Source: Prauserella halophila (GTDB lineage Bacteria > Actinomycetota > Actinomycetes > Mycobacteriales > Pseudonocardiaceae). From it: 64,000 nucleotides of DNA. A program made the translations under genes and the position numbers. The stretch is taken from positions 248,001-312,000 of the forward strand of contig NZ_JAMTCQ010000011.1 in the NCBI RefSeq assembly GCF_024171895.1, written 5' to 3'. The notes under the pieces were generated by a model, which worked only from the letters and a program-made list of their open reading frames with translations, was not told the DNA's origin and made no database searches. Of the stretch, positions 1-64,000 are shown piece by piece. Every line of letters begins with the position of its first letter. Position 1 is the stretch's first letter.

Positions 1-101
1 ACCTGCATGGCCGATCCACCCAGCGCACCGGTGCGGCCGAGGACGTATCCGACCGCGACCACGAGCCCGATGACCAGGAATCCTTCGAGCACTCCGTTCA
101 T
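1..101 (-). CDS. AEC-family (auxin efflux carrier) transporter, N-terminal part
   Basis: Only the first 33 codons are in the window; the gene runs off the left edge. It reads from an ATG at 101 into a hydrophobic helix (LEGFLVIGLVVAVGYVLGR), followed by TGALG. This resembles the first transmembrane segment of actinobacterial AEC permeases, which export or take up small organic acids. The call rests on this short segment only. The upstream region carries a CRP-like site and a second palindrome. Confidence 0.5.
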   Translation of the reverse strand, partial: MNGVLEGFLVIGLVVAVGYVLGRTGALGGSAMQ

Positions 102-128
102 GCGGCCGTCACACCTCGACCCTAAGTG

Positions 129-144
129 TGTGACTTCCGTCACT
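129..144. promoter_or_regulatory. CRP/GlxR-like operator upstream of the AEC gene
   Basis: TGTGA-N6-TCACT lies 28 bp before the AEC start codon. It differs from the actinobacterial CRP/GlxR consensus TGTGA-N6-TCACA at the last base. The assignment is by motif match only. Confidence 0.4.
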
Positions 145-166
145 TTCCCCCGGGTGGTGGTGTTCG

Positions 167-181
167 GGTCCACTGTGGACC
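167..181. promoter_or_regulatory. 15-bp perfect palindrome, putative operator
   Basis: GGTCCAC-T-GTGGACC lies between the AEC start and the 3' end of the universal stress gene. It would sit upstream of the AEC promoter. The binding protein is unknown. Confidence 0.3.
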
Positions 182-261
182 GACGTGGCGGCGGCCCTGC
201 GCTCCGGCACGACCGCCCACGTCCGTGCCTCGGGGTGACCAGCGGTGGGGCGCGGACCCGG

Positions 262-1155
262 TCAGTGCCGATCCGGGCGGACGATCATCACCGGGCATGC
301 GGCGTGATGGATGAGCGCCTGGCTCGTCGATCCGAGGAGCATCCCGCGGAAACCCCCGCGCCCGCGGCTGCCGGCCACCAGAAGCCGCGCACCCGCTGCG
401 CGTTCCAGCAACTGCTGCCGCGGCTTGCCCGGCACCACGACACGCTCGACGCGCACGTCCGGGTACCGCTCGGGCATCCCGGCGAGCGCCTCCGACAGCA
501 CGATCTGTTCGGACTGTTCCCGCGACGATCCCTCGGCCATCTCGGGCAGGCCCGGCTCGTACTCCACGTCCGCCCACGCGTGCACCGCGACCAGGGGCGC
601 ACCGAGCAGGGACGCCTCCCGGAACGCCATCGTCACCGCCGCCGTGCTCACGCCGCTGCCGTCGACCCCGACGACCACCGGCCCGTCGCTCGCCGCCTCG
701 CTGTCACCCCGCACGACGACCACCGGGCAGTGAGCGTGCGCGGTCAGCGACACCGACGTCGATCCCACCAGCATCCCGGTGAAACCACCGCGCCCGGAGG
801 TTCCGACGACCAGCATGCTCGCCCGCTCCGACTCGTCCACCAGCATCGGCACCGAGCCCTGCAACAGCATGTCCGTCTCCACGCGCAGTTCCGGCGCGCG
901 GGCCGTCACGCGAGTCCGGGCATCGTCCATGAACGTGCGCCCCTCGTCCTCCATCGCCCGGTACACCTCCGGGCTCGCGGGCAGGTCGCCGCCGTAGAAC
1001 CCCTGGACATACGTGAAGGCGTGCACGATCCGCAGCGGCCGGTTGCTCAGCACCGCCATGTCGGTGGCCCAGTCCAGCGCGCGCTCCGCGCCCTCCGACC
1101 CGTCGGTTCCGACCACCACCGGGCCGTCCCGCAGCACTGGCGGGTCGGTGTCCAT
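262..1155 (-). CDS. universal stress protein, tandem UspA domains
   Basis: 297 residues with two UspA domains (about 12-150 and 157-297). Each ends in the ATP-binding loop typical of ATP-binding Usp proteins: GTSGRGGFTGMLVGSTS and GSRGRGGFRGMLLGSTS. The ATG at 1155 has AAAGGAG about 8 nt upstream. It is the last gene of a minus-strand set with a nitroreductase and a second double-domain Usp. In mycobacteria such Usp and nitroreductase genes often belong to the dormancy regulon, but I found no convincing DosR box here. It is probably a cytosolic stress or energy-status protein. Confidence 0.9.
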   Translation of the reverse strand: MDTDPPVLRDGPVVVGTDGSEGAERALDWATDMAVLSNRPLRIVHAFTYVQGFYGGDLPASPEVYRAMEDEGRTFMDDARTRVTARAPELRVETDMLLQGSVPMLVDESERASMLVVGTSGRGGFTGMLVGSTSVSLTAHAHCPVVVVRGDSEAASDGPVVVGVDGSGVSTAAVTMAFREASLLGAPLVAVHAWADVEYEPGLPEMAEGSSREQSEQIVLSEALAGMPERYPDVRVERVVVPGKPRQQLLERAAGARLLVAGSRGRGGFRGMLLGSTSQALIHHAACPVMIVRPDRH

Positions 1156-1191
1156 ACCTGACGCTCCTTTCGAGGTAACCGGACGCGACCG

Positions 1192-2175
1192 TCACCCGGC
1201 GTAACTCGTCACGTCCTCGACCGGCCGTCGCGGCGTCGTCGCACCGGGATATCCGTGGCCGAGCCGCAACACGGTCTGCGGATACCCACGCCGGCCCAGT
1301 GCAGTCGTGAGCTCGACACGAGTGGATTCCACCTCCACCGGCTGCGGGAGGAACGACGCACTCAACCCGCGCGAGGTCGCGGCGAGCAACACGTGTTCCA
1401 GCGCGATGCCCGCACCGATCCGGTGCCTGCGGGTATCGCCGGTACTGGTCAGCACCGCAACGACCGGGTCGCGCTCGAAGGCGCGTTCGGCGGTCGACGG
1501 GCTGTCGTCGGTCCGCCGTGCTGCACCGAAGTCGCGCATGGCAAGCAGCGTTCCCGCCTCGGCCCGCGGCCCTCCCGCGGAGGCGGGCACCCCGTCCGGG
1601 CGTTCGCCGTCGTGGGTCCATGCGGCCAGCTCGGCACGATAGGCCGCATCTCGGGCGAGCGTGTGATCGGCGCGACGCAACAATGCGGCGAACATGTCGA
1701 GTTCGCCACCCGACAGCATCACGAGTCGGGCGGCGTCGCTCTCGGCCGCTCCGGTGAGCCGATGCAGTAGCGACGACGGGACCGGCCGGTCGGCGAACGG
1801 CCTGCGATTCGTGGCACGGCGCGCGACGGCAGTACCCAGCGCGACGTCCTCCGGACCAGGACGGTGCGGACCCGTGAACCACACTGTGCCCGCCAGTTCG
1901 GGGCGCTGCCGGTCGGGTAGCACCTCCACGGTGCACGCGTGCCCGGCGGCCGCCAGGGCGGTCCGCATGTTGCACAGGACGGCACCACAGGCCAGGTCGG
2001 CGCCACGTCCGTCGTTGTCGCCGTGTTCGAGTGCCCGGCTGGTGTCCCTCAGCACCTCGACGCCGTCGCCGAGCACCCGGAACAGCCACGGCTGAGTGTT
2101 GTGCTGCGACGGGGCGCGGATGCCGGCGCGCACGGCGATGTCTGCGGGACCGGTCATCGCGTCTCGGGCCCGCAT
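1192..2175 (-). CDS. Acg-like nitroreductase family protein
   Basis: About 327 residues. The motifs RAPSQHNTQPWLF near the N terminus and ATNRRPFADRPVP in the middle are typical of the Acg/Rv3131 group, large FMN-binding nitroreductase-fold proteins of actinobacteria. The fold is a degenerate internal dimer and the substrate is not known. The frame is open to 2229, but that would overlap the preceding Usp gene by about 50 bp. I prefer the ATG at 2175, 2 nt past that gene's stop, with ATG 2157 as the alternative. It is probably co-transcribed with both Usp genes. Confidence 0.8.
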   Translation of the reverse strand: MRARDAMTGPADIAVRAGIRAPSQHNTQPWLFRVLGDGVEVLRDTSRALEHGDNDGRGADLACGAVLCNMRTALAAAGHACTVEVLPDRQRPELAGTVWFTGPHRPGPEDVALGTAVARRATNRRPFADRPVPSSLLHRLTGAAESDAARLVMLSGGELDMFAALLRRADHTLARDAAYRAELAAWTHDGERPDGVPASAGGPRAEAGTLLAMRDFGAARRTDDSPSTAERAFERDPVVAVLTSTGDTRRHRIGAGIALEHVLLAATSRGLSASFLPQPVEVESTRVELTTALGRRGYPQTVLRLGHGYPGATTPRRPVEDVTSYAG

Positions 2176-2179
2176 CGCA

Positions 2180-3070
2180 TCAGGACCCCGACCCCTCCGT
2201 CCGGGTGACGACCACCGGGCACGGCGCATGGATCACGAGCGCCTGACTCGTCGACCCGAGCAGCATGCCGGCGAATCCGCCGCGGCCGCGGGTGCCGACG
2301 ACCACGAGCTGCGCATCCTCGGCGTGCCGCAGCAGCGCACGCACCGGTCGCCCCGTTTCGACGGCCTCTTGCACCCCGACATCGGGGTAGCGTTCCCGCC
2401 ACGGCGCGAGGGTGTCGGCGAGAAGCTTGCGTCCCGCGGCCTCAGCCTCCGTCAGATCCGTCGGGAACGGATATGCATAGGGACCTTCGGTCGCGATCAC
2501 ATCGTTCCAGGTGTGCGCTGCGACGAGTGGCACACCGCGCTGCTTCGCGGCGTCGAACGCATATGACAGTGCCTGTTCGGCCTGCTCCGACCCGTCCACG
2601 CCGACGACCACGGGTCCGGCCGTCGGCGGTGGATCGTCGTGGCGCTTGCCGCGGACCACGACGACATGACTGTGCGCATGTGCGGCCAGCGCCACCGCCA
2701 CCGAACCGACGAGCATTCCGGTGAACCCGCCGAGGCCGCGCGAGCCGATCACCACACACCGCGCACCGCGCGACTCCCTCGTCAGCGCGTGGACCGGCTG
2801 GCCCTCGATCCGCAGTGATTCCACCTCGACGCCCGGCACGGCTTGGGCGATCTCGGTCCGGGCAGCGTCCAGCGCTGCCTGCGCCTGCTGTTCGACGCCC
2901 TCTCGCACCTTCTGCACCGAGTACACGAACGCCGGATAGGCGCCCGATGGCACGAAGTAGGCGAAGACGAGCCGCACCGTGTCCCCGCGCCGTTCGGCTT
3001 CCCGCGCGGCCCATACCGCCGCGTGCCTCGCCGAGACCGACCCGTCGATTCCTGCCACGATCGTCGCCAT
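2180..3070 (-). CDS. universal stress protein, tandem UspA domains
   Basis: 296 residues starting MATIVAGIDGS, with two UspA domains. The ATP loops are GSRGLGGFTGMLVGS and GTRGRGGFAGMLLGSTS. The frame is open to 3295, but ATG 3070 has a strong GAGGGGAG ribosome site and begins exactly where the domain begins. It is the first gene of the minus-strand stress set. It is divergent from the molybdoenzyme, with an inverted repeat in the shared promoter region. Confidence 0.9.
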   Translation of the reverse strand: MATIVAGIDGSVSARHAAVWAAREAERRGDTVRLVFAYFVPSGAYPAFVYSVQKVREGVEQQAQAALDAARTEIAQAVPGVEVESLRIEGQPVHALTRESRGARCVVIGSRGLGGFTGMLVGSVAVALAAHAHSHVVVVRGKRHDDPPPTAGPVVVGVDGSEQAEQALSYAFDAAKQRGVPLVAAHTWNDVIATEGPYAYPFPTDLTEAEAAGRKLLADTLAPWRERYPDVGVQEAVETGRPVRALLRHAEDAQLVVVGTRGRGGFAGMLLGSTSQALVIHAPCPVVVTRTEGSGS

Positions 3071-3090
3071 GAACTGCGCTCCCCTCGCGT

Positions 3091-3184
3091 GTGCACTGCC
3101 GACCGCCCCTGGGTCCGCATGAAACTCGTCACGTCCCACCGTTGAATCGGAGACTACTCGTGACCACCGGGGTCGGCAGTGCAC
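3091..3184. repeat. inverted repeat spanning a divergent promoter region
   Basis: GTGCACTGCCGACC (3091-3104) is repeated exactly in inverse orientation at 3171-3184, with a 66-bp spacer. The pair sits between the divergent Usp and molybdoenzyme genes. It could be two operator half-regions or a cruciform or RNA stem; the sequence does not decide. Confidence 0.45.
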
Positions 3185-3257
3185 TCGGCTGCGCTGCGCG
3201 GTTCGCCCCGCCGCCGCATCAGCGGCGTCCGCAGCGCTCACGAGTACGGTTACCGGT

Positions 3258-5600
3258 GTGAGTGGCGACAGTTCGGCAGGCGGGACCACCCGCACCCCGA
3301 CGACATTCCACTGGGGCCGTTACGACGTCCTGTCCTCGGGTGACCGGGTCGTCGCGCTGGAGCCGCATCCGGGCGATCCGGATCCGTCCCCGGTCGGTGC
3401 GGGCGTGCCCGAGGTGAACCACGCGCCGTACCGGATCACTCGCCCGATGGTGCGTGAAGGCTGGCTCCGCGGGGACCGCGACCCGGTGCGCGGGCGGGAC
3501 CGGTTCGTCGCCGTGAGCTGGGACCGCGCGCTCGATCTGGCGGCAGGTGAGCTCGCCCGGGTCCGCAACGAGCACGGGCCCACGGCGATCTACGGCGGTT
3601 CGTACGGCTGGGGCAGCGCGGGGAGATTCCACCATCCGCAGAGCCAGATCCACCGCTTCCTCGCCATGGCGGGCGGCTACACCGCATCGGTCAACACCTA
3701 CAGCTTCGCGGCGATGGAGGTCGTGCTGCCGCACGTGATCGGCGGCGGGCCGACCAGCCTGCACGAGCGTGGCCCGTCGTGGCGGGAGATCACCGAGCAC
3801 GGCGGTCTCGTCGTGTCGTTCGGCGGCATGGCCGTCAAGAACGCACAGATGGTGTCCGGCGGACCGAGCCGGCACACACAGACGTCGTGGCAGCGCGCGG
3901 CGGCCGGCGCCGGGGTGGGCTTCGTCAACGTCTCCCCCGTCCGCGACGACGCCGCCGACGAGCTCGGGGCGCAGTGGCTTCCGCTGCGCCCCGGGACGGA
4001 CGCCGCGCTGATGCTCGCTCTCACCCACGTCCTGCTCGCCGAGGAGCTCGCCGACACCGACTTCGCGAACCGCTGCTGCACGGGCTTCGACCGGTTCCGC
4101 GAGCACGTGCTCGGGCGCAGCGACGGGACGGCGAAGGATCCCGAGTGGGCCGAGGGGATCACCGGCGTCGCAGCGGGTGAGATCCGCGAGCTCGCCCGCG
4201 CGATCGCCGCGCACCGCACAGTGATCAACCTCGCGTGGTCGATCCAGCGGCACGATCACGGTGAGCAGCCGTGCTGGGCGGGCATCGCGCTGGCGGCGCT
4301 GTCCGGGTCGTGCGGCAGGCCGGGCGGTGGCCCCGCGGCGGGACTGGGCATCGCCGAGCACGGCACGCGCGGCCAGTGGCGGATCGCGTCGCTGCCCCAG
4401 CCTCCTGGCGGCGTCGTGGCCCGCATCCCGGTGGCGCGCATCGCCGACATGCTGCTGTCCCCCGGTGAGACGATCGACTACAACGGCGAGCGCATCACGT
4501 TCCCCGACACCCGGCTCGTGTACTGGGCGGGCGGCAATCCGTTCCACCACCACCAGGATCTCGGCAGGCTCGACCGGGCGTGGCAGCGGCCGGACACGGT
4601 GATCGTCCACGAGTCGTGGTGGAACGCGACGGCCACACGTGCCGACCTCGTCTTCCCGGTGGCCACTTCGCTCGAACGGGACGATGTTGCGCTGGGCTCC
4701 GCCGACTCCACCATCACCGCCATGCACCGGGCGGTACCGCCGCCGGCCGACGTGCGCACCGATCACGCGGTGTTCGCCGGGCTCGCCGAACGGCTCGGCT
4801 TCGGTGAGCGATTCACCGAAGGCCGCTCCGAGTGGCAGTGGGTGCGCGAACTCTACGACCGCACGCGCGACCGGCTCCGCGACGAGCGCATCGACCTGCC
4901 CGGCTTCGACGAGTTCTGGGACGCGGGCTCGGCGACGCTGCCGGAGAAGGACATGTCGCCCGACGGCGGTTCGTTCGCCGCGTTGCGCGCCGACCCGTCG
5001 GCCGCTCCCCTCGCCACCCCGTCGGGGCGGATCGAACTGGTCAGCGACACGGTCGCCGCGTTCGGCTATCCGGATTGCCCCGGCATGCCCGTGTGGCTCG
5101 AACCCTACGAGCGGCTCGGCACCGAGGCGGCCGAGCGCCACGGGCTGCACCTGGTGTCGAACCAGCCGAAGACCCGCCTGCACTCGCAGTACGACGGCGG
5201 CCGCACCAGCCGGGAGTCGAAGGTCGGCGGCCGCGAGCCCGTCGATCTGCACCCCGAGGACGCCCGTGCCCGCGGGATCGCCGACGGCGAGACCGTGCGG
5301 ATCCACAACGACCGCGGCGCCTGTCTCGCCGGGGCACGGCTCACCGATGCGGTGCGGCCCGGTGTGGCGGTGCTGGCGACCGGTGCGTGGTACGACCCGG
5401 ACGCCGACGGACTCTGCCGGCACGGCAACCCGAACGTGCTGACCCGCGACGCCGGGACGTCCCGGCTCGCCCAGGGGCCGACCTCCGGTACCACGCTCGT
5501 CGAAATCGAACCGGCGGGCGCGGACGTTCCCGCCGTCCGCGCGTTCGACCCGCCCGAGATCGTCGAAGGCCGCCCCGGCGACGCCACCACGGACGCGTGA
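3258..5600 (+). CDS. molybdopterin-dependent oxidoreductase, BisC/TorA type
   Basis: 780 residues of the DMSO-reductase superfamily. The segment GGSYGWGSAGRFHHPQSQIH near residue 115 matches the BisC/TorA/DorA subgroup, where that serine ligates molybdenum. C-terminal segments such as NPFHHHQDLGRLDRAW and LHSQYDG also fit biotin sulfoxide, TMAO or DMSO reductases. I see no iron-sulfur Cys cluster at the N terminus and no Tat signal, so a single-subunit cytoplasmic reductase of S- or N-oxides is likely (inference). The start is GTG 3258. The gene stands alone between divergent Usp genes and a peptidase. Confidence 0.85.
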   Translation: MSGDSSAGGTTRTPTTFHWGRYDVLSSGDRVVALEPHPGDPDPSPVGAGVPEVNHAPYRITRPMVREGWLRGDRDPVRGRDRFVAVSWDRALDLAAGELARVRNEHGPTAIYGGSYGWGSAGRFHHPQSQIHRFLAMAGGYTASVNTYSFAAMEVVLPHVIGGGPTSLHERGPSWREITEHGGLVVSFGGMAVKNAQMVSGGPSRHTQTSWQRAAAGAGVGFVNVSPVRDDAADELGAQWLPLRPGTDAALMLALTHVLLAEELADTDFANRCCTGFDRFREHVLGRSDGTAKDPEWAEGITGVAAGEIRELARAIAAHRTVINLAWSIQRHDHGEQPCWAGIALAALSGSCGRPGGGPAAGLGIAEHGTRGQWRIASLPQPPGGVVARIPVARIADMLLSPGETIDYNGERITFPDTRLVYWAGGNPFHHHQDLGRLDRAWQRPDTVIVHESWWNATATRADLVFPVATSLERDDVALGSADSTITAMHRAVPPPADVRTDHAVFAGLAERLGFGERFTEGRSEWQWVRELYDRTRDRLRDERIDLPGFDEFWDAGSATLPEKDMSPDGGSFAALRADPSAAPLATPSGRIELVSDTVAAFGYPDCPGMPVWLEPYERLGTEAAERHGLHLVSNQPKTRLHSQYDGGRTSRESKVGGREPVDLHPEDARARGIADGETVRIHNDRGACLAGARLTDAVRPGVAVLATGAWYDPDADGLCRHGNPNVLTRDAGTSRLAQGPTSGTTLVEIEPAGADVPAVRAFDPPEIVEGRPGDATTDA

Positions 5601-5739
5601 CGCAGGGCCGCTGCGGTCTGGACCGGCGCGGGGCCCTCCTCGATCGACGCGACGACCTCCCTTGGTCGGTATTGGCGATCGCCGTCGAACTCGTAGCGTC
5701 GCGAACGGGGGATACTCCAGACGAAGGGAACGTTCGAAC

Positions 5740-6690
5740 ATGCATGACGGGAGTCCAGCACCGGGCATCGCCGGTGTCTCGCGGCGCAAGATGCTCTTCG
5801 GCACGGTAGCGGGAGTCGGCGCCGCAGCGGTCGGCCTCACCCTCGGTACCGGTTCGGCCGAAGCCGCCTCGTTGAAGAACGGCCTGTGGTGCAACCCTGC
5901 CCAGGGCTACTTCCCCAGCGGCGGGCATTTCGGGGCCGACCGCGGCAGCGTGTCGCACGCGGGCCAGGACATCACCGGTCCTTCCGGCACGGCCATCTAC
6001 GCGGCGAGGGGCGGCACCGTCTACGCCGCCGGCTGGAACGTCCTGAGCGGCCGAACCGGCTACGGGATCATCCTGTCGCACGGCAGCGGCAGCTACACCT
6101 ACTACGGTCACCTCAGCAAGCTGTACGTCTCCAAGGGTGAGTCCGTCGGCGCGGGTGCCTGGATCGCCCTGATGGGCACGACGGGCAATTCGACCGGCCC
6201 GCATCTGCACTTCGAGGTGCACAGCGGCGGCCTGCACTCGATCACCGACCCGGTGCCGTTCATGCGCAACCGCGGCATCGACCTCGGCGGCGGCTGGTCC
6301 ACGCTCGATCCCGGTGCCTCGGGTGAGTCGGTGAAGATCATCCAGCGTCTGCTGCGCAGCCGCAACATCGCCGACCTGCGCATCGACGGCGACTACGGCT
6401 CGGTGACGACGAGCGCCGTCAAGAAGCTCCAGCAGAACAAGGGGCTGGTCACCGACGGCCAGGTGGGACCGGTGACGTGGCCCAACCTGATCCGGAGCGT
6501 CAACGCAAACGCCGGTTCCGAGCAGGTCAAGGCCGCGCAGGTGGCACTCAACAAACACAGCCACGGGCTGTTGGTCGACGGCGACTACGGCCCCGTGACC
6601 GAGCAGGCGATCGAGAAGTTCCAGTCGGTCAACCAGCTCTACGTCGACGGCCTGTGCGGACCGAAGACCTGGCGGGTCCTCGTGGCCTGA
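5740..6690 (+). CDS. Tat-exported M23 peptidase with two peptidoglycan-binding domains
   Basis: 316 residues. A twin-arginine signal (SRRKMLF, then a hydrophobic stretch ending GSAEA) precedes an M23 (LytM) domain with zinc and catalytic motifs HAGQD (His73, Asp77) and HLHFEVH (about 155-161). Two PG_binding_1 repeats follow (about 188-250 and 257-316), each with a DGDYG motif. The ATG at 5740 follows GAAGGGA; an in-frame start at 5662 lacks a ribosome site and would bury the signal. It probably cleaves peptidoglycan cross-links outside the cell. A terminator follows. Confidence 0.9.
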   Translation: MHDGSPAPGIAGVSRRKMLFGTVAGVGAAAVGLTLGTGSAEAASLKNGLWCNPAQGYFPSGGHFGADRGSVSHAGQDITGPSGTAIYAARGGTVYAAGWNVLSGRTGYGIILSHGSGSYTYYGHLSKLYVSKGESVGAGAWIALMGTTGNSTGPHLHFEVHSGGLHSITDPVPFMRNRGIDLGGGWSTLDPGASGESVKIIQRLLRSRNIADLRIDGDYGSVTTSAVKKLQQNKGLVTDGQVGPVTWPNLIRSVNANAGSEQVKAAQVALNKHSHGLLVDGDYGPVTEQAIEKFQSVNQLYVDGLCGPKTWRVLVA

Positions 6691-6713
6691 GCAGCCGCGT
6701 CACGTGTCCGTGT

Positions 6714-6764
6714 CGTCGTGGCCCGTCCTCCGTCCGCCGTCCTCCGTTCGGACGGGCCACGACG
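6714..6764. terminator. bidirectional terminator hairpin
   Basis: CGTCGTGGCCCGTCC (6714-6728) pairs perfectly with 6750-6764 around a 21-nt loop. It lies between the ends of the convergent peptidase and transporter genes. Confidence 0.7.
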
Positions 6765-6773
6765 GCACGCTCC

Positions 6774-8174
6774 TCAGCTGTCTGCCCGGTCGGCGGAGGT
6801 CCGCCCGGTCGCAGCCACGCCGAGGTCGGTGCCCTTCGGCTCGTTCACCAGCGACACCGCGCCGCCGGAGATCACGGCGAGCAGCATGATGTACAGACCC
6901 ACCGAGCCTCCCCAGCCGGTGCCCTGCACCAGCAGCTCCGCGATCGTCGGCGCGAACGCACCGCCGAGGATCGCGCCGAGCGCATACCCGATCGACACCC
7001 CCGAGTAGCGCACGCTCACCGGGAACATCTCGGCGTAGAGCGCCGACATCGGGCCGTACGAGAAGCCCAGTCCCAGGGCCAGGATCACGATGCCGGCACC
7101 GAACAGCACGAGGTCACCGGTGTCGACCAGCAGGAACATCGGCAACATCCAGAGGAACATGAACGCGTAGCCAAACTGGAACGTGCGTACCCGGCCGATA
7201 CGGTCCGACAGCATCCCGCCGCACAGGGTGGACGCCAGCCAGGCGACGGAGGCGATGACGATCACCGTCAGGATCGCGGACCTCTCCAACCCGAGCACGT
7301 TCACGCCGTAGGTCAGGAAGTACGCGATGACCAGGTAGCCGGCCGCGTTGTTGCCCACGAAGATCAGTGCGGTCAACAGCACTTCCCGCTTGTTGCTGCG
7401 CATCAGGTCTCGCAGTGGGGCGGACGATTCCTTCCGGCGCTTCACCATCTCCTGGAACACCGGGCTCTCCTCGACGGCGCGCCGGATCGCATAGCCGACT
7501 CCGACCAGCACCACCGAGAACAGGAACGGAATCCGCCAGCCCCACGCCTCGAACTGCTCCGCAGTGGTCGCCGAGGTGACCGCCCACAACATGCCGGTGG
7601 CGAGGATCAGTCCGATGGGAACGCCGATCTGCGGGTAGGAGCCGAACAGCCCGCGCCGGTTCACGGGGGCGTGTTCGACCGACATCAGGGCGGCCCCGCC
7701 CCACTCCCCGCCTGCCGAGAACCCCTGCAGGATCCGCAACAGCATCAGCAGGATCGGGGCGGCCACACCGATGTCGGCGTACGTCGGCAGCAAGCCGATC
7801 AGCGACGTCGCGCCGCCCATCGTGACGAGCGTGAGCACCAGCATCTTCTTGCGGCCCAACCGGTCGCCGTACCGGCCTGCGATGATCGCGCCGAGCGGCC
7901 GGAACAGGAAGCTGATGCCGATCGTCGCCAGCGACACGACCGCTGCGAGGCCGGGCGACGCCTCGCTGAGCGGGCCGAAGAACAGCGGCGCGAGCACCAG
8001 GCCGGCGGCCTGCGCGTAGATGAAGAAGTCGAACCATTCGATGGACGTTCCGGCGAGGGTGCTGGCCAGCACCCGCCGTTCACCGGTCGTGAGCTTGCGC
8101 CGGGCCTGCCGACGCTCCTCGTACGGTGGGGATCCGTGCGGTGGAGATCCGTGTGGTGGGGACTGCGGCTCCAT
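6774..8174 (-). CDS. MFS transporter, metabolite:H+ symporter (MHS) family
   Basis: 466 residues with 12 predicted membrane segments. Family signatures include SIEWFDFFIY at the first helix, the loop-2-3 motif AGRYGDRLGRKK and RILQGFSAGGEWGG in helix 4. Relatives (ShiA, KgtP, ProP) import organic acids or betaines with protons; the substrate here is unknown. The ATG at 8174 gives a short cytosolic tail with a Gly-Ser-Pro-Pro-His repeat from a DNA repeat at about 8120-8160. The frame stays open to 8549, but that region overlaps the HNH gene and has no family similarity. Confidence 0.9.
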   Translation of the reverse strand: MEPQSPPHGSPPHGSPPYEERRQARRKLTTGERRVLASTLAGTSIEWFDFFIYAQAAGLVLAPLFFGPLSEASPGLAAVVSLATIGISFLFRPLGAIIAGRYGDRLGRKKMLVLTLVTMGGATSLIGLLPTYADIGVAAPILLMLLRILQGFSAGGEWGGAALMSVEHAPVNRRGLFGSYPQIGVPIGLILATGMLWAVTSATTAEQFEAWGWRIPFLFSVVLVGVGYAIRRAVEESPVFQEMVKRRKESSAPLRDLMRSNKREVLLTALIFVGNNAAGYLVIAYFLTYGVNVLGLERSAILTVIVIASVAWLASTLCGGMLSDRIGRVRTFQFGYAFMFLWMLPMFLLVDTGDLVLFGAGIVILALGLGFSYGPMSALYAEMFPVSVRYSGVSIGYALGAILGGAFAPTIAELLVQGTGWGGSVGLYIMLLAVISGGAVSLVNEPKGTDLGVAATGRTSADRADS

Positions 8175-8307
8175 GTGAACTCCGTTGTTCGAACCATGCC
8201 GGGAGGCGGTCACCTGCCCGGTGTGCCGGACCTTCCCGGAGGGCGGGGCGCGGCGGTCATCGAGAATGCGACATCGGACGACGTGACGCCAGCCCCTTTC
8301 GTGGCGG

Positions 8308-9534
8308 TCACGCGAGAACTGCGGCTTGCGCGGGGTCGTGCGGGGCGCGTGCGGGTTGCCGGTGTGGAACCATCCATTGTGGATTCCCGTGTCCGTGGCG
8401 CGTGCCGTGGACGGGGTTGTAGCGGGTGTTCCAGCCGGGGTGGTCTTTGAGCCGGTGGTGTCGTCGGCACCGCGGTCCACCGTTGGCGACCGACGTGGCA
8501 CCACCACCGCTACCGCCAGCGTCACCGTCACCGTCACCGCCGTTGTCATTGGTGGCCCAGGGGTGTTCGTGGTCGTGGTCGCAGTGCCGGGCGGGGCGGT
8601 GGCACCAGGGCATGACGCATTCGCGGTCGCGCACGCGGACCAACTCCCGGATCACCGCGCTCGGCCGCCGCCTCCTGCGCCCCAGATCCACCGGCTCACC
8701 AGTGCCCGGATCACACAACACCGCACGCCAAATACTCCGCTCGTTGGTCATGATCTCCCGCGCAATCGGCGCGGGGATCGGCCCGTAGCCGTCCAACTCA
8801 CACCCGTCGTTGGACAGTGACAGGGCCGCGTCGACAGGCACGTGCAGATACACCATGGCCGCCGCCTCCGGCGGGGAGACACCGGGATCACGCCCCAACA
8901 GCAGGTCCGCGGCCACATCGGCCCGTAGCTGATCCAGCGTGCGGCGATCACCACCGTGCCGCAGCGACCGGGCCATCGCATCGACCCGCGAATAACACGC
9001 ACCCGCCCGTTCGGCCGGCAGACTCACCTCCAGCGACGACACAGCATGCTCGCCCGGCGTGAGTTCAAGCTTGCGTTCCGCCCGCGCCCGCCGGGCCCGT
9101 TCGGTCTGTCCGTCCGGGTCGGCCTTCTCCACGAGCCGACGCACCCGCTGCGCGAGGTTGCCCGGCTGCCACGCCGTCTCCGGCGCATCCACCAGCTTCT
9201 CCGCCAGGAGACCATCCACCTGGCGGGCGGTGTCGTCATCGAGCGGATCAACCACGGCCAATACCCGCCGCGCCCCGTACGACTCGACCGCACCATTCTG
9301 CATCGCCGCGTGCAGCTGCGGCATCCGCCGCACCACCGACCGCCCATCCTCGATCCGCCGCTCCACCTCGCGCGTCGACACCCGCAACACCGGCGTCAAC
9401 TCCTCCACCACACCACGATCGTCCCCCACATCCGCCGCGATCGCCGCCAACAGCCCGAGTTCTTCGGCATCAAGCCGCGCCCGCCGAGCCCGAACACCAC
9501 CGACCCGCTCGATCTTCTCCCTAACCCCATCCAC
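8308..9534 (-). CDS. DUF222 domain HNH endonuclease-like protein
   Basis: 408 residues. An N-terminal DUF222 helical domain covers about 20-290, and a C-terminal HNH region has CVMPWCHRPARHCDHDH and later CRRHHRLKDHPGW. These proteins (the 13E12 family of mycobacteria) are multicopy in actinobacteria and linked to mobile DNA; activity is mostly unproven. The HNH core is split by a Gly/Asp/Ser-rich insert from a GTCACC tandem repeat near 8510-8545. The start is GTG 9534, without a strong ribosome site. The gene has a broken MBL-fold gene upstream. Confidence 0.85.
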   Translation of the reverse strand: MDGVREKIERVGGVRARRARLDAEELGLLAAIAADVGDDRGVVEELTPVLRVSTREVERRIEDGRSVVRRMPQLHAAMQNGAVESYGARRVLAVVDPLDDDTARQVDGLLAEKLVDAPETAWQPGNLAQRVRRLVEKADPDGQTERARRARAERKLELTPGEHAVSSLEVSLPAERAGACYSRVDAMARSLRHGGDRRTLDQLRADVAADLLLGRDPGVSPPEAAAMVYLHVPVDAALSLSNDGCELDGYGPIPAPIAREIMTNERSIWRAVLCDPGTGEPVDLGRRRRRPSAVIRELVRVRDRECVMPWCHRPARHCDHDHEHPWATNDNGGDGDGDAGGSGGGATSVANGGPRCRRHHRLKDHPGWNTRYNPVHGTRHGHGNPQWMVPHRQPARAPHDPAQAAVLA

Positions 9535-9849
9535 AACACCGACCGTATCGAACTAAAGTTCGAGATAACCATGACACGACAGTGTGACGAGAATCCGGTG
9601 GGACGTGTCTGAACCACCACCTCCACCACGCGGAACACAACAGTCACACCGTCACCACAGTCCAGGCATACCGCCTCGTCACGCCGCCGAACCGCACGAG
9701 CAACCGACGACGGACCGACCCAGCACCCGACCGGCCTGCCCCGGACGACTCGACCCACACACCGGCCCGGAAACACACTCCGAAAAAGCACCGGCGAAAC
9801 CGTGGATCCTCCCGCATCCCGACGGCGGGACCCACTCCTCAACAGCACC
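9535..9849. other. intergenic stretch with no supported gene
   Basis: About 315 bp between the HNH gene and the MBL-fold fragment. Several frames are open but none resembles a protein family, and no clear hairpin or direct repeat stands out. An AT-richer patch (about 9540-9575) just upstream of the HNH start probably contains its promoter. Confidence 0.4.
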
Positions 9850-10032
9850 CGATTCGCGGGCGGCGACGGGCGTCGTCAAGACTTCGAAGCAGACGAGGAA
9901 GTCCTCGCCCTCGATCGCGCCGACGTTCGGATCGCCTTCGGCGGCGAGCGCATACACACCATCGGCGAGAACGTCGAGGGTCCGTTCCTTCTCGTCGAGA
10001 TCCGCCGACGAGGCGAATGCCTTCTGGGTCAC
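9850..10032 (-). pseudogene. N-terminal fragment of an MBL-fold metallo-hydrolase
   Basis: About 61 codons read as KAFASSADLDEKERTLDVL, then LADGVYALAAEGDPNVGAI and a VCFEVLTTPVAAR stretch. This matches the N terminus of actinobacterial MBL-fold hydrolases, which then normally continue to the HxHxDH metal site. Here the similarity stops after ARES near 9850, and the frame runs on into unrelated Cys/Gly-rich sequence. A GTG at 10032 could be the original start. The metal-binding core is absent, so this is a relic, possibly broken by the event that placed the DUF222/HNH gene alongside. Confidence 0.6.
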
Positions 10033-10145
10033 GCTGCCCGCCAGGCCCCACCGATGCCCGCAGGCCGGGCACACTCGCTCCGCAGCGACGGTAGCGCCGC
10101 CGCGACGCGGGCGACAAGCCTCCACCGCGCCGCCCGTCCCCGGTC

Positions 10146-10811
10146 TCAGCGCGGCGAAGGCCCGCCGCCCGCTCCGACGTGTTCCGGCTCCCGTCCGGGT
10201 TTGTGCAGTTCGGCGAACCACCGGCCGCCGTGACCGGTCACCCAGGTCAGCCGCAACCCCGCTCCCGCCGCGACGTCCCCCGCGACCTCGGCCGCCACCC
10301 ATGCCCAGTCGAACCAGTCCCCGCGGGCCTCGTGGCCGGTCGCGATCCGCGCCCGGCCACGCCGCAGCCCGCCGCCGGGCGGGTCGAGTTCGACGAGCGC
10401 GCTGCCACCCTCGGCCAACAGCGCGGCAACCCGGGTCAGCAGCCTCACCGGATCGCCACCGATGCCGATGTTGCCGTCCGCCAGCAGTGCGTGCCGCCAT
10501 CGGCCTTCGTCCGGCACTTGCTCGAATACGCTGCGCTGCAGGACGGGTGCTCCGCGCTGCCGGGTCAGCTCCACCGCGACCGGTGACGAATCCACCCCCA
10601 GCACCGGCACGCCGCGGTCGTGGAGCGCGGCGCTCAGCCGCCCCGGACCGCAGCCGACGTCCACGGTCGGGCCCGTGCACGAATCGAGCAGCAGTTCGTC
10701 GCCGTCGGCGGGGGCGGCGTGCCAGCGTTCCGCGGGCAGCGCGACGGGAGAGCCTCCCTCGACGTCGAGCCACGCCCGGCTCCCGCGCAGACCGGTCTCG
10801 AATCCGTTCAC
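10146..10811 (-). CDS. class I SAM-dependent methyltransferase
   Basis: 221 residues. The SAM-binding motif I, TVDVGCGPGRLSAAL, lies near residue 48, followed by an acidic VLGVDSSP motif II. The substrate is unknown. The GTG at 10811 overlaps the stop of the upstream DUF2064 gene in a GTGA, so translation is probably coupled. It is the third gene of a minus-strand operon with the DUF2064 and GT2 genes; this trio suggests modification of a cell-surface or secondary metabolite glycan. Confidence 0.85.
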   Translation of the reverse strand: MNGFETGLRGSRAWLDVEGGSPVALPAERWHAAPADGDELLLDSCTGPTVDVGCGPGRLSAALHDRGVPVLGVDSSPVAVELTRQRGAPVLQRSVFEQVPDEGRWRHALLADGNIGIGGDPVRLLTRVAALLAEGGSALVELDPPGGGLRRGRARIATGHEARGDWFDWAWVAAEVAGDVAAGAGLRLTWVTGHGGRWFAELHKPGREPEHVGAGGGPSPR

Positions 10812-11539
10812 CGCTCCCCTTCCCCCGGCCCTTCACTCGCCGCTTCACTCGCCCCTTCGCCCGACCGTGAGCCCGCCCCTGCGAGTTCGGCATCGACGGC
10901 CCGCGCGAAGCGGCCCGCGGGCACGGTCAGCGCCACCGCGCGCGCGTCGTCCTCGGTATCCACATCGGACAGCACCGGCAACGGCGACACCTCGAGACCG
11001 CGGGCCGCCAGCGCCTCACGAGTGGCCCGTGCGGTGTCGGCAGTGGACATCGGAACGCCGGACAGTACTGCGGCGTGACCCGGATCCCGCAGTGCGAGTG
11101 CCCACCATCCGCCGTCCGCCGCAGGGCCGAGCGCCGCGTCGGCGGTGTCCAGCTGCGACAGTGCCGCTGCGAGCAGGTCCGGCGTGATCTGGGGACTGTC
11201 CATGCCGATCTGCACCACGGGTGCACCCGGGTACCGCTCGCGGACGTCCGCGTGCGCGGCCGCGAGCCGTTCGGCGAACCCGACTCCTCGCTGGCCGAAC
11301 ACGTCGCAGCGGCCGAGCAGCTCCGCCAGGTCGGACCTCGCCTCGGCCGGCCCCATCTCGCCCGTGAGTGCCACGGCCGTCCTCGTGGCCGGAGTGCGCA
11401 GCGCCGCGTCGAGGGTGTCCAGCAGCGAGGCCGCCGCGATCCGCGCCGCCGCGAGCCCGCCCACGGACGCCGCGAGCCGGGTCTTCGCCACCCCCGCCAC
11501 GGGCGCCTTCGCCACCACGAGCACCACGCCTGCGCTCAC
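10808..11539 (-). CDS. DUF2064/TIGR04282-family glycosyltransferase-like protein
   Basis: 243 residues with the N-terminal nucleotide-binding signature KAPVAGVAKTRLA and, later, QIGMDSPQITPDLL. This pattern defines the TIGR04282/DUF2064 family (GT-A-like fold, related to CofC-type nucleotidyltransferases). Its true reaction is not established. Start GTG 11539 overlaps the GT2 stop as GTGA, and its own stop overlaps the methyltransferase start. The last 20 residues are a low-complexity Gly/Glu/Ser tail. Confidence 0.85.
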   Translation of the reverse strand: MSAGVVLVVAKAPVAGVAKTRLAASVGGLAAARIAAASLLDTLDAALRTPATRTAVALTGEMGPAEARSDLAELLGRCDVFGQRGVGFAERLAAAHADVRERYPGAPVVQIGMDSPQITPDLLAAALSQLDTADAALGPAADGGWWALALRDPGHAAVLSGVPMSTADTARATREALAARGLEVSPLPVLSDVDTEDDARAVALTVPAGRFARAVDAELAGAGSRSGEGASEAASEGPGEGER

Positions 11540-12351
11540 AGCACCCTCGCCATGTCGCGGACGGCCCGCCAGGTGCCGCGGACCGAACCGGTCACCTTGC
11601 TGCGGGTCCCCGCCGCACGTTCGTAGTACTCGACCGGCCGTTCCACCACTGTCCAGCCCGCTTCGGCAGCCCGCAGCAGCACCTCGAGCGGGTATCCGAA
11701 CGCCCGGTCGCGCACGTCCAGTTCGAGCAGCGACGTCCGGTGCGCGATGCGGATCGGCCCCAGATCGGTCACCGGCACCCCGCGCCGCCGGAGCACGGTT
11801 GCGATCACCCGGTTTCCGGCACGCGCGTGCCACGGCCAGGCCGCCGCGGTGACCGGCCGCCGCGCCCCCACGACGAGCCGCCCCGGCGCGGCGTCGGACA
11901 CCAGCTCCGGCAGGCGCGCCGCATCGAGCGAACCGTCCGCATCCATCACGCACACGACGTCTGCCGAGGCCGCCAGAAGTCCGGTGTGGACGGCCGCGCC
12001 GTATCCCGGGCGCGGTTCGGCCACCACCACGGCACCGCCGCGGCGCGCCACGTCGGCCGAACCGTCCGTCGAACCGTTGTCCACGACGAGCGCGCGGTAC
12101 CCGGCGGGCACCCGCGCCAGCACCTCCGGCAGCGCCGCGGCCTCGTTCAGGCACGGCAGGATCACGTCCACCGTCGGCCCGGCAGCGCGGCCCCGGACGT
12201 GTTCGCCCCCGCCGTGGGGTTGATTCACGACGTCTGTGCCGTCCGTCCCTTCTGTGTCACCCGTTCCTTCTGCGCCGTCGGTGTTCGTTTTGTCCGTATC
12301 GTCGCCGGCCCTGTCGTCGTCCACGTCTCCGACGCTAGGCCCGTCCACCAC
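11536..12351 (-). CDS. family 2 glycosyltransferase (DPM1/UDP-Glc type)
   Basis: Up to 271 residues. The GT-A core has VDVILPCLNEAAALPEVL, VVDNGSTDGSADVA and the metal-binding VMDADGSLD, as in dolichyl-phosphate-mannose synthase-like transferases. No transmembrane tail is visible. The first 40 residues (start GTG 12351) are an Asp/Thr/Gly repeat of doubtful value. GTG 12228, just before NQPHGGGEHV, is an equally good start. It is the first gene of a GTGA-coupled operon. Confidence 0.85.
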   Translation of the reverse strand: MVDGPSVGDVDDDRAGDDTDKTNTDGAEGTGDTEGTDGTDVVNQPHGGGEHVRGRAAGPTVDVILPCLNEAAALPEVLARVPAGYRALVVDNGSTDGSADVARRGGAVVVAEPRPGYGAAVHTGLLAASADVVCVMDADGSLDAARLPELVSDAAPGRLVVGARRPVTAAAWPWHARAGNRVIATVLRRRGVPVTDLGPIRIAHRTSLLELDVRDRAFGYPLEVLLRAAEAGWTVVERPVEYYERAAGTRSKVTGSVRGTWRAVRDMARVL

Positions 12352-12441
12352 GCCGCGGAAACCGCGCGGCGTCTTACGAAGTCCTGACGTCGCGTCACGC
12401 CGGCTGGGCCGGCGGCTGCCGCACCGTTAGATTCGACGTCG

Positions 12442-13827
12442 ATGACCCCCGACCCGCGTGACGACTCCGGTGACGGGTGCCCCGGCGCCACCGCCACCCG
12501 GAGCAGGCCCGTGCCACCCGCCGACCTCGCCGCAGCCGCGGTGGTTCTCGCGCTCGTCGGCGCGTCGGTGGCCGGAACTCTCTGGTGGAACCCGGGCAGG
12601 CAGCTCGGCCCGAGCTCGTTCAAAGGTGCTCCCGAGAACTTCGGCGAATGGCCGATCCTCGGTACGCCGTTCCCGCACACCGGGCCCGGCACCGTTCCCG
12701 CGGTGCTGCTCGCACTCCTCGCCGTCCTCTACGGCCCCACCCTCTCGAGGCGGTTGCCCTGGCGCCGGGCTCTGCTGCTCGGATACATCACCGCGGTCGG
12801 ATGGATCACCGCGCTCGCTCTCGTCGACGGCTGGCAGTCCGGCTTCGCCAAGCGGCTCACTCCCGGGACCGAGTATCTCGCCGAGGTCCCCGGTATCACC
12901 GACATCCCTGCGATGCTCGCCGGTTTCGTCGACCGGATCGCCCACGGACAAGCCGATTCCTGGACGGTCCACGTCGCCGGTCATCCGCCCGGCGCGACGC
13001 TGGTGTTCGTCTGGCTCGACCGCGTCGGGCTCGGCGGCGGCGTCGCCGCGTCGGTGGTGTGCGTGCTGGCAGGCGCGCTCGTGGCGGTGGCCGTCCCGGC
13101 GACGGTGTCGCTCCTCGGGCACCGGGATTCCGCCCGCACCGCGCTGCCGCTGCTGGTGCTGTTCCCGGGTGCCGTGTGGCTCGGCGTCTCCGCCGACGCG
13201 CTGTTCGCCGGGGTGACGGCCACCGGGATCGCACTGCTGGCGCTCGCTGCGGTCCGCCACGCGGCCTGGGCCCTCCCTGCGGGCGCGATCCTCGGGTTCG
13301 GCATCTTCCTCTCGTACGGCCTCATCACGCTGGGAGCGATCGCGTTCGCGCTCGTCCTGGTGACCAGAGCCTGGCGGGCGTTCGGCCTCGCCGTCGCCGG
13401 AGCCCTCGTCGTCGTGGGAGTGTTCGCGCTCGCCGGGTTCTGGTGGCTCGACGGCTACCATGCCGTGGTCGACCGGTACTACGACGGCATCGGCGCCGAC
13501 CGCCCGTACTCCTTCTGGGTGTGGGCCAACCTCGGCTGCCTGGCGCTGGCCACCGGACCGGCCATCGGCCCTGCACTCCGCCGGGCCGCGTGCAGCGCGA
13601 GAACCGCACCGCGGCTCGTCGCGGTGATCGCCGGCGCCGTCGTGACCGTGGCCGCGGCGGATCTGTCCGGTCTGTCCAAGGCCGAGGTCGAGCGCATCTG
13701 GCTGCCGTTCGCCGTGTGGCTGCTCGCGGCCACGGCACTGCTTCCGGCCCGCAGTGCACGCTGGTGGTTGGCGTGTCAGGCCGCGACCGCGCTCGCGGTG
13801 AACCACCTGTTCCTGACCAATTGGTAG
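12442..13827 (+). CDS. polytopic membrane protein, possible GT-C-like
   Basis: 461 residues with about 10 to 11 hydrophobic segments after a short Pro/Asp-rich cytosolic tail. A large extracytoplasmic loop (about 45-85, containing GAPENFGEWPILGTPFPHTG) and the segment HPPGATLVF are conserved-looking. The overall pattern resembles actinobacterial GT-C-like membrane proteins that use polyprenyl-phosphate sugars, but no diagnostic motif is certain. It precedes the two-component system by 31 bp and is divergent from the GT2 operon. Confidence 0.75.
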   Translation: MTPDPRDDSGDGCPGATATRSRPVPPADLAAAAVVLALVGASVAGTLWWNPGRQLGPSSFKGAPENFGEWPILGTPFPHTGPGTVPAVLLALLAVLYGPTLSRRLPWRRALLLGYITAVGWITALALVDGWQSGFAKRLTPGTEYLAEVPGITDIPAMLAGFVDRIAHGQADSWTVHVAGHPPGATLVFVWLDRVGLGGGVAASVVCVLAGALVAVAVPATVSLLGHRDSARTALPLLVLFPGAVWLGVSADALFAGVTATGIALLALAAVRHAAWALPAGAILGFGIFLSYGLITLGAIAFALVLVTRAWRAFGLAVAGALVVVGVFALAGFWWLDGYHAVVDRYYDGIGADRPYSFWVWANLGCLALATGPAIGPALRRAACSARTAPRLVAVIAGAVVTVAAADLSGLSKAEVERIWLPFAVWLLAATALLPARSARWWLACQAATALAVNHLFLTNW

Positions 13828-13858
13828 GACACCACCCGTGCCACGGACGAGGAGTGCC

Positions 13859-14605
13859 ATGACCACGAGCGGGGACACCCCGGCCGGCACCGCGGGAGCG
13901 GTACTGGTCGTCGACGACGACGTGACGGTCCGGGACGTGGTCCGCCGGTATCTCGAACTGGCCGGCTACACCGTCGCGCTGGCCGGGACCGGACAGGAGG
14001 CACTCCGGGCCCACGAACAGCGCCCCGCCGATCTCGTCGTACTCGACCTGATGCTCCCGGACCTCGACGGACTCGAGGTGTGCCGCCGGATTCGCGGAGC
14101 GCCGGAGGCCGCGGACGTACCGGTCGTGATGCTGACCGCGCTGGGCGAGGAGGAGAACCGGATCGCCGGGCTGCAGCTCGGCGCGGACGACTACGTGACG
14201 AAGCCGTTCAGTCCGCGCGAACTCGCGCTCCGGGTGACCTCGGTGCTCCGCCGCACCGGGCCCGTGGCCGACGCGCGGGTGGTGACCGACGGGCCGCTGA
14301 CCCTGAATCCCGCCGCGCGCACCGCCACCGCCGACGGCGCCGGGCTCGCCCTCACCACACGGGAGTTCGACCTGCTGTGGTTCTTCCTCACCCACCCCGG
14401 CACGGCGTTCACACGCGACGAGCTGCTCGAGCGCGTGTGGGGCTGGGACTTCGGCGACCGGTCCACCGTGACCGTCCACGTGCGGCGGCTGCGGGAGAAG
14501 ATCGAACGGGTCCCCGCCGAACCCGCGCGGATCACCACGGTGTGGGGCGTCGGATACCGCTACGACGCAGGCTCGGCCGAGTACCGGACGGGGCCCGGCT
14601 CGTGA
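13859..14605 (+). CDS. OmpR/PhoB-family response regulator
   Basis: 248 residues. The receiver domain has the acidic pocket VVDDD, phosphoacceptor Asp in [15 protein letters not shown], Thr in VVMLTALG and Lys in [16 protein letters not shown]-terminal winged helix follows ([17 protein letters not shown], then [20 protein letters not shown]). ATG 13859 has GAGGAG 5 nt upstream; a GTG at 13838 is possible but poorer. Its stop overlaps the kinase start (GTGA). Confidence 0.95.
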
Positions 14606-15648
14606 TCACGCCCGACGAATCCTTCGCCGCGATGCTGGAGCACGCGCTCCACATCCTGCCCGTCGCCGTCGCACTCGTCGTCCCGGTCGTCGCGGCCGGT
14701 GCGCTCGTGCTCCGCGCCGTGCGCCGCCGCACCCTCGCCACGACGATGACCGTACTGGTGCTGATCCCCGTCTCCGCCGTGTTCGCGGGCGTGCTGGGCA
14801 TCAGCGGGTTCATGTTCGACGCCACCCTCGCCACGATGTGGCTCGTCTGCCTGCTGGTGGCGCTCGTGACCGTGCCGCTGGCCGTCCTGTTCGGACGCGT
14901 CATCGCCCGGCGCAGCGTGTGGGAGCGCGAGGCACGGCACCGGGAACGGGCGGCCGAGGAGTCCCGCCGCGAACTCGTCGCATGGATCAGTCACGACCTG
15001 CGCAGTCCGCTCGCCGGCATCCGCGCCATGGCCGAGGCGCTCGCCGACGGCGTCGTCAGCAGGCCCGAGGAGGTCGCCGACTACGCGGGCCGGATCGGCA
15101 CCGAGAGCGGCCGGCTGTCCGGGATGGTCGACGACCTGTTCGAGCTCTCCCGGATCACGGCGGGCCCGCTGCAGCTCACGCCGGCCGCGGTACCGCTGCA
15201 CGACGTCGTCGGGGATGCGCTCGCCGCGCAGGGTCCGATCGCCCACAGGAAACGGATCCGCATCCGGACCGATGCCGTGGTCTGGCCGGTTGTCCTCGGC
15301 AGTGACCCCGAGCTCGGCCGGGTCGTGCGCAACCTGCTGTCCAACGCCGTCCGCCACACCCCGCAGGACGGCACCGTCGTCGTGCACGCCGGTGTCGACC
15401 AGGGGCAGGGAGTGCTCGCGGTCGACGACGCCTGCGGCGGCATCGCCGAATCGGACCTGCCGAAGGTGTTCGACGTGGCCTACCGCGGCACCTCCGCGCG
15501 CACGCCCGAATCCGGCGACCAGCCCGCCGGGGCGGGCCTCGGCCTGGCGATCGCGAAAGGCCTCGTCGAAGCACATTCCGGGCGGATCGACGTCCGCAAT
15601 CACGGGCCGGGCTGCCGGTTCGAGGTACGCCTGCCGCTCGCCGGCTGA
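14602..15648 (+). CDS. sensor histidine kinase
   Basis: 348 residues. Three to four hydrophobic segments lie within the first 100 residues, with little extracytoplasmic sensor domain. The H-box is [17 protein letters not shown], the N-box [11 protein letters not shown], the G-box [10 protein letters not shown]. It is coupled to the preceding response regulator by a GTGA overlap. The small sensor region suggests it senses membrane state or a partner protein, perhaps its neighbour at 12442-13827 (inference). Its TGA stop lies inside a 47-nt palindrome. Confidence 0.95.
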
Positions 15649-15689
15649 ATCGCGCCGGGCGCGCCCGGCGCGCCCGGCGCGATTCAGCC
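15643..15689. terminator. 47-nt palindrome holding both convergent stop codons
   Basis: Two perfect 23-nt arms (15643-15665 and 15667-15689) flank a single C. The arm starts GGCTGAATCGCGCC. The TGA of the kinase (15646-15648) and the mirrored TGA of the epimerase (15684-15686) occupy equivalent places in the two arms. It should fold into a very stable stem on either transcript and act as a bidirectional terminator. Confidence 0.8.
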
Positions 15690-16742
15690 CAGCCCGGCCG
15701 ACGAGCGGAGCGGATCGGTGGCGAACGCGGCCACCCCGGTGGCGAACGGCACGGAGGCGGCGAACCCCAGCAGCTCACGTGCGCGTGCCGGATCCGCCAC
15801 GACGTGCCGCACGTCCCCGGGCCGGGCACCGCCCGCGATCCGCGGCTCCGGCCCGGCCATGGCACGCGACAGCTCCGCCGCGAGTTCGCCCACCGTGTGC
15901 GGCTCGCCGGAACACACGTTGACCGGCGTCAGGCCCTCGGTGGGCCGCTCCACCGCGAGCGCGTTGGCCAGCGCCACGTCACGCACGTGGACGAAGTCCC
16001 GCCGCTGCTCGCCGTCCTCCAGCACCACCGGCGCCTCCCCGCGTTCGAGCCACGAACGGAACAACGACGCCACACCCGCGTACGGGGTGTCACGCGGCAT
16101 CCTCGGGCCGTACACGTTGTGGTAGCGCAGCGCCCACACGTCGCCGCCGGTCTGCCGTGCCCACGCACTCGCGAGATGTTCCTGCGCCACCTTCGACGCC
16201 GCGTACACGCTGCGCGGGGCGAGCGGGGCATCCTCCGGGACCAGCAACGGTTCCAGCTCGGCACCGCATCGCGGGCACGGTGGTTCGAACCGGCCACCGG
16301 TGACGGCGTCGGCCCGCCGCGGCGCCGGCGGTGTCACGCCGTGTTCCGGGCAGGCGTAGCGACCCTCGCCGTACACGACCATCGACGACGCCAGCACCAG
16401 CCGTGGCACTCCGGCGCGATACATCGCGGCGAGCAGGACAGCCGTGCCGTGGTCGTTATGGGCGGTGTAGCGCGGCGCGTCCGACGGGTCGAGACCGTGC
16501 CCGACCACCGCGGCCTGATGGCACACGACATCCACATCGGACAGCACCGACTCGAGGACCTCGTCGGAGCGCACGTCGCCGAGAATCGTCTCGTAGCCAC
16601 GCACCCACGGCGGCGGCTCGCTACCCGCGTGCGCGGTGTCGACGAGCAGATCGAGCAACCGCACCTCGTGTCCCCGCTCGGTCAGTACGTCCGCCACGTG
16701 AGATCCGACGAACCCGGCGCCACCGGTGATGAGAACGCGCAT
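15684..16742 (-). CDS. NAD-dependent sugar epimerase/dehydratase with Cys-rich insert
   Basis: 352 residues of the extended SDR family. VLITGGAGFVGSHVADVL is the NAD-binding motif and SVYAASK the catalytic Tyr-Lys. Between SSMVVYGEGRY and YAASK is an insert with CPEHG and CPRCG, probably a zinc knuckle. This feature is shared by some bacterial sugar-nucleotide 4-epimerases annotated as dTDP-L-rhamnose 4-epimerase-like. I chose ATG 16742 (MRVLITGG) over the in-frame 16772. It is convergent with the kinase. Confidence 0.85.
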   Translation of the reverse strand: MRVLITGGAGFVGSHVADVLTERGHEVRLLDLLVDTAHAGSEPPPWVRGYETILGDVRSDEVLESVLSDVDVVCHQAAVVGHGLDPSDAPRYTAHNDHGTAVLLAAMYRAGVPRLVLASSMVVYGEGRYACPEHGVTPPAPRRADAVTGGRFEPPCPRCGAELEPLLVPEDAPLAPRSVYAASKVAQEHLASAWARQTGGDVWALRYHNVYGPRMPRDTPYAGVASLFRSWLERGEAPVVLEDGEQRRDFVHVRDVALANALAVERPTEGLTPVNVCSGEPHTVGELAAELSRAMAGPEPRIAGGARPGDVRHVVADPARARELLGFAASVPFATGVAAFATDPLRSSAGLG

Positions 16743-17176
16743 GCCGACACCGTAGGGGCGGCGCGCGGCCACCGCGCCGATGGTGGCCCGGATGTCACGA
16801 ACTCGTCAGACATCGCCGGGTGCCGCTTCCCGTGACAGCGACACGCAAGGCAGTACCGACACGCAAGCAGTACCGACGCGCAGGGAACGTAGCGATACAC
16901 ACGGAGGGAAGGGATGTGCCTCGGCCGAGAAATCACCGTCACCTCGTAGAAGTCACCCACGAAGGTGACTTCACCTGCGCTGCGACATCTCGCAGGGTCA
17001 CCTGACCTGCGTAAATCACAGAATTCACACCTGTCACACCCGACCCACATATTTACACCAGCACCATGTGAACCGATCCTGAGGGCGCTTGTGCAGACCA
17101 GGGCCGCGCAGTTGCCGAGCGCGGTCCGAACCGAACGCCGCGCCCGAAACCATCGCGCGCGGCCTGGGAGGACACC
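16743..17176. promoter_or_regulatory. 434-bp leader/promoter region of the muramidase gene
   Basis: No gene is seen. It holds a tandem duplication of an 18/17-bp unit (CGACACGCAAGGCAGTAC, 16839-16873) and a hairpin GAAGTCACC/GGTGACTTC (16949-16972). At least seven GTCAC or GTGAC half-sites lie between about 16790 and 17040. An AT-richer stretch at 17010-17070 probably contains the promoter. The repeated GTCACC looks like binding sites for a regulator; the identity is unknown. Confidence 0.4.
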
Positions 17177-18619
17177 ATGCCGGCGAACGGCCTGCGCACC
17201 GCATCGCGGATCTCGCTGACCCTGACCGCACTGGCGGCCATGCTGCTCGGATCACTGACACTGCTGGGCGGTTCGCAGGCCGCGGCCGAACCCGAGAGCG
17301 TCCCGGGGATCGACGTCTCGGGACATCAGGAGAACGTCGACTGGCAGCACGCGTGGAACACGGGCGCGCGGTTCGCCTACGTCAAGGCCACCGAAGGCAC
17401 CGGGTTCACCAACTCCTACTTCGCCCAGCAGTACAACGGCGCCTACGACGTCGGCATGATCCGCGGCGCCTATCACTTCGCGCGCCCGGACGTCGGCCCG
17501 GCCGCGCCGCAGGCCGACTACTTCGTCGCCAACGGCGGTGGCTGGTCGGCGGACGGCAAGACACTGCCACCGCTACTGGACATGGAGTACAACCCGTACG
17601 GCGCGGACCCCTGCTACGGCCGGTCGGAACACGGCATGGTCCGGTGGATCAAGAACTTCTCCAAGCAGCTGCACTCCAAGACCGGCCGCTGGCCGATGAT
17701 CTACACGACCACGGACTGGTGGAAGACCTGCACCGGCAACACTCCCCGATTCGGCAGCGACCACCCGCTGTTCATCGCCCGCTACAACGATCGCGTCGGC
17801 GAGCTGCCCAACGGCTGGCCCCATTACACGCTGTGGCAGTACAACGACCACGGACCGATGCCCGGCGACCAGAACACGTTCAACGGCTCCATGGCACAGT
17901 TGAAGCGACTGGCCCTCGGCGGCGAGGCCAAGCAGGAACCCGAGCCGGAGCCCGAACCGAAGCCGGAACCCGACCCGAAGCCGGAGCCGGAGCCGGAGCC
18001 CGACCCGAAACCCGATCCCGATCCCAGCCCGGAGCCGGAGCCGAGCCCGGAGCCCAGTCCCGAACCGGAACCGTCCATCCCGGAGTCGCCGGAGAACGAG
18101 GCATCGTCCTCCCCGTCCGATGAGGACACGGCCACAGGTGCCGACGAGGAGCCGGGCGACTCGCAGACCGGGGCGACCGCCGGCGACGCGGGCCAGGACG
18201 GCACCTCGGATGCCGGCGAGAACGGTGCGAGCGGCACGCCGGATCAGGTGGCCTCCGACCGCAATGCCGCCGCAGGCGACACCAGCGGCGAGGCCGAGGG
18301 CGACGAGTCCCCGGCCGGAACCGCCGGCGACGCCGAGTCCGGGGACGCCGGGGCCGACGGCACCGAATCCAACGGCACCGGGTCCGACGGCACCGAGTCC
18401 GGGGACGCCGGGTCCGACGGCACCGAACGGCTCGTCCTCCAGGAGGCCCCGCGGCAGGACGCCGAGCAGGCTCCGCGGCAGGGCAAGGGTCCGGACAAGC
18501 TCGCCGAGACCGGCGCCGCGCAGGACCTGCCTCGCATGATCGTGTTCGCCGCAGCACTGATCGTGCTCGGCCTGATCGTGCTGACGCTCACCCGCGGGCC
18601 CGCCCGTTCGCGACGCTGA
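17177..18619 (+). CDS. sortase-anchored GH25 muramidase (lysozyme)
   Basis: 480 residues. Signal peptide about 1-37; GH25 domain about 43-250 with [25 protein letters not shown] and the catalytic-site [11 protein letters not shown] long Pro/Glu/Asp/Lys wall-spanning region follows (about 255-310), then Gly/Asp/Thr/Ser-rich repeats. The C terminus is LAETGA, a hydrophobic helix and an Arg-rich tail. LAxTG is the sorting signal for class E sortases of actinomycetes, so the enzyme is probably covalently fixed to the wall it hydrolyses. ATG 17177 follows GGGAGGA. A terminator hairpin follows the stop. Confidence 0.93.
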
Positions 18620-18626
18620 CCCGGTT

Positions 18627-18675
18627 CGAGTGGTGCCCGGCCCCGCGCTGCGAGCGTGGAGCCGGGCACCACTCG
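18627..18675. terminator. bidirectional terminator hairpin
   Basis: CGAGTGGTGCCCGGC (18627-18641) pairs perfectly with 18661-18675 around a 19-nt loop. It lies between the ends of the convergent muramidase and metE-like genes. Confidence 0.75.
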
Positions 18676-18687
18676 TGTCGGCGGGTG

Positions 18688-20805
18688 TTACGGCAACGAC
18701 CTGCCGGCCGCCTCGGGGCCGGCCGCCGCGTTCCGCACCATCGCCAGGGCGTCGGCGTGTGCACGGACCGACGCCGTCGCGGGAGCGGTCGTCGTCACGT
18801 CGGCGTCGAGCGCCGCCGTCGTCTCCAGCGTCTCGTCGATCCCCGCGTCGCCCAGCTGGGTGCGAATCCGCGTCGAGGCCGCCGCGCCCGACGTCGCCAA
18901 CCGGAACGCCTCGGTCGCCCAGGTCCACCGGTCGCGGCGCGCGCGTTCCCGCAGCGGCGGACGCCGCCACAACGCGGGCTCGTCCACCTGGATCTCGCGG
19001 ATTCCGGCCGCTTCCAGGTCATGCACCTCGTCGCGCAGGACGAGCGCGAGCTGCGCCGCCGTGTCCGGCACCGGAACGTCGTCACGCACGAACGCCCCGG
19101 CGAGCACGGTCGCCGGGCCGGGCAGCACCCCTTTCACCACGGCCGTGGTCAGCCGCTGAGCGGCCGCGACCCAGTCGACCGTCATCGGCGCGGGCCTGCT
19201 CACGTCCCCTGCCACGATCGGCGGCCGCACGCAGTAGGCGCCGCTGTGCTGCACCCAGCCGTGCTCGGGCACCGCGATACCGCACAACCGCTCGGCGACG
19301 AAGCGCACCAGATCGTCGTGCCGTCGCTGGTCGGCCGACGGCGCGGCGAGGTCGGCGGCCTGCGGTCCGAGCACCTCCTGCAGGCGCACCACGTCGTGCA
19401 GGCCCGCGCGCATCCGTTCGCCGTAACACTCGTCGCTCCCGGGGCCCGTGCGCACCCGCCGGTCGACGGCCGCGACGAGCGGGTCGATCGGGTCGGTCGG
19501 CTCGGTCGGGTCGTCGGCCGACCGGCGGGTGCGCTCCTGCGCCGCGCGCCGGTCGGCGTATGCCGAGCGCCGCAGATGTGCGGGCCGCAGGGTGGCCAGC
19601 CGTGCCCGCACCCGGCGGTCGGCCGGCGGGCTCGCCCGGCGGCCGCCGAGGATCTCCCGCGCGTACGTCAGTTCCCCGGCGACAGTGTCCGGACCGCCGC
19701 GCAGCGCCGTGGCCAGGGTCACGACCTCGCGCACCTTCTGCGACGCGAACGCGAGCCACGGTGTGATCTCCGGGTCCAGTGCGGTCTCCCGGTCGACGTC
19801 GTACGGCACGTGCAGCAGCGAGCACGACGTGCTCACCGCCACCTCCCGTGCCGAACCGAGCAGCGTGGCCGCCGTGACCAACGCCGCGTCGAGATCGGTA
19901 CGCCACACGTTGCGCCCGTCGACCAGACCGGCCACGAGCGTCTTGTCCGACAGTCCCGGCGTGGCGACGACCGTGTTCACCGTGGACGTTTCCGACACGA
20001 GGTCGACCGCGACGCCCTCGACCGGCGTGGCGGCGAGCGCACCGAGCGCCGGACCCGGATCGCCGTACGGCACGGCGGTCAGCAGCGCGGGCCGCTGCGT
20101 CCGGGCACCCAGCACGGAGTAGGCATCCCGTAGCGCCTCCCGCTCGACATCGGTCCGGTCGGCGGCGAACGCCGGTTCGTCGAGCTGCACCCAGTCGGCT
20201 CCCGCCGCCTGCAGTTCGGCGAGCACCCAGGCGTACACCCCGAGCAGCTCGCCGAGGCGGTCCAGGGGCTGAAAGCCCGGCGGCGAACCCGGCTCCGGGG
20301 CGCACAGCAGCAGGAACGTCACGGGGCCGAGCAGCACCGGACGGGTGTTGATCCCCAGGCGCAACGCCTCGAGATGGTCGCGCACCGGGGTCCGGTCGGC
20401 CAGCGTGAGCGGCGTGTCCGGGCCGATCTCCGGCACGACGTGGTGGTAGGGCGTGCCGAACCACGGTGCGGTGGCCAGCGGCGGCACCGAGTCGGTGCCC
20501 CGCGCCATGGCGAAGTACGTCTCCAGCGGGTCGAGACCCAGCGCGCGGAACCGCTCGGGCACGGCGCCGGCCATCACGGCCGTGTCGAGGACGTGGTCGT
20601 AGTACGAGAAGGTGCCGCCCGGGACCGAATCGAGGCCCGCGGCGGACAGCTCCCGCCACGCGCGCGCCCGCAGTTCCCTGGCGACGGCACGGAGTTCGGA
20701 TTCGTCCGCGCGATGGGTCCAATAACGTTCGAGTGCCCGCGGCAGCTCCCTGCCGGGGCCGATCCGGGGGTATCCCAGGACGGTGGAACCGATGCTGCCG
20801 GTCAA
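18688..20805 (-). CDS. metE: MetE-like protein lacking the zinc site, riboswitch-controlled
   Basis: 705 residues, shorter than typical MetE (about 750-770). The N-terminal barrel is well conserved (LGYPRIGPGRELPRALERYW, YYDHVLDTAV, SCSLLHVPYD). The C-terminal barrel keeps PPIVAGDVSRPAPMTVDW and IQVDEPAL. The zinc ligands of B12-independent methionine synthase are missing: the THMC motif reads as RTQL, the third-ligand Glu after LDADV is Ala, and the chain ends before the PDCGLKTR segment. The HGE-x-ER-x-DMV homocysteine motif is also lost. TTG 20805 follows GGAGAGAG. No frameshift explains this, because other frames do not encode the missing motifs. Canonical catalysis looks impossible. Confidence 0.85.
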   Translation of the reverse strand: MTGSIGSTVLGYPRIGPGRELPRALERYWTHRADESELRAVARELRARAWRELSAAGLDSVPGGTFSYYDHVLDTAVMAGAVPERFRALGLDPLETYFAMARGTDSVPPLATAPWFGTPYHHVVPEIGPDTPLTLADRTPVRDHLEALRLGINTRPVLLGPVTFLLLCAPEPGSPPGFQPLDRLGELLGVYAWVLAELQAAGADWVQLDEPAFAADRTDVEREALRDAYSVLGARTQRPALLTAVPYGDPGPALGALAATPVEGVAVDLVSETSTVNTVVATPGLSDKTLVAGLVDGRNVWRTDLDAALVTAATLLGSAREVAVSTSCSLLHVPYDVDRETALDPEITPWLAFASQKVREVVTLATALRGGPDTVAGELTYAREILGGRRASPPADRRVRARLATLRPAHLRRSAYADRRAAQERTRRSADDPTEPTDPIDPLVAAVDRRVRTGPGSDECYGERMRAGLHDVVRLQEVLGPQAADLAAPSADQRRHDDLVRFVAERLCGIAVPEHGWVQHSGAYCVRPPIVAGDVSRPAPMTVDWVAAAQRLTTAVVKGVLPGPATVLAGAFVRDDVPVPDTAAQLALVLRDEVHDLEAAGIREIQVDEPALWRRPPLRERARRDRWTWATEAFRLATSGAAASTRIRTQLGDAGIDETLETTAALDADVTTTAPATASVRAHADALAMVRNAAAGPEAAGRSLP

Positions 20806-20924
20806 TGCTCTCTCCTCGCGAGCTCGTCGACACGGGTGCCGACGGTCTCGCCGGAGGGGCGCAGGCCGGCCGGGGCGCACCTGCCCGGCCCGTCCGCCCG
20901 GTCCACCCACGAGACCTCGGACCC

Positions 20925-20946
20925 GCGCGCACCGGGTGGTGCGCGC
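20925..20946 (-). promoter_or_regulatory. GC-rich hairpin between aptamer and metE-like gene
   Basis: GCGCGCACC and GGTGCGCGC form a perfect 9-bp stem with a 4-nt loop, 6 nt downstream of the B12 box on the transcript. It may be part of the expression platform or a short terminator. Confidence 0.45.
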
Positions 20947-20949
20947 GCC

Positions 20950-21145
20950 GGTGGCAGGTCTTCGGACTCGCGGGCTCTCCCGGCCGGGGCCGGAGGTCCT
21001 ACTGGCCGTCGCTTCCCGGACCCGGGGTCCAGTGCCGTTGACGGCGGTCGTTCCCGCTCACCGCTGCGGGGCAGTCCCGGATTCGCACCGGGTTCTCTCT
21101 TGCCTCACCCGGCAGGCCCGTGCGGGCCGGACGCGGGTGAACCAC
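20950..21145 (-). promoter_or_regulatory. cobalamin (B12) riboswitch
   Basis: On the minus strand the leader contains the hallmark core CCGGTGCGAATCCGGGAC, then TGCCCCGCAGCGGTGAGCGG. It ends with GAGTCCGAAGACCTGCC, the B12 box (20953-20970). The aptamer lies 5' of the metE-like gene, the classic place for cobalamin control of B12-independent methionine synthase: B12 represses so that MetH takes over. Edges are approximate. Confidence 0.92.
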
Positions 21146-21151
21146 CAGCAC

Positions 21152-21175
21152 GGCCACCCTAGCCCCAGGGTGGCC
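21152..21175 (-). terminator. hairpin after the acyl-CoA dehydrogenase gene
   Basis: GGCCACCCT and AGGGTGGCC form a perfect 9-bp stem with a 6-nt loop. It lies 110 bp past the acyl-CoA dehydrogenase stop and just before the riboswitch, so it may insulate the two units. Confidence 0.45.
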
Positions 21176-21285
21176 GCGTCCGCGCTCGCCGACGGCACCG
21201 CGGCGGGCGCCTCCACACTCCGGAATCGGCGCCGGCCTGCACCGTTGCAACCGGGGAGACCTCGCTCACAGGCCGGGGACTGCGG

Positions 21286-22461
21286 TCATCGGAATGCGGA
21301 CTGCCCCGTCACCGCCTGCCCGATCACGAGCTGGTGCACCTCCGACGTGCCCTCGTAGGTCAGCACCGATTCGAGGTTGTTGGCGTGCCGCAGTACGGGG
21401 TATTCGAGGCTGATCCCGTTGGCACCGAGAATCGTCCGGCATTCGCGCGCGATCGCGATCGCCTCGCGCACGTTGTTGAGCTTGCCGGTGCTGACCTGTT
21501 CGGACGTCAGCGTCCCCGCGTCCTTGAGCCCGCCGAGGTGCAGTGCCAGCAGCATGCCCTTGCCGAGTTCGAGGCTCATGTCGGCGAGTTTGAGCTGGGT
21601 GGCCTGGTACGAGGCCAGCGGTTTTCCGAAGATGTCGCGTTCCTGCGAATAGGCGATCGCCGTTTCGAGGCAGTCGCGGGCCGCGCCGAGCGCGCCGAAC
21701 ACGATGCCGTAGCGCGCCTCGTTCAGGCACGACAGCGGACCGGACAGGCCGCGCGCCTCCGGCAGCATCGCAGACGCCGGGAGCCGGACGTCCTCCAGCA
21801 CGAGCTCGCTGGTCACCGACGCCCGCAGCGACAGCTTCTTCGTGATCTCCGGCGCCGAGAACCCCGGCGTGTCCGTGGGAACGACGAAGCCGCGGATCTT
21901 GTCATCGGTCTGCGCCCACACCACGGCGACGTCGGCCACGGAGCCGTTGGTGATCCACATCTTCGTGCCGTTGAGCACCCAGTCGCCGCCGGCGTCGCGC
22001 CGTGCGTACGTCCGCATGTCACCCGGGTTCGACCCGAAGTCCGGCTCGGTGAGGCCGAAGCAGCCGATCGCCTCCCCCGCGGCCATGCGCGGCAGCCACT
22101 CCTGCTTCTGTTCCTCCGAGCCCCAGCGCCGGATCGCGAACATGGCGAGCGAGCCCTGCACCGACACGAGACTCCGCAGGCCCGAATCGGCCGCCTCGAG
22201 CTCCATGCACGCCAGGCCGTAGGCGGTCGCGGTGGTGCCCGCGCAGCCGTAGCCCTCCAGGTGCATGCCCAGTACGCCGAGCTTGCCGAGCTCACGTGCC
22301 AGATCCCGCGCCGGGATCGAGGCACTGTCGAACCAGTCCGCCAGGTGGGGCCGGATCCGGTCTGCGGTGAAGGCCCGCACCGTGTCGCGAATCGCCCGGT
22401 CGTCCTCGCCGATCAGGTCCTCGGTGCCGAACAGGCCGAGCGGTGTCTGTGTGCCGGACAT
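21286..22461 (-). CDS. acyl-CoA dehydrogenase, glutaryl-CoA dehydrogenase-like
   Basis: 391 residues. Motifs are CFGLTEPDFGSNPG (FAD/substrate loop), LNGTKMWITNGSVADVAVVW, and YEGTSEVHQLVIGQAVTG with the catalytic-base Glu. The segment MELEAADSGLRSLVSVQGSL is close to that of glutaryl-CoA dehydrogenases, which make crotonyl-CoA from glutaryl-CoA. ATG 22461 has AAAGGA upstream; the frame is open to 22527 but overlaps the TetR gene. It is probably co-transcribed with and controlled by the TetR gene just upstream. Confidence 0.88.
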   Translation of the reverse strand: MSGTQTPLGLFGTEDLIGEDDRAIRDTVRAFTADRIRPHLADWFDSASIPARDLARELGKLGVLGMHLEGYGCAGTTATAYGLACMELEAADSGLRSLVSVQGSLAMFAIRRWGSEEQKQEWLPRMAAGEAIGCFGLTEPDFGSNPGDMRTYARRDAGGDWVLNGTKMWITNGSVADVAVVWAQTDDKIRGFVVPTDTPGFSAPEITKKLSLRASVTSELVLEDVRLPASAMLPEARGLSGPLSCLNEARYGIVFGALGAARDCLETAIAYSQERDIFGKPLASYQATQLKLADMSLELGKGMLLALHLGGLKDAGTLTSEQVSTGKLNNVREAIAIARECRTILGANGISLEYPVLRHANNLESVLTYEGTSEVHQLVIGQAVTGQSAFR

Positions 22462-22523
22462 GGGCGATCCTTTCGTTCGTCGCCGTCGCCGTGCTGTCAT
22501 CACGGCCACTACGCATTGTCGCG

Positions 22524-23165
22524 TCACCGGGGTGTCAGCAGGGAGACGGCCGCGTGGACGGCCGATTCGACCACGGCGTCGAGACTCCCGTCGTCCTCGA
22601 CGGTCGTGGCCACGAGTTCGCGCAACCCGCCGAGCAGAATGATCACGCTCTCCCGCGGCACGGGTGGGCCTGCACCTCGGCGCTCGGCCTGCCTCTCGAG
22701 CCCCTGGGCCAGCGTCACGAAGCCTTCGAGCTGCATCCGCTGCAGCTGCCGCGCCTTGTCACCGAGAGCGGGTACGTCACGGATCCAGCTGACGACGATC
22801 GCCGGTTCGGCCTCGGCATAGGCGAACCACGCTTCGACTGCGGTCCGCACCTGGTCGGGCCACGGCGCCGTCTCGTCGACCGCACCGGACACGTAGCGGA
22901 CCATCTCGCCCGTGGTCTCGGCCATCAGCGCCACGAAGCACTCGTCCCGGTCGGCGAAATGCTCGTAGAAGGTGCGGCGCGACGTCTGGGCACGGCGCAC
23001 GATCCCGGCGACCGTGGCGCTGCGGTAGCTGTCGTCCGCGATCTCGGCGGCCAGGCCGTCGAGCAGGCGCCTGCGGAACGACACCGGGCCGACGCTTCGC
23101 TCGCCGGCCCCTCCGGTGCCGGGCGGGCCCCGGTCGGCCGGACTCGCGGCTACCGGACCGGCCAC
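22524..23165 (-). CDS. TetR-family regulator
   Basis: About 213 residues from GTG 23165. The helix-turn-helix is SYRSATVAGIVRRAQTSRRT followed by FYEHFADRDECFVALM. The start is uncertain: the frame is open to an ATG at 23264, inside the operator palindrome, and a strong AGGGGAGGG near 23200 has no good in-frame ATG, GTG or TTG close by. It is upstream of the acyl-CoA dehydrogenase and divergent from the molybdenum hydroxylase genes. It probably controls both and itself through the 23231-23274 palindrome. Confidence 0.85.
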   Translation of the reverse strand: MAGPVAASPADRGPPGTGGAGERSVGPVSFRRRLLDGLAAEIADDSYRSATVAGIVRRAQTSRRTFYEHFADRDECFVALMAETTGEMVRYVSGAVDETAPWPDQVRTAVEAWFAYAEAEPAIVVSWIRDVPALGDKARQLQRMQLEGFVTLAQGLERQAERRGAGPPVPRESVIILLGGLRELVATTVEDDGSLDAVVESAVHAAVSLLTPR

Positions 23166-23230
23166 GCCCCCGGCCCCACTGGTGGAAGACAGTGTCCCTC
23201 CCCTAACGGATGACGGTGTTTGCCACCCGA

Positions 23231-23274
23231 TGGTACGCGTCTGTACCGTCCCGCTCCGGTACACACGCGTACCA
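23231..23274. promoter_or_regulatory. 44-bp operator palindrome in divergent promoter
   Basis: TGGTACGCGTCTGTACCG (23231-23248) matches the inverse of 23257-23274 with one mismatch and an 8-bp spacer. It lies between the TetR gene and the IorB-like gene. Length and symmetry suit two TetR dimers. Confidence 0.65.
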
Positions 23275-23366
23275 GGACGGGGCCCAGGGGGTGGCGCCGA
23301 TCCCGCGCCGCGTCAGTTCCCGTACCGCCCCGACACCGCACGAAACCACGCAAAGGAGCGTGCCTC

Positions 23367-25676
23367 GTGACCACCACCGACGGCCCTCGCACGGTCAACC
23401 GGCGCAAGTTCATGGGCTACCTGCTCGGCGGTGCGACCGTCGTCGCCGCCGCCGACCTCGGGATGTTCGGGCGCGGCGCCACGGCCGACGCCGCGCCCGG
23501 TGAACTGCCCACCCTTCCCCAGCCCGCAGAGATCGCCGACCTCAGCGACCTGCTCACCCTCGCCGCGGCGCCGACGTCGCAGCTGATCACCGTCACGATC
23601 AACGACGACGGCACGGCCTCGTTCGCGCTGCCCCGCGCCGAGGTCGGCCAGGGCATCACGACGGCAGCCGCGATGCTGATCGCCGAAGAGCTCGACCTGC
23701 CCGTCGACAAGGTCCACGTCACGCTGGCACCCGGCAGGCCCGAGCTGCTGTTCAACCAGATCACCGGCGGGTCCAACACGATGCACGCGATGTACACGCC
23801 GATCCGCGTGGCCGCCGCGATCGCGAAGGGCGCGCTGCTGCAGGCCGCCGCCACGCTGCTCGGCGACAGCGCGAACAAACTGACGTCGCACCTCGGCCAC
23901 ATCGTCGCGCCCGACGGACGCCGCGTCGACTACGGCAAGCTCTCCGCGCTCGCGGCGAAGGAGCAGCCCGAAGCGGTCGAGGTCGCGCTCAAGGACGAGA
24001 ATTCGCACGCGGTCGTCGGCACACCCGTCAACCGCATCGATGCGCTGGACGCCGTCACCGGTGCCAAGCAGTTCGCCACCGATCTCGACGTCACCGCGGC
24101 ACTGCCGACGATGGTGTGCCGGGCCCCGACGCTCAACGGCACGCCCAAGGCCGTGCACAACGCGGACCGGGTGCGCGAGATGCCGGGCGTCACGCACGTG
24201 GCGACGATCCCGACCGGCGTCGCGGTGCGGGCTTCGACGTTCGGCCAGTGCATCGACGCGGTCCGCACACTCGAGGTGTCCTGGAACGACGGTCCGGTCG
24301 CAGGCATGTCCGACGAGGACGCCCTGGCCGGCGTCCGTTCCGCCGAGGCACCGATACCGGCCCTGCCCGTCGGTGAGACCGTCTCGGGCGATTTCACCTT
24401 CTGGTTCCGCAGCAACTCCGCGATGGACACGAACAGCGCGGTCGCCGACGTGCGCCACGGAAGCGCCCAGATCTGGGCGAGCCTGAAGAACCCGAACGTC
24501 GCCCAGGGACTCATCGCCGAGGCACTCGGCATTCCGCAGGCCGCTGTCACGGTCAACGTGGTGCAGGGCGGCGGTTCGTTCGGCAGGCGGCTGTTCTCCG
24601 ATCCCGCCATCGAAGCGGCCCGCATCAGCAAGGCGATGGGCGTACCGGTCAAACTCATGTGGCACCGCGCCGACGACGCCCGCGTCGGCCGCACCCATCC
24701 GCTGGCCACCTCCCGCATCCGCGCCTGTTACTCGGGCGATACGGTGCTCGGCCTCCAGCAGGCCCACACCAGCGTCGAGACCGACTTCCGGCACGGGCTG
24801 GGCGACATCATCACCGCCAAGGCCGCCGACCTACCCGGCGGACTCGGGAACCTCCCGTTCTCCCAGGTGATCTTCCAACTCACGACGATATTGCCCTACG
24901 ACTTCGGCGCCGTCGGCCAGTCGCTCGCCGAGACCGACACGCGGTTCAACACCAGCTCGATGCGCAACATCTACTCGCCCGACGTGCGCACGGCGAACGA
25001 GCTGATCGTCGACCAGCTCGCGCAGCGGACGGGCAGCGATCCACTGGAGTTCCGGCTGTCGCATCTGCGCAACGGCAGGCTGCGCTCCGCACTCGAGACC
25101 GCCGCCGAAAAGGCCGAATGGGGCAAGGAACTGCCCGAGGGCATGGCGCAGGGCATCGGGGTGCACGTCGAGTACAAGGGCGTCACCGCCTGCATCATGG
25201 AGATCGACTGCCGTCCGGAGACGGTGGGCCGCAAGGTCCGCAACGCCGTGACCGGGCCGCGCGTCACGAAGGCGACGATGGTGATCGACTGCGGCAAGGC
25301 GATCAACCCGCGCGGCATCGAGGCGCAGATGCAGGGCTGCGTCAACGACGGCATCGCGATGACGCTCACCAGCAGCCTCCACCTGCGAGACGGGCACTTC
25401 CAGGAAGCCAGCTGGGACAACTACTTCTACACCCGGCAGTGGAACACGCCGCCGGAACTCGAGGTCGTCGTACTCGACTCCACCGAGCCACCCGGCGGTG
25501 TCGGCGAGGCGGGCGTCGCCGCGGCGGCCGCGGCCGCCGCGTGCGCCTACGCCCGCGCCACCGGCACGATGCCGACCGAGTTCCCGATCAATCACCAGAC
25601 GCTGTCGTTCGATCCGAAGCCGCACGCACCGCCGGTGCCGCAATCGCCGACCGACGGCCTCGACCACACCTACTGA
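23367..25676 (+). CDS. IorB-type molybdenum hydroxylase large subunit
   Basis: 769 residues of the xanthine dehydrogenase/aldehyde oxidase family, molybdopterin cytosine dinucleotide-binding subunit. It starts with a Tat-like signal (NRRKFMGYLLGGATVVAA), as in isoquinoline 1-oxidoreductase beta subunits. It contains ALPRAEVGQGITTAAAMLIA, QGGGSFGRRLFSD and, at the active-site end, PPGGVGEAGVAAAAAAAACA with the likely catalytic Glu. GTG 23367 follows AAAGGAG. No FAD subunit is nearby, which fits the IorAB type that passes electrons to a cytochrome. The substrate (N-heterocycle or aldehyde) is unknown. Confidence 0.9.
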   Translation: MTTTDGPRTVNRRKFMGYLLGGATVVAAADLGMFGRGATADAAPGELPTLPQPAEIADLSDLLTLAAAPTSQLITVTINDDGTASFALPRAEVGQGITTAAAMLIAEELDLPVDKVHVTLAPGRPELLFNQITGGSNTMHAMYTPIRVAAAIAKGALLQAAATLLGDSANKLTSHLGHIVAPDGRRVDYGKLSALAAKEQPEAVEVALKDENSHAVVGTPVNRIDALDAVTGAKQFATDLDVTAALPTMVCRAPTLNGTPKAVHNADRVREMPGVTHVATIPTGVAVRASTFGQCIDAVRTLEVSWNDGPVAGMSDEDALAGVRSAEAPIPALPVGETVSGDFTFWFRSNSAMDTNSAVADVRHGSAQIWASLKNPNVAQGLIAEALGIPQAAVTVNVVQGGGSFGRRLFSDPAIEAARISKAMGVPVKLMWHRADDARVGRTHPLATSRIRACYSGDTVLGLQQAHTSVETDFRHGLGDIITAKAADLPGGLGNLPFSQVIFQLTTILPYDFGAVGQSLAETDTRFNTSSMRNIYSPDVRTANELIVDQLAQRTGSDPLEFRLSHLRNGRLRSALETAAEKAEWGKELPEGMAQGIGVHVEYKGVTACIMEIDCRPETVGRKVRNAVTGPRVTKATMVIDCGKAINPRGIEAQMQGCVNDGIAMTLTSSLHLRDGHFQEASWDNYFYTRQWNTPPELEVVVLDSTEPPGGVGEAGVAAAAAAAACAYARATGTMPTEFPINHQTLSFDPKPHAPPVPQSPTDGLDHTY

Positions 25677-25707
25677 CCAGCACCTACGGGAAGCACGGAG
25701 AACCCAG

Positions 25708-26202
25708 ATGTCTGAACAGACTTTCGTCGTCAACGGTGAGCGGGTGACGGTCGACGTCTCCGGCGACGTGCGGGTGCTGTGGGTGCTGCGCGACCTGCTC
25801 GGCGTCACGGGCCCCAAGTACGGCTGTGGCATCAACGTCTGCAAGGCCTGCACATCGCACATCAACGGCAAGGCGTTCAATCCCTGCGCGGTGCCCGTCG
25901 GCGAACTGTCCGCCGACGACGAGGTGACCACCATCGAGGGGCTGCCCGCGCAGGCCGCCGAGGAGTCGCGCGGACAGCACGGCCTGCATCCGATGCAGGA
26001 GGCGTGGCTCGAACGGGACGTCGTGCAGTGCGGTTACTGCCAGCCCGGTCAGATCATGGCGGCGGTGGCGCTGGTGCGCAAGGTCCGCGACGAGGGCAGG
26101 ACGGTCACCGAGGCCGACCTCGACGGCATCCGCAACATCTGCCGCTGTGGCACCTACACCCGCATTCGCGAGGCCATCCGGGACGGCGAAACGCGGATGT
26201 GA
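25708..26202 (+). CDS. IorA-type [2Fe-2S] small subunit
   Basis: 164 residues with two [2Fe-2S] sites: a plant-type CGINVCKAC with a later Cys in FNPC, and the C-terminal QCGYCQPGQIM plus CRCGTYTRIREAI. It forms the electron-transfer subunit of the molybdenum hydroxylase encoded 31 bp upstream. Typical relatives have CGxGxCGAC; here Asn-Val and Lys replace the small residues around the first cluster. A strong terminator follows. Confidence 0.93.
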   Translation: MSEQTFVVNGERVTVDVSGDVRVLWVLRDLLGVTGPKYGCGINVCKACTSHINGKAFNPCAVPVGELSADDEVTTIEGLPAQAAEESRGQHGLHPMQEAWLERDVVQCGYCQPGQIMAAVALVRKVRDEGRTVTEADLDGIRNICRCGTYTRIREAIRDGETRM

Positions 26203-26217
26203 GCCCCTCCGGTCGCA

Positions 26218-26268
26218 TCCTGGAAGGCTCGGCTGCGGGGCCGACGGCCCGCGCCGGGCCTTCCAGGA
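26218..26268 (+). terminator. terminator of the iorAB-like operon
   Basis: TCCTGGAAGGC and GCCTTCCAGGA form a perfect 11-bp stem around a GC-rich 29-nt loop, 16 nt after the small-subunit stop. Confidence 0.75.
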
Positions 26269-26306
26269 GCCGCATCGTACCCGGCCCGGTACAGTGCTGG
26301 ATCGGC

Positions 26307-26897
26307 ATGAATGAGCACAGTGATCCGGCGCGCACGACCCGCCGCAGCGGCGAGGAGCTGCGGGAGGCGATCCTGGATGCCGTGCTGTGCGAACTGTTCG
26401 AACGCGGCTACACCGGGGTGACGTTCGACGGCATCGCGCACCGTGCGCACACCAGCAAGCCGGTGATCTACCGCCGGTACGCGACGCGCGCCCGGATGGT
26501 CCTGGACGCGCTCATCCGGCATGCGCCCGCCGATCTGCCGTCGGACAGCGCGGGCGACCTCCGATCCGATCTCATGGCGCTCGGTCTCGCACTCGGCAGG
26601 CGGTTCGAGCAGATCGGCATCACCACGGTGCGCCGGCTCATCGCCGACGTGGACGATGATCTGTTGCCGCAACTCGCCGAACTCGCCACCGCGCCCGCGG
26701 AACAGGCGCTGCAGCGGGCGCTGGACGCCGCACGGGCACGGGGCGAACTGGGCCCGGAGCCGCTGCCGGACCGCGTCGCGATGCTGCCGTTGGCGCTGTG
26801 GCACCACGAGATGCTGTCCATCGGGCACGTCGACGAGGCCGCGGTCGCCGACATCGTCGACCGCATCTGCCTGCCCCTGCTGACCCGCCGGGTCTGA
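26307..26897 (+). CDS. TetR-family regulator
   Basis: 196 residues. The N-terminal helix-turn-helix is GVTFDGIAHRAHTSKPVIYRRY, and the C-terminal domain is of the TetR_C type often paired with MMPL or efflux genes. ATG 26307 is preceded by an imperfect palindrome at 26277-26292. It is convergent with the MMPL gene and may control it (inference). Confidence 0.9.
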   Translation: MNEHSDPARTTRRSGEELREAILDAVLCELFERGYTGVTFDGIAHRAHTSKPVIYRRYATRARMVLDALIRHAPADLPSDSAGDLRSDLMALGLALGRRFEQIGITTVRRLIADVDDDLLPQLAELATAPAEQALQRALDAARARGELGPEPLPDRVAMLPLALWHHEMLSIGHVDEAAVADIVDRICLPLLTRRV

Positions 26898-26991
26898 GAC
26901 CGCCACGACGCAATCCGGCAGCACGGGGCTGTCCGTCGCCATTTCTCGGGCACAGCACCTTCGGCCACGGCACCCCTCCCTCCGACGCGGA

Positions 26992-27027
26992 AGCGCCCCT
27001 CGGCCACCGACGTGTCCGAGGGGCGCT
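26992..27027. terminator. bidirectional terminator hairpin
   Basis: AGCGCCCCTCGG and CCGAGGGGCGCT form a perfect 12-bp stem with a 12-nt loop, between the convergent TetR and MMPL genes. Confidence 0.75.
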
Positions 27028-27057
27028 CTTCCGTCCCACCCACCTACGAGGGCGGAG

Positions 27058-29403
27058 CTACGCGTTCGCGGGTTCGCGATCCGAATCGGAGTGGTCCCGA
27101 GCGGCGCCTGGACGCTCGAGGCTCTCACCTTCGACGTCGACGTTCGGGACGATCCTGTCCAGCCACTTCGGCATCGCCCACGCCTTGTCCTTCATCAGGT
27201 ACATGAGCGACGGGATGAGCAGCATCCGGATCACGAACGCGTCGAACACCACCGCCACGGCGAGCGCGAAGCCCATCGACTTGATCATCACGTCGTCCAT
27301 GAGCATGAATCCGGCGAACACCGAGGTCATGATCAGCGCAGCGGCCGTCACGACACGGGCCGAGTTGCGGAAGCCGTCGACGATGGCGTCCTGATACGAC
27401 GCCCCGTGCACGTGGGCCTCGCGAATCCGCGTCACCAGGAAGACCTGGTAGTCCATCGCCAGCCCGAACACCACGCCGACCAGGATGATCGGCATGAAGC
27501 TGATGATCGGCCCGCCTTCGAAGATGCCGAACCAGCCCTCCTGGAACAGTGCCACCGTCACGCCGAGCGTGGCCAGCACCGACAGCAGGAAGCCGAGCGT
27601 CGCGGTCAGCGGCACGAGCAGCGAGCGGAACACCAGCACCAGCAGGACGAACGCCAGGCCCACGACGGTGGCCAGGTACGGCACGAGCGCGTCGTTGAGC
27701 TGCTGGGAGATGTCCTCCATGATCGCGACGGTGCCGGTGATGCCCAGCTCCACTCCGGTGCTGTCCTCGAACCCGGCTTCGCCCGCGCGGAGACTCTCGA
27801 GCAACTCCGCGGTGCGTGGGTCGTCCGGTCCGAACTCGGGTTGCAGCATGACCATCGTGCCCTTGTCATTGCCGGGCGCCGGCACGACATGGCTGACGCC
27901 GTCCTGCTCGGCGGCCCACTGCTGGGCCTCCTGGTAGGCGGCCTGCTGTGCCTGCGGGTCGTCCGAAATCCCCCGGGCGTCGACAACCAGCATCAGCGGG
28001 TCCAGCTTGCCGGGGCCGAAGGCGTCGCCGATCATCTCGGCGGCCTGCCTGCGCGACGAGTCGCTGGGCGCCGTCGCATCGTTCGGCATGCCGAGGCGCA
28101 GGTCCTTGAACGGGATCGCCAGTGCGCCGAGCGCGACGACAACCAGCAGCGTCCAGGCGAGCGGCTTCTTGCCGAGGAAGCGGGACCAGCGCACCCCGTT
28201 GTTCAGCACGAGTCCCGACTCCTCGCGCTTCGGGCTGTACTTGCGGAACTTCAGGCCGAACGTCTTGCCCTTGAGCATGCCGACCACGGCGGGCAACAGC
28301 GTCAGTGCGACGAGCACCGCGATCGCGACCGTGGCCGCGGCGGCCAGGCCCATCGTGGTCAGGAACGGAATCCCGACGACGCTGAGTGCCGCGAGCGCGA
28401 TGATCACCGTCAGGCCGGCGAACACGACGGCGGAGCCGGCTGTGCCGACGGCGATGCCGAGCGCGGTCGGCCGGTCGTCGGTGTGCTCGAGTTCGCTGCG
28501 GTAGCGCGCCAGGATGAACAGGGCGTAGTCGATGCCGACAGCGAGGCCGATCATCGTCGCGAGGATCGGCGTGGTCGACGAGATGTCGGTGAACACGGTC
28601 ATCGCCGTGATACCCATCGAGCCCAGCGCGACCCCGATACCGGCGGTCACGACCGGCATGCCCGCCGACACCAGCGAACCGAACGTCAGCGCGAGGATGA
28701 TCAGCGCCATGACGATGCCGATCAGCTCGGCCGTCGCACCACCGATCTCCATCACCTGCATGCCCGAGCCGCGGACCTCCATGGCGAGATCCGAGGAGTC
28801 GGCGTGCTGCTCGACGACGTCGAGGATCTGCTGCTGCGTCTCCGGTTCGACGTCGGTGACCTGCTCGACGTCCAGGGCGAAGTCGACCAGGCCGGTGCGT
28901 CCGTCCTCCGACAGCGGCGAGGACGCGGCGAGCTGCGGCGCGGCCCGTTCGAGCGCCGCCTCGCGGTCGAACGGCTGTCCTTGGGCCTCGGCCTGCTGCC
29001 GGGCCTGCTGGAGTGCCTGCTGTTCGAGGCCCGCATCCGCCTGGACGGGGCCGAGGACGGCCTGCTCACCCTGCGGCACGGTGTCGACGTCGCGCAGGTC
29101 GGCGATCAGCTCGTCGACGGCCCGGACATGTTGCGGGGCCGCCAGCTGCTCGCCTTCGGGAGCCTGCACGACGACCTGGACGTTCGCCGCATCCATCGGC
29201 GAGTCCTGCCCGTCCATGATCTCCGGCAGCGTTTCCGCGGCTTCGACCGATTCGATGCCGGGGATCGTGAACTGATCCGACATCGGCTGCGACTGCGTGA
29301 CGGAGAACGTGCCCACGCCTGCGAGCACGACGAGCCAGGCGATCAGGAAGAAGGGCCACCGGCGGTACGCGGTCCTGCCGAGGCGGAAAAGTAGCTTGGC
29401 CAT
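27058..29403 (-). CDS. MMPL/RND-family transporter
   Basis: 781 residues with the two-fold RND layout: helix 1, a large periplasmic loop (about 35-205, rich in Gln/Ala coiled-coil-like sequence), helices 2-6, a second loop, helices 8-12. GLAVGIDYALFILARYR in helix 4 carries the Asp-Tyr pair of MMPL proton relays. The second repeat has a weaker FGLAMDYQVFLVTRIRE. Relatives export lipids or hydrophobic compounds. ATG 29403 lacks a clear ribosome site; an operator-like palindrome lies 293 bp upstream. Confidence 0.93.
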   Translation of the reverse strand: MAKLLFRLGRTAYRRWPFFLIAWLVVLAGVGTFSVTQSQPMSDQFTIPGIESVEAAETLPEIMDGQDSPMDAANVQVVVQAPEGEQLAAPQHVRAVDELIADLRDVDTVPQGEQAVLGPVQADAGLEQQALQQARQQAEAQGQPFDREAALERAAPQLAASSPLSEDGRTGLVDFALDVEQVTDVEPETQQQILDVVEQHADSSDLAMEVRGSGMQVMEIGGATAELIGIVMALIILALTFGSLVSAGMPVVTAGIGVALGSMGITAMTVFTDISSTTPILATMIGLAVGIDYALFILARYRSELEHTDDRPTALGIAVGTAGSAVVFAGLTVIIALAALSVVGIPFLTTMGLAAAATVAIAVLVALTLLPAVVGMLKGKTFGLKFRKYSPKREESGLVLNNGVRWSRFLGKKPLAWTLLVVVALGALAIPFKDLRLGMPNDATAPSDSSRRQAAEMIGDAFGPGKLDPLMLVVDARGISDDPQAQQAAYQEAQQWAAEQDGVSHVVPAPGNDKGTMVMLQPEFGPDDPRTAELLESLRAGEAGFEDSTGVELGITGTVAIMEDISQQLNDALVPYLATVVGLAFVLLVLVFRSLLVPLTATLGFLLSVLATLGVTVALFQEGWFGIFEGGPIISFMPIILVGVVFGLAMDYQVFLVTRIREAHVHGASYQDAIVDGFRNSARVVTAAALIMTSVFAGFMLMDDVMIKSMGFALAVAVVFDAFVIRMLLIPSLMYLMKDKAWAMPKWLDRIVPNVDVEGESLERPGAARDHSDSDREPANA

Positions 29404-29908
29404 GCGTGGTTTCGGCTCCTGGATACGTGACGGACTGGGGCTCGTGTCGCACGGTCACCGGCGCCGTTGCCGGAACGATCGGCACGAATCCGCCCGCTGC
29501 TGCCGCATGCGGTCGGTTCGGGTGCTGCTCCCGCACCCGCCTCGGCACGACCACCGGTCCAGGGGAGGACACACGGACGACGTGGCAACCCGCGGCGCAA
29601 CGCGTGCTGCAACCACGGTGCGTGGTCCGGGCCACGTATCCGTCACGACACTCCCCCGGCCGATGACCTCGGCAGGCACATCGGTCAACACCTCGCCATA
29701 AGATACGGCTCGTATCTTATGGCATGCAGCTCATCATACATGACCAGACGGTGCGAACCCCGACAGCGTGACGGCACCCCGCGAGGTCACTGCGCGTGCC
29801 CAACCACCACCCGACCGGGCATAACTCGCCGTCGCGCGCACGAATGCCGCATCCGGGACCTACACGCCGGGTGTGACAGATCACAGCGGTACCCGGCCCG
29901 CCCGACGG
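29404..29908. other. 505-bp intergenic region upstream of the MMPL gene
   Basis: No gene is supported. It contains the 27-bp AT-rich palindrome at 29696-29722 and, at 29872-29885, the short palindrome TGTGACAGATCACA, whose 4-nt spacing is shorter than a normal CRP site. Open frames here lack family similarity. Confidence 0.5.
29696..29722. promoter_or_regulatory. 27-bp AT-rich operator palindrome
   Basis: CCATAAGATACG, GCT, CGTATCTTATGG: perfect 12-bp arms. GATACG-N3-CGTATC is typical of TetR-family operators. It stands out in 70% GC surroundings and probably overlaps the MMPL promoter. Confidence 0.65.
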
Positions 29909-30163
29909 CTATTCCCGACGCCGCACCACCGCGCGACAAGGAGCCGTTGAGGACATTGCGGTGCCTGCGCCGACAGCGCCGACAGCGCAGGCAGCGCAGG
30001 CGGCAGAGCCGGCAGCGCCGGTTGCAGAGCCCGAGCGACTCCGCAGCATTCGTCGCGGCGCCTCGTACTCCACCCCGTTCTTCGCGTCGAGCAAACCGGC
30101 CACCGGGCCACGCGCGTACTCGGGGTCGAGCCCGGCGGGACGAAACCGGATGCGGTACATCAT
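29909..30163 (-). CDS. hypothetical 84-residue protein coupled to etfA
   Basis: The start ATG overlaps the etfA stop in an ATGA, so it would be translated with the operon. The N terminus (MMYRIRFRPAGLDPEYARG, then a VAGLLDAKNGVEYEAPRRM stretch) is protein-like. The C terminus is Ala/Gly/Cys low complexity from a CAGCGC-type DNA repeat (about 29960-30030). I do not recognise it. The coupling is the main support; it may be a decayed tail gene. Confidence 0.4.
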   Translation of the reverse strand: MMYRIRFRPAGLDPEYARGPVAGLLDAKNGVEYEAPRRMLRSRSGSATGAAGSAACAACAVGAVGAGTAMSSTAPCRAVVRRRE

Positions 30164-31203
30164 CGGCGCGACGACCCGGCCGGCGCGGGCTCCTCGACCC
30201 CGGACCGGCCGGATCCGGCTGCGCCGTCGGCCCGCCGCCGGATCTCGGCGAGCACGGCGGGCACCACCTCGTGCACGTCACCTTCGACGGCGTAGGTGGC
30301 TCGCTGCATCATCGGCGCCTCGGGATCGGTGTTGATCGCCAGAATCGCCGCCGAATCCATGCAGCCCACCCAGTGCTGGGTCGCGCCGCTGATCCCGCAC
30401 GCGATGTAGAGGTCCGCCGCGATCTTCGTGCCGGTGAGGCCCACCTGGTCCCGATGCGGCCGCCAGCCGTTGTTGGTGGCCACCCGCGAGCAGCCCACGA
30501 CGCCGCCCAGTCGCTCGGCCAGCTCCTCGAGGACGACGAAGCCTTCCGCACCGCCGACGCCCCGGCCACCCGAGACGACGACCGGTGCCGTCGACAGCGA
30601 CAGCCCGGTCTCGCTCGCGACCCGTTCGGCCACGCGCGTGCGGGCGAGCTCCGGCGGAACGTCCACTGCGGACTCGGTGACCTCACAGTCGGCCGGCTGG
30701 AGCGGCACCTGCGGGGTTTCGACGGCCGCGGCCACCGTCGCCAGCTTCACCGGCGCCGTCAGTTCGGCGTCCTCCAGCAGCACCCCGCCACTGCGGGTCC
30801 TGGTCAGTCGCCAGGCACCGGAGCCGTCCTCCTCCCCGGCGAGGCGCACACAGTTCGTCGCCAAGGGCAGGCCCGCACGCGCGGCCGCGTGGGTGAGGAC
30901 CTCGGTGTCGCGGTGCGACGCCGAGGCCAGCACACCGGCCGGGCCGAGCCAGTCGATCACGGTCGCCAGCGCGCTCCCCCACGCCTCGGGCCCGTACTCG
31001 TCGAGCAGCTCGTGCCGTACGACGTGGAGTCTGCTCACGCCGTAGCCGCCGAGCTCTCCGGCCACGTCGCCGGCCGGAACCCCGGTTCCGGCGAACGCCA
31101 CCGCCTCCACCGGCTCGTCGCGGCTCGCCAGCGACCGTGCCACCGCGGGCAGTTCCGGAACCACCTGGCCGTCGGCCACCACGATCAGTTGCATCGTCGT
31201 CAC
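30160..31203 (-). CDS. etfA: electron transfer flavoprotein alpha subunit
   Basis: 347 residues. The C-terminal FAD domain has VVVSGGRGVGG, GLTGTKIAADLYIACGISGA, then QHWVGCMDSAAILAINTDPE, which are diagnostic for EtfA. The start GTG 31203 (MTTMQLIVV) overlaps the etfB stop as GTGA; ATG 31194 is an alternative. It forms the heterodimer with EtfB and should receive electrons from the flavoenzyme encoded upstream in the operon (32056-34572). Confidence 0.95.
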   Translation of the reverse strand: MTTMQLIVVADGQVVPELPAVARSLASRDEPVEAVAFAGTGVPAGDVAGELGGYGVSRLHVVRHELLDEYGPEAWGSALATVIDWLGPAGVLASASHRDTEVLTHAAARAGLPLATNCVRLAGEEDGSGAWRLTRTRSGGVLLEDAELTAPVKLATVAAAVETPQVPLQPADCEVTESAVDVPPELARTRVAERVASETGLSLSTAPVVVSGGRGVGGAEGFVVLEELAERLGGVVGCSRVATNNGWRPHRDQVGLTGTKIAADLYIACGISGATQHWVGCMDSAAILAINTDPEAPMMQRATYAVEGDVHEVVPAVLAEIRRRADGAAGSGRSGVEEPAPAGSSRR

Positions 31204-32009
31204 ACCTTCCCCAGCTCGGCCAGCACGTCGACCACCGCGGGCGCGGCATCCGCCCCGCGTCCCAGCGGAATCGCACCGGCACGGTCGTCCGCGGGCCTGC
31301 GCAGGCCCAGGGTGCGCAGACCACCCGGTTCGGGACCGCACGTCACCGTCCGCAGCGCCGCCTTCTTCGCCTTGAGCCTTCCCGGCAGCGTCGGGTATCG
31401 GGGCAGATTCAAGCCCTCCTTCACCGCCACGGCCGCAGGCACCGACAACCCGAACACCTCGGTGCCGCCGGGGGTGTCGCGGGTCGCGCGCAGCGTCGCT
31501 CCGTTCTCCGTCACTGCCCCGTTCTCCGCCACTGCCCCGTTCTCCGGCACTGCCCCGCTCTCCGCCTCGATCCCGGTGACCCCGCCGACGATCGGAAGGC
31601 CGCACGCCAACGCGACGCGCACGCCGACCTGTCCGTGGCCCGCATCGGCGGAGGCGTCGCCGAACAGCAGCAGGTCCGGCGCAGGCTCGTCGGCCAGTCC
31701 CGCGAGGACGGCCGTCGCGGTCGCCTCCGGATCGAGGTCCGTCGTGCCCGTGTCGACGAGCACCCCCTGGTGGGCGCCCATCGCCAGCGCGTACCGGAGC
31801 TGTTCGCCCGCCTCCTCCGGGCCCACGGTCAGCACCGTCACCCGGCCGCCGTGCGCGGCCGCGAGACGCACCGCCTCTTCGACCGCGCATTCCTCGTGCG
31901 GGCCGATGGTGAAGCCGAGGTGCCGCGTATCGACCGCCAGTCCGTCGTCGGTCAGCGGCACCTGCGCTCCGAACGCAGGCACCCGCTTGATGCAGACCAC
32001 GATGTCCAC
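31200..32009 (-). CDS. etfB: electron transfer flavoprotein beta subunit
   Basis: 269 residues, starting MDIVVCIKRVPAFGAQVPL. It contains GPHEECAVEEAVRLAA and VKEGLNLPRYPTLPGRLKAKK, typical of EtfB. Unusually, residues about 140-165 hold a repeated Glu-Asn-Gly-Ala-Val-x unit from an 18-bp DNA repeat, in a position where EtfB normally has a surface strand. It is coupled to etfA by GTGA and lies 46 bp after the FAD/GcvT gene. Confidence 0.95.
   Translation of the reverse strand: MDIVVCIKRVPAFGAQVPLTDDGLAVDTRHLGFTIGPHEECAVEEAVRLAAAHGGRVTVLTVGPEEAGEQLRYALAMGAHQGVLVDTGTTDLDPEATATAVLAGLADEPAPDLLLFGDASADAGHGQVGVRVALACGLPIVGGVTGIEAESGAVPENGAVAENGAVTENGATLRATRDTPGGTEVFGLSVPAAVAVKEGLNLPRYPTLPGRLKAKKAALRTVTCGPEPGGLRTLGLRRPADDRAGAIPLGRGADAAPAVVDVLAELGKV
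31501..31572 (-). repeat. 18-bp minisatellite inside etfB
   Basis: Three near-identical 18-bp units (CCGTTCTCCGNCACTGCC on the plus strand) plus a degraded fourth. On the coding strand they give Glu-Asn-Gly-Ala-Val-Ala/Thr/Pro repeats in frame. Confidence 0.8.
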
Positions 32010-32055
32010 GACGTCCGCCTCCCTTCCGGCGGCTCGACTGCCATTGCCGGGCGGA

Positions 32056-34572
32056 TCACGCCTTCATTCGCGTGTCGTCCGGATCGAACAGCGGTGTCCG
32101 GCCCGCCCGTGCGACCGTGACCGGATACCGCTCGGCCATGTACTCCACCTGCAGCGATGTGCCTTCGACGGCGAACTCCGGCGGCAGGTACGCCATCAGC
32201 AGATGGCGGCCCACCGACGGCGCGGGCCCGGCGCTGGTGACGGCCGAACCACGGCCTTTGCGGTCGACGATCCGCTCCCCTGCCGGTGTCACGATCGGCT
32301 CGCCACCCTGCGGGTACCGCGGGATGCCCTCGGCGCCGAGGTGGTCGTCGACGGTGAGGGTGCACAGCGTCGCCGCGGGGTCACCCTCCCGCGCCGCGAG
32401 GTAGGCGTCCTTGCCGATGAAATCCGCCGCCTTCACCTTGGGCAGTGCCAGGCCGGCCTCCACCGGGTCGTACTCGGCGTCGAGCTCGGCACCCATGAGC
32501 CGGTAGCCCTTCTCGAGCCGTCCGGTCGTGCCGTAGACGCCGATGCCCGCAGGCGCGATGCCGTGCGGCCTGCCCGCCTCGGCGATCGCGTCCCACAGCG
32601 CCTGCCCCTGTTCGAACGGCGCGTGCAGCTCCCAGCCGAGATCGCCCACATAGGACACCCGCAGCGCCAGCACGGGTATCCCGTCGACCGCGATCCACCG
32701 GGCCGTGCCGAACGGGATCGCCTCGCCGGACACGTCGTCCTCGGTCGTCGCCGCGAGGATGTCCCTGGCGCGCGGGCCCCACAGCCCGAGCGTGCACACC
32801 GCCGACGTCACATCCACGAGGGACGCCGAGCCGTCAGCGGGCAGGTGGCTCTCGAACCAGAACCGGTCCCGCGCTCCGTCGGCGCCACCGGTGATCACCC
32901 GGAACCGGTCCTCGGCCAGGCGCACGACCGTGAGATCACTGCGGAAGCCGCCGCCCGGCGTCAGCACCGGTGTGTAGCAGATCCTGCCGACGGGCCGGTC
33001 GAGCTGCGCCATCGTCATCCGCTGCAGGTAGTCCAGCGCTCCGGGTCCGCGTACGTCGAACTGGGCGAACGCCGTCAGGTCGATCATCGCCGCCCGCTCC
33101 CGCAGGGCCAGGTGCTCGGCCTCCACGATCGGCGACCACCACCGGGCGTCCCACTCGTGGGGACGGTCGTGAATCCGGTCGCCGAACTCCTCGAGCAGGT
33201 CGCGGTTGGACTCGTACCAATGCGGCCGTTCCCAGCCGCCGACCTCGAAGAACACCGCACCGGCCGCGCGCTCACGCGCGTGGAACGGCGAGAGCTTCCG
33301 GCCACGGGCCGATTCCCACTGCTCGCGCGGGTGCACGATGCCGTAGGTCTTGTTGAAGCCCTCGTTCGCGCGGGCACGCACGTGCTCGCGCGTGCGCTGG
33401 TGCGGGTAGAACCGCGCGATGTCGGCGCCGTGCATGTCGAACTCACAGTCGCCGTGGGTCAGCCACTCCGCCATCATCCGGCCCACGCCCGGACCCTCCT
33501 TGATCCACACCGCGGCCGCCGACCACAGCCCGTCCACCTCCGGACTCGGCCCCAGCACCGGCGCACCGTCGGGAGTCAGGGACAGCAGTCCGTTGATCGC
33601 GTGCCGCACCCCGGCATCCGGCCGGTCGAGGATGCTGCCGAACAATTCGAGCGCCTGCTCCAGTTGCGGGTCGAAGTCCTCGGAGGTGAACGGCAGCTGG
33701 GTGGGTGACAGTGCGGCCGCCGCCAGCGACGGGATCTCGTCGGGTTCGTGCAGGATCGGCCGGTGGGCGTACGACCCGATCTCGAGATCGGCGCCGCTCT
33801 GCCGCTCGTACATGAGCGCGTCCATGTCCCGCACGATCGGATAGGCGATCGCCGTCCCGCTCGCCTCGAACTCGGGAATCGGCCCGACGTCCATCATCTG
33901 GTGCACCGCCGGAGTCAGCGGGATCTGCCCACCCGCCAGCCGCGCGATCCGCGGGCTCCAGACGCCGCATGCGACGACCACCAGCGAAGTCTCGACGTCC
34001 CCGGCGTCGGTGCACACCCTCTGCACGCGCCCGCCGTCGGTGCGGATGCCGGTCACCGTGGTGCTCGCCGCCACGGTCAGCGCGCCGTCGGCGATCGCCT
34101 GTTCGCGCATGAGTGCCCCTGCCCGCAGCGGGTCGACGACCGCCACCGACGGGGTCCAGAAGCCGGCGAGCAGAATGTCCGGATCCACGAACGGCACGAG
34201 CTCCGCGACCCGCCCCGGGTCGATCAGCTCGGCGTCCACGCCCCAGGCCCGCGCCGAGGCCATCCGCCGTTTCAGCTCCTCGACCCGCGCCGGTTCCCGC
34301 GCCACCTCGACGCCACCGCAGCTGATGAGCGTGCCCAGCTTCTCGTACTGGCGCATGGAATCCGTCGTCAATGCGGTGATCTCGCGGGAATGGTCGACGG
34401 GAAAGATGAAGTTCGAGGCGTGCCCGGTCGACCCGCCGGGATCGGGCAGCGGCCCCTTCTCGATCAGCACGATGTTCCGCCACCCCAGTTCGGCGAGGTG
34501 ATGGCACACCGAGTTGCCCACGATGCCGGCTCCGACAACGACGATGTCGGCGCGTTCGGGAATCTCCGTCAT
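32056..34572 (-). CDS. FAD oxidoreductase-GcvT fusion, dimethylglycine oxidase-like
   Basis: 838 residues. N-terminal DAO-type FAD domain (ADIVVVGAGIVGNSVCHHLA near residue 8; GGSTGHASNFIFP, where dimethylglycine oxidase carries its flavin-linked His). Then come a GcvT folate domain (from about 425, with TAFAQFDVRGPGALDYLQRM and GDLGWELHAPFEQG) and a C-terminal GcvT barrel. Such fusions oxidise N-methyl groups of dimethylglycine or sarcosine and hand the C1 unit to THF. ATG 34572 follows GAGGAAG. Because etfBA follow directly, it probably acts as an ETF-linked dehydrogenase rather than an oxidase (inference). Confidence 0.9.
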   Translation of the reverse strand: MTEIPERADIVVVGAGIVGNSVCHHLAELGWRNIVLIEKGPLPDPGGSTGHASNFIFPVDHSREITALTTDSMRQYEKLGTLISCGGVEVAREPARVEELKRRMASARAWGVDAELIDPGRVAELVPFVDPDILLAGFWTPSVAVVDPLRAGALMREQAIADGALTVAASTTVTGIRTDGGRVQRVCTDAGDVETSLVVVACGVWSPRIARLAGGQIPLTPAVHQMMDVGPIPEFEASGTAIAYPIVRDMDALMYERQSGADLEIGSYAHRPILHEPDEIPSLAAAALSPTQLPFTSEDFDPQLEQALELFGSILDRPDAGVRHAINGLLSLTPDGAPVLGPSPEVDGLWSAAAVWIKEGPGVGRMMAEWLTHGDCEFDMHGADIARFYPHQRTREHVRARANEGFNKTYGIVHPREQWESARGRKLSPFHARERAAGAVFFEVGGWERPHWYESNRDLLEEFGDRIHDRPHEWDARWWSPIVEAEHLALRERAAMIDLTAFAQFDVRGPGALDYLQRMTMAQLDRPVGRICYTPVLTPGGGFRSDLTVVRLAEDRFRVITGGADGARDRFWFESHLPADGSASLVDVTSAVCTLGLWGPRARDILAATTEDDVSGEAIPFGTARWIAVDGIPVLALRVSYVGDLGWELHAPFEQGQALWDAIAEAGRPHGIAPAGIGVYGTTGRLEKGYRLMGAELDAEYDPVEAGLALPKVKAADFIGKDAYLAAREGDPAATLCTLTVDDHLGAEGIPRYPQGGEPIVTPAGERIVDRKGRGSAVTSAGPAPSVGRHLLMAYLPPEFAVEGTSLQVEYMAERYPVTVARAGRTPLFDPDDTRMKA

Positions 34573-34585
34573 CTCGATCACTTCC

Positions 34586-36286
34586 TCACGACAGCCCCAC
34601 GACCTGGCCTGCCTCGTCGATGTCGATGTGCTCGGCCGCAGGCTCCGACGACAGGCCCGGCATGGTGCGCATGTCACCGCAGATCGGGTAGATGAACCCC
34701 GCGCCTGCCGACAGGCGCACCTCGCGCACCGGCAGCATCCAGCCGCCGGGAGCTCCCTTGCGGGACGGGTCGGCCGAGAGCGACAGGTGCGTCTTCGCCA
34801 CGCACACGGGCAGCCGGCCGAATCCGTGCCGCTCGTAGTCGTCGAGCTGCCTGCGTGCGGTGGCGCCGAGTTCGATGCCGTCGGCGCCGTACATCCGCCG
34901 CGCGATCGCCTCGACCTTCTCCGTCAGCGTTGCCTCGTCCGGGTACAGATAGGAGAAGCCGGCCGGCTCCGCGCACGCCTCCGCGACGGCCTCGGCGAGT
35001 TCCGCCGCACCTTTGCCACCTTCGGAGGCATGCGTGGTGATCGCCGCCCGCGCACCCTCCTCGGCGGCGACGTCCACAATGGCCTGTTTCTCGCTGTCGT
35101 GGTCGCCGGGGAACGCGTTGACCGCCACGACCGGGGTCACGCCGTGCGCCCGGACGTTGGCGATCTGTTTGCGGAGATTCTCCGCCCCGTCCCGCACGTC
35201 CTCGGAATTCTCGGCCAGCATCTCCTCCGGCAGCGGCCGGCCTGCGATCACGCGGTACCGTCCCGTGTGCGCCTTCAGCCCACGGACCGTCGCGACCACC
35301 ACCGCCGCGTCGGGGGTGAGCCCCGAGGAGCGGCATTTGATGTTGAAGAACCGCTCCGCCCCCATGTCGGCCCCGAACCCGGCCTCCGTGACGAGGTAGT
35401 CCCCGCAGCGAATGCCGATCAGGTCGGCCACGACCGACGAGTTGCCGTGGGCGATGTTGCCGAACGGTCCGCAGTGGACCAGGGCGGGAGTCTGTTCCGT
35501 CGTCTGCAGCAGGTTCGGTTTCAGCGCGTCGCGGAGCTGCACGCACATCGCACCCGCGGCGTGCAGGTCCTCGGCCGTGACCGGCTCGCCCCTCCGGTCG
35601 TAGGCCACCACGATGCGGCCCAGCCGGGCACGCAGGTCCCGCAGCGACCGGGACAGCGCGAGCACCGCCATCACCTCGCTGGCCGCCGTGATGTCGAATC
35701 CGGTCTGCCGCGGCAGCCCGTCCTGCCGCCCGCCGAGGCCGGTCACGATCTGACGCAGATCGCGGTCGTTGACGTCCAGCACCCGGCGCCAGGCGATCGC
35801 GAGCGGGTCGAGGTCGAGCGCATTGCCCTTGTGCAGGTGGTTGTCGACCATGGCGGCGAGCAGATTGTGCGCCGACGTGACGGCGTGAAGGTCACCGGTC
35901 AGGTGCAGGTTCACGGCCTCCATCGGCACGACCTGCGAGTAGCCGCCGCCGGCCGCGCCGCCCTTGATGCCGAACGTCGGTCCCATCGACGCCTGCCGGA
36001 CCGCGATCACACCGCGTTTGCCGATGTGGCCGAACGCCTGGCCGAGTCCGACCGTGGTGGTCGTCTTGCCTTCCCCGAGCGGTGTCGGGGTGATCGAGGT
36101 GACCACGACGTACTTCGCCCGCGGCCGGTTCGCGAGCTCGTCGATCGCTTCCAGCGAGATCTTGCCCGCGGAGTGACCGTACGGCTCGAACAGTCGTGAC
36201 TCGATCCCCATGTCCCCGGCCACGTCCAGCAGCGGTTTCCGCACCGCGGCGCGGGAGATCTCCAGGTCCGACGGCATCGACGGCAT
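34586..36286 (-). CDS. fhs: formate-tetrahydrofolate ligase
   Basis: 566 residues. Signatures are TPTPLGEGKTTTTVGLGQAF (ATP P-loop), ASMGPTFGIKGGAAGGGYSQ and HLTGDLHAVTSAHNLLAA. It interconverts 10-formyl-THF and formate with ATP, and here probably runs toward formate plus ATP, disposing of C1 units. ATG 36286 follows GGGGAGGG and is 4 nt from the metF stop. It is in one operon with metF and the two C1-releasing enzymes. Confidence 0.96.
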   Translation of the reverse strand: MPSMPSDLEISRAAVRKPLLDVAGDMGIESRLFEPYGHSAGKISLEAIDELANRPRAKYVVVTSITPTPLGEGKTTTTVGLGQAFGHIGKRGVIAVRQASMGPTFGIKGGAAGGGYSQVVPMEAVNLHLTGDLHAVTSAHNLLAAMVDNHLHKGNALDLDPLAIAWRRVLDVNDRDLRQIVTGLGGRQDGLPRQTGFDITAASEVMAVLALSRSLRDLRARLGRIVVAYDRRGEPVTAEDLHAAGAMCVQLRDALKPNLLQTTEQTPALVHCGPFGNIAHGNSSVVADLIGIRCGDYLVTEAGFGADMGAERFFNIKCRSSGLTPDAAVVVATVRGLKAHTGRYRVIAGRPLPEEMLAENSEDVRDGAENLRKQIANVRAHGVTPVVAVNAFPGDHDSEKQAIVDVAAEEGARAAITTHASEGGKGAAELAEAVAEACAEPAGFSYLYPDEATLTEKVEAIARRMYGADGIELGATARRQLDDYERHGFGRLPVCVAKTHLSLSADPSRKGAPGGWMLPVREVRLSAGAGFIYPICGDMRTMPGLSSEPAAEHIDIDEAGQVVGLS

Positions 36287-36289
36287 GTC

Positions 36290-37192
36290 TCAGCCCTCCC
36301 CTCGTGGGTTCGGTGCCGATCCGTTCCGGCCGCGGTTCGCGGCCGGAAGCTCGGCGAGCAGGCGGGCGGTGGCCCGCACCTTGTTGAACGTGTAGCAGTG
36401 CAGTCCCGCCGGAGCGGGTTCGCCGTGCTGCTCTGCGAGGTCGACGACGCCGCGCAGCACGCTGTCCCGCCCGCGCCGCGGCCGGAGCAGGCGTCCGACG
36501 ATCGACCGATGGGACGCGACGAACCGGAGTGAGTCGCCGACCCCGATCCGGGCGCCCACGCGCGCCAGCGTCGCGACGTCGACAGCGCCGGGAACACCGA
36601 TCACGACGGGCAGCGTGATGCCGTGTTCGCCCGTTTGCCGCAGGAATTCCCGGATCGCGGTGAGGTCGAAGCACAGCTGCGTCACCGTGTAGGTCGCCAG
36701 GTCCTGTTTGGACCGCAGCGACGACCACAGCGTCGCGGTGTCGATCGACGGGTGTCCCTCCGGATAGGACGGAACGCCCACCCGTGCGGGAAGCCGGCCG
36801 AGCTCGGCCATCGCCCGCAGCAGCGATCCGCCGTCCGGGAACGGTCCGGCGGGCTCGGACGTGTCGCCGCCGACGACGAAGACGTCGTCCACGCCGGCAC
36901 CGGTGAGCCGGTCGAGCACGTCGGTCAGCTCGCCGTTCCCGGTGAGCTGCCGTGCCGCCAGATGCGGCACGGGACGCAGCCGCTGGGCCGCCAGCTTTTC
37001 GCACAGGTCGACGGTCGCACCGGTCCCGCGGCGCGGCGACGCCGTCACGGTGACGACCGTGTCCTCCGGCAACGCGCCCGTCTCCTCGAGCACGCCGCTC
37101 AGGGGCAGCACCTCGAGGCGCGGGCGCGCCAGGATCCCGGACGGTGCCGACCCCGGCACCGTCCCGTCTCCCGGCTCCCGCGTGCGCCTCAT
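36290..37192 (-). CDS. metF: methylenetetrahydrofolate reductase family protein
   Basis: 300 residues, a TIM barrel with VPHLAARQ, VVGGDTSEPAG, TQLCFDLTAIREFLRQ and HCYTFNKV. In the canonical direction it reduces methylene-THF to methyl-THF. Next to a DmdA-like demethylase it more likely oxidises methyl-THF, as in the O-demethylation ligM-metF-ligH clusters. Its ATG overlaps the upstream gene stop (ATGA). This is probably a pathway-specific paralogue rather than the housekeeping enzyme. Confidence 0.88.
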   Translation of the reverse strand: MRRTREPGDGTVPGSAPSGILARPRLEVLPLSGVLEETGALPEDTVVTVTASPRRGTGATVDLCEKLAAQRLRPVPHLAARQLTGNGELTDVLDRLTGAGVDDVFVVGGDTSEPAGPFPDGGSLLRAMAELGRLPARVGVPSYPEGHPSIDTATLWSSLRSKQDLATYTVTQLCFDLTAIREFLRQTGEHGITLPVVIGVPGAVDVATLARVGARIGVGDSLRFVASHRSIVGRLLRPRRGRDSVLRGVVDLAEQHGEPAPAGLHCYTFNKVRATARLLAELPAANRGRNGSAPNPRGEG

Positions 37193-38412
37193 CGCTTCGG
37201 GGTTTCCTTCCGCGGATCGATGAACGGCTTCTCGACGACCGTTCCCTCACGCACGCCGGTGGGTGTGCGCACCTGCAGGGTCGTGCCGAGTTCACTGAGT
37301 CCGACCGGCACCATGGCGAGTCCGATGTTGCGTTCGAGCCGCGGCGAACGGCACGCACTCGTCACCCGGCCGACCGGTGGTCCCGCACCGTCGTAGACCT
37401 CGAACGGTTCGATCATGGACCCGTCGTTGTAGGTGCCGAGCGGTTCGCCGGAGATCTCCATGCCCACCATGAGCCGCGAGACGCCATCGGCCCGCGCCTG
37501 CGCCAGAGCCGCCTTGCCGATGAAGTCCGCCTCCTGGTCGAGATCGACCATCCAGCGGTAGTCGTAGCCGACCTCGAGCGGGTTGGTGCCGAGCGTGATG
37601 TCGCAGCCGTAGGCGAGCATGCCGGCCTCGATCCGCCGCATGTGACAGGGCCCGATCGGGCGCATGTCGTACGGCTGCCCGGCCTGCCACACGGCGTCCC
37701 ACAGGCGTTCCGCATCACGCGAGGCGTCCCGCAGGTACAGCTCGTAGCCGATCTCGCCGGAGTATCCGGTGCGGCTGACGACGACGCGCATTCCGTCCAC
37801 AGTGAACTCGTGCAGGCCGTAGTACGGCACGTCCAGGACCGCATCGCCGAACAGGTCGTGCAGCACCTCCTTGGACCGTGGTCCCTGCACCTGGAGCGGC
37901 GCGACGTCGGCCTCGGCGATGTGGACGTTCCATCCGCCCGCATGCGCCAGGCCCATCGCCCACAGGCCGACATCCGAATCGGCCAGCGACAGCCAGAACC
38001 GGTTCTGTTCGAGTCGCAACAGGACCGGATCGTTGATGATTCCGCCGTCGGGGGCCGTGATGAACACGTACTTGCATTTGCCGACGTCGCACTTGGTGAG
38101 ATCCCGTGGCACGAGCATGTTCGTGAAGTCGAACGCATCCGGGCCCGAGATCTCGAGCTGCCGTTCGACACCGACGTCCCAAATCGTGACGCCGTCGAGC
38201 AGGGCCCAGTACTCGCCGACCGGGTCGCCGTAGTGGCGCGGGTGGTACGTGTGGTTGTACACGCTGTAACTCGCGGCACCGCAGGCCCGGGATTTCCAGA
38301 AGTACGGGGACTTGCGCAGTCGCGTGTAGAGCATCACCGCGGGCCGGTCGACGACCGCGCTGGGTTCGCGCGAGATGTCCGGCCAGGCGGCGGTCTTGAG
38401 CATATCGGTCAT
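37189..38412 (-). CDS. GcvT-family THF-dependent demethylase, DmdA-like
   Basis: 407 residues. The order of motifs YSVYNHTYHP, WDVGVERQLEISGPDAFDF, MLVPRDLTKCDVGKCKYVFI, GIINDPVLLRL and ISLADSDV-like SLADSDVGLWAMGLA is that of dimethylsulfoniopropionate demethylase DmdA rather than glycine-cleavage T protein. The product would be methyl-THF. ATG 38412 (MTDML) has GAGGTGG about 6 nt upstream; a GTG at 38421 is possible. It leads a seven-gene operon with metF, fhs, the FAD/GcvT fusion and etfBA. The substrate (DMSP, glycine betaine or another methyl donor) cannot be read from sequence. Confidence 0.82.
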   Translation of the reverse strand: MTDMLKTAAWPDISREPSAVVDRPAVMLYTRLRKSPYFWKSRACGAASYSVYNHTYHPRHYGDPVGEYWALLDGVTIWDVGVERQLEISGPDAFDFTNMLVPRDLTKCDVGKCKYVFITAPDGGIINDPVLLRLEQNRFWLSLADSDVGLWAMGLAHAGGWNVHIAEADVAPLQVQGPRSKEVLHDLFGDAVLDVPYYGLHEFTVDGMRVVVSRTGYSGEIGYELYLRDASRDAERLWDAVWQAGQPYDMRPIGPCHMRRIEAGMLAYGCDITLGTNPLEVGYDYRWMVDLDQEADFIGKAALAQARADGVSRLMVGMEISGEPLGTYNDGSMIEPFEVYDGAGPPVGRVTSACRSPRLERNIGLAMVPVGLSELGTTLQVRTPTGVREGTVVEKPFIDPRKETPKR

Positions 38413-38851
38413 GGGGGCCACCTCGGTTCTCCGGCCCGTTCGATCTACTTCGAGAAATGGGCGAGTGCCCGCCGCCTCGTTGCCTTCACGCAGTTGCCCA
38501 CCGGCACCGATGCCGGTTGTGTCATACGCAACGAGTTCTGCATTACTAAACTGCGTGCTTTCAGCATGCGCCGTGACCTACGACACGTCAAGTGGTTCAC
38601 GAGCCGAAAATCGCGCTTCCACCTGCGAAAACTCCGGCCGGCGCCGGCGGCTCGGAGCGACGTGGCACAGCGGCACAACGCAAACCACACGATCGGGGGT
38701 AGCCGGCCGGAATCGGATCACCGCCGTGACGAAGCCGCTCCCCTCGCCGGCACCCCCACAGCGTGATCACCGGCACCGGCACAGCGTGATCGCCGGCACC
38801 GGCAGCCCGGGCCGTCACCGGTGTCGCGCAGGCCCGTTCGGACGTGCGCGC
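38413..38851. promoter_or_regulatory. 439-bp region with the demethylation-operon promoter
   Basis: No gene is seen. An AT-richer part at 38515-38600 includes TTGACG on the minus strand (38586-38591) with only a weak -10 candidate. A 23-bp tandem duplication (ACAGCGTGATCACCGGCACC and following, 38758-38803, one mismatch) lies near the end of the pyruvyl transferase gene. Confidence 0.4.
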
Positions 38852-40000
38852 TCAGAACTCCGGGTAGATGCGCTCGGCCACGCGGGCCTTGCGGATCCCC
38901 AGCTCCTTCACCGTGTCCGCCGGGTAGCCGCCGTTCTCCGGAACGCCGGGAACCTCGGTGCCCGCGGCGTCGAGCATCGTCCAGCCGCTGCCGAGTTCGA
39001 CGAGACTGCGGTGCTTCGTGCCGTAGTAGTCCGGCGACACGCTCATCGCGACGCCCCGCGCGCCCGCCGCAGCGGCGGTCAGGTGCAGATGGAATCGCGT
39101 GGAGAGCCAGATCTGCCCGTCGACCGCGGGAACACCGTCGCGCCAGAGTTCCGAGAACGGCATGAACGCCGTACCCGGTAGATCCGACGCGAGCAGGTCG
39201 TGCACGGCTCGGTCGACGCGCGGTATGGCCTCGACGAACGTGACGTCGGCCGGGTCGACCTCCCAGCTGCGCAGTATTCCCTTCACGCGGCCGGCCAGCG
39301 CAGGTGGCCCGAGTTCGCCGATGTCGGACTGCACACACACCATGACCGGCCGGGTGTAGTCGGACACCGCGGTCCCGGGCACGTCGAGGAACACGTCGTC
39401 ACAGCTGAACTCGGCAGGCACCGCCACCGCGAGCAGATCGGCGGAGTCGCGGTCGCGCACGTCCACCACGTCGAACCGGCCCGCGAGCGAGTACAGCAGC
39501 TCCGCGACGTCCGGCGCGGCGGGAACCAAGCCCTGTCCGGTCATGGCCAGCCGGGCACCCGAACGGTTGCCCGCCGCGACGGCACCCGCGAGCAGACCCA
39601 GGTGTTGCGGCCACAACGCGTTGACGTAGCCCCCGCCGATCAGGTGGATCACGTCCGCGGTCGCGAGCAGTTCGATACCGGGCCGGCACCACGGGGCGAG
39701 CCCCGGGTCGTGGACGGCCTTGCGGACCCAGGTCGCCACGGCCCACGGCTCCTCGGCCGGAGCTTCGACGGCCAGCCGCCACAGCGTGTTCGTACAGCGC
39801 AGACCGGGGTGCAGCCCGGCGAGCATCACCTGGGCGGTGCCGGGCGTGTGGCAGTCGAGCCACACCTCGGCGTCCGGCGCGGTCCGCGCCAGATACCGCA
39901 GCCACGTCGCGGCGATCAGTTCGTCACCGAAGTTGGGCAGGCCTGCGGGCCCGATCAGGTAGATCCGGCGCGATGATGCCGGGGCGCCAACGTGGGACAT
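38852..40000 (-). CDS. polysaccharide pyruvyl transferase family protein
   Basis: 382 residues. It opens with IYLIGPAGLPNFGDELIAATW, the GT-B-like nucleotide-binding start of this family, then IHLIGGGYVNALWPQH and a C-terminal STRFHLHLTAAAAGARGVAM. Relatives add pyruvate ketals to exopolysaccharides or other glycans, but many actinobacterial members are uncharacterised. ATG 40000 is chosen; upstream in-frame sequence overlaps the beta-lactamase and lacks similarity. No partner glycan genes lie next to it. Confidence 0.82.
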   Translation of the reverse strand: MSHVGAPASSRRIYLIGPAGLPNFGDELIAATWLRYLARTAPDAEVWLDCHTPGTAQVMLAGLHPGLRCTNTLWRLAVEAPAEEPWAVATWVRKAVHDPGLAPWCRPGIELLATADVIHLIGGGYVNALWPQHLGLLAGAVAAGNRSGARLAMTGQGLVPAAPDVAELLYSLAGRFDVVDVRDRDSADLLAVAVPAEFSCDDVFLDVPGTAVSDYTRPVMVCVQSDIGELGPPALAGRVKGILRSWEVDPADVTFVEAIPRVDRAVHDLLASDLPGTAFMPFSELWRDGVPAVDGQIWLSTRFHLHLTAAAAGARGVAMSVSPDYYGTKHRSLVELGSGWTMLDAAGTEVPGVPENGGYPADTVKELGIRKARVAERIYPEF

Positions 40001-40080
40001 AACGCTGCACGCTAGCACCGCCGGGCACCTTCGTCCGCCCAACGCCGCCTGTTCGGACGCCTGCGTTGATCCGCTCGCCG

Positions 40081-41001
40081 CTACGGCCGATCGCCGGCCA
40101 GCCGGCGGCACGCGGATTCGGCGACGGCGGCCAGCGGTTCGCTGAGCACGTCGTCCTCGTGGTGCTGCCCCCGGGTGAACGCCGCGACGACCAGTGGAGC
40201 GCCGTCGGGGGTCCACGTGATGCCGACGTCGTTGCGCACGCCGTACCAGCCCGCACCCGTCTTGTCCGCCAGTGTCCAGTCGGCGGGTACGCCGGACCCG
40301 AACACCGGCCCGGCGGTCCGGTTGGCCAGCATCCACGTGGTCAGCTGCCGCCGATCGGCGGTGGGGAGCGCGTGGCCCAGCACGAGTGTTCGGAACGTCC
40401 GCGCGATCGCCCGCGGCGACGTCGTGTCCCGTACGTCGCCGGGAGTGCCCGTACTCATCTCGGGTTCCCACCGGTCGATCCGCGTCACCCGGTCACCGAG
40501 GGACCGGGCGAACCCGGTGACCCCGGCGGGTCCTCCGAACTCCCGCATGAGCACGTTGGTCGCGGTGTTGTCGCTGACCGTGACGGCCGCCTCGGCGAGC
40601 TGCGCCACGGTCAGGCCATTTCGGACGGTCGGTTCGGTGACCGGAGAGTTCATCACCAGGTCGTCGGCGGTCCACGTGAGCCTGCGCTCCAACGCGGCCG
40701 CCGGATAGTCACGCAGGATCCGCGCCGCGAGCAGGACCTTGAACACCGAGCAGATCGGAAACCGCTCATCGGGCCGATGTTCCAGCCCCGCACCCGTCCG
40801 CGCATTGAACGCGACCACACCGAGGCGCCGCCGGTAGGTGCGTTCCAGCGCCGTGAACTCCTCGTCCACGCGCCCGTCACCGCCCGCGTCCCGCGCCGAC
40901 CGGCTCCCTGCCTCCGCCGTTCCCGGCAGGCCCACCGTCACCGCTCCGGCCGCCGCTCCCGCGAGCACGGCACGCCTGCTCAGCCCATCGCTGCTGTCCA
41001 C
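40081..41001 (-). CDS. class A beta-lactamase, Tat-exported
   Basis: 306 residues. A Tat signal (LSRRAVLAGAAAGAVTVGLP, ending TAEA) is followed by the class A motifs: ICSVFKVL (Ser70-x-x-Lys73), VSDNTA (SDN loop), DRWEPEMS (omega loop with Glu166; the usual Asn170 is Ser) and DKTGAG (KTG). It should hydrolyse beta-lactams outside the membrane; the Asn170Ser-type change may affect deacylation. GTG 41001 has GGAGGAG upstream. It is divergent from a LysR regulator, as in ampR-ampC type systems. Confidence 0.92.
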   Translation of the reverse strand: MDSSDGLSRRAVLAGAAAGAVTVGLPGTAEAGSRSARDAGGDGRVDEEFTALERTYRRRLGVVAFNARTGAGLEHRPDERFPICSVFKVLLAARILRDYPAAALERRLTWTADDLVMNSPVTEPTVRNGLTVAQLAEAAVTVSDNTATNVLMREFGGPAGVTGFARSLGDRVTRIDRWEPEMSTGTPGDVRDTTSPRAIARTFRTLVLGHALPTADRRQLTTWMLANRTAGPVFGSGVPADWTLADKTGAGWYGVRNDVGITWTPDGAPLVVAAFTRGQHHEDDVLSEPLAAVAESACRRLAGDRP

Positions 41002-41082
41002 CGTCGTCTCCTCCCTGTCCGTTCGAGGCGAACGATGGCACCGCCACTGCGTCCCCGTCCAAGGACGAGCACGCATGGCCCC

Positions 41083-41097
41083 ATGTCGACGCGACAT
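41083..41097. promoter_or_regulatory. LysR-type operator (T-N11-A)
   Basis: ATGTCG-ACG-CGACAT is a perfect 15-bp palindrome with the T-N11-A pattern of LysR regulators. It lies between the divergent beta-lactamase and LysR genes, 36 bp before the LysR start. Confidence 0.6.
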
Positions 41098-41133
41098 ACG
41101 ACGTGGTTCCGGCCGTGCGCGATACTGCACACT

Positions 41134-42147
41134 GTGGATCTGGTGCTGCATCTGCGCGGTTTCGTCGCCGTCGCCGAGGAGCTGAGCGTGTCGGAGGCGG
41201 CACTGCGACTCGGTCTCGACCAGCCGCTGTTGAGCCGTCGGCTGCGTACGCTCGAACGCGAACTCGACGTCGAACTCGTCGACCGGGCGCGCAGGCAGAT
41301 CGCGTTGACCCCGGACGGCGCCGCACTGCTGCCGCGTGCCCGTCATCTGGTCGAGCAGGCCGACCATCTCGTGCGCACCGTCCGCGACGCCGACCCGGCG
41401 ACGGTCACCCTGGCGGTTCCCCCTGAGTCGGATCCCGCCGTACTCGCCCGACTGCTGTCCCTCCTCGACGACGCGCAGCTGGCCGTGCACCTCACCTCGG
41501 CCGACGGGGACGAACCGCGTCCCGACCACTCGTGGACGGTGTCGAACTGTGAGCCCGCGTCGGCCCGGTGGACCGTGCGGCTCGGTGCCTCGCCCGCGCC
41601 CGGCGGGAGCGACCGGCCCTGCCGCATGAGCGGGCTGCGGCCGCGGCGCGGCGGCCCCGCACGTCCGCTCCTCGTGCTACCGCACGACCTCGACCCTCCG
41701 CAGGGCGAGCGGGTCCACGCCGCCGCCGACGCCGCGGGGCTGTCCCCTGCGCTGATACGGGCGAGTCCGCCTCACACCGCGTTCGCCGAAGCGCTGGCCG
41801 GCCGCGCGATCCTGCTCTGCACCGCGGCCGAAGCCCGGAGACACGGCCTGTCCTGGGCGCCGTTGGCCGATCCGCCGTTGCTGCGCGGGTACCGGCTCGT
41901 CGAGCGCGAACCGCTACCGGCCGCGCTCGCCGGCCGTCCGCTGCGGACGCGGTGCCTGCGCCTGCTCGGCGAGGCCGTCTCGTCGGAACCGGACTCCCCT
42001 GCGGACGGCCGCTCCGCCTCGGCGACCGCCTCGGCCACCCCCTCGGCCGCCACCGCAGCGGCGGACGCCGGCGCACCAGCGCCCGACGAGACAGGGCCCG
42101 ACGAAACAGGGCCCGACGAGGCAGGGCGATCGAAGGGCCGGACGTGA
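41134..42147 (+). CDS. LysR-family regulator of beta-lactamase genes
   Basis: 337 residues. The N-terminal winged helix (GFVAVAEELSVSEAALRLGLDQPLLSRRLRTLE) is typical LysR; the effector domain is shorter and more diverged than usual. The last 45 residues are Ala/Ser-rich and end in repeated Pro-Asp-Glu-Thr-Gly units. The GTG at 41134 lacks a strong ribosome site. It is divergent from the class A beta-lactamase and coupled (GTGA) to a second serine hydrolase, so it probably controls both. Confidence 0.85.
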   Translation: MDLVLHLRGFVAVAEELSVSEAALRLGLDQPLLSRRLRTLERELDVELVDRARRQIALTPDGAALLPRARHLVEQADHLVRTVRDADPATVTLAVPPESDPAVLARLLSLLDDAQLAVHLTSADGDEPRPDHSWTVSNCEPASARWTVRLGASPAPGGSDRPCRMSGLRPRRGGPARPLLVLPHDLDPPQGERVHAAADAAGLSPALIRASPPHTAFAEALAGRAILLCTAAEARRHGLSWAPLADPPLLRGYRLVEREPLPAALAGRPLRTRCLRLLGEAVSSEPDSPADGRSASATASATPSAATAAADAGAPAPDETGPDETGPDEAGRSKGRT

Positions 42148-43061
42148 CCGCGCCGCCGATGTCGGGCGATTCGCCCGAACTCCTCGAGGCGGCGGACCGC
42201 GTGTGGCGCCGCTGGCGCGAGGTCCGCGTCCAGGGCGGATTCGTGGCCCGCAACGTCGACACCGGCCGGCAGTTCGGGGTCGCCCCGGACCGGCCGTGGC
42301 CGCTCGCCTCCGTGGCCAAGGTTCCGCTGGGCCTCGTGGTCGCCGACCGCATCGCACGGGGCGAGCTGGCGGGCGATGCGACGGTGACCCTCGACCCGGC
42401 GGAACGCAGCTACGGTCCCACGGGGCTGTCGGCGTTCCGCCATCCCGCGACGTGCGCGATCGACGACCTGCTGCTCCAGATGATCACCGTCAGCGACAAC
42501 GCCGCTGCGGACGCACTGTTCGAGCTCGTCCCACCGGCGGAGGTCACGTCCCGGCTCCGGCAGTGGGGTGTCGACGCGATCCACGTGCGTCATCCGATGC
42601 AGTTGATGTACGAGGCGGCGACGCGGGTCGCGGGCCCCGACTTCACCCTCGGCCGCCGCCTCGCCGTGGAAGGCGCCCGCCCGATGGGCGGCCACGTGAT
42701 CGATTCGCTCGACGTGCACCGGGCGACCGTGGGATCTGCCGTCGCCCTCGTCGACCTCCTGTGCCGCATCTGGACGGACGGGATCGCCGAGCCGGAGGCC
42801 ACCGCCGCGGTCCGCGGTGCCATGTCCCGCCAGCTGCTCAGCCCACGCATCGGCGCCGACCTGCAGGCCGACGACATCCGGATCGCCGGCAAGACCGGCT
42901 CGTTCCTGACGCTGCGCCACGAGATCGGCGTCGTGGAACACGGCACGTCCCGGGTGGCGATCGCCGCGCTCACCACCTCCGAACGCACAGCCAGGATCCA
43001 GCAGGACGTCGATCTCGCCGTCGGCGCCGCGGCCCGCGACGCCGTCGAGGCCCTGGCCTGA
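42144..43061 (+). CDS. beta-lactamase-like serine hydrolase
   Basis: 305 residues. It has ASVAKVPLG (Ser-x-x-Lys), TVSDNAAADALF (SDN) and IAGKTGSF (KTG), so it belongs to the penicillin-recognising serine hydrolases. I see no omega loop with the Glu166 motif, and no signal peptide is evident. It may therefore be a cytoplasmic hydrolase or a class A relative with a different role. The start GTG 42144 overlaps the LysR stop; ATG 42159 is an alternative. The pairing with a true class A enzyme across one LysR gene is notable. Confidence 0.82.
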   Translation: MTAPPMSGDSPELLEAADRVWRRWREVRVQGGFVARNVDTGRQFGVAPDRPWPLASVAKVPLGLVVADRIARGELAGDATVTLDPAERSYGPTGLSAFRHPATCAIDDLLLQMITVSDNAAADALFELVPPAEVTSRLRQWGVDAIHVRHPMQLMYEAATRVAGPDFTLGRRLAVEGARPMGGHVIDSLDVHRATVGSAVALVDLLCRIWTDGIAEPEATAAVRGAMSRQLLSPRIGADLQADDIRIAGKTGSFLTLRHEIGVVEHGTSRVAIAALTTSERTARIQQDVDLAVGAAARDAVEALA

Positions 43062-43082
43062 CGAGCCGACATCGTGGCGCGA

Positions 43083-44528
43083 CTACAGCACGATGATGCC
43101 GAGCGGCACGGCAACCGCGAGCATCGCGATGCTGAAGCCCCACATCGGGAGGAACGAGTAGCGGATGTGCTTGCCCATGTCCACGCCGGCGAGCCCGACC
43201 CCGAGCCACACCGAGGCGTTGAACGGGCTGACGTACGTCCCGATCACGTTGCCGATCAGCACCGCGTACACCACCGTGATCGAGCTGACGCCCAGTTGGG
43301 TCGCCGCGTCGTGCACGAGGGGCAGCAACGCGAAGTAGTGCGCGTCCGTGCTCAACGCCAGTTCGAGCGGCATCCCGAGCACGCCCACGATCAGGTGCAA
43401 CAGCGGCACGACCGAGTCCGGCAGCAGGGCGATCAGGTCGGTCGCCAGCGACCGCAGCATCCCGGACTCCTCCAGCACCCCGAGGAAGCATCCGGCCGCG
43501 AGAATGATCGCGCCGGTCCCGAGCGCGCCGCCACCGTGCGCACGGATCCGCTCCATCTGATCCGGGACCTTCGGGTAATTCACCACGAGCGCGGCACTCA
43601 GGCCCAGCATGAACACCAGTCCGGCCGGCAGCACGTCCGCCACGAGGACCCCCAGCAGGGCCACCACGAGCGGTCCGTTGAACCAGGGACGATACGGCTT
43701 CCCGGTCACCGTCCGGACCTGCCCGTCCCCCGTGTCTGCTCCGCCCGTGTCTGCTCCGCCCGTGTCTGCTCCGCCGGTGTCGGCGGGCCCGCCCGCCGTC
43801 GAGTCACCGGAACCACCGGGCGTGCGGTCGGCGTGATCGGCGCCGCCGGTGCCGGTCGACCGGGCACCGGTGAGGGCCGGCTCGGACTCGGGATCGGTCA
43901 CCGGGGCGGCGCATGCGATCCGCCGGTTCTCCCGCAGTCCGAGCAGTGCGGCCATGCCGAGCAGCAGCACGACACCGACGAGCTGCAGCGGGATCAGGCC
44001 CTGCCACAGGTCGATCGGATCGTGGCCGGTGCTCGCGGCGGCCCGGCCGACCGGACCGCCCCACGGCAGCATGTTCAGAATGGCCATGCTGGTACTGAGC
44101 AACAGCATGAGCAGGTACGGGCTCATCCCGAGCCGGCGATACAGCGGGAGCAGCGCGGGGATCGCGATGAGGTACGACGTGGCACCGGAACCGTCGAGGT
44201 GACAGACCACGCCGATGATCACCGTCACCATGGCGACGCCGACGACGTTGCCACGGCTCATCCGCACCATCACGTTGATCAGCGGGTTGAACAGGCGGAC
44301 ATCGTTCATGATGCCGAAGAACAGGATGGCGAACACCAGCATCACGGCCACGTTCAGCACCGAGGCGAGCCCCGATTCGAAGAACTCGCCGATCTCCTCG
44401 GCGTTGAACCCCGCCAGGAAGGCACCGGCGGTCGGGATGACGGTCAGGCCCACGACAGGGGCGATGCGGCCGAGGATCAGCAGCGTCGATATCGCTGCGA
44501 TCACCCCGAAGCCGACGATACTGAGCAT
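43083..44528 (-). CDS. CitMHS-family citrate/metal-citrate transporter
   Basis: 481 residues, about 11-12 membrane segments. Family segments include GLTVIPTAGAFLAGF, CHLDGSGATSYLIAIPALLP, MLPWGGPVGRAAASTG and STDAHYFALLPLV. A central cytosolic loop (about 215-265) contains three copies of Gly-Gly-Ala-Asp-Thr from a 15-bp repeat near 43735-43775. CitMHS proteins import citrate complexed with Mg or Ca. ATG 44528 follows AGGAGAAG. It is divergent from a CitA-like kinase, which fits induction by extracellular citrate. Confidence 0.92.
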   Translation of the reverse strand: MLSIVGFGVIAAISTLLILGRIAPVVGLTVIPTAGAFLAGFNAEEIGEFFESGLASVLNVAVMLVFAILFFGIMNDVRLFNPLINVMVRMSRGNVVGVAMVTVIIGVVCHLDGSGATSYLIAIPALLPLYRRLGMSPYLLMLLLSTSMAILNMLPWGGPVGRAAASTGHDPIDLWQGLIPLQLVGVVLLLGMAALLGLRENRRIACAAPVTDPESEPALTGARSTGTGGADHADRTPGGSGDSTAGGPADTGGADTGGADTGGADTGDGQVRTVTGKPYRPWFNGPLVVALLGVLVADVLPAGLVFMLGLSAALVVNYPKVPDQMERIRAHGGGALGTGAIILAAGCFLGVLEESGMLRSLATDLIALLPDSVVPLLHLIVGVLGMPLELALSTDAHYFALLPLVHDAATQLGVSSITVVYAVLIGNVIGTYVSPFNASVWLGVGLAGVDMGKHIRYSFLPMWGFSIAMLAVAVPLGIIVL

Positions 44529-44726
44529 GGGCGCTTCTCCTGCCTCCATTGGTCACCGAGTTCGCCCGCCGCAAGAATCCGGGAGGTGTTTCATCCGGGT
44601 GTACGGCGATGTGCGACATCATGAACCGGGCGTGGCTGCGCCCACGAGCGTTGTGTGCATTGGATCGGTAGTGGTCGTATTGGTCTCGCCCGCGTCACCG
44701 GCGACCGGCGCGGAGCGGGCACCGTG

Positions 44727-46346
44727 ATGGCCCGCCGTGCCCGGCGAGGGCGGCCCCGGCTGTCGCTCACGGGGTATCTGTTCCTGTCCATCACACTGCT
44801 GCTGCTCGGCGCCCTGCTCGCAGCCGGGACACTGTGGACGGTCAACCAGTACCGCGAGGTGCGCGACGAATACACCCAGCGCGCGCTGACCCTCGCCCAG
44901 TCCGTCGCCGAGCTGCCGACCGTGCGGGACTACCTCGCCGATCAGCGGCATCCCGGCGACATCGCCCCGCTCGCCGAGCGCATCCGCCGCGCCGCCGAGG
45001 TCCGGTACGTCGTGATCGTCGACGCGGACGGCATCCGCCACTCCCATCCCGACCCCGACGCGATCGGCGGGCGGCCGCACACCAACCCCGCACCGGTCCT
45101 CGCGGGCAACACGTGGACGGGCACCGAGTGGGGTCCCGCCGGGCTGACGCTGCGTACCCGGGTTCCCGTGGAATCCGGTGCGGGCGAGGTCGTCGGCTAC
45201 GTGTCGGTCGGCGTGCTGTCCTCACGGGTGTCGCTCGCGGCGACCGGCACGCTGCCCACGATCGGCGCGGGGCTGCTGCTCGCACTCGTCGCCGGCGCGG
45301 GCGGGGCGTGGTTCGTCTCGCGCCGGATCCGGGCGAAGACCCACGGACTCGAACCGCGCGAGATCACCGAACTCCTCGAAAGCAGGGAAGCCCTCCTGTA
45401 CGCGATCTCCGAGGGCGTACTCGCGGCCGACTCCGAGGGCGCGGTGCTGCTGGCCAACGACTCGGCCCGCGCGATGCTCGCTCTGCCCGAGGACTGCGTG
45501 GGCCGCAGCCCCGGCGAACTGGGGTTGCACCCGCGCCTGGGCGCGATGCTGACGGACACGGCCGACACCGAGGGCGAGCTGTTCCTGCCCGTCGGCGACC
45601 GCCTGCTGGTGTGCGAGCACCGCGCCGTGCGCATCGGCGACCAGGGCACGGGCACGCTCGTCACGCTGCGCGACCACACCGAACTCGTCCGGCTCGGCGG
45701 TGAACTCGACGGCGTGCGCACCATGGTCGGCGGACTGCGGGCACAGACCCACGAGTTCGCCAACCGGATCCACACCGTGAGCGGGATGCTCGAACTGGGT
45801 GCCGTGCCGGAAGCCAGGCGGTACCTGGCGGAACTCTCGGCCACCACGACCGAGGCGTCGACCCGCGTGTCGGAGCACCTCGCCGACACCGCGCTGGCCG
45901 CGCTCGTGCTGGCGAAATCGGCGCAAGCCGCCGAGCAGGGCGTCGACTTCGAACTCGCCGCCCTCAGCGACGTGCCCGCGGAGCTGCCGCAACGCCTGCG
46001 GGACGACGCGCTGATCGTCGTCGGCAACCTGGTCGACAACGCGCTCGACGCCGTCGGCAGCACCGGCTGGATCGAGCTGTTCGTCCGCCTGCACGACGAC
46101 GAGCACCACCTGCTCGAAGTACGGGTGACCGACTCCGGGCCCGGCATCGACCCCGAGCTCGGCGACGACGTGTTCACCGCGGGCGTGAGCACGAAGGACC
46201 GCACACCGGGCGGAGACGGCGCACGGGGACTCGGACTGGCACTCGTGCGCCAGGCGTGCACCAGATGGGGCGGCTGGGTCGACGTCGACCCAGCCGAGGA
46301 GACCGTGTTCAGCGCGTACCTGCCCGTACGAGAGGATGCGCGGTAG
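44727..46346 (+). CDS. CitA/DcuS-family sensor histidine kinase
   Basis: 539 residues. Helix 1 is about 12-40; an extracytoplasmic single-Cache/PAS sensor (about 45-175) has RYVVIVDADGIRHSHPDP; then helix 2, a cytosolic PAS domain (LLYAISEGVLAADSEG) and a SpoOB-type H-box GGLRAQTHEFANRIHTVSGM, followed by NLVDNALDAVG and GARGLGLALVRQ. This layout is that of the citrate/dicarboxylate sensors CitA and DcuS. ATG 44727 is chosen, with GTG 44724 possible. The response regulator follows. Confidence 0.93.
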   Translation: MARRARRGRPRLSLTGYLFLSITLLLLGALLAAGTLWTVNQYREVRDEYTQRALTLAQSVAELPTVRDYLADQRHPGDIAPLAERIRRAAEVRYVVIVDADGIRHSHPDPDAIGGRPHTNPAPVLAGNTWTGTEWGPAGLTLRTRVPVESGAGEVVGYVSVGVLSSRVSLAATGTLPTIGAGLLLALVAGAGGAWFVSRRIRAKTHGLEPREITELLESREALLYAISEGVLAADSEGAVLLANDSARAMLALPEDCVGRSPGELGLHPRLGAMLTDTADTEGELFLPVGDRLLVCEHRAVRIGDQGTGTLVTLRDHTELVRLGGELDGVRTMVGGLRAQTHEFANRIHTVSGMLELGAVPEARRYLAELSATTTEASTRVSEHLADTALAALVLAKSAQAAEQGVDFELAALSDVPAELPQRLRDDALIVVGNLVDNALDAVGSTGWIELFVRLHDDEHHLLEVRVTDSGPGIDPELGDDVFTAGVSTKDRTPGGDGARGLGLALVRQACTRWGGWVDVDPAEETVFSAYLPVREDAR

Positions 46347-46408
46347 CGTGCCCGGTCACTCGGGACGCAGCGACCCGAACCGCCGAGAACTACGATGAGG
46401 TGGCCCGA

Positions 46409-47095
46409 GTGCTGTCGGTGCTCGTCGTCGACGACGACGCACGTGTGGCTCGCAACCACGCGGACTGCATCACCTCGACGCGGGGATTCATCGTCGCGGA
46501 CGTCGTGCACACCGGCACGGCGGCGCTGGAGGCGGTCTCCGCGCACCGCCCCGACCTGGTCCTTCTGGATCTCTACCTGCCCGACATGTCCGGCCTCGAC
46601 GTGCTGCAACGCCTGCGGGACGTCACCGGCGCGAACGGCTCGAAACCCGTCGACGTCCTGGTCATCAGTGCGTTGCGCGACATCGACAGCGTCCGCGCGG
46701 CCATGCGCGGCGGCGCGTTGTACTACCTGATCAAGCCGTTCGATCTGAGCACGCTGCGCGGACAACTCGAACGCTTCGCCGCGGCCAGGGACAAGCTCAG
46801 CGGACTCGACCAGGTCACACAGCGCGACGTGGACAACGTCTTCGGCATCCACCGGCCCACCACCCGGCAGGAGCTGCCGAAGGGGCTGACGGCCGAAACG
46901 GCCCGGCTCGTCGCGGACACGCTGCGTACCGCCGGATCGGACCTGTCGGCCGTCGAGGTCGCCGAACGAGCAGGCATCGCGCGCGTCACCGCGCGCCGGT
47001 ACCTCGAGCACCTGTGCGCCGACGGCCGTGCCGAGCTGCGCATGCGCTACGGATCGGCCGGACGCCCGGAACACCGTTACCACTGGGCCGGATAG
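46409..47095 (+). CDS. CitB/DcuR-family response regulator
   Basis: 228 residues. The receiver has VLVVDDDARVARNHA, LVLLDLYLPDMSGLDVLQ (phospho-Asp), VISALRD and YYLIKPFDLSTLRGQLE. The C-terminal helix-turn-helix GSDLSAVEVAERAGIARVTARRYLEHL is of the CitB type. The start is GTG 46409 with GAGGTGG 5 nt upstream, or GTG 46400. It probably activates the divergent citrate transporter gene. Confidence 0.92.
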   Translation: MLSVLVVDDDARVARNHADCITSTRGFIVADVVHTGTAALEAVSAHRPDLVLLDLYLPDMSGLDVLQRLRDVTGANGSKPVDVLVISALRDIDSVRAAMRGGALYYLIKPFDLSTLRGQLERFAAARDKLSGLDQVTQRDVDNVFGIHRPTTRQELPKGLTAETARLVADTLRTAGSDLSAVEVAERAGIARVTARRYLEHLCADGRAELRMRYGSAGRPEHRYHWAG

Positions 47096-47116
47096 CGCAG
47101 CTCCGGCGTGCGCGCC

Positions 47117-47755
47117 TCACCGCCCGCTGTAACGCAGGGGCGGAGCCGACGCACCATCGCCGAGAACCCGGCCGGCCAACCAGGCCAGGCCGTCGGCCGT
47201 CCGCGCCGGCGTGTCCGAGGGCTGCATGACGTGGCTGAGGACCGCACGCACGATCACGTCGACGGCCACGTCGATCTGTTCGGCAGCGGGCGCGGCCCGG
47301 TAGGACCGCACCCGCTCGGTGAGAATCACCTTGGCTTCCGTGATCAGGGTGTCGGCCTGGGTGGTCAGCAGCGGCAACAGTTCGGTGTCGCTGCCGTGAG
47401 TGGCCGACGCGACGGCGCGCAGCAGGACGTTGTCGGCGGCGAGGTCGAGAACGCCCTGGACGGCGTCGTAGACCGCACCCGGCAGGTCGTCGGGATGGCG
47501 GTCGAACGCGCCACGGACCAGGGCGAGGAACCGGTCCAGTTCATGGGCGACCATGGCCTCGGCCAGCGCGGGTTTCGACCCGACCTCGTTGTAGACCGTC
47601 TGGCGACTGACGCCGATGTTCTCGGCCAACCGGGCCATCGTGACCGCCGCCCAGCCCTCGCGTGCGGTGATCTCGATGGCCGCCGCGATGATCGGCTGCC
47701 GGTGCTGACCACCGACCGCCGGTCCGGCCGCGAGAGCGTCTCTCATGATCACCAT
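47117..47755 (-). CDS. TetR-family regulator of alkane hydroxylase
   Basis: About 212 residues. The helix-turn-helix is AAVTMARLAENIGVSRQTVYNEV; the rest is the helical ligand domain. It sits 41 bp downstream of the alkB-rubredoxin gene in the same direction, as does the AlkX/AlkU regulator of Dietzia and Rhodococcus, which is released by fatty acids. It probably binds the 49240-49282 palindrome. Starts ATG 47755 and ATG 47746 are both possible. Confidence 0.88.
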   Translation of the reverse strand: MVIMRDALAAGPAVGGQHRQPIIAAAIEITAREGWAAVTMARLAENIGVSRQTVYNEVGSKPALAEAMVAHELDRFLALVRGAFDRHPDDLPGAVYDAVQGVLDLAADNVLLRAVASATHGSDTELLPLLTTQADTLITEAKVILTERVRSYRAAPAAEQIDVAVDVIVRAVLSHVMQPSDTPARTADGLAWLAGRVLGDGASAPPLRYSGR

Positions 47756-47796
47756 TCTAGACGCCCGCCCCGCCGCCCGGTCCGCAGCGATCCGGA

Positions 47797-49227
47797 TCAG
47801 GCGCGCACCCTTCCCGGGGCAACGAAGTCGATCTTCTCCCTGACCCCGCAGTCCGGGCAGCACCAGGAGTCCGGGATCGCCGACCACGGTGTACCCGCGG
47901 GAAAGCCCTCCCGGGGATCCCCGACCTTCTCGTCGTAGACATACCCGCAACCGGGACACCGCCCGCCGCCCGCGGCGCCGCGGGCGGCGGCGACGGCCCC
48001 GTCGCCGACCTCCGGCGCAGGTGCCCCTGTCGCGACGTCCGGCGCGGGTGCCTGTGCGTACCGCCCGAGGATCTTCGCCCGCTTGCCCGGCCGGATGTTG
48101 GCACGGCTGATGTCGCCGTCGAAGTGGTCCAGTACGCGCCGGTCCATCACGCGCCGCCACAGCGGCGGCACCAGGGCGAGCACGATCATGCCCGCGTAGC
48201 CGGTGGGCAGCACCGGCGATTCCTCGAAGTCACGCAGCGTCTGATAACGGCGGGTCGGGTTCGCATGGTGGTCGCTGTGCCGCTGCAGGTGGTAGAGCAG
48301 CACGTTCGTCGCGACGTTGTTGGAGTTCCAGCTGTGGCTGGGGTCGACACGCTCGTAGCGGCGCCGCCCGGGTGTTCCCCGCATCTGCCGCAGCATGCCG
48401 TAGTGCTCCATGTAGTTCACGACCTCGAGCAGCGAGAACCCGATCACGGCCTGGATCAGCAGATACGGCAGCACACCGATGCCGAGCCAGCCGATCATCA
48501 CCGACCAGAGCACGGCCGACATCAGCCACGCGTTGAGTACGTCGTTGCCGATCCGGTACGGGTGCCGGTCGCGCCGGGCGTAACGCTTGCGCTCGAGCCG
48601 CCAGGCCGAGCGCAGTGAACCGACGACGGTCCGGGGCCAGAACCGGTAGAAACTCTCCCCCACCCGGCTGCTGGCCGGGTCCTCGGGCGTGGCCACTCGC
48701 ACGTGATGTCCGCGGTTGTGCTCGATGTAGAAATGCCCGTAGAAGCTCTGGGCGAGCGCGATCTTCGAGAGCCACCGTTCGTGGCTCTCCTTCTTGTGGC
48801 CCAGTTCGTGTGCGGTGTTGATGCCGATACCGCCGACGCACCCGACCGTGATCGCCAGGCCCACCTTGTCCACGACGGACAGCTCGCCGCGCATGATCAG
48901 CCACAACGCGACGACGAATCCCGCGTACTGGATGGGCAGGTAGGCGTAGGTGATCCAGCGGTAGTACCGGTCCTGCTCGAGTCGCTCGATGACGTCGTCG
49001 GGCGGATTGCTCCGATCCAGCCCGGCCGCCAGGTCGAGCAGCGGTACGACGACCAGGATCACGATCGGCCCCAGCCACAGCCACACGCCCCAGCCGGTCG
49101 CCGCGTGCAAGCCGATCGCCAGGAACACCAGCGACGGCACGACCAGACCGATCAACCACAGGTACCGCTTGCGGTCCGTCCATCGCTCCGTCGAGCCGAC
49201 GGGCACCGTTGCCTTCTCGTCGCTCAT
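47797..49227 (-). CDS. alkB: alkane 1-monooxygenase-rubredoxin fusion
   Basis: 476 residues. An AlkB membrane di-iron hydroxylase (about 1-370) shows HELGHKKESHE, EHNRGHHVRV and LQRHSDHHANP histidine boxes and NYMEHYG. A Pro/Ala linker follows, then a C-terminal rubredoxin with CPGCGYVYDEKVGDP and CCPDCG (about 425-470). The fusion brings the electron donor to the hydroxylase and is known from actinomycetes growing on long-chain alkanes. ATG 49227 follows GAGGAGG; upstream in-frame codons lie in the operator. A separate rubredoxin reductase is not in this window. Confidence 0.96.
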   Translation of the reverse strand: MSDEKATVPVGSTERWTDRKRYLWLIGLVVPSLVFLAIGLHAATGWGVWLWLGPIVILVVVPLLDLAAGLDRSNPPDDVIERLEQDRYYRWITYAYLPIQYAGFVVALWLIMRGELSVVDKVGLAITVGCVGGIGINTAHELGHKKESHERWLSKIALAQSFYGHFYIEHNRGHHVRVATPEDPASSRVGESFYRFWPRTVVGSLRSAWRLERKRYARRDRHPYRIGNDVLNAWLMSAVLWSVMIGWLGIGVLPYLLIQAVIGFSLLEVVNYMEHYGMLRQMRGTPGRRRYERVDPSHSWNSNNVATNVLLYHLQRHSDHHANPTRRYQTLRDFEESPVLPTGYAGMIVLALVPPLWRRVMDRRVLDHFDGDISRANIRPGKRAKILGRYAQAPAPDVATGAPAPEVGDGAVAAARGAAGGGRCPGCGYVYDEKVGDPREGFPAGTPWSAIPDSWCCPDCGVREKIDFVAPGRVRA

Positions 49228-49239
49228 CGCAGACCTCCT

Positions 49240-49282
49240 CGAGGATGGTTTACAGAACACTATCTTCTGTAAACCATCCTCG
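49240..49282. promoter_or_regulatory. 43-bp perfect palindrome at the alkB promoter
   Basis: CGAGGATGGTTTACAGAA (49240-49257) is repeated exactly inverted at 49265-49282 with a 7-bp spacer. It is AT-richer than its surroundings and ends right at the alkB ribosome site. It is probably the operator of the alkB-linked TetR protein; an RNA hairpin role in the 5' leader is also possible. Confidence 0.75.
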
Positions 49283-49372
49283 ACAAGAGGAACCATGTTG
49301 TACACCGCGATGGCGGGTGAGGCCGGGAAGGCGTACTCGCCGGGCGGTCACGCCTGCCGGGAATTCGGCCGC

Positions 49373-49410
49373 CAGTGGAGCTGTGCGACCTTCAGTGGAG
49401 CTGTGCGACC
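49373..49410. repeat. 18-bp tandem duplication across an open-frame end
   Basis: CAGTGGAGCTGTGCGACC occurs at 49373-49390 and again at 49393-49410, separated by TT. The stop codon of the flavin oxidoreductase (49392-49394) falls at the junction. Confidence 0.85.
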
Positions 49411-50510
49411 GCGTCCTTCGTGAAGGGGACGAGCTCGGATTCCCGGCCCGACAGCACCTTGCGCGCCCAGTCCGGATCGGCGAGCAGGGCCCTGCCGACG
49501 GCGACGAGGTCGAACTCGTCCCGTTCGAAGCGCTCGAGCAGCCCCTCGATGCTCTGCACGCCGGCGCCCTCGCCGCGGAACGTCTCGGGGCTGAACACGG
49601 CGTCGAGGCCGACGGACCCGACGGTGATGACCGGCTTGCCGGTGACCTTGCGCGCCCAGCCCCCGACGTTGAGCGCCGAGTCGTACTCGGGGAACTCCGG
49701 CTCCCAGTAACGACGGCCGGACGCGTGGAACGCCGTGACGCCGGCCGAGGAGATCGGGCCGAGCACCGCCTGCAGCTCGTCCGGCGTCGCCGCGAGCTGC
49801 GCGTCGTAGTTGTCGGCCTTCCACTGCGAGAACCGGAACAGCACGGGGAACTCGGGCGAGACGCGCTCCCGTACGGCCTCGACGATGTCGGCGGCGAACC
49901 TCGTCCGGGAGGCCGCGTCACCGCCGTAGGCGTCGGTGCGGCGGTTGGTCCGCTCCCACAGGAACTGGTCGATCAGATAGCCGTGGGCGCCGTGCAGTTC
50001 GACACCGTCGAAACCGATCCGCTCGGCCTGCGCAGCCGCCTCGGCGAACGCCTCGATGATGCGATCGATGTCCGCCGACGTCAGCGACTCGCCCGCACCC
50101 TCGGTGCCGTCCAGCGCCACCCCGGACGGGCCGACCGACGGCGCCTCCGGATGCGGCGGCTTTCCGGCCACCCGCTGGATCCCGACGTGCCACAGCTGCG
50201 GCATGATCGTGCCGCCCTCGGCGTGCACGGCGTCGACGACGCGGCGCCAGCCGGCGAGCGAGTCCTCGCCGTGGAACTGCGGTGCCTTGCCGATGTCGCC
50301 CGCCGACGGATGGTCGATGTACGTGCCCTCGGTGATGATCAGTCCGGTGCCGGCCGCGGCGCGCCTGCTGTAATAGGCCGCGACGTCCTCGCCCGGGACT
50401 CCGTACGGCGAGAACGCCCGCGTCATCGGCGCCATGACGATCCGATTCGGCAGCTCCGCCGATCCCAGGGTGAACGGGCGGGCGAGGGCCTGTGCCGCGC
50501 GTGTGGACAT
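49392..50510 (-). CDS. old yellow enzyme-family NADH:flavin oxidoreductase
   Basis: 372 residues, an (alpha/beta)8 barrel. PNRIVMAPMTRAF begins the FMN site, QLWHVGIQ and GVELHGAHGYLIDQFLWERTNRRTDAYGG are OYE motifs, and VAVGRALLADPDW is the phosphate-binding end. It reduces activated alkenes such as enones, maleimides or quinone-like electrophiles with NAD(P)H. ATG 50510 has AGGAG upstream. It is divergent from an Rrf2-type regulator that may sense the electrophile. Confidence 0.94.
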   Translation of the reverse strand: MSTRAAQALARPFTLGSAELPNRIVMAPMTRAFSPYGVPGEDVAAYYSRRAAAGTGLIITEGTYIDHPSAGDIGKAPQFHGEDSLAGWRRVVDAVHAEGGTIMPQLWHVGIQRVAGKPPHPEAPSVGPSGVALDGTEGAGESLTSADIDRIIEAFAEAAAQAERIGFDGVELHGAHGYLIDQFLWERTNRRTDAYGGDAASRTRFAADIVEAVRERVSPEFPVLFRFSQWKADNYDAQLAATPDELQAVLGPISSAGVTAFHASGRRYWEPEFPEYDSALNVGGWARKVTGKPVITVGSVGLDAVFSPETFRGEGAGVQSIEGLLERFERDEFDLVAVGRALLADPDWARKVLSGRESELVPFTKDAVAQLH

Positions 50511-50717
50511 GCTGCTCCTACTGCGTTTCGACGGTGCACTGCCGGGGCCGGACGAGCCGTCGGGGACGCCATCGCGACCCGAATCCCCGGAACAAAATTG
50601 CTCCCGTCAAACATACACATCCACGCCGAAACTGTAACTGTGTCGAATACCATTCGGTGCGCGGGCACGGCTCGGCGGCCCGGCACCGGTACGCTGGAGC
50701 AGCGACACGGGAGGGCG

Positions 50718-51185
50718 GTGAACGAGCACGTGCTGGACATCAGGTTTTCGAGCGCACTCAAGGCTCTGCTCTACCTCGCCGCCACGGCGGAACGAGACCC
50801 GGCCGACCCGCCGACGTCGAGCTCGGCACAGCTCGCCGATGTCCTGGCGACGAACGCGAGCCTCGTCCGCAAGCTCCTGGTGCCACTGGTCCAGGGCGGC
50901 CTGGTCGAATCGACGAAGGGCCGCACGGGCGGAGCCCGGCTCGCCAAACCGGCCGAGGAGGTCACTCTCGCCGAGATCTACCGGTGCTCGGTCGGCGACA
51001 AACCCCTGTGGGCCTGCCGACCCGACGTCGCCGCGTCCTGCGAGGTGACCGCGAACACCGCCGAGTTCTTCAGCAGGCTCAGCGCCGACACCGAACAGGC
51101 GGTCCTCGACGTACTCGGCAGCCGAACCCTCGCCGACAGCCTCGCCGAGGTGCGCGCCCTCGGCGAGACGGCCGCACCCCACTGA
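50718..51185 (+). CDS. Rrf2-family regulator
   Basis: 155 residues. The N-terminal winged helix (RFSSALKALLYLAATAE, then SSAQLADVLATNASLVRKLL) and the wing GLVESTKGRTGGARLAKP are Rrf2-type. Three Cys residues (RCSVGDKPLWACRPDVAASC) lie where IscR and NsrR have cluster ligands, but the spacings (9 and 7) differ from IscR. It may sense redox or electrophiles directly by thiols. GTG 50718 follows GGGAGGG. It is divergent from the old yellow enzyme. Confidence 0.9.
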   Translation: MNEHVLDIRFSSALKALLYLAATAERDPADPPTSSSAQLADVLATNASLVRKLLVPLVQGGLVESTKGRTGGARLAKPAEEVTLAEIYRCSVGDKPLWACRPDVAASCEVTANTAEFFSRLSADTEQAVLDVLGSRTLADSLAEVRALGETAAPH

Positions 51186-51368
51186 CCCGCCGCGTGACAT
51201 CACCACCCCGCGCCACCCGGCAACGCCCGGCAGTGCCCGGCAGCGGTGCGGCAGCGGTGCGGTGACACCGCCCGAACCCGGCAGCACCGCGCGCGGCGGC
51301 CTCCCGCCGTGCTGTGGCGACCTACCTGCGCGGAGCCACCACGACGTCGTGAATCGCAGGACCCGGCA

Positions 51369-52202
51369 TCAGCCGGTGATCCGCACGACGACCTGCCGGT
51401 CCGCGTAGGTGTAGGCCTCGTAGGTGAACTCGGTGCCCGTGCGCGCCACGTACTCCTGCCAGGCCTTGTGTTCGTGCTCCTGCCAGCCCGGGTAGTTGAA
51501 GTACTCGTCGAACACGACGATGCTGCCCGGCCGCAGACGCGGGCCGACGAGGTCGAGCACGGTCCTCGCCGAGCTGTACAGATCGCTGTCGACGTGGAGG
51601 AGGTCCACCGGACCCGGGTGCTGCTCGAGGAATTCCGGCAGTGTGTCCTCGAACCAGCCGACGACCAACTCCGCTCCGGGAACGTCCGGCAGGTCCTCTC
51701 GTGCGAACGTGCCTGCCTGGATCCCGACCAGCCAGGGTTCCGGAAGCCCTTGGAACGAGTCGAAACCGAAGATCTGGTTGTCGTCGCGCATCTTCGTGAT
51801 CAGCCGGAGAGTGTTTCCGGTGGCCACACCGAACTCGAGTGCCATTCCCCCGGCCGGGGCCAGCGACACCGCGTGCCGCAGCGTTTCCGCCGGCATCCGG
51901 AAATGCTGCGCGCCGATCATGTTCTCCCTGGCGAAGTGGTGACTTTCGAGTGCCGCCTCCTGGTCGCCCGCGTAGACGGTGTCGCGCCGCGACCGGATCT
52001 CGAACTCCACGACCCGGTCCAGCACACGCTTCATGTCGTTACGCAGGCTTGCGGCGTCGTTGCGCAGGCTCGCGACGTCGTTGCGGAGGGCTGCGACCTC
52101 GGCCTCGAGCCGTTCGGTGTCCCGTGCGCGCGACCGGTTCCTCATGGTGCGGTAAACACCGCGGGCCATTTCCTCAGCCTGGTGGCGCTTCTTCTCGAGC
52201 AC
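51369..52202 (-). CDS. TylF/MycF-type class I methyltransferase with coiled coil
   Basis: 277 residues from GTG 52202 (AGGAGGT 8 nt upstream). An N-terminal coiled coil (about 25-65) has three Ser-Leu-Arg-Asn-Asp heptads. The Rossmann domain has MALEFGVATGNTLRLI (SAM motif), FGFDSFQGLPEPW and VDLLHVDSDLYSSARTVLD with the metal-binding acidic residues of TylF-type sugar O-methyltransferases, and VVFDEYFNYPGWQEHE. The substrate is unknown; similar genes occur in antibiotic and surface-glycan clusters. It is convergent with the Rrf2 gene. Confidence 0.88.
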   Translation of the reverse strand: MLEKKRHQAEEMARGVYRTMRNRSRARDTERLEAEVAALRNDVASLRNDAASLRNDMKRVLDRVVEFEIRSRRDTVYAGDQEAALESHHFARENMIGAQHFRMPAETLRHAVSLAPAGGMALEFGVATGNTLRLITKMRDDNQIFGFDSFQGLPEPWLVGIQAGTFAREDLPDVPGAELVVGWFEDTLPEFLEQHPGPVDLLHVDSDLYSSARTVLDLVGPRLRPGSIVVFDEYFNYPGWQEHEHKAWQEYVARTGTEFTYEAYTYADRQVVVRITG

Positions 52203-52802
52203 GGTGTCGATACCTCCTGCGGGGCGAGATCCCCGAATGATCTGCTGTGCGGGCGGGCCACGGAAGCGCCGGCATCCACCTGCCCGGACGGACGAGGAAA
52301 TGCCCACCGTGAGGGTGGCGCCGACGGCCGCCGTGACCGCTTTCGGCGCCGTGACCGTATTCGGTGCTGTGGCCGAATTCCGGCGCTGTGGCCGTATTCG
52401 GTGCTGTGACCGTATTCCGCGTGGTGTCACCGGATCGGCCGTTTCGACCGCCACCGACGTCGCTATCACGAGTCGATTACGGCGTGGTCGGCTCACAGTA
52501 ACGCTCGCCGAGCATGGGGGACACCTGGGCCGGCCGGTCGCGTCACGGCCCGTGCGGAACCGGCCACCGGGCGCACACGCGCTGCCTCACCACGCGAAAC
52601 GCACCGGCAGCGGTTCGGCGGGCCGGCAGACCTCCGCAGCACCCCCGGGCCGGGACATCTCTCGATCACCGCTCGCAGCAGCTATATCTCACCCGATCGT
52701 GCGCCGCTCGGCCGCTCGGCCGCTCCGCGTGCCGTCGCCGCCGGGCAGGCAGGCGATCGTCACCGGCCGCGGATCCACGGCGACCGGGGACGATCGCGGT
52801 CC
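52203..52802. other. 600-bp region without a supported gene
   Basis: Between the methyltransferase start and the esterase stop. It holds five near-copies of an 18-bp unit (GCCGTGACCGTATTCGGT, 52330-52420). The promoter of the methyltransferase should lie in its left part. Open frames here are repeat-driven and resemble no family. Confidence 0.5.
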
Positions 52803-53450
52803 TCACCCCCGGCCGTCACCCGACGACACGCGGGCGGCCGTGGTCGCGAACAGCTCGGTGGCCGAGCGGCACGCCTCGTCGGTGATGATGTGTTCCTCAC
52901 CCGGGTCGATCCGGGAGTCGACATCCGCGCCCGCACCGCGCAGCAGGCCGGTCGTCGCCTCGACCCGGCCCCGCGGCACCCAGGGGTCGTGCTCGATGCT
53001 CCGCACCAGGGCGGGGACGTCGTGCAGTGACCGCTCGCCCGGCGTCGGTGGTTCCGTACCGATGTACCCACCGGTGAACAACACGAGGCCCGCCACCCGG
53101 CGCGGTGCGGCGAGGATCAGCTGCGACAACAAGCACGCACCCTGGGAAAAGCCCCAGAGCACGACGCGCCGGGCATCGAATCCCGCCCGCGCGATCCGGG
53201 CGAGGGCGTCCTCCATGGCCTGCAAGGACCGGCCGAGCGCCGGTTCGTTTCGCTCGGCCGGTTCCAGGAACGACAGCGGATACCAGGTGTTGCCGTCGGC
53301 TTCCGGGGCGAAGAACCGCGCCGGCGCCTGCCCGAACCGCTCCGACGTGTCCCGCATGAACGCCGGATCCTGGCCCCGGCCGTGCACCGCGAGCACGGCC
53401 AGCTCCGCCCGCTCGGCCGGGACGCCCCACTCCTGCAGCGGCGCGCTCAT
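52803..53450 (-). CDS. MhqD-like phospholipase/carboxylesterase
   Basis: 215 residues, an alpha/beta hydrolase of the phospholipase/carboxylesterase family. AVLAVHGRGQDPAF carries the oxyanion-hole region, VVLWGFSQGACLLSQL the nucleophile Ser, and a late DPGEEHIITDEA the His. MhqD of Bacillus, in the same family, is induced by methylhydroquinone with a ring-cleavage dioxygenase. Start ATG 53450 overlaps the flavin reductase stop (ATGA). It is the last gene of the minus-strand catabolic operon. Confidence 0.88.
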   Translation of the reverse strand: MSAPLQEWGVPAERAELAVLAVHGRGQDPAFMRDTSERFGQAPARFFAPEADGNTWYPLSFLEPAERNEPALGRSLQAMEDALARIARAGFDARRVVLWGFSQGACLLSQLILAAPRRVAGLVLFTGGYIGTEPPTPGERSLHDVPALVRSIEHDPWVPRGRVEATTGLLRGAGADVDSRIDPGEEHIITDEACRSATELFATTAARVSSGDGRG

Positions 53451-53959
53451 GCCGTCATCGCGCGCTCGTCGAGCGCGTACCAGGTGCGGTCCCGATACAC
53501 GAGGGGTGCGTCGGCCGTGCCGCCCGGACCGATCTCCGCGACGTCAACCACCACGAGTGTCGAATCGCCGACCGTCAGCCGATCGACGATTCGGCCCCGC
53601 AACCACGTGGCCACGGACGACAGCACGGGTTCACCGGTCGGCAGCCGGTGCCACCGGCACGGCGGTGCGAACCGGTCGATACCACCCGTGGCGAACCGCT
53701 TCGCCAGGTCGACCTGCCCGGCGGCCAGCAGGTGCACGACGACCGTGCCCGCCGCCTCGATGCGCGGCGACGCGGACGACCGTGCCGACAACGAGAACGC
53801 CAGCAGCGCAGGACGAGCACTGAGCGAGATGACCGACGTCGCCGTGAGGCCGACAGGTCCCGCACCGTCGTCGGCCGTGATGATCGAGACCCCGGCCGGA
53901 TGCGTGCGGAACGCGGTTGCGAACCGCTCGGCCAAGGCGTCGTCCCACTCCGTCGTCAC
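53447..53959 (-). CDS. flavin reductase (HpaC/HsaB-like)
   Basis: 170 residues of the flavin-reductase-like FMN-binding split-barrel family. FRTHPAGVSIITADDGAGPVG and LTATSVISLSARPALLAFS are the usual opening. It would supply reduced flavin to the monooxygenase encoded upstream. GTG 53959 overlaps that gene's stop (GTGA). The two together look like a two-component hydroxylase of the HsaAB type. Confidence 0.92.
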   Translation of the reverse strand: MTTEWDDALAERFATAFRTHPAGVSIITADDGAGPVGLTATSVISLSARPALLAFSLSARSSASPRIEAAGTVVVHLLAAGQVDLAKRFATGGIDRFAPPCRWHRLPTGEPVLSSVATWLRGRIVDRLTVGDSTLVVVDVAEIGPGGTADAPLVYRDRTWYALDERAMTA

Positions 53960-55134
53960 TGTGCCTCCTGCAGATCCAGGAACACCCAGTGCGCGTTCGG
54001 CGCCAGGCCGCTCAACAGTTTGCCGCAATTCTGCAGCACCACCGGCCCGGACGTGACGTGCTGGGTACCGGCGTGCAGGTCGCGGAAGAACCGCTGCAGT
54101 ACGCCTCGTCGCAGCGCCGCAGTAGCCGCCCATTTGTAGACCGTCTGCCCCACCGCGTGCACCGACCACGTGGTGTTGTTGAGCATCAACCGCGTGAGCG
54201 TCTCCTGCTCGGTGCCGAGCGGTTCGCCGGCGTCCAACGTGGCCTCGTTGTCGTCCCAGACATCCATCGCCCACGCCCGCGCCGACCGCAGTTTCGCCTC
54301 GGCCTGGGCGTACTCCGCGTAGAACTGCTGGGTGTCCACCGATGCGTTCGGACCGCCCGTCTTCTTGGCGGCCAAGGCCTTCAGCTCGTCGAGCATCCGC
54401 CTGCCGACACCGAGCGCCCACCCCGTGTGGCAGATACCCGACATGTTGGCCAGCCCCATGCGGTAGATCGCCCCACCGTGCAGCGTGGTCGTCGTGGCGA
54501 TGTCGTAGACATGGCTGTCCGGGACGAACAGGTCCTCACACACGTAGTCGTGGCTACTCGTCCCCCGCAGTCCCATGACGTCCCAGTTGTCGATCACCGT
54601 CGCCTGCTCCTTGGGGAGCGTGAAGATCAGCGCCTCGCCGGTCTCCTCGCACAGGGCGGCGGTGTGGATGTGGGTCGCCATCGAGATCCCCGACGCGAAG
54701 TGCCAGCGCCCGCTGATGCGGTACCCGCCGTCGGTCTTCACGGCCGTCCCGAGTTTGGTGCCCTGACCAGCGATGAGCGCGTGGCCGTCGCCGGCCGGGT
54801 CGGGGAACAGCTCCGCGACGGCGTCCGGGCCCAGATAGGCGGCGGTCGTCCCGGTGACCATCTGAAGTGCCATGAACGCCCACCCCGCGGACGCGTCGGC
54901 GTAGGACACCTTCGCGATCGTGTCGATCACCTGCCGCGGGGAGAATTCGTAACCGCCGAGTTCGCGGGGGATGCCGACCTTGAAGACCCCGCTCTCCCAG
55001 AGCGCCTTCGCGGCCTCGTCGGACAACCGGCCCAGTTCCTCGCCCTGGTCGGCGTTCTCCTCCAGGACAGGGGTGATGGTGTCGAGACGCTCCATGAGCG
55101 CGTCGAAGTGCTCGCTGACGTGCAGATCGTTCAT
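53956..55134 (-). CDS. acyl-CoA dehydrogenase-fold flavin monooxygenase
   Basis: 392 residues with the acyl-CoA dehydrogenase fold: SDEAAKALWESGVFKVGIPRE, YADASAGWAFMALQMVTG, GYRISGRWHFASGISMATH and, near the end, FFRDLHAGTQHVTSGPVVLQN. This is the HsaA/DszC-like branch that hydroxylates with reduced flavin and O2, not a true acyl-CoA dehydrogenase. The adjacent flavin reductase supports that. The substrate is probably a phenol or quinol (inference from the operon). ATG 55134 overlaps the hydrolase stop. Confidence 0.88.
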   Translation of the reverse strand: MNDLHVSEHFDALMERLDTITPVLEENADQGEELGRLSDEAAKALWESGVFKVGIPRELGGYEFSPRQVIDTIAKVSYADASAGWAFMALQMVTGTTAAYLGPDAVAELFPDPAGDGHALIAGQGTKLGTAVKTDGGYRISGRWHFASGISMATHIHTAALCEETGEALIFTLPKEQATVIDNWDVMGLRGTSSHDYVCEDLFVPDSHVYDIATTTTLHGGAIYRMGLANMSGICHTGWALGVGRRMLDELKALAAKKTGGPNASVDTQQFYAEYAQAEAKLRSARAWAMDVWDDNEATLDAGEPLGTEQETLTRLMLNNTTWSVHAVGQTVYKWAATAALRRGVLQRFFRDLHAGTQHVTSGPVVLQNCGKLLSGLAPNAHWVFLDLQEAQ

Positions 55135-56153
55135 GATGTCCGTCCTTGGATCGGTTCCGCGGCCGTCGCTCGCGGCTCGACGGTGGTCAGAATCCAGTCG
55201 ATGACCGGCTTGACGGTCTCGTCCGAGTTGGCCTCGAAGATCAGTCCGTGACCGTTGCCGGTGATGCCGAAGTCGGGCAGGTGCATACGCCGGGCGTCGG
55301 CGCCTGCATCGGCCAGGAAGTCCACGACCCGGGGCGCGAAATCGGCGAACGCCGAGGCACCGCCGGTCACCACCGCCACCGGCGTGTCCGCCAGTGCCGG
55401 GATCCGCCGTCCCGGGACCTCCTCCGGGGCGCCTGCGGGCGGTTCGCAGGTGATCTCCGCGCTGGTGAGGCCCCACGTCAAAGCGCCGAGCCCGGGGATC
55501 GCCGCGAACGGTGGCCCGACCGGTTCGATCGCGGCGATGCCCAGAATCTGCTCGGGCCGAGCGTCCGCGGTGAGCCAGCCGACCGGCCCGCCCGCCGAAT
55601 GCGTCACGAGCACGGCCTCGCCCACGATGTCGAGGAGCCTGCCGAGCCGCTCCGCGTCCAGCCGTTGCGACTCGGCGAGGTCCGCGGGCAGCGGCCCCAT
55701 CGGGGACACGAGCTGGTCGAGGTGACCGGAGCCGACCTCGCGTTCGAAAGTCCACTGTGTCTGGTGCTCGCTCGCCTCGTCGGGCAGGAACAGCGCCCGC
55801 GCTGCCTCGTACGGGAACTGCGCGCCCATCGGTGCGACCACGTCCGGGTGGTACGGCGACCGCCCGTGTCCGCAGCGGTCGACCACGTAGACCGCGAAAC
55901 CCGCCTCGACGAAGCGCGTGGCCCATCCCGGCCTGCCGTCCGGCGTGCCGGTCCAGTCGGTGCCCTGCCCGCCGCCGCCGTGCACGAGCACGAGCGCAGG
56001 GGCATGAGCCCCGTCCGGCGGTGCCTCCCACGAGACGAACATCGGAGCCCGCTGCACGGTGCCGTGCTCGGTCGCGACGCGTTCGCCGGGGATCCAGAAC
56101 TGTCCACGGCGGACAGTCAACTCGTGGCCGCCCGCCACATGCGGTGCCGTCAT
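55131..56153 (-). CDS. alpha/beta hydrolase
   Basis: 340 residues. LVLVHGGGGQGTDWTGTPDGR is the oxyanion region, AVLVTHSAGGPVGWL the nucleophile Ser, and GITGNGHGLIFEANSDE carries a likely catalytic His. It resembles esterases acting on small ring-cleavage products or esters. It is the second gene of the operon, 30 bp after the dioxygenase, and coupled to the monooxygenase by ATGA. Confidence 0.88.
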   Translation of the reverse strand: MTAPHVAGGHELTVRRGQFWIPGERVATEHGTVQRAPMFVSWEAPPDGAHAPALVLVHGGGGQGTDWTGTPDGRPGWATRFVEAGFAVYVVDRCGHGRSPYHPDVVAPMGAQFPYEAARALFLPDEASEHQTQWTFEREVGSGHLDQLVSPMGPLPADLAESQRLDAERLGRLLDIVGEAVLVTHSAGGPVGWLTADARPEQILGIAAIEPVGPPFAAIPGLGALTWGLTSAEITCEPPAGAPEEVPGRRIPALADTPVAVVTGGASAFADFAPRVVDFLADAGADARRMHLPDFGITGNGHGLIFEANSDETVKPVIDWILTTVEPRATAAEPIQGRTS

Positions 56154-56183
56154 GTCAGCACCTCACCGTCCTTCCGTCCGCAC

Positions 56184-57137
56184 TCAGATGTCGATCGACT
56201 CGAGCCGGCTGAGCACCTCGTCGCGGCGGTGCTCGAACTGTTCGGGCAATTGGAACCGGCTGCCCAGCTCGCGCGGCGACTCGTCGCACGTCCACCCGCC
56301 GTCGGCGTGTGTGACCGCGAGTTCGAACAGCGCTCCGCTCGGCGTGCGGACGTAGACGCTCTTGAAGTACTTGCGGTCCTTGAGCTCGGAGATGTCGGTG
56401 TAACCGCGCCCCTCGATGCCGAACTTCGCCGCGTCCTGGTTGTCCAGCGTGTCGAGATTCCACGCGAAGTGGTGGTAGGTGCCGGCACCGTAGCCCCACG
56501 TTCCCTGGTCGTCGCTGCGGTTGACCGTGATCTCGAGGTGGTTGCCGTGTTTCGCGTCGCCGATCTGCATCCCGAGCACCGAGCCCTCCTCGGTGAGGCC
56601 CTCCTGGGCGAAGAAGGACTCGCCGGCGAACTCGACCATGCGGTCCGGCGTGGCCATGTGCACGCCCACGCCGTGGATGCCGTGGATCGCGTGCTCCTGC
56701 GGCACCCCGTACCCGGGGTGGCCGATCCGCTCGTCACCGCTGTTGCCGACGAACACGTACTCGATTCCCGAGGGGTGCCGGAACGCGAGCCTGCGCTTGC
56801 CGAACCGTTCGACGTTCGCCACCTCGATGCTGTGACCGGTGAGCCGGTCGTACCAGAAGTCCAGGGAGTGATCCGGCACCGACAGCAGCACCTCCCGCGC
56901 CTGGTTGGTGCCGCGCCTGCCGTAGAACCCGGCCTGGGCCCACGGGAACGTCGTCACCACACTCGACGGATCGCCGGCGGCGTTCGAGTAGTACAGGTGG
57001 TAGACGGGCAGCGAGCCGTCGAACAGCACGGTGCGCTTGATGAAGCGCATCCCGAGGACCTTGACGTGGAAATCCACGTCTTCCTGGGCGTCGGCCACGG
57101 AGAGTGTCACATGGTGCGACCCTGTCACGTATGTCAT
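56184..57137 (-). CDS. VOC-family ring-cleavage dioxygenase, LinE/PcpA/MhqO-like
   Basis: 317 residues with tandem vicinal-oxygen-chelate modules. Probable Fe(II) ligands are in GSHHVTLSV, TYHHFAWNLDT and SGALFELAV (His, His, Glu), as in PcpA and LinE, which open (chloro)hydroquinones, and in MhqO. ATG 57137 follows GGAGGAG. It is the first gene of a five-gene operon with a two-component monooxygenase and two hydrolases, and divergent from an AraC regulator. Confidence 0.92.
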   Translation of the reverse strand: MTYVTGSHHVTLSVADAQEDVDFHVKVLGMRFIKRTVLFDGSLPVYHLYYSNAAGDPSSVVTTFPWAQAGFYGRRGTNQAREVLLSVPDHSLDFWYDRLTGHSIEVANVERFGKRRLAFRHPSGIEYVFVGNSGDERIGHPGYGVPQEHAIHGIHGVGVHMATPDRMVEFAGESFFAQEGLTEEGSVLGMQIGDAKHGNHLEITVNRSDDQGTWGYGAGTYHHFAWNLDTLDNQDAAKFGIEGRGYTDISELKDRKYFKSVYVRTPSGALFELAVTHADGGWTCDESPRELGSRFQLPEQFEHRRDEVLSRLESIDI

Positions 57138-57196
57138 CGATGGCTCCTCCACACTGAGAAATCCGCTGAGGCGAACTGTAGGAACGTCCGCCCGCC

Positions 57197-57298
57197 GGTG
57201 TGTGACGTCAGAGCGCACGACGATGTCGAACCCGCGCACCGCCACCCGCCTGCGGCGCGGTGCTGCCACCCGAGTCCGTGCGGTGATGGTGTGTGACG
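57197..57298. repeat. paired 11-bp direct repeats in the AraC/dioxygenase promoter
   Basis: GGTGTGTGACG occurs at 57197-57207 and 57288-57298, 91 bp apart in the same orientation, between the divergent dioxygenase and AraC genes. These are candidate AraC half-sites. Confidence 0.4.
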
Positions 57299-57357
57299 CG
57301 ACCGCTGGGTAGTGTGGCCCGACCGACGTGCAGTCGCCAGCTGTGGAGATGACAACG

Positions 57358-58344
57358 ATGTCACTTACGTCGCTCACGGAGCAATTCGACATGACCGGGC
57401 CGTCGCCGCACCCGGTCACGTTCCCGTCCTGGAAGGACGCCGTCCGGCGCAGCGTGCTGAGCTTCGAGTTCGACTGCGCCCGACCCGACCGGTTCACCGG
57501 CACGGTGCGAGAGCGGTACCTGCACGGGGTCAGCTTCATCGACATGACCTCGGGTCCCCACGCCGCCTACCGCGACCACACCGCGATCAGCGAGGACGAC
57601 ACCGGCTTCTACGTGCTCACCCTGCAGCTCGACGGCCGGATCCACATCGAGCAGGACGAGCGTGTCGCCGCCCTCGAACCCGGACTGTTCGCGCTCTACG
57701 ACTCGAGCAGGCCAGCGGTACTCACGGTCGGCGAGGACTACCGGTCGACGTGTATCCGGTTCCCGAAGACGGCGATCGCGTCCCACCACGGTGATCGTCT
57801 CGCCGAGCTCACCGCACGGCCGATGGCGTGCGCACCCGGACTCAACGACGCCGTGTGGAGCACGATTCTGGGCGTCAACCGCAACCTCGAATCGCTCGGC
57901 GTCCACGGGCACACGACCGTGCACTCGCTGATGACCCTCGTCGGCACCATGCTGCTGGGCGAGCTCGGCCAGCACGCTCCGCCGAGCAGGCCCGACGAGG
58001 AGCAACTCGAGCACATCCTGGACCACATCGACGCCCACCTGTCCGATGCCGATCTCGACCCGGGACGGATCGCTGCGGCGCACTTCCTGTCCCCGCGTTC
58101 GCTCCACGCGTTGTTCGAACGGACCGGCACCACCGTGGCGCGCTACATCCGGCAGCGGCGCGTCGAACGCTGCCGGCTCGACCTGGCCGACCCCGCACTC
58201 GCGCAGGTGCCCGCGTCGGCCATCGGCGCCCGCTGGGGGTTCGCCGGACCGTCGCACTTCGGCCAGGTCTTCAAACGCGAGACCGGTCTCGCGCCCGCCC
58301 AGTTCCGCAGGCGGGCACTGGCCGGCGGCACCGGCGACGAATGA
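57358..58344 (+). CDS. AraC-family regulator (AraC-binding-like N domain)
   Basis: 328 residues. An N-terminal cupin-like effector domain (AraC_binding_2 type, about 10-190) precedes two helix-turn-helix units, SDADLDPGRIAAAHFLSPRS and GARWGFAGPSHFGQVFKRET. ATG 57358 has GGAG about 9 nt upstream; ATG 57349 is possible. It is divergent from the hydroquinone dioxygenase operon and probably activates it. Confidence 0.9.
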   Translation: MSLTSLTEQFDMTGPSPHPVTFPSWKDAVRRSVLSFEFDCARPDRFTGTVRERYLHGVSFIDMTSGPHAAYRDHTAISEDDTGFYVLTLQLDGRIHIEQDERVAALEPGLFALYDSSRPAVLTVGEDYRSTCIRFPKTAIASHHGDRLAELTARPMACAPGLNDAVWSTILGVNRNLESLGVHGHTTVHSLMTLVGTMLLGELGQHAPPSRPDEEQLEHILDHIDAHLSDADLDPGRIAAAHFLSPRSLHALFERTGTTVARYIRQRRVERCRLDLADPALAQVPASAIGARWGFAGPSHFGQVFKRETGLAPAQFRRRALAGGTGDE

Positions 58345-58414
58345 GCGACCGCTCCCCCACGCCGAACCCTGTCCGCGGGCCAGCCCGCGCCTCCCCCGCG
58401 AACGGAGGACGCCC

Positions 58415-59341
58415 GTGATCGTGCACGGCCTGACCCACTTCCACACCGCCGACGTGCCCGAACCCCGCAGGCTGGCCGCGTGGGAGGACCACAACGTGCG
58501 CTCGCTCCTCGGACTCCGCGCCCGGCCGGTGGGTGACGGGCCGTTCAGCGGGACCGAGCTGAACCTCACGCTCTCCCGCCTGCAGCTGGCGAAGGTCACG
58601 GGGTCACCGCACGTCGTGGAGCGCGATCCCGGGCAGATCGCGACGTGTCCCGGCGACGGTGTCGTCGTGTACTTCCCCCTGTCCGGCGAAGGGTGGTTCC
58701 ACCACCGCGACGGCCGCCGGCTGTTGTCTCCGGGGCAGGCGCTCGTGTGCGACGCCGACCAGCCGTTCCGCCGGAGTTTCTCCCGCGGGTTGACCGAACT
58801 CGTCCTCAAGACGCCCCGCGACGTACTGCGCGAGACGACCGGCCGCTCCGGACTCGCGCAGCCGCGGGTGATCGGCACCGACTCCCCTCACGGCGATGCG
58901 CTCGGCTCACTCGTCGCGACTGCACTCCGCGGTGCGGGCGACTGGGACGCCCTCGAGGCGGACATGCTCGAGTTACTTCCGGCGGTCGTGGGTGAGCAGG
59001 CTGCTACGGGCGGTCACCTCGCCACGGCCCGCGCGTTCATCACCAGGCACCTGGCCGATCCGGACCTGTCCGCGAGCCGGATCGCCCGGGCGGTCGGCGT
59101 GTCGGAGCGGCATCTCTCCCGCGTGTTCGCCGCGTCGGGCCACAGCGTGCCACAGGCCGTCCTCGCCGCCCGGCTCGACGCCTCGCGCGCCGTTGTCGCC
59201 GACCCCACCGCACGCAGGATGACCTTCGCCGAGATCGCCGCCCGCCACGGGTTCACGTCGCAGGCGCACTTCTCCCGCAGCTATCGCGCGCGTTTCGGCA
59301 CCACCCCGCTCCGCGACCGCCGCGACGCCTGCGCCGACTGA
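58415..59341 (+). CDS. AraC-family regulator
   Basis: 308 residues. The effector domain contains GVVVYFPLSGEGWFHHRDGR, and the C-terminal helix-turn-helix pair is SASRIARAVGVSERHLSRVF and TFAEIAARHGFTSQAHFSRSY. GTG 58415 follows GGAGGACG. It precedes the FAD hydroxylase gene by 132 bp in the same direction and may govern that arm. Confidence 0.92.
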   Translation: MIVHGLTHFHTADVPEPRRLAAWEDHNVRSLLGLRARPVGDGPFSGTELNLTLSRLQLAKVTGSPHVVERDPGQIATCPGDGVVVYFPLSGEGWFHHRDGRRLLSPGQALVCDADQPFRRSFSRGLTELVLKTPRDVLRETTGRSGLAQPRVIGTDSPHGDALGSLVATALRGAGDWDALEADMLELLPAVVGEQAATGGHLATARAFITRHLADPDLSASRIARAVGVSERHLSRVFAASGHSVPQAVLAARLDASRAVVADPTARRMTFAEIAARHGFTSQAHFSRSYRARFGTTPLRDRRDACAD

Positions 59342-59473
59342 CGCGCCGCCCGCGATTTTTGCTCGTTTCCGCCATCGGAACCCGCGATCGCCCATCCCGC
59401 TCCCGGCCGGTGGCACCGTGTCGGCCACGTTCCGGCAACGAGGGCCGGACGCCGACTACGGAGGCCAGGAACC

Positions 59474-61285
59474 ATGGTGACTTTCGACGACGGACTCGCC
59501 GAGACCGCGCAGCCGACCACCACCGTGATCGAGACCGACGTGCTGATCGTCGGCTCGGGGCCCGCGGGGGCGTCCGCGGCGCTGTTCCTGTCGACCCTCG
59601 GTATCAGCAACACCATGATCACCAAGTACCGATGGACGGCGAACACCCCGCGGGCCCACATCACCAACCAGCGGACCATGGAGATCTTCCGTGACATGGG
59701 CATCGAGGACCGGGTTCTCGCCGATGCCACGCCGCACCACCTGATCGGCGACACGGTCTTCTGCACGGCGATCGCCGGTGAAGAGATCGGGCGCATCCTG
59801 ACGTGGGGCAACCATCCGGCGCGCCGGGCCGACTACGAGCTGGCCTCGCCGTCCCTGAACTGCGACATCCCGCAGACCTATCTGGAACCGATCCTCGTGC
59901 GCGGCGCCACGGTGCGCGGCACGCAGACCCGGTTCAGCACCGAGTACCTCGGCCACACGCAGGACGCCGACGGCGTGAACGTCCGCGTGCTCGACCGGTT
60001 CAGCGGCAGTGAGTACACGATCCGCGCCCGCTACCTGATCGGTGCCGACGGTGCACGGTCGCAGGTCGCCGCCGACATCGGGCTGCCGTACGAGGGGCGC
60101 ATGGACATCGCGGGGTCGATGAACATCACGTTCAAGGCCGACCTCTCCGCGCTCTGCGGTCACCGGCCGTCGGTGCTGTACTGGGTCATCCAACCGGGCG
60201 CCGACGTCGGTGGGATCGGCGCCGGCCTCGTGCGCATGGTGCGCCCGTGGAACGAGTGGCTCATCGTGTGGGGGTTCGACATCGATCAGGGCCCGCCCGA
60301 GGTGACCGAGGAGGACGCCGTCGCCATCGTGCGCAACCTCGTGGGCGATCAGCAGCTCGACGTCGAGATCACCGGCGTCTCGCTGTGGGGCAACAACGAG
60401 CAGTACGCGACGAACCTGCAGCAGGGCCGGGTGTTCTGCGCAGGCGACGCCGTCCACAAACATCCGCCGAGCAACGGGCTCGGCTCCAACACGTCGGTGC
60501 AGGACTCCTACAACCTGGCGTGGAAGATCGCCGCGGTGTTGCGGGGACAGGCCGGTGCAGGCCTGCTCGACACCTACACCGCCGAACGCGCTCCCGTGGC
60601 GCGGCAGATCGTGGTACGTGCCAACACGTCCGCCCGCGAGTTCGGCGCGTTGTTCTCCGCGCTCGGCCTCGACACGGCATCCGACGCCGAGCAGATGCAC
60701 GCGCGGCTGGAGGAACGCAAGGACGACACCCCCGAGGGCGCCGCGAAACGCGCCGCCGTGCGTGAGGCCATGGAGCTGAAGAACTACGAGTTCAACGCAC
60801 ACGGCGTGGAACTGGGCCAGCACTACGACTCCGGCGCCGTCGTCGGCGACGGCACGCCGCCGCCCGAGCCGACCCGCGATCCCGAGCTGTACTACCAGCC
60901 CTCGACCCATCCCGGCGCGCGGCTGCCCCACGCCTGGGTGGGCGACAGCCTGCGCAAACTGTCGACCCACGACCTGGCAGGCTACGACGGGTTCACGCTG
61001 CTGACCGGCATCACGGGTCAGCCGTGGGTCACCGCGGCACAGAAGGCCGCCGACGCGCTGGGAGTGAGGGTCGAGTCCGTCGTGATCGGGCCCGGCCGCG
61101 AGGTGACCGACCTGTACTTCGACTGGGCCGAGCTGTGCGGCGTGGCCGAGGACGGCGCCGTGCTCGTGCGGCCGGACAAGCACGTCGGCTGGCGGAGTCA
61201 TCATCTCGTCGAGGACCCCGAGCGCGAACTCGCCACGGTGCTGAGCCGGATCCTCGACCGAGACGGCGACGCCGCGAGCTCATGA
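59474..61285 (+). CDS. FAD aromatic hydroxylase (phenol/resorcinol hydroxylase type)
   Basis: 603 residues of the PheA/TfdB family of class A flavin monooxygenases. [18 protein letters not shown] is the FAD site, [11 protein letters not shown] the DG motif and [20 protein letters not shown] the GD motif, followed by [20 protein letters not shown]-terminal thioredoxin-like domain follows (about 490-600). It would ortho-hydroxylate a phenol. Next to a hydroxyquinol-type dioxygenase, resorcinol is a likely substrate (inference). ATG 59474 follows GGAGGCCAGGA. Confidence 0.92.
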
Positions 61286-61355
61286 GCCGCACGGCGCCCA
61301 CCGAGGAACGGGCCGGCCGTGTTCACACCTGTTCGAATCGAAAAGGAGTCGACGC

Positions 61356-62285
61356 ATGACCACCACCGACGGCGCAGCCGCGGCATCCGACGGGCACGCG
61401 GAGTCCGAGGCGCAGCGACGGATCGAGGAGCGGTTGATCGAGGAGGTCGTGGCCTCGTTCGCGGGTGCGGGCGACGCTCGGCTACGGGAGGTGCTGGAGT
61501 CGCTGACGCGACACCTCCACGGGTTCATCCGTGACGTCCGGCTCACCGAGGACGAGTGGAAACGGGCGATCGACTTCCTGACCGACACGGGCCACATCAC
61601 CGACGACAAACGCCAGGAGTTCATCCTGCTGTCCGATGTGCTCGGTGCGTCGATGCAGACCATCGCGGTCAACAACGAGGCGTACCGCGACGCGACCGAG
61701 GCCACCGTGTTCGGCCCGTTCTTCGTCGAGGGCGCACCGCTCGTCGGCAACGGCGGTGACCTCGCCGGCGACGCCCCCGGCCAGCCGTGCTGGGTGGAAG
61801 GGACCGTGCGCGACACCGACGGCGCACCCGTGCCGGGTGCGCGCATCGAGGTGTGGGAGGCCGACGAGGACGGCTTCTACGACGTGCAGTACGACGACGA
61901 GCGGGTCTCCGGCCGGGGGCACCTGTTCACCGAACCGGACGGGAGCTTCCGGTTCTGGTGTCTGACGCCGACCCCGTATCCGATACCGCACGATGGTCCG
62001 GTCGGGCGGCTGCTGGAGGCCGCGGGCCGGTCACCGGTCCGCGCGGCGCACCTGCATTTCATGGTGACCGCGGCGAACCTGCGCACACTCGTCACACACA
62101 TCTTCGTCGACGGCGACCCGCAGTTGGATATCGGCGATTCGGTGTTCGGCGTCAAGGATTCGCTGGTGAAACACTTCGACGAACAGGCCGCGGACATCCC
62201 CACACCGGACGGCCGCGACCTGGGCGGGCGTACGTGGACGAAGGCCCACTTCGACATCGTCCTGGCCCCCACCACGGGCGCGTAG
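61356..62285 (+). CDS. intradiol ring-cleavage dioxygenase (hydroxyquinol 1,2-dioxygenase-like)
   Basis: 309 residues. The N-terminal dimerisation helices carry [19 protein letters not shown]. The Fe(III) ligands are the two Tyr in DEDGFYDVQ and [10 protein letters not shown], and His residues in AAHLHFMV. Sequence features ([19 protein letters not shown]) fit hydroxyquinol or catechol 1,2-dioxygenases, the former favoured by context. The product would be maleylacetate, but no maleylacetate reductase is in the window. ATG 61356 follows AAAAGGAG. Confidence 0.92.
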
Positions 62286-62428
62286 CGCCTGCGGTGCGGG
62301 CGGATACGCCCCGCGCGGCGCCCCGACAACGGGTTGATCAGTGCCCGGATAGCGATCGCGCCCGCACCCGCGCGGGCGAACACCGCGAGCCCGCCGACGG
62401 TCCTCCGGAGCAGCCGGAGGCGCATGCT

Positions 62429-63835
<1,407 letters not shown>

Positions 63836-63918
63836 CTAGCGGCAACGTACCGAACCGGCCCCGGCAGCGGCGGAAACCCGATCGGCCGCTGCGAGGTTCG
63901 GCAGGGCGTCTCCTGCCG

Positions 63919-64000
63919 ATGAGCGGCGAGAACGGTGCCCCCTCGACCGGCAGTCCGGGCGGGAATGGTGACGGGACTCTCATGGCGGCCGTCACCCGGT
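63919..64000 (+). CDS. start of an unidentified gene (partial)
   Basis: An ATG at 63919 opens a frame reading MSGENGAPSTGSPGGNGDG, then TLMAAVTR, to the window end. It is divergent from gdhA. Nothing can be said of its function. Confidence 0.35.
   Translation, partial: MSGENGAPSTGSPGGNGDGTLMAAVTR

Follow-up and report, generated by a model that had tools for sequence, protein, structure and literature searches.

A MetE-derived probable pseudoenzyme retained behind a conserved cobalamin riboswitch in Prauserella

The window analysed here is a 64,000-nt stretch of the genome of Prauserella halophila (G000; 5.05 Mb in 16 contigs). Its minus strand carries a cobalamin riboswitch followed by a metE-like gene, hereafter metE2, whose product appears to have lost the chemistry of MetE while its frame remains open. 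The features of the locus are the following.

18627–18675, minus strand: strong terminator-like hairpin 3′ of metE2, with no U-run (ΔG −54.3 kcal/mol, z −7.35)
18688–20805, minus strand: metE2 open frame, encoding a probable MetE-derived pseudoenzyme (705 codons, TTG start, TAA stop)
18691–19485, minus strand: remnant of the C-terminal (homocysteine/zinc) barrel, residues 441–705, without the IGSFPQ loop, HGE and the β7–β8 segment
18850–18870, minus strand: former zinc-motif region, residues 646–652, normally Q-I-H-T-H-L-C and here R-I-R-T-Q-L-G
19621–20805, minus strand: N-terminal barrel, residues 1–395, predicted fold kept, folate-contacting Lys/Asn residues lost
20806–20935, minus strand: leader from aptamer to start codon, including AGGAG at 20812–20816
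20936–21161, minus strand: cobalamin riboswitch aptamer (RF00174, 74 bits against a gathering threshold of 31.5)

As an earlier, sequence-only reading of this DNA had described, the frame is open for all 705 codons and is served by a good ribosome-binding site, the AGGAG lying 6 nt upstream of the TTG at 20805; the TAA stop occupies 18688–18690. That reading had also placed a clean terminator just behind the gene. A strong hairpin is indeed present, and the corresponding stretch in four relatives (L037, L038, L040 and L047) gives z-scores of −3.82, −1.98, −3.84 and −7.05 in sequences that have diverged, but ‘clean’ is too strong a word for a structure that lacks a U-run and is absent from the list of the consensus terminator scan. 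Beyond the hairpin, on the plus strand at 17177–18619, lies a gene for a GH25 lysozyme-like protein (PF01183) with a Glu/Pro/Lys-rich repeat linker, ending, by eye, in what we take to be an LAETG-like sorting signal and a hydrophobic stretch.

Both MetE domains are matched by the metE2 protein (PF08267, 331 bits; PF01717, 187.1 bits), which is 47–58% identical to the 38 intact MetE proteins in the alignment. Its score against TIGR01371 (581 bits) falls under the cut-off of 929.95, and that against NF003556 (645 bits) exceeds the cut-off of 541, which all four degenerate relatives tested pass as well. Because this second cut-off is passed, metE2 would be misannotated as a working MetE.

Homologues were sought in 60 genomes, comprising that of P. 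halophila and relatives, with seven Prauserella genomes as the genus sample. Orthologues with the same truncation, for which the sequence-only reading had proposed a search, were found in three more species, P. salsuginis (G005, 88% identity), P. isguenensis (G003, 81%) and P. aidingensis (G004, 79%); these are the best matches to metE2 and share its lesions, end point and locus. Since the same lesions recur in four genomes, a sequencing error is ruled out as their source. In the three additional species, no two-barrel MetE match was detected besides the degenerate metE2. The copy of P. rugosa (G002) has 720 residues and a different in-frame deletion, running from the linker to HGE, and another Prauserella, G001, encodes an intact MetE of 759 residues at the metE2 locus. 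In G006 the locus is present but metE2 is not, its slot being filled by an open frame that looks permease-like by eye; metE2 is thus dispensable within the genus.

A wider sample comprised 200 genomes of the family, of which 137 gave a match, strong or weak; among the matches listed, with at most five candidates scored per genome, no full-length one from outside Prauserella exceeds 58% identity. In a collection of named genomes, the HxHxC motif is present in 75 of the 80 best loci among 403 confirmed; it is lacking from four copies in Prauserella and from one in Nocardia, whose frame ends at residue 520.

The sequence-only reading had reported that all zinc ligands are lost and that the HGE homocysteine motif is gone, and the alignment bears this out. 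Compared with intact Prauserella MetE, the positions equivalent to His618, Cys620, Glu642 and Cys704 of T. maritima read Q, G, A and a gap, so that none of the four ligands is kept in metE2 or in its three orthologues, and the IGSFPQ homocysteine loop is missing along with HGE. Passages of PMC539065 describe the roles of the zinc, homocysteine and folate residues of MetE, and from these passages the folate and substrate positions were placed by motif and residue count. On this mapping, one of the three homocysteine side chains (Ser411, Glu462 and Asp577) is kept in the four-species clade, namely the Asp, which is retained in all five degenerate copies, and two of the seven folate contacts survive (Arg15 and Arg496, out of Arg15, Lys18, Lys104, Arg493, Arg496, Trp539 and Glu583). 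The damage therefore goes beyond the zinc and homocysteine losses first noticed, the folate residues of the C-terminal half (R493, the pterin residue W539 and E583) being lost too. The N-terminal barrel had been called intact; its fold is predicted to be kept, but its folate site is damaged, K18, K104 and the TNYHY asparagine being lost. Among highly conserved columns, defined as at least 95% conserved in the 38 normal MetE proteins, all four orthologues keep 80 of 94 in the N-barrel, 4 of 7 in the linker and 52 of 143 in the C part. The zinc positions of the P. rugosa copy read H, R, D and H. From these replacements, we infer that the metE2 protein can neither coordinate zinc nor activate homocysteine, and cannot hold methylfolate, as MetE does.

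The protein had further been thought to stop before the Cys of PDCGL. That Cys is absent, but perhaps not through a plain stop, the β7–β8 segment itself being missing: the last ~30 residues may represent the original C-terminal helix, joined on by an in-frame deletion of this segment. When the tail was aligned with normal C-termini, its score was reached by 1 and 26 of 1000 shuffles against P. rugosa, and by 12 to 872 of 1000 against other proteins. Five new arginines at or near former catalytic motifs are common to all four species (E495R, E614R, L615R, Q646R and H648R), and all 38 aligned normal MetE proteins have other residues there; the five were chosen from 48 clade-specific changes in a G+C-rich genome, where arginines may also be gained by chance.

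An AlphaFold2 model of the metE2 protein has a mean pLDDT of 88.2, with residues 675–705 unreliable, and its top 15 PDB matches are all MetE (TM 0.84–0.86), although strands of the second barrel are missing from it. This predicted fold is weak evidence because the predictor's alignment consisted mostly of normal MetE (38 of 43 rows), which can impose the fold. In the model of the P. rugosa copy, the C-terminal end is poor, with a block pLDDT of 47–70 from residue 631.

Selection on metE2 in the four-species clade was estimated by our own codon likelihood calculation under GY and MG models, omega being 0.094 (GY) and 0.128 (MG); omega = 1 is rejected under both (2ΔlnL 701 and 553). The estimates are similar across the protein (GY/MG: N part 0.08/0.11, linker 0.10/0.13, C part 0.10/0.14), and in 100-codon windows they range from 0.047, in codons 1–100, to 0.189, with 0.22 for the last 30 codons. 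Even the 54 formerly conserved sites that are replaced in all four species give an omega of 0.13 (2ΔlnL 42), 35 of them being identical in the four species, against 513 of 698 columns overall. Judged by dN/dS, a comparison that the sequence-only reading had recommended and that came out well under 1 along the entire length (0.09–0.13), purifying selection has acted on metE2 as a whole protein; and because the lesions are shared by the four species and so predate their split, the constraint acted after they arose. Slow mutation was considered as a source of the apparent constraint, and is rejected by a synonymous divergence of 0.24–0.51. Under substitution-only neutral simulation, all four frames stayed open in none of 2000 runs, and 4.8–7.4 stops would be expected per lineage.

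MG estimates for other genes are 0.046 for metH, 0.055 for the XDH-like neighbour (0.086 with other gene limits), 0.038 for another neighbour gene and 0.099 for the intact metE1 trio, which puts metE2 at 2.8 times metH and 1.5 to 2.3 times the XDH-like neighbour. A branch model of nine genes gives 0.145 for the crown of the degenerate clade, 0.23–0.26 for its stem and 0.12–0.13 for intact branches, whereas the P. rugosa branch gives 0.16–0.18, a value in which the periods before and after inactivation are not separable on one branch. By these estimates, metE2 is genuinely constrained, though less tightly than housekeeping genes, and was held more loosely along the stem, where the omega fits a period of relaxation or change.

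The claim that metE2 is still under a B12 riboswitch holds: the aptamer is the sole Rfam match at gathering within the 64-kb window, and all nine metE-like genes in the genus are closely preceded by an RF00174 match that exceeds the gathering threshold, a partial one in the case of the G001 gene (model positions 45–169) and of metE1 of P. halophila (14–178). Among the four species, pairwise identity is 93–97% for the aptamer and 91–97% for the leader with gaps left out (89–96% and 87–95% with gaps counted), compared, gaps left out, with 55–82% for upstream non-coding DNA, 46–67% for downstream non-coding DNA and 66–82% for four-fold sites. The TTG start and the last 30 leader bases are the same in all four. 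Because aptamer and leader are more conserved than flanking non-coding DNA and four-fold sites, the comparison indicates that the riboswitch is kept by selection along with the degenerate protein. By analogy with the riboswitch family, metE2 would be repressed by B12 and hence expressed at B12 shortage. The sequence-only reading had left two options, a B12-responsive protein with a new function or decay so recent that the frame is still undamaged. For the four-species clade, decay is rejected on account of the orthologues with shared lesions, the low dN/dS and a riboswitch more conserved than the neighbouring non-coding DNA; the first option is supported, the new biochemical function being putative.

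A second full-length metE or metH had been suggested as something to look for, and both occur in the P. halophila genome, which carries an intact metE1 and metH. P. rugosa has a full-length metE1 too, and metH is over its cut-off in all seven Prauserella genomes. In P. halophila, at G000:C6 (L158:10394-14766), metE1 adjoins riboswitch-preceded genes for class I ribonucleotide reductase, which is another B12-independent isozyme. Strong matches to PF00268, the small chain, occur only in the metE1-bearing genomes among the seven (P. halophila, P. rugosa and G006); none was found in G001, P. isguenensis or P. aidingensis, and P. salsuginis has only a 40-bit match. Since their sole two-barrel MetE is degenerate and a strong PF00268 match is absent, P. 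salsuginis, P. isguenensis and P. aidingensis appear, from their gene content, to be without the B12-free pair of metE and class I reductase. Outside these genes, each of the seven genomes has two or three further PF01717 matches, and the three such proteins of P. halophila are single-barrel and, by eye, keep Cys/His at zinc-like positions.

In a protein tree of 27 MetE sequences, the intact G001 protein, the P. rugosa copy and the degenerate clade form one group (support 100) apart from metE1. Within metE2 trees, the P. rugosa copy joins the degenerate clade with a support of 100 at full length and 65 from the N part only, a placement whose log-likelihood is better than that with G001 by 2.6 (N part) and 9.2 (C part). 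The metH tree, rooted with G009, instead joins P. rugosa with G001 (support 99), two alternatives being rejected (AU p 0.010 and 0.001), and the unrooted XDH-like tree makes the same pair. Furthermore, the P. rugosa copy starts with ATG and its leader ends in a particular stretch of 30 bases; both features match G001 exactly and not the other clade. This pattern could stem from two losses, or from a single one if there was a transfer or if a tree misleads; the rooted metH tree leans to two. A further discordance concerns the four species themselves. With G001 and P. rugosa as outgroup, metE2 groups P. halophila with P. salsuginis, whereas the XDH-like gene (99) and metH (82) group P. salsuginis with P. 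isguenensis and P. aidingensis, and the synonymous divergence of metE2 is also higher than that of metH (0.14–0.21). Interspecies recombination at the metE2 locus among these four is one possible explanation of the discordant grouping.

We consider it highly probable that metE2 encodes a pseudoenzyme descended from MetE, which is made when B12 is scarce and retained for a role other than methionine synthesis. In the history we propose, Prauserella would once have carried two riboswitch-controlled metE genes, metE1 and metE2, and the catalysis of metE2 would have been lost in one or two lineages; some species would now be without metE1 as well, making methionine presumably through MetH. MetE2, a paralogue of metE1, would no longer be a methyltransferase, purifying selection would keep the whole protein, and its expression would be set for cobalamin repression through the conserved riboswitch. 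Synteny with the intact MetE2 of G001 adds to the case, while an omega above those of metH and the XDH-like gene, the raised value on the stem, a genus sample of seven genomes and the absence of the gene from G006 count against it. As to the role itself, MetE2 could conceivably serve in binding or regulation at scarce B12, by way of its double-barrel scaffold and remodelled central cleft and not as a methyltransferase, a suggestion we make tentatively; neither a partner, a ligand nor an operon mate of MetE2 was found. More doubtful is the idea that the B12-switched pseudoenzyme has formed a new binding site in its old cleft, which at low B12 might take up RNA, an anionic ligand or a partner, for instance MetH; the reasons for thinking so are the shared new arginines and the constraint at replaced conserved positions.

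These readings have to be set against several others. A slowly decaying pseudogene, its frame open by chance in a GC-rich genome, would account for the missing catalytic elements and for the lack of the gene in G006, and true metE decay does occur in the family (the G091 remnant with stops, described below), but lesions older than the four-species split with an omega of 0.09–0.13 thereafter, the outcome of the neutral runs and a riboswitch and leader held more strongly than flanking DNA make it very improbable; it is refuted for the four-species clade and possible for the single P. rugosa copy. Equally hard to credit is a MetE2 that goes on transferring methyl groups, its remodelled barrel using another metal site or another acceptor: in the four-species clade, neither Cys nor His stands where any of the four ligands used to be, the β1 loop and the β7–β8 segment are missing and most folate contacts are gone, even if Asp577 persists in all five copies and the C part is constrained. 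It is unlikely, though less far-fetched, that the N-terminal barrel alone matters, for example as a binding domain, with the C-terminal half as a stabilising passenger. The better retention of conserved columns in the N-barrel, the lowest omega in codons 1–100 and the poorly predicted C-terminal end of the P. rugosa copy would fit such a division, but the C part has an omega almost as low and the replaced positions of the active region are constrained too.

One refinement is compatible with the pseudoenzyme explanation, and we give it somewhat less than an even chance: a non-catalytic second role of MetE2 preceded the catalytic loss, which then happened twice, in the P. rugosa line and in the four-species line. 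The two degenerate forms lack different segments, and the metH and XDH-like trees, the leader end and the ATG start all tie P. rugosa to G001, whose MetE2 is intact; on the other side, the metE2 trees themselves place the P. rugosa copy with the degenerate clade, and metH is one gene. That placement may reflect long-branch attraction or transfer. If catalysis was lost twice, MetE2 would have had its second role before dying as an enzyme.

Known MetE proteins (TIGR01371/NF003556; PDB 1u1h, 1xdj and 4l65) resemble metE2 in sequence, predicted two-barrel architecture and upstream riboswitch, and differ in what metE2 lacks, namely the zinc site, all but one of three homocysteine and two of seven folate residues, the β1 loop of the C-barrel and the β7–β8 segment. 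The core methionine synthases MesA–MesD have a single zinc barrel and no N-terminal domain, whereas metE2 has both Pfam domains and no zinc ligands. Zinc residues are also absent from the MesB-like proteins of Chloroflexales, members of the MetE superfamily for which, according to passages of PMC7857596, another function has been proposed. They are homologues of the single-domain core synthases, unlike the two-barrel metE2, and those passages mention no riboswitch or selection analysis (PMC7857596). MetE itself is thought, in passages of PMC539065, to stem from duplication of a homocysteine-binding barrel, and its N-barrel would thereby have lost a zinc site of its own; that change served folate binding inside one enzyme, whereas in metE2 neither half of the site survives. 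Control of metE by a cobalamin riboswitch is known from M. tuberculosis (PMC11260477), and metE2 shares the aptamer family and its position before the gene, with a product that looks catalytically dead. No paper on a dead riboswitch-controlled MetE or on Prauserella methionine synthase was found in the open-licence literature.

A riboswitch followed by metE is usually taken as a sign of B12-independent methionine synthesis. For P. salsuginis, P. isguenensis and P. aidingensis this inference would fail, their sole two-barrel MetE being degenerate. As a natural case in which chemistry has apparently been lost while regulation and, by prediction, most of the fold are kept, with an intact syntenic relative for comparison, metE2 makes the non-catalytic work of a metabolic enzyme directly testable.

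Other disrupted metE genes were encountered in the family. At G091:C1:3820683-3821306 (L167), an N-terminal metE remnant contains stops and still has a cobalamin riboswitch upstream, a contrast to the open degenerate copies of metE2. In G196:C75, G219:C14 and G079:C1 (L164–L166), the metE frame is broken in or near the inter-barrel linker and the riboswitch is kept; these breaks are either real lesions or assembly errors. A frameshifted normal MetE was considered for metE2 as well and rejected, the split copies of G196 and G219 being such cases, with C-terminal halves that lie in another frame and are 76% and 78% identical to metE1.
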